This document shows positions 1 through 11,111 of a stretch of DNA of 11,111 bases, piece by piece. Made by a program: the position numbers and the translations under genes. The notes beneath the pieces are model-generated. The model saw nothing but the letters and a program-made list of their open reading frames with translations, ran no database searches and had not been told where the DNA came from. The DNA comes from Candidatus Poribacteria bacterium. Lineage in GTDB: Bacteria; Poribacteria; DTPJ01; WJIO01. The stretch lies in NCBI GenBank assembly GCA_014730235.1, contig WJIO01000064.1:1-11111 (forward strand), in the 5' to 3' direction. How positions within the stretch are numbered: position 1 is the first letter of the stretch; every line of letters begins with the position of its first letter.

Positions 1-436
1 CCTGAATACCATCCTTGGCAACAGCGGTTATCATGGGGGTTGGTATAACCCTTGGGTTGACGCTTAGCTGAACTGCGTCAAAAACATCTCTCCCTGCTAA
101 ATCAATGGCAGCTGCCTGCTCAAAGGACAGTGGAATTCCGGCTTTGTCTGCGGCGATAAGTGAACTCACCACGTTAATAATATCACCACCGGCCAGAAAA
201 TGAGCTTCTAATCTATCAGCTCTTAGAGCCAAACCCGCTTTGGTCGAACTTATTAAAGCTTTTACAATTGTAAAAGGCGATACGCGGCGAAGCCTCATGG
301 CCACCAGGTCCCGGAAAGGTCTGACTCTTACACCCGAAAACTTGGCAGAAATCCATAGGGGTATGGGTACCGCCCACACGAATATAACCAGAAATATAAT
401 GATCCCGAATATTATAATAGGTAAAAGTGTAAGCAT
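1..436 (-). CDS. floA: Second flotillin-like protein FloA, 5' part (runs off window)
   Basis: This is the N-terminal ~145 codons of a second FloA, a membrane-anchored SPFH-type scaffold that organises bacterial membrane microdomains. The ATG at 436-434 is preceded by AGGAGAGG with a short spacer. Visible features are an N-terminal hydrophobic helix (about residues 2-25, LTLLPIIIF onward), then the FloA-typical stretch [45 protein letters not shown], and [13 protein letters not shown] at the window edge. Compared by eye with the upstream floA over about 95 residues, roughly 60% are identical, so this is an old paralogue and not a fresh copy. It starts 14 bp after the stop of the first floA and is probably co-translated from the same mRNA. 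The C-terminal Ala/Glu-rich coiled coil lies outside the window, so completeness cannot be judged. Confidence 0.9.
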
Positions 437-450
437 TATCCTCTCCTGCA

Positions 451-1464
451 TCAAATTGTTGAAAAATCAGAACCCTTGGAACTACTGCCTTCTGGTGCAC
501 TACTTTCCGCAATAGCCTTACGCATTTCTGTATCAGCCATTACATTCCGCAGTTGATAATAGTCCATAACCTTTAGATTACCAGAATTGAAAGATTCAGC
601 CATAGCCAGCGGTATTTTGGTTTCGGCTTCTATAACCTTTGCTTCCATTTCCCGGGTATAAGCTTTCATTTCCTGTGCTTCGGCTTTGGCCATGGCCCTT
701 CTGGCTTCGGCTTTGGCCTGAGCGATTTTCATGTCGGCTTGGGCCTGTTCTGTTCTCAGCATGGCCCCTACATTTTTCCCTACATCCACATCAGCTATAT
801 CAATGGAAACGATTTCAAAAGCCGTACCTGCGTCCAGACCTTTGTCCAGAACCACTCTGGAAATAGAATCGGGATTTTCCAGTACGGCTTCGTGGCTTTC
901 GGCGGAGCCAATGGTAGTAACAATACCCTCACCAACCCGGGCCACGATTGTATCCTCCCCCGCTCCGCCAACAAGCCTCTCAATGTCAGCCCGGACAGTA
1001 ACCTGGGCAGTGGCCATAACCTGAACACCGTTTTTTGCCACAGCAGCGATAGGCGGGGTTTTTATGACTTTAGGTTTGACACTGATCTGTACGGCTTCCA
1101 AAACATCCCTGCCGGCCAGGTCTATAGCAGCAGCCCGTTCAAAAGAAAGGTTAATACCGGCTTTATCAGCGGAAATTAAAGCATTAACAAGCCTCTCTAT
1201 CCTACCTCCGGCCAGATAATGGGCTTCTAGTTTATCAAAATCTACCGGAATACCGGCTTTTGAGGCTGTGATTTTTGCGTTGACTATACTGGCGGGAGGA
1301 ACGCGCCTGAGACGCATTGCCAGCAAGTCTCTGAATGGTCTGGCCCTGACTCCCGCAAACCTGGCTGTTATCCACAGTCTCACAGGAATAGCCCAGAAGA
1401 AAAATACGATAAAAATAAACGCCCCAACACCAAGTAAAAAGGCTAAAAGAGTTTCTTGCGGCAT
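451..1464 (-). CDS. floA: Flotillin-like protein FloA
   Basis: A 337-residue FloA, close to the usual family length of about 330. It has one N-terminal membrane segment (about residues 5-28), then [44 protein letters not shown], the SPFH core ([20 protein letters not shown], about 150-170), and an Ala/Glu/Lys-rich helix ([19 protein letters not shown]) that in this family drives oligomerisation. A Ser/Gly-rich tail follows. FloA is known as a membrane-raft scaffold that works with NfeD proteins. I chose the ATG at 1464-1462, not the in-frame ATG at 1485, because AGGAGG lies 6 bases before it and [11 protein letters not shown] matches the family N-terminus. The start is one base from the upstream NfeD stop, so the pair is likely translationally coupled. 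Confidence 0.95.
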
Positions 1465-1465
1465 A

Positions 1466-1954
1466 TCATACCTCCTGAGTTCCAACTACTATTCTGCTTC
1501 CTTTTACGTCCAAAATCTCTACTTGTTTACCTTTTTCGATAAATTCACCTTTTGTTACAACGTTAAGTCTGTTTCCATCTATGTCGACAATTCCAGCCGG
1601 TCTTAAAGATGTAACAGATAAACCGGTTTTGCCTATATAGTCGACAAGCTCCTCAGAACTTGATACAAATCCTGTTTCCCTGTTTTCACTGGTACCGAGA
1701 ATAAATGCTTTTCCAAATTTCGTTCTTGGCATTACCCAGAACCCTACAGCACATATAGGTATGACTATAGCAATAGTTATACCAGAGTAGATAACAGCAG
1801 TCCACATTCCTTTGGTGAATCCAGCTATTATTACCCCAATTACAATCAGTGCACCACCGACAAGACCTATAGGTCCAAATCCGGGGATCAGGAATATTTC
1901 CATAAAAATAAGTATCAATCCAACAGCTATAAGGGCTATTGCCAGCATTGACAT
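1466..1954 (-). CDS. Short NfeD-family membrane protein (NfeD1b type)
   Basis: A 162-residue NfeD protein without a protease domain. Three to four hydrophobic helices fill about residues 4-75, including the typical [11 protein letters not shown] turn. A soluble OB-fold domain (about 95-160) follows and contains the family motif [20 protein letters not shown], with V/I-rich strands at the end. The same layout, including a Ser-Ser-x-E-L linker before LRPAG, forms the C-terminal half of the upstream long NfeD, so the two are paralogous over this region. NfeD proteins are known to accompany flotillins, and the OB domain is thought to contact partner proteins. AAGGAG lies 9 bases before the ATG at 1954. 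A second ATG two codons later (1948) is possible but less well placed. The gene lies 20 bp after the long nfeD stop and 1 bp before floA. Confidence 0.92.
1471..1476 (-). promoter_or_regulatory. Ribosome binding site for floA, inside the nfeD 3' end
   Basis: AGGAGG on the minus strand, 6 bases before the ATG at 1464. It lies within the last codons of the short nfeD gene. This decides the start at 1464 over 1485 and shows tight coupling of the two genes. Confidence 0.85.
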
Positions 1955-1974
1955 TTATATTAACTCCTTATGAT

Positions 1975-3438
1975 TTAGGTGGTTTTGACAATAACTCTAC
2001 CCCCTTCAACCTTAAGAACTTCCAGTTCTGTATCTTTCTCCACGAAAGCCCCTTGGGACACTACATTTACCCTTTGACCATCAATTATGGCAACTCCCGC
2101 AGGTCTTAGATGAGTAAAGGCCACACCGTGTTTACCCTGTAAATCCGCAAGTTCCCTAGGCGAAGAAGAATAGCCTTCTTCAGTAGTTTCCTCTGTGCTT
2201 AAAATTGTACTCTGCCATAAAGAAGTTTTAGGTAAAAAATAAACAAGAAATGCGCCTAAAACCAGCATTATAACAAGAGACTGACTCATGGTCATGATAG
2301 CCTCTGCCCAGCTCCCTGTATTGGTGTCAATAGTAAAAAGCAATCCCCCGAATATGAATATAATACCTGAAACTCCCGCAATGCCAAACCCCGGTATCAG
2401 GAATATTTCGGCAAATAGCAATCCTAAACCAATGATGAATATAATCAGGCCAATACCTGCGTCGATACGGGCTATCATGTGGCCACCGAAAAACAAACCG
2501 AGACATACAAGGCCAATAGTTCCGGCAACACCCCAGCCGACAGTCTTAAACTCCATTATAATTCCCAGTATTCCCAGGGCCATAAGTATTGGTGCAACCA
2601 TAGGGTTGGTCACAAATGTTGCGATCTGTTCCGCGATGGTCATGCTGACTTCATTTATCTCAGCATCTTCCAGGTTTGCAATAAGTTTGGCATCCGAAGG
2701 ATTAAATTCGTCTTTTTGTTGAAGCAACCTTTTGCCATCAACATCAACCAGGTTTAATTGTCTTAAAACGTTGGATGTATTATCGGCCTTTACATCTACA
2801 ACCCCAAGCTCAATCCCCTGGTCTGTTGAAACAGTCAATACGTTTTCCTGGGGTGATATTACTTCCATTTTGATATTTTTGCTTTGATTATTTTTAAATT
2901 CCTCCGGCGTAAGCCCCTTTAATGTTCCATCCTCAAACCTGACAAGAATTATAGCTCTGTCAACCATAGCCGCTGCCACTTCTGGATTTCTGCCCTGTTC
3001 TTCGGCAATGGAATAGATCTTACCCCTTACATAAGATACAGTCTTGGGGTTAGTGGGTATAGGCTGGGCATCGCCAATAGTTCCGCCGGGAACAGCGGCT
3101 ATTTTGTCGCAGGAAAGGGTAATCATAGCCCCGGCAGATATGGCCTCGTCATCCACAAATGCGATAGCGGGTATACCCGATTCATCAATTGTCCTGATAA
3201 TATCACTGGTGGAGTTTACCGCGCCTCCGGGTGTATGTATATGAAACAACAATATATCAGCTTGCTCATCCTGGGCCAGTTTTACACCCCTGGATATATA
3301 CTCCCGTAATCCATTTCCAATAGCATTTCGTATTTCAATAACATATACACTTGGCTTCTGATTTTGTCCCCAACTTATGGATAAAAACATGCAAGCAAAT
3401 GCAAGAATAATTAAAGTAAACCAGAGCTTTGCCTTCAT
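1975..3438 (-). CDS. nfeD: Long NfeD: membrane-bound ClpP-class serine protease
   Basis: A 487-residue protein of the long NfeD type (NfeD1a, COG1030). Residues 1-24 look like a signal peptide (hydrophobic core, then SWGQ). The serine protease domain covers about 28-230. HTPGG at 68-72 is the oxyanion-type loop, Ser101 in AISAGAMI is the likely nucleophile, and Lys140 in VRGKIYSIAEEQG is a plausible general base of the Ser-Lys dyad known from the archaeal PH1510 protease. Four to five membrane helices lie between about 280 and 402, including [13 protein letters not shown]-terminal OB domain (about 425-487) has LRPAGVAIIDGQRVNVVSQG. PH1510-type proteases cleave hydrophobic stretches of membrane partners such as stomatins, so FloA or its partners may be substrates here (inference). 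GAAGGGG lies upstream of the ATG. This is the first gene of the leftward operon. Confidence 0.93.
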   Translation of the reverse strand: MKAKLWFTLIILAFACMFLSISWGQNQKPSVYVIEIRNAIGNGLREYISRGVKLAQDEQADILLFHIHTPGGAVNSTSDIIRTIDESGIPAIAFVDDEAISAGAMITLSCDKIAAVPGGTIGDAQPIPTNPKTVSYVRGKIYSIAEEQGRNPEVAAAMVDRAIILVRFEDGTLKGLTPEEFKNNQSKNIKMEVISPQENVLTVSTDQGIELGVVDVKADNTSNVLRQLNLVDVDGKRLLQQKDEFNPSDAKLIANLEDAEINEVSMTIAEQIATFVTNPMVAPILMALGILGIIMEFKTVGWGVAGTIGLVCLGLFFGGHMIARIDAGIGLIIFIIGLGLLFAEIFLIPGFGIAGVSGIIFIFGGLLFTIDTNTGSWAEAIMTMSQSLVIMLVLGAFLVYFLPKTSLWQSTILSTEETTEEGYSSSPRELADLQGKHGVAFTHLRPAGVAIIDGQRVNVVSQGAFVEKDTELEVLKVEGGRVIVKTT

Positions 3439-3509
3439 CGCTGTTACCCCTTCTGAATTTTAAACATCCATTAGTTCAATTTACTTGTAAAAATTTACCA
3501 TATAGAATA

Positions 3510-3548
3510 TTGCACGAATTTTGCCGTTTTCTATTTTATATGTATTAT
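3510..3548 (+). promoter_or_regulatory. Possible sigma-70 promoter(s) for the 3648 gene
   Basis: Two overlapping candidates: TTGCAC (3510-3515) with TATTTT (3532-3537) at 16 bp, and TTGCCG (3521-3526) with TATTAT (3543-3548) at 16 bp. The region is very AT-rich, so chance matches are likely. I found no convincing promoter pair for the divergent nfeD operon in the same spacer. Confidence 0.3.
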
Positions 3549-3560
3549 GTAAAAATATGT

Positions 3561-3595
3561 AGTATAATATATGTAATACCTTTAAGTATAATATA
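3561..3595 (+). repeat. Pair of 11-bp direct repeats AGTATAATATA
   Basis: AGTATAATATA occurs at 3561-3571 and again at 3585-3595, a 24-bp period, in the leader of the 3648 gene. Each copy contains a perfect TATAAT, but neither has a recognisable -35 box at the right distance. It could be a pair of weak -10 elements, a protein-binding site, or chance in AT-rich DNA. Confidence 0.4.
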
Positions 3596-3647
3596 CCTCT
3601 GCTATATTAAAAAGTCAACACGAATCCAAAATGAAGGTACTTTTAAT

Positions 3648-4853
3648 ATGAGTGAATACCAGTATTATGAATTTATCGCCATTGACAAACCTTTAACCAA
3701 GTCAGAGATGGAGAAACTACGCAGATTATCTACCCGGGCTGAGATTACTCCTACCCGGTTTACCAACATCTATAACTATGGTGATTTTAGCGGTTCTCCT
3801 GATGAAATGATGGAGAAATATTTTGATGCCTTTGTCTATGTTACCAACTGGGGGTTTTTTCACTTTAAACTGAGACTACCCCTTGGCATTGTTGACGAGG
3901 AAATATTGAAACCATGTTTTGTGGAATACACCTTTGAATACAAAAAAACTGACAAACACATTATCATATCCTGGGAAAGCAGGAATGAATATGGAGGATA
4001 TGATGAATGGATCGAGGGTGAAGGTTGGCTTGGTAGGCTTGTGCCTATCCGGGAGGAACTGGAACAGGGCAATTACACATCTATTTATCTTGGATGGCTT
4101 CTGGCAGTTAACTTTGATTATTATATAAAATCAGAAGAATATGACTTTGACGATGATGATATATACAGAGATATTGTAAGAGAGGACCTGGAACCACCTA
4201 TAGATCTGGAATCAAATAAATTAACCGCTGCTCAAAAAGCCCTTGTGGAATTTCTTCATATAGATACGGACCTGGTCAAAGCAGCCCTGGAAAAGGTAAA
4301 GACAGAGACTCCAAAAATTGATCATGAAGCTATAATAAATGGATGGCTTGATGGTCTTGATGAAAAACAGGCTAAAGATTTTCTGTTTCAGATATTAAAT
4401 GGAAACGCAAATGAAGCACTGCGGGATATTCGTCTGCAATATAATACTTTTTTCAGAGACAGGATAGATACCAAAGCAGAAGTTTCAAGGCGCAAGGTCG
4501 GTGAAATCCTGGAGATCAGAAAGAAAGCCAAACAAAAACGTTTGGAGCTTAGAGCTAAAAACATGGCAAAGGAAAGGGTTGAAAAAGAGCGCAGGAAAAG
4601 GAAATACCTGGTAGAAGTGATGCAAAAGGCCTCCGAGCTGTGGAATAAAGCTGAGGAGTTGGCCAAAGAGCAAAACGCATCTGCTTACGATAAAGCCAGA
4701 GATTTACTTGTGGAGTTATCCCAATCGTATGAACAATTTGACAGGAAAGACGAATTTCATGAGTTAATGGCCCATTTTGTAGAAAAAAATTCCCGAAGAA
4801 AAGCCCTTCTGAAACGACTAGAAAAAGAGGAGCTGATCGATCCTGATTTCTGA
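3648..4853 (+). CDS. Conserved uncharacterised protein, YQYYEF family, with C-terminal coiled coil
   Basis: A 401-residue cytoplasmic protein with no signal peptide or membrane segment. The N-terminus (SEYQYYEFIAIDKPLT, LRRLSTRAEITPTRFTNIYNYGDF, MMEKYFDAFVYVTNWG) matches a family I recall as widespread in actinobacteria and other phyla but without an assigned function. Residues 1-160 look like a globular beta-rich domain. An acidic run (YDFDDDD) lies at 165-171. Helical segments follow, and about 275-340 is a highly charged Lys/Glu/Arg coiled coil (RKKAKQKRLELRAKNMAKER). The far C-terminus is also helical and basic/acidic. The reading frame is open back to 3429, but I start at 3648 because the family begins at this Met. 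The ribosome site is weak (AAGG about 10 bases before). The gene stands alone, divergent from the nfeD operon and 267 bp before the next gene. I assign no function. Confidence 0.85.
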   Translation: MSEYQYYEFIAIDKPLTKSEMEKLRRLSTRAEITPTRFTNIYNYGDFSGSPDEMMEKYFDAFVYVTNWGFFHFKLRLPLGIVDEEILKPCFVEYTFEYKKTDKHIIISWESRNEYGGYDEWIEGEGWLGRLVPIREELEQGNYTSIYLGWLLAVNFDYYIKSEEYDFDDDDIYRDIVREDLEPPIDLESNKLTAAQKALVEFLHIDTDLVKAALEKVKTETPKIDHEAIINGWLDGLDEKQAKDFLFQILNGNANEALRDIRLQYNTFFRDRIDTKAEVSRRKVGEILEIRKKAKQKRLELRAKNMAKERVEKERRKRKYLVEVMQKASELWNKAEELAKEQNASAYDKARDLLVELSQSYEQFDRKDEFHELMAHFVEKNSRRKALLKRLEKEELIDPDF

Positions 4854-4854
4854 C

Positions 4855-4915
4855 AAATTATAGAAAACATTCAGAAATATTATGGTTTCGCAGTTTTTAA
4901 AATGTTTTATAATTT
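4855..4915 (+). terminator. Imperfect AT-rich inverted repeat just after the 3648 gene
   Basis: The left arm AAATTATAGAAAACATT (4855-4871) pairs with AATGTTTTATAATTT (4901-4915). This gives 15 base pairs with a two-base bulge around a 29-base loop. It begins two bases after the stop codon. It is A/T-rich, has a long loop, and is not followed by a T-run, so it is not a classic intrinsic terminator. It could act as an mRNA 3'-end structure or a weak bidirectional terminator. Confidence 0.35.
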
Positions 4916-5051
4916 GGTGCAGTATTTATATAGTTTTACGGAAGATTGGGTACACTTTTGAGTACCCCTACAAAACCGCATAAGAACTTACCTTGTCTAG
5001 AAATTAGGAAACTAGAGGGGAATAGAAATAGATTGATTAGTCTCTCAAATT

Positions 5052-5079
5052 TTGTTAAAATATCGTTAAATGATATTTA
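5052..5079 (+). promoter_or_regulatory. Possible promoter with overlapping palindrome before the 5121 gene
   Basis: TTGTTA (5052-5057) and TATTTA (5074-5079) are separated by 16 bp, a fair sigma-70-like pair about 40 bp before the start codon. A perfect inverted repeat AAATATC-N7-GATATTT (5058-5078) fills the space between the two boxes, where a repressor operator would be expected. Promoter and operator are both inferred from sequence only. Confidence 0.4.
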
Positions 5080-5104
5080 TATCAGTGGTTATAGTTGTTA
5101 TGAT

Positions 5105-5110
5105 AGGAGG
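5105..5110 (+). promoter_or_regulatory. Ribosome binding site deciding the 5121 start
   Basis: AGGAGG ends 10 bases before the ATG at 5121. The upstream in-frame ATG at 5070 has no Shine-Dalgarno-like sequence before it, so 5121 is preferred. Confidence 0.75.
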
Positions 5111-5120
5111 GTTAAATCCT

Positions 5121-6095
5121 ATGGAATATAATTACGTTCCTGATCTTGAATCTGCCGGTTTTACTATTCTTGAATCTGCCAGTTTCAGCTTCTGGATTCC
5201 CGATTCTCTTGGTGAAGATGAAACTGTTCGAGGGGTAATAGCCATCAGTGATTTCATTATAAATCGCTATCTGTTTTTTGATCCCCGTTGGAGAGAACTG
5301 GCGGAAAAACTGAAATTTGGTCTGCTTTTACAACAAGTGACTGAACCCCGGCACACTTTTAAATTATCCAGGGGAGAAGAAGGTCTAAAGGCTATATTTC
5401 ATGCAATGGAATATTTTTCCGAAGTGTCCGGTCATCCTGAAGTTAAGTATTCGGGTCTGATACACATAGGGCCTTCAGAAGCCGCTTTTCAGGCCCCTCA
5501 ATTCGCTTTTCTTAATCCCCAGCGCACTATAGCTGTAATAGCCGTTCACGGTTCACCAGTTACCAAACATATAGAGGTGCTGGACGGTCCTTTGGGTTTA
5601 GTTCCCAGACTTCAGGTTATGTGCGAAACAGACAGATATACGCCTTCATATAGAATTTACCATTTCTTACTGGAAGGACGAAAATACGGCGCCCTGTGGA
5701 CAAGCCTTTATCAGGGTAAAGTGCCGCACGACAGGATAGGTCAGCCGGATTTTATGATAAAATGGATCGAAGATGTAGTAAAACTCAGAGTACCGGAAAA
5801 CATACCCAGGGATAAACTACCGGAATTCAAGGCGATTTCCGATAAGGACGGTTATTTGGGTTATCTCCAGCTAAAAAGTGATGGAACCCTCGAGACCAGC
5901 GAAGATAAGCTTTTCTATGCCCCATATTCAGAATACCAGGGTGATAAATCAAAGGCCTGTTGGATTCCCAGCGAAGAGCTTGCCCGTCTGTGGCATGAAT
6001 ATAACCTTCGGGAAGATGCCTTTGACCATGTTCTGGAAGAAATTATGGGAGAACATCAGGCAGCAGAGGCGGCGGCAGCCCAAGCTCAAGCCTGA
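5121..6095 (+). CDS. Alpha/beta-hydrolase-like protein with degenerate nucleophile elbow
   Basis: A 324-residue protein. The order of elements resembles the PHB-depolymerase/dienelactone-hydrolase branch of the alpha/beta-hydrolase fold: strand RGVIAIS (about 37-43), FFDPRWRELAEKLKFGLLLQQ (52-72), a helix with GLKAIFHAMEYFSEVSGHPEVKYSGLIHIG (88-117), then PQRTIAVIAVHG. The expected elbow G-H-S-x-G reads G-P-S-E-A here (Ser119). The Ser is kept but the flanking small residues are changed, so activity is doubtful. The C-terminus is Ala/Gln-rich (AAEAAAAQAQA). Starting at 5070 instead would add a hydrophobic segment (MIFISVVIVVMIGGLNP) that looks like an export signal or anchor, but that start lacks a ribosome site. 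It is the first gene of the rightward cluster and ends 14 bp before the ABM-like array. Substrate unknown; fold assignment is moderate. Confidence 0.75.
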   Translation: MEYNYVPDLESAGFTILESASFSFWIPDSLGEDETVRGVIAISDFIINRYLFFDPRWRELAEKLKFGLLLQQVTEPRHTFKLSRGEEGLKAIFHAMEYFSEVSGHPEVKYSGLIHIGPSEAAFQAPQFAFLNPQRTIAVIAVHGSPVTKHIEVLDGPLGLVPRLQVMCETDRYTPSYRIYHFLLEGRKYGALWTSLYQGKVPHDRIGQPDFMIKWIEDVVKLRVPENIPRDKLPEFKAISDKDGYLGYLQLKSDGTLETSEDKLFYAPYSEYQGDKSKACWIPSEELARLWHEYNLREDAFDHVLEEIMGEHQAAEAAAAQAQA

Positions 6096-6109
6096 AAAGA
6101 GGTATAATA

Positions 6110-6466
6110 ATGTATATTAGCTTTGCTCATTTTAGTCTTAAACCCGGTGTAAGTGAGGAAGACATAATAAAGCTTTTTAACGAGTCAGCCATTCCAATAC
6201 ACCGCAGCCTTCCCGAATATATATCCTATGACCTTATGAGATACCTTCCCAATGGTACAGAAACTACCAGATGAGAATACTCCATTATGGAAGTATGGGA
6301 AAGGGAGGATTACCGAAGGCAAGCAAGACAGGAAAATAAGATAGGTCAAAGAGAAAGCGAATTACAAAAAACAGGGTTCTATGCGAAGTTTATAGAAATG
6401 CGGGAAAATTACTATCAATATAGATATTCTATAGAAGATGAAAGTAACCTATTTTTAACAGGTTAG
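6110..6466 (+). pseudogene. ABM-like protein, copy 1, with in-frame TGA at a conserved Trp
   Basis: The frame encodes 118 codons, exactly the length of copies 2 and 3, ending at TAG (6464-6466), with matching residues throughout: KLFNESAIPI, MEVWE, TGFYAKF, and a final DESNLFLTG. The only defect is TGA at codon 55 (6272-6274), where copies 2 and 3 have Trp in V/I-R-W. A single G-to-A change explains it. TGA is the normal stop of several neighbouring genes, so termination is expected, leaving a 54-residue peptide that lacks the second half of the fold. A restart at Met60 (6287) is possible but has no clear ribosome site. A stable-looking hairpin sits immediately after the TGA (6277-6296), so readthrough is a minority alternative. 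A sequencing or assembly error is also possible. The gene starts 14 bp after the hydrolase-like gene, with AGAGG upstream. Confidence 0.8.
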
Positions 6467-6502
6467 TATTTTCTATTTGTATGAAAATCAAGGAGGTTAT
6501 AT

Positions 6503-6859
6503 ATGTATATAAGCTTTTCCCAGTTCAGCTTAAAGCCGGATTACAGCGAAGAAGATGTAATGAAACTATTCAACGAATCGGCTATCCCAATTTTTCGCAC
6601 CATTCCCGGATGCGTTTCCTATGATCTTCTTAAATACCTGCCCGACGATACTGGTACTGTTCGTTGGGAATATGCCGTTATGCAGGTATGGGAAAGCGAA
6701 GAATACCGAAAAAAAGCGGTGGATGAGAAGAAAATAGGTATGGCTGATAGCGAATTGCAGAGAACAGGTTTTTATGATAAATTCAGAGATATGGCAGAAA
6801 ATTACTATATTTATAATTTCTCAATAAGTGATGACAGTAATCCATTTATGGGTGATTAA
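6503..6859 (+). CDS. ABM-like small protein, copy 2
   Basis: A 118-residue protein resembling the antibiotic-biosynthesis-monooxygenase (ABM) superfamily, which folds as a ferredoxin-like domain and dimerises into an alpha/beta barrel. The pattern is strand MYISFSQFSLKP, helix SEEDVMKLFNESAIPIFRTIPG, strand CVSYDLLKY, strand RWEYAVMQVWES, then helix EEYRKKAV. This order and the PGC.S.....W....VWES pattern are typical of the superfamily. The C-terminal 40 residues (FYDKFRDMAENYYIYNFSI) are an extension seen in all three copies. No secretion signal. ABM-fold proteins include monooxygenases, haem-degrading enzymes and non-enzymatic sensors, and I cannot say which applies. AAGGAGG lies 5-6 bases before the ATG. 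The gene is 36 bp after copy 1. Confidence 0.8.
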   Translation: MYISFSQFSLKPDYSEEDVMKLFNESAIPIFRTIPGCVSYDLLKYLPDDTGTVRWEYAVMQVWESEEYRKKAVDEKKIGMADSELQRTGFYDKFRDMAENYYIYNFSISDDSNPFMGD

Positions 6860-6875
6860 AAACGAAATATTTTCT

Positions 6876-6908
6876 GGCCTGCAAGGGGTATTTTTTATAT
6901 CGGGGGAT
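6876..6908 (+). promoter_or_regulatory. Repeated leader element before copy 3
   Basis: The stretch reads TGCAAGGGGTA, a run of six T, ATATC, then GGGGGAT 7 bases before the ATG at 6916. A related stretch precedes the propeller gene (7289-7329). The GGGGGA block sits in the ribosome-binding position. Whether the element is a true regulatory leader or just duplicated spacer is not known. Confidence 0.45.
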
Positions 6909-6915
6909 TTAAATT

Positions 6916-7272
6916 ATGTTTGTTATTTTTTTCCAATTCAGTCCGAAGCCCGGTTACAGCGATAAAGACGTGATGAAACTATATAACGAATCAGCAATTT
7001 CCATGTATCGTAGTTGTCCCGGTTGTATTTCCTTTGAACTTATGAAATATATTCCCGATGGCACAGGAACTATTCGTTGGGATTATGCGACAATGGAAGT
7101 CTGGGAAAGTGAAGAACACCGAAAAAAAGCGGAAGAAGAAAAGAAGATAGGCATTCAAGACAGCGAATTGGCAGATACGGGGTTTTATACAAAATTTGGG
7201 GAAATGATGGATAAATGGTACGGATATTCCTATAATGCCGGGGATGATACCAATCTATTTACAAAGGGTTGA
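6916..7272 (+). CDS. ABM-like small protein, copy 3
   Basis: A 118-residue paralogue of the 6503 gene with the same pattern: MFVIFFQFSPKPG, DKDVMKLYNESAISMYRSCPGC, SFELMKY, IRWDYATMEVWESEEHRKKAEEEKKIG, DSELADTGFYTKFGEMMDKWYGYS, DDTNLFTKG. The W and VWES positions are conserved. An ABM-like fold is inferred; enzyme activity is not shown. Starts lie at regular intervals (393 bp from copy 1 to 2, 413 bp from copy 2 to 3), consistent with tandem duplication. The ribosome site is GGGGGA, poorer than the AGGAGG of copy 2, so expression may differ. It is followed after 61 bp by the propeller gene. Confidence 0.8.
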   Translation: MFVIFFQFSPKPGYSDKDVMKLYNESAISMYRSCPGCISFELMKYIPDGTGTIRWDYATMEVWESEEHRKKAEEEKKIGIQDSELADTGFYTKFGEMMDKWYGYSYNAGDDTNLFTKG

Positions 7273-7288
7273 AATTTACAATCCTGCA

Positions 7289-7329
7289 CGCTTGCCAGGG
7301 GTAGTTTTTTTTCATATCTGATGGGGGAT
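7289..7329 (+). promoter_or_regulatory. Repeated leader element before the propeller gene
   Basis: TGCCAGGGGTAG, a T-rich tract with eight T in a row, ATATC, then GGGGGAT just before the ATG at 7334. It matches the element at 6876-6908 in block order, with small insertions. A short CCTG/CAGG stem (7283-7299) before the T-run gives it a weak terminator-like look, so attenuation is conceivable, but the stem is only four base pairs. Confidence 0.4.
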
Positions 7330-7333
7330 AACC

Positions 7334-9226
7334 ATGGGTCATTTAACAGTTGCATTAATTACTTTTATTTCATTTTCTGCTTTCCAGTCTCTTCCTGACG
7401 ATAAGGAAAATAATAGTTTTAAGCTAATAAAAAAGACGCAAATTAGAGACATAGGTATACCGGTTAAATCAGTAAACTGGGTCAGGTTATTTCCAGGTAA
7501 AAATAAATCCGGTCAGCCATTCATATACGTAACAATGGGCCAACAAGCCGATAATCTCTTTTTGCTGCAAATTAACCCGGATAATGGCCAATGCCAACAG
7601 TTTATATCCAGCGTTCAATCATCCAACTATCCTACAGCGGCTTTTATGAGTAAAACAGGGGTAATATACATAGGTGCAGCATATGCGGGACATCTTCTCC
7701 GCTTTGACCCAGAAAAGGAAATCCTGGAAGACCTGGGAGCCATAAACCCCGGTGCAGTAAGTTTTCCATGTGGTATTGATGAAGATGAAGAGGGAAAAAT
7801 ATGGATCGGCAGCTATCCAACGGCTGACCTTACATGCTATGCCCCCCAAACCGATGAATTCATCCGTTACGGCCCTATGGATGAAGTTGACATGTATAAT
7901 TACCCCCAGGTCAACTCAGATGGTAACGTTGCATGTCTCATCAGGATGACCAAACCCCATGTCGTTGTTCTTAATCCTGAGACCGAGGAAAAGAAGGTAG
8001 TCGGCCCTATAACAGTTAAAGGTGAAGATACTATATCTCTTCGGCGGGGGATAGATGAAAAGCTGTATATAATATCTAGCAAAGGCAATTTGGTTATAAA
8101 AGGAATGGATGCCGAACCAGTGGATGAAGTTCCTCCACCCCTGATTAAATCATCTGCTCTTCCCGATGGTACTACTTTTAAATTTACCGACGTTGAAGAA
8201 CAGGTATACCAAAAGTTGAAAGTCAAAAAGCCCGGTGAGGAAGCCAAAACTTTTGATCTGAATTACCAGGCTAGCGGCAGTGACATTTTTTATGTCCACG
8301 CAGGTCCTGATAATATGATTTACGGATCAAGCGTACTACCCCTGCACCTTTTCCGCTACAATCCTGAGAATAACGAATTGGTCGATCTGGGAAGATGCTC
8401 AAAGGCCAGCGGAGAGGCCTACTCTATGGCAAATCTGGACGGAAAAATATACATAAGTTCATACCCCGCAGCTATGGTATCTGTATACGATCCCTCCCGG
8501 CCCTATAATTACGGAACAGAAAAAGACAGCAACCCAAGAGATCTGGGACGGATTGATGACATATCATATCGCCCTCGATCAACCATAACAGGCCCTCTTG
8601 ATCGGGTATGGCTTGCATCCATTCCCGATTACGGAAGATGGGGCGGCCCTCTTTCGTATTACGACCCGGAAACTGAAGAAAAGAAAGCCTATTACAGGAT
8701 CTGCGGCGATGCAAGCTGCTACACTCTCGCCCATATACCGGATCAGGAATTAATAGCTGTAGGAACCAGTATATCAGGTGGCTCCGGTACACAACCGAAG
8801 ATAAGGCAAGCTGTTCTTTTCTTGTGGGATTACAGATCGGAAGAAAAAATCTGGGAGGGAACTTTAGATCGTCCTGTCTCAATTTTCAACGCCCTTGTAA
8901 ATATGAATAATAAAATTTACGGCACAGTTACAGGTGGTGGAATACCGGCGGAGATGTTCGTGTTCGATATAATGAAAAGGGAATTCACTGAATTAATCAG
9001 ACTACCTGAAGGTCATCCATTGGATTTAGGGATTCAAATGGGCCCTGACGATAAAATATATGGTTTTACAAGTTCTACGTTATACCGTTTGGATCCGAAT
9101 TCATTGGAAATTGAGGAACTGATAAGTGATAAATTCAGCGTTGCGGGCCCCATCCTGGGAAATAATATATATTACGCCGTCGGTCATATACTGAAATCAA
9201 TGCAGTTATTCAATAGACAGGAGTAG
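7334..9226 (+). CDS. Exported beta-propeller protein of unknown function
   Basis: A 630-residue protein with a likely signal peptide (hydrophobic residues 4-20, then mature protein from about PDDKENN). The rest is a string of repeats with the propeller pattern strand-turn-strand: KIWIGSYPTADLTCY (about 155-169), LHLFRYNPENNELVDLG (337-353), KIYISSYPAAMVSVYDP (371-387), GPLSYYDPETEEKK (438-451), FVFDIMKREFTELIRLPEG (542-560), KIYGFTSSTLYRLDP (574-588). I count about seven or eight such units, so one or two propellers in the NHL/kelch/lactonase-like class. No catalytic motif is recognisable. The last codons carry AGGAG for the next gene, whose start is only 4 bp after the stop, so the redoxin-like protein is probably co-translated. 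It may bind a ligand or surface polymer outside the cytoplasm (inference). Confidence 0.82.
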   Translation: MGHLTVALITFISFSAFQSLPDDKENNSFKLIKKTQIRDIGIPVKSVNWVRLFPGKNKSGQPFIYVTMGQQADNLFLLQINPDNGQCQQFISSVQSSNYPTAAFMSKTGVIYIGAAYAGHLLRFDPEKEILEDLGAINPGAVSFPCGIDEDEEGKIWIGSYPTADLTCYAPQTDEFIRYGPMDEVDMYNYPQVNSDGNVACLIRMTKPHVVVLNPETEEKKVVGPITVKGEDTISLRRGIDEKLYIISSKGNLVIKGMDAEPVDEVPPPLIKSSALPDGTTFKFTDVEEQVYQKLKVKKPGEEAKTFDLNYQASGSDIFYVHAGPDNMIYGSSVLPLHLFRYNPENNELVDLGRCSKASGEAYSMANLDGKIYISSYPAAMVSVYDPSRPYNYGTEKDSNPRDLGRIDDISYRPRSTITGPLDRVWLASIPDYGRWGGPLSYYDPETEEKKAYYRICGDASCYTLAHIPDQELIAVGTSISGGSGTQPKIRQAVLFLWDYRSEEKIWEGTLDRPVSIFNALVNMNNKIYGTVTGGGIPAEMFVFDIMKREFTELIRLPEGHPLDLGIQMGPDDKIYGFTSSTLYRLDPNSLEIEELISDKFSVAGPILGNNIYYAVGHILKSMQLFNRQE

Positions 9227-9230
9227 AAAA

Positions 9231-9845
9231 ATGCGATATTTAACTGCCATATTACTTGCAATTATGCTTATGTTTTCCTTACAATCACTGGCTGATGATG
9301 AAAAGAAAGAGGAGAATAAACTCAAGGTTGGCGATCCTGCCCCTAATTTTATTTTAAAAGACCCATTGGACAAAGAATACGAGTTAAAAAAAATACTGGA
9401 TAAAGAAGAGGGAACTGCAAAGGTTGTATTTTTGCTCATAGGAACCCGCAAAGTTCAGAAAATGGGAGACGAGTGGACCTTTGGACTTGAAGAAATATAC
9501 GGTAAAAAAGAGGATATCAAGGTCTTTCTCATGGGTGACCTTCGCGGACTTCCTTTCTTTGTTACAAAAGGTATGGTAAAATGGGGGGCAAAGGGTGAAA
9601 ACGAAAGACTCCCTGCGACCATATTGCTGGACTGGAAGGGAAAAGTAAGTAAAAAATATGATACAGAAAAAGATAAACCAAATCTGATTATCATAGACAG
9701 CGACATGAAAATAGCCTACAAGAAAGTTGTGGATAACTTTACCAAGGAAGCCGTAAAGGAAGTTGTTGAAGTGGTGGAAAAAGCCCTTAAAAAAGCCGAT
9801 GCTGAAGATTCAGAAGCAAAAGAAAATATAGAGCAGAAGGAATAA
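9231..9845 (+). CDS. Exported redoxin-like (thioredoxin-fold) protein lacking all cysteines
   Basis: A 204-residue protein with a clear signal peptide (MRYLTAILLAIMLMF, likely cleavage after SLA before DDEKK). The core fits the AhpC/TSA/redoxin fold: LKVGDPAPNFILKDPLDKEY (about 31-50) is the usual redoxin opening, VVFLLIG is the first core strand, and LPATILLDWKGKV carries the expected cis-Pro. The site that normally holds the catalytic Cys (after VVFLLIG) reads TRKVQKMGDEW, and no Cys occurs anywhere in the protein. It therefore cannot be a thiol peroxidase or disulfide reductase by the normal mechanism. The C-terminus is a charged, probably helical tail (KALKKADAEDSEAKENIEQKE). AGGAG overlaps the propeller stop, 7 bases before this ATG. 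A scaffold or partner of the propeller is possible. Confidence 0.8.
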   Translation: MRYLTAILLAIMLMFSLQSLADDEKKEENKLKVGDPAPNFILKDPLDKEYELKKILDKEEGTAKVVFLLIGTRKVQKMGDEWTFGLEEIYGKKEDIKVFLMGDLRGLPFFVTKGMVKWGAKGENERLPATILLDWKGKVSKKYDTEKDKPNLIIIDSDMKIAYKKVVDNFTKEAVKEVVEVVEKALKKADAEDSEAKENIEQKE

Positions 9846-9883
9846 CCACACGTATTATTATATATAAATCCAATGGAGATAAC

Positions 9884-10633
9884 ATGATTCAACACCAACT
9901 TGCCCTGATATGTGATTTTGACGGCACAATAACAAAGACCGATGTAGGACATAAAATATACACCAGTTTTGGGGATGATCGATGGGAAGAGGTCAATAAA
10001 AGATGGCGCAGGGGTGAGATTTCATCAAAAGACTGCCTCATCGGGGAATACAGCTTTGTTGATGCTTCCGAAGATGAAGTTATAGAATATGTCATGGGCA
10101 TGGATATTGACGTCGGTTTTCTGGATATTGTCCATACATGCAGGGATAACAATATACCCTTAGCCATTGCCAGTGATGGATTTGATTTTTATATAAAAGC
10201 TTTGTTAGAAAAATACGACTTGTATGATAAAGGAATAGATATATTTTGCAGTGAGATGGAATTCAAAGGCAGAAAAGTAGAATTATCTTTTCCCTATTAC
10301 GATAAAGGCTGCGGTTTATGCGGTAATTGCAAAAAGCTTCACGTACAAAAATTCAGGGATGAGGGACGAAAAGTCATATATATAGGTGATGGACTTTCAG
10401 ATCGATTTGCCGCTCGTTCATCGGATGTGGTTTTTGCAAAGGGGGAGTTGAAACAATATCTTATAGAATCAGGATTTAGCTTTATTGAATTTGAGATTTT
10501 AATTGAAATCGACAACTGGGTCAATGATTTATTAACAGGCGCGATTGAAACGCCGGAAGCTTTTTTTGATAACACATGCAAAGATCCATGTCCGGATGTG
10601 GTTTCTTTTACCACAACCAGGGAAAACACTTAA
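9884..10633 (+). CDS. MtnX-like HAD-IB phosphatase with Cys-rich insert
   Basis: A 249-residue cytoplasmic HAD hydrolase. Motif I is DFDGTIT (Asp11 nucleophile, Asp13 acid/base), motif II is ASDG (Ser97), and motif III/IV is Lys150/151 region plus GDGLSDRFAA (168-177, metal-binding Asp). The layout and the cap (RWRRGEISSKDCLIGEYSFV) match the MtnX-like family, whose best-known member removes phosphate from a methionine-salvage enolase product; other members have unassigned substrates. Two additions are odd: CGLCGNC at 143-149 (three Cys at CxxCxxC spacing), and a C-terminal tail with CKDPCPD. These could bind zinc or an iron-sulfur cluster. GGAG lies 5 bases before the ATG. No other methionine-salvage gene is in view, so I do not name it mtnX. 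Confidence 0.82.
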   Translation: MIQHQLALICDFDGTITKTDVGHKIYTSFGDDRWEEVNKRWRRGEISSKDCLIGEYSFVDASEDEVIEYVMGMDIDVGFLDIVHTCRDNNIPLAIASDGFDFYIKALLEKYDLYDKGIDIFCSEMEFKGRKVELSFPYYDKGCGLCGNCKKLHVQKFRDEGRKVIYIGDGLSDRFAARSSDVVFAKGELKQYLIESGFSFIEFEILIEIDNWVNDLLTGAIETPEAFFDNTCKDPCPDVVSFTTTRENT

Positions 10634-10660
10634 TTTATAAATTGTAGTGGGGGTATAATA

Positions 10661-11111
10661 ATGCTGGACCAAAAATTTAACCAACTATTTGCCACTTTTG
10701 AAAAGCATATGGGGGGCAAACCTACAATAATAGCCAGAGCACCAGGAAGGGTAAACCTGATAGGCGAACATACGGACTACAACGACGGCTTTGTTTTCCC
10801 CATAGCCATTGATAGATACATAAGAGTAATGGCCAGACCCAGGGATGACAGACAGGTAAAGATATATTCCCTAGATTTTGATTCCCAAAGTGAGTTTTCC
10901 CTGGATAATATACAGCATGATAATGAGAACACCTGGAGCAATTATCCCAGAGGTGTTGCATTTCATCTCCAGGAAGAGGGCTACAGTCTGAGAGGTTTTG
11001 ATGCTGTATTTACAGGAGATGTGCCCCTGGAAGCGGGTTTAAGTTCATCGGCAGCCGTTGAAGTTGCCATGGCTATGACTTTTGAGAAAGCAAGCCATCT
11101 GGAAATTGATC
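10661..11111 (+). CDS. galK: Galactokinase, 5' part (runs off window)
   Basis: The first 150 codons of a GHMP-family galactokinase, which phosphorylates galactose to galactose-1-phosphate at the head of the Leloir pathway. The galactokinase signature GRVNLIGEHTDYNDG is complete at residues 29-43, and the GHMP ATP-binding motif PLEAGLSSSAAVEVA is at 122-136. The start is at the ATG after GTGGGGGTATAATA; the G-run is a weak ribosome site. A Met at codon 17 is an alternative start but would remove conserved N-terminal sequence. Families are about 390 residues, so over half lies outside. It is 27 bp after the HAD gene, possibly on the same transcript. Confidence 0.93.
   Translation, partial: MLDQKFNQLFATFEKHMGGKPTIIARAPGRVNLIGEHTDYNDGFVFPIAIDRYIRVMARPRDDRQVKIYSLDFDSQSEFSLDNIQHDNENTWSNYPRGVAFHLQEEGYSLRGFDAVFTGDVPLEAGLSSSAAVEVAMAMTFEKASHLEID

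Follow-up and report, generated by a model that had tools for sequence, protein, structure and literature searches.

Three tandem ABM-like frames were found on the forward strand of the window, that is, the whole 11,111-nucleotide stretch of Candidatus Poribacteria DNA that was analyzed (Table 1). Translation of the first frame, copy 1, yielded 118 codons followed by a TAG stop, with TGA at codon 55 as the single internal stop and no other stop or frameshift along its length. The other two copies aligned to it without gaps across all 118 codons and carried TGG at codon 55, as a sequence-only reading of this DNA had stated. Because copy 1, when read through, was 62% identical to copy 2, and because both of its halves scored as coding (0.44 and 0.34 per codon, against medians of 0.44 for true frames and −0.18 for wrong frames), the frame is far from chance. 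Shine-Dalgarno-like sequences were read directly 5' of all three copies. The gene preceding the array matched no Pfam or NCBIfam family, and a search with positions 5115–6092 as the query revealed no relative among 94 genomes.

Table 1. Coordinates of the tandem ABM-like copies, the flanking gene, and the sites discussed in copy 1.
Feature	Position	Strand	Evidence
Upstream gene, up to 341 aa, ends in TGA	5070..6095	+	ORF; Pfam and NCBIfam searches; relative search
AAGAGG, Shine-Dalgarno-like, 5' of copy 1	6097..6102	+	Read directly
Copy 1: ABM-like 118-codon frame, TGA at codon 55, probable recent pseudogene	6110..6466	+	Translation; read-through identity to copy 2; coding signal before and after the stop
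Codons 36–37 of copy 1: Glu-Tyr, Gly-Cys in other aligned relatives (PGC to PEY)	6215..6220	+	Alignment
In-frame TGA, TGG (Trp) in paralogs	6272..6274	+	Translation and paralog alignment
Codon 65 of copy 1: Arg; Ser in paralogs, Ser or Asn in wider relatives (WES to WER)	6302..6304	+	Alignment
Copy 2: intact ABM-like gene, 118 aa, TGG at 6665–6667	6503..6859	+	Pfam PF03992, 24.2 bits (cut-off 23.1)
Copy 3: intact ABM-like gene, 118 aa, TGG at 7078–7080, ends in TGA	6916..7272	+	Pfam PF03992, 26.2 bits (cut-off 23.1)

By their sequences, the intact copies 2 and 3 are assigned to the ABM superfamily of dimeric alpha/beta-barrel proteins with scores just above the curated cut-off, and any enzymatic activity here is only putative. 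Copy 1 differs from this superfamily in stopping before strand beta3, and its first half alone scored 13.6 bits, below the Pfam cut-off of 23.1. When copy 2 was modeled with AlphaFold (mean pLDDT 76.5), the predicted structure resembled PDB entries for dimeric alpha/beta-barrel proteins, ABM-type ones among them, and placed the stop between beta2 and beta3, just before beta3 (residues 57–63). The TGA takes away more than 20% of the copy 1 frame, and the remaining 54-residue fragment is predicted to contain only beta1-alpha1-beta2 and would lack half of the fold. We considered whether this truncated product, or a protein started internally at 6287, might function as a short protein in its own right. 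The ATG at 6287 does open a 59-codon frame to the normal end, but it is not preceded by a Shine-Dalgarno-like sequence, and each part would amount to half of an ABM fold, with a first half that is below the family cut-off; a functional short form is therefore very improbable.

To place the stop among intact homologs, we compared the copies with their relatives. TGG was also read at this position in a fourth paralog, which lies on a separate contig (G000:C68, L004 1501–1842) and shares 41% identity with copy 2 over 101 residues, so that the stop is absent from three paralogs, all with TGG. In the wider relatives of the phylum the residue was Ala, Ser, or Val, the nearest genome among the relatives searched belonging to another family of the same order. 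The Trp, described earlier as conserved, is thus conserved within the four-copy subfamily only. Searches of genome and viral contig collections with the intact copies gave no confirmed relative.

The earlier description of copy 1 as otherwise intact holds for the frame, and less well for the protein, which apart from the stop appears not quite pristine in the alignment. The Gly and Cys replaced in copy 1 (G36E and C37Y) were invariant in all other aligned sequences, and its WER at codon 65 faced WES or WEN in relatives; conserved residues have thus been lost both before and after the stop. Where copy 2 shares its residue with the fourth paralog, copy 1 departed in 11 of 40 columns; the count was 9 of 41 for copy 3, and 4–5 of 33–37 for copy 2 in like comparisons. 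These missense losses may reflect decay, or a functional divergence older than the stop, since copy 3 too departs from conserved residues. The comparison of dN/dS before and after codon 55, which had been proposed as a check, was run with a four-taxon codon model. The omega of the copy 1 branch was 0.18 (0.13 overall), with no significant relaxation; it was 0.09 before the stop and 0.46 after it, neither value being significantly different from the rest. The test has little power because third positions, only 44–48% identical between copies, are saturated.

The lack of frameshifts had been thought unusual for a pseudogene. We examined this with a two-phase codon model, in which purifying selection is followed by neutral drift, assuming 0.1 indels per substitution. 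The modeled chance that 117 codons remain without a second stop or an indel was 0.83 at 0.3% neutral nucleotide divergence, 0.58 at 1%, 0.33 at 2%, and 0.16 at 3.3%. At up to about 1–2% neutral divergence, so short a gene would thus often have gained neither a further stop nor a frameshift, and the clean frame is not odd. Once the stop was counted, a short neutral phase was favored over none, with a broad optimum. Nonsense mutations are common in bacteria, and in Salmonella 346 of 378 curated pseudogenes have one lesion only, 131 of these being premature stops (PMC2916853). Copy 1 resembles the single-lesion nonsense pseudogenes of Kuo and Ochman 2010 (PMC2916853) in having one premature stop, an otherwise intact frame, and little divergence beyond that of functional copies; it differs in that theirs were called by synteny among close strains, whereas copy 1 was judged without a close relative. 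For a gene with redundant copies, a single TGG-to-TGA transition is nothing unusual. Copy 1 is therefore probably a recently inactivated tandem duplicate, a recent nonsense pseudogene, and among the three explanations offered previously (a very recent nonsense change, an assembly error, and read-through) the first is best supported.

The main rival to a pseudogene is an assembly error or a strain polymorphism, under which all or most of the population would carry TGG, and the consensus base at 6274 would be either erroneous or that of a minor allele. The genome consists of 451 contigs with 91.6% completeness and 4.8% contamination, and the contig is therefore probably metagenome-derived, representing one assembly; the two alleles would differ by one third-position G/A only. 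Against this, the TGA site lies outside any homopolymer, copy 1 departs from family-conserved residues elsewhere too, and bacterial nonsense mutations are common (PMC2916853). We regard this explanation as unlikely, though less so than any form of recoding or a shorter product.

UGA is read through at a low basal rate in bacteria. Since the stop stands in for Trp and the frame downstream of it is intact and coding-like, we asked whether Trp is inserted at this UGA often enough to be of use, so that some of the copy 1 protein is full-length. Features discussed for UGA-to-Trp read-through are a 4-bp anticodon stem, A9C, and G24A in tRNA-Trp(CCA) (PMC13092985). Copy 1 resembles that system in having TGA at a Trp codon, and a tRNA-Trp(CCA) was the only tRNA-Trp found here. 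A 4-bp-stem form was looked for and was not found; the tRNA-Trp present differs in having the full, paired 5-bp anticodon stem (CUGGU/ACCAG), with A at position 9 and G at position 24 in our own numbering, and thus neither A9C nor G24A. No tRNA-Trp(UCA) was detected among the tRNAs examined, which were part of 40 matches. Release factor RF2 is present (541 bits), and copy 1 has lost conserved residues, both of which argue against read-through.

TGA also functions as a normal stop, as had been asserted for the neighboring genes: it ends the upstream gene (6093–6095) and copy 3 (7270–7272), and it terminates 106 of 506 long ORFs in the approximately 1.0 Mb of the 5.5-Mb genome that was sampled. 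A screen of this sample for same-frame coding signal across a stop returned 37 candidates (18 TAA, 11 TAG, and 8 TGA). By our reading, most of the candidates printed were neighboring genes with their own start, and the only TGA candidates that resembled one gene split by a stop were copy 1 and three selenoprotein-like genes; no other conserved Trp position encoded by TGA stood out in the sample. The screen also contained two same-frame ORFs meeting at a TGA that is followed three codons later by an ATG (L093 2604–4217, minus strand; G000:C22), which when read through gave only weak Pfam matches. Read-through at a useful level is improbable, finding no support in an ordinary tRNA-Trp, in the presence of RF2, or in a stop lacking a SECIS, and still less probable is that the UGA is kept and read as Trp at a low useful level to provide a dose-limited third subunit.

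Selenocysteine was a possibility missing from the sequence-only reading, and genes for tRNA-Sec (79 bits) and SelB (367 bits) are present in the genome, together with three good Sec-TGA candidates. We searched for SECIS-like elements, defined as a hairpin with a loop G located 16–37 nt after the UGA; a published SECIS model calls for −7.5 kcal/mol or lower (PMC13188914). The best hairpins of the three candidates ranged from −6.9 to −9.7 kcal/mol. By contrast, the best loop-G hairpin after the copy 1 TGA reached −2.7 kcal/mol, a value attained by 36% of ordinary TGG codons, with a fold z-score of −0.5, and this residue is Trp, Ala, Ser, or Val in the aligned relatives and never Cys. Lacking both a SECIS-like hairpin and a Cys in relatives, the copy 1 TGA was rejected as a selenocysteine codon against these in-genome positive controls, and such decoding is scarcely credible. 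A short hairpin directly after the TGA (AUACUCCA-UUA-UGGAAGUAU) was also dropped; its loop is without G, its z-score was −0.4 to −1.1, and a similar hairpin occurs in copy 2, where there is no TGA.

With tRNA-Sec and SelB this genome can decode UGA as selenocysteine, and the in-frame TGAs of the three candidate genes look real. Two of these genes encode CBM_4_9-type proteins, each interrupted in frame by a TGA that falls within a GGUGCD motif and is followed by a SECIS-like hairpin (L129 8199–8861, minus strand, G000:C339; L124 566–1273, minus strand, G000:C248). Among 31 loci read at the GGUGCD position, Cys was aligned there in 18, TGA in 3, and T, Q, G, or K in 10, the last mostly in gapped alignments beside a Cys pair. 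The three TGA loci were the two copies of this genome and one in an order-mate (G001:C18), in which the hairpin following the TGA shows a matching base-pair change, that is, covariation. The CBM_4_9-type GGUGCD proteins are a possible selenoprotein family; a search of the review PMC13188914 for CBM, PF02018, and carbohydrate returned nothing. The third candidate (L080 940–2253, plus strand; G000:C17) is a thioredoxin-like and TPR protein whose WUGC motif contains the in-frame TGA; it scored 151 bits against NCBIfam NF041054 (WAxxUGC), below its cut-off of 300.

Returning to the recent nonsense pseudogene, we propose the following history. The saturated third positions show that an ancestral ABM-like gene was duplicated long ago, and the conserved first and second codon positions show that copy 1 was under purifying selection for most of its history. 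A single G-to-A transition would then have converted the Trp codon TGG to TGA. Ribosomes would terminate there with RF2 and release the 54-residue fragment, which, judging from the model, would not make a dimeric barrel; its role is presumably filled by copies 2 and 3. The stop would be too young for a second stop or a frameshift to be expected.

A recently broken tandem duplicate matters little in itself, and a stop at a conserved Trp in a clean frame is what is expected of short young pseudogenes and no sign of recoding. Testing the copy 1 TGA revealed probable recoding of UGA as selenocysteine in other, candidate genes of the same genome, and these genes are a more interesting result than the copy 1 stop.
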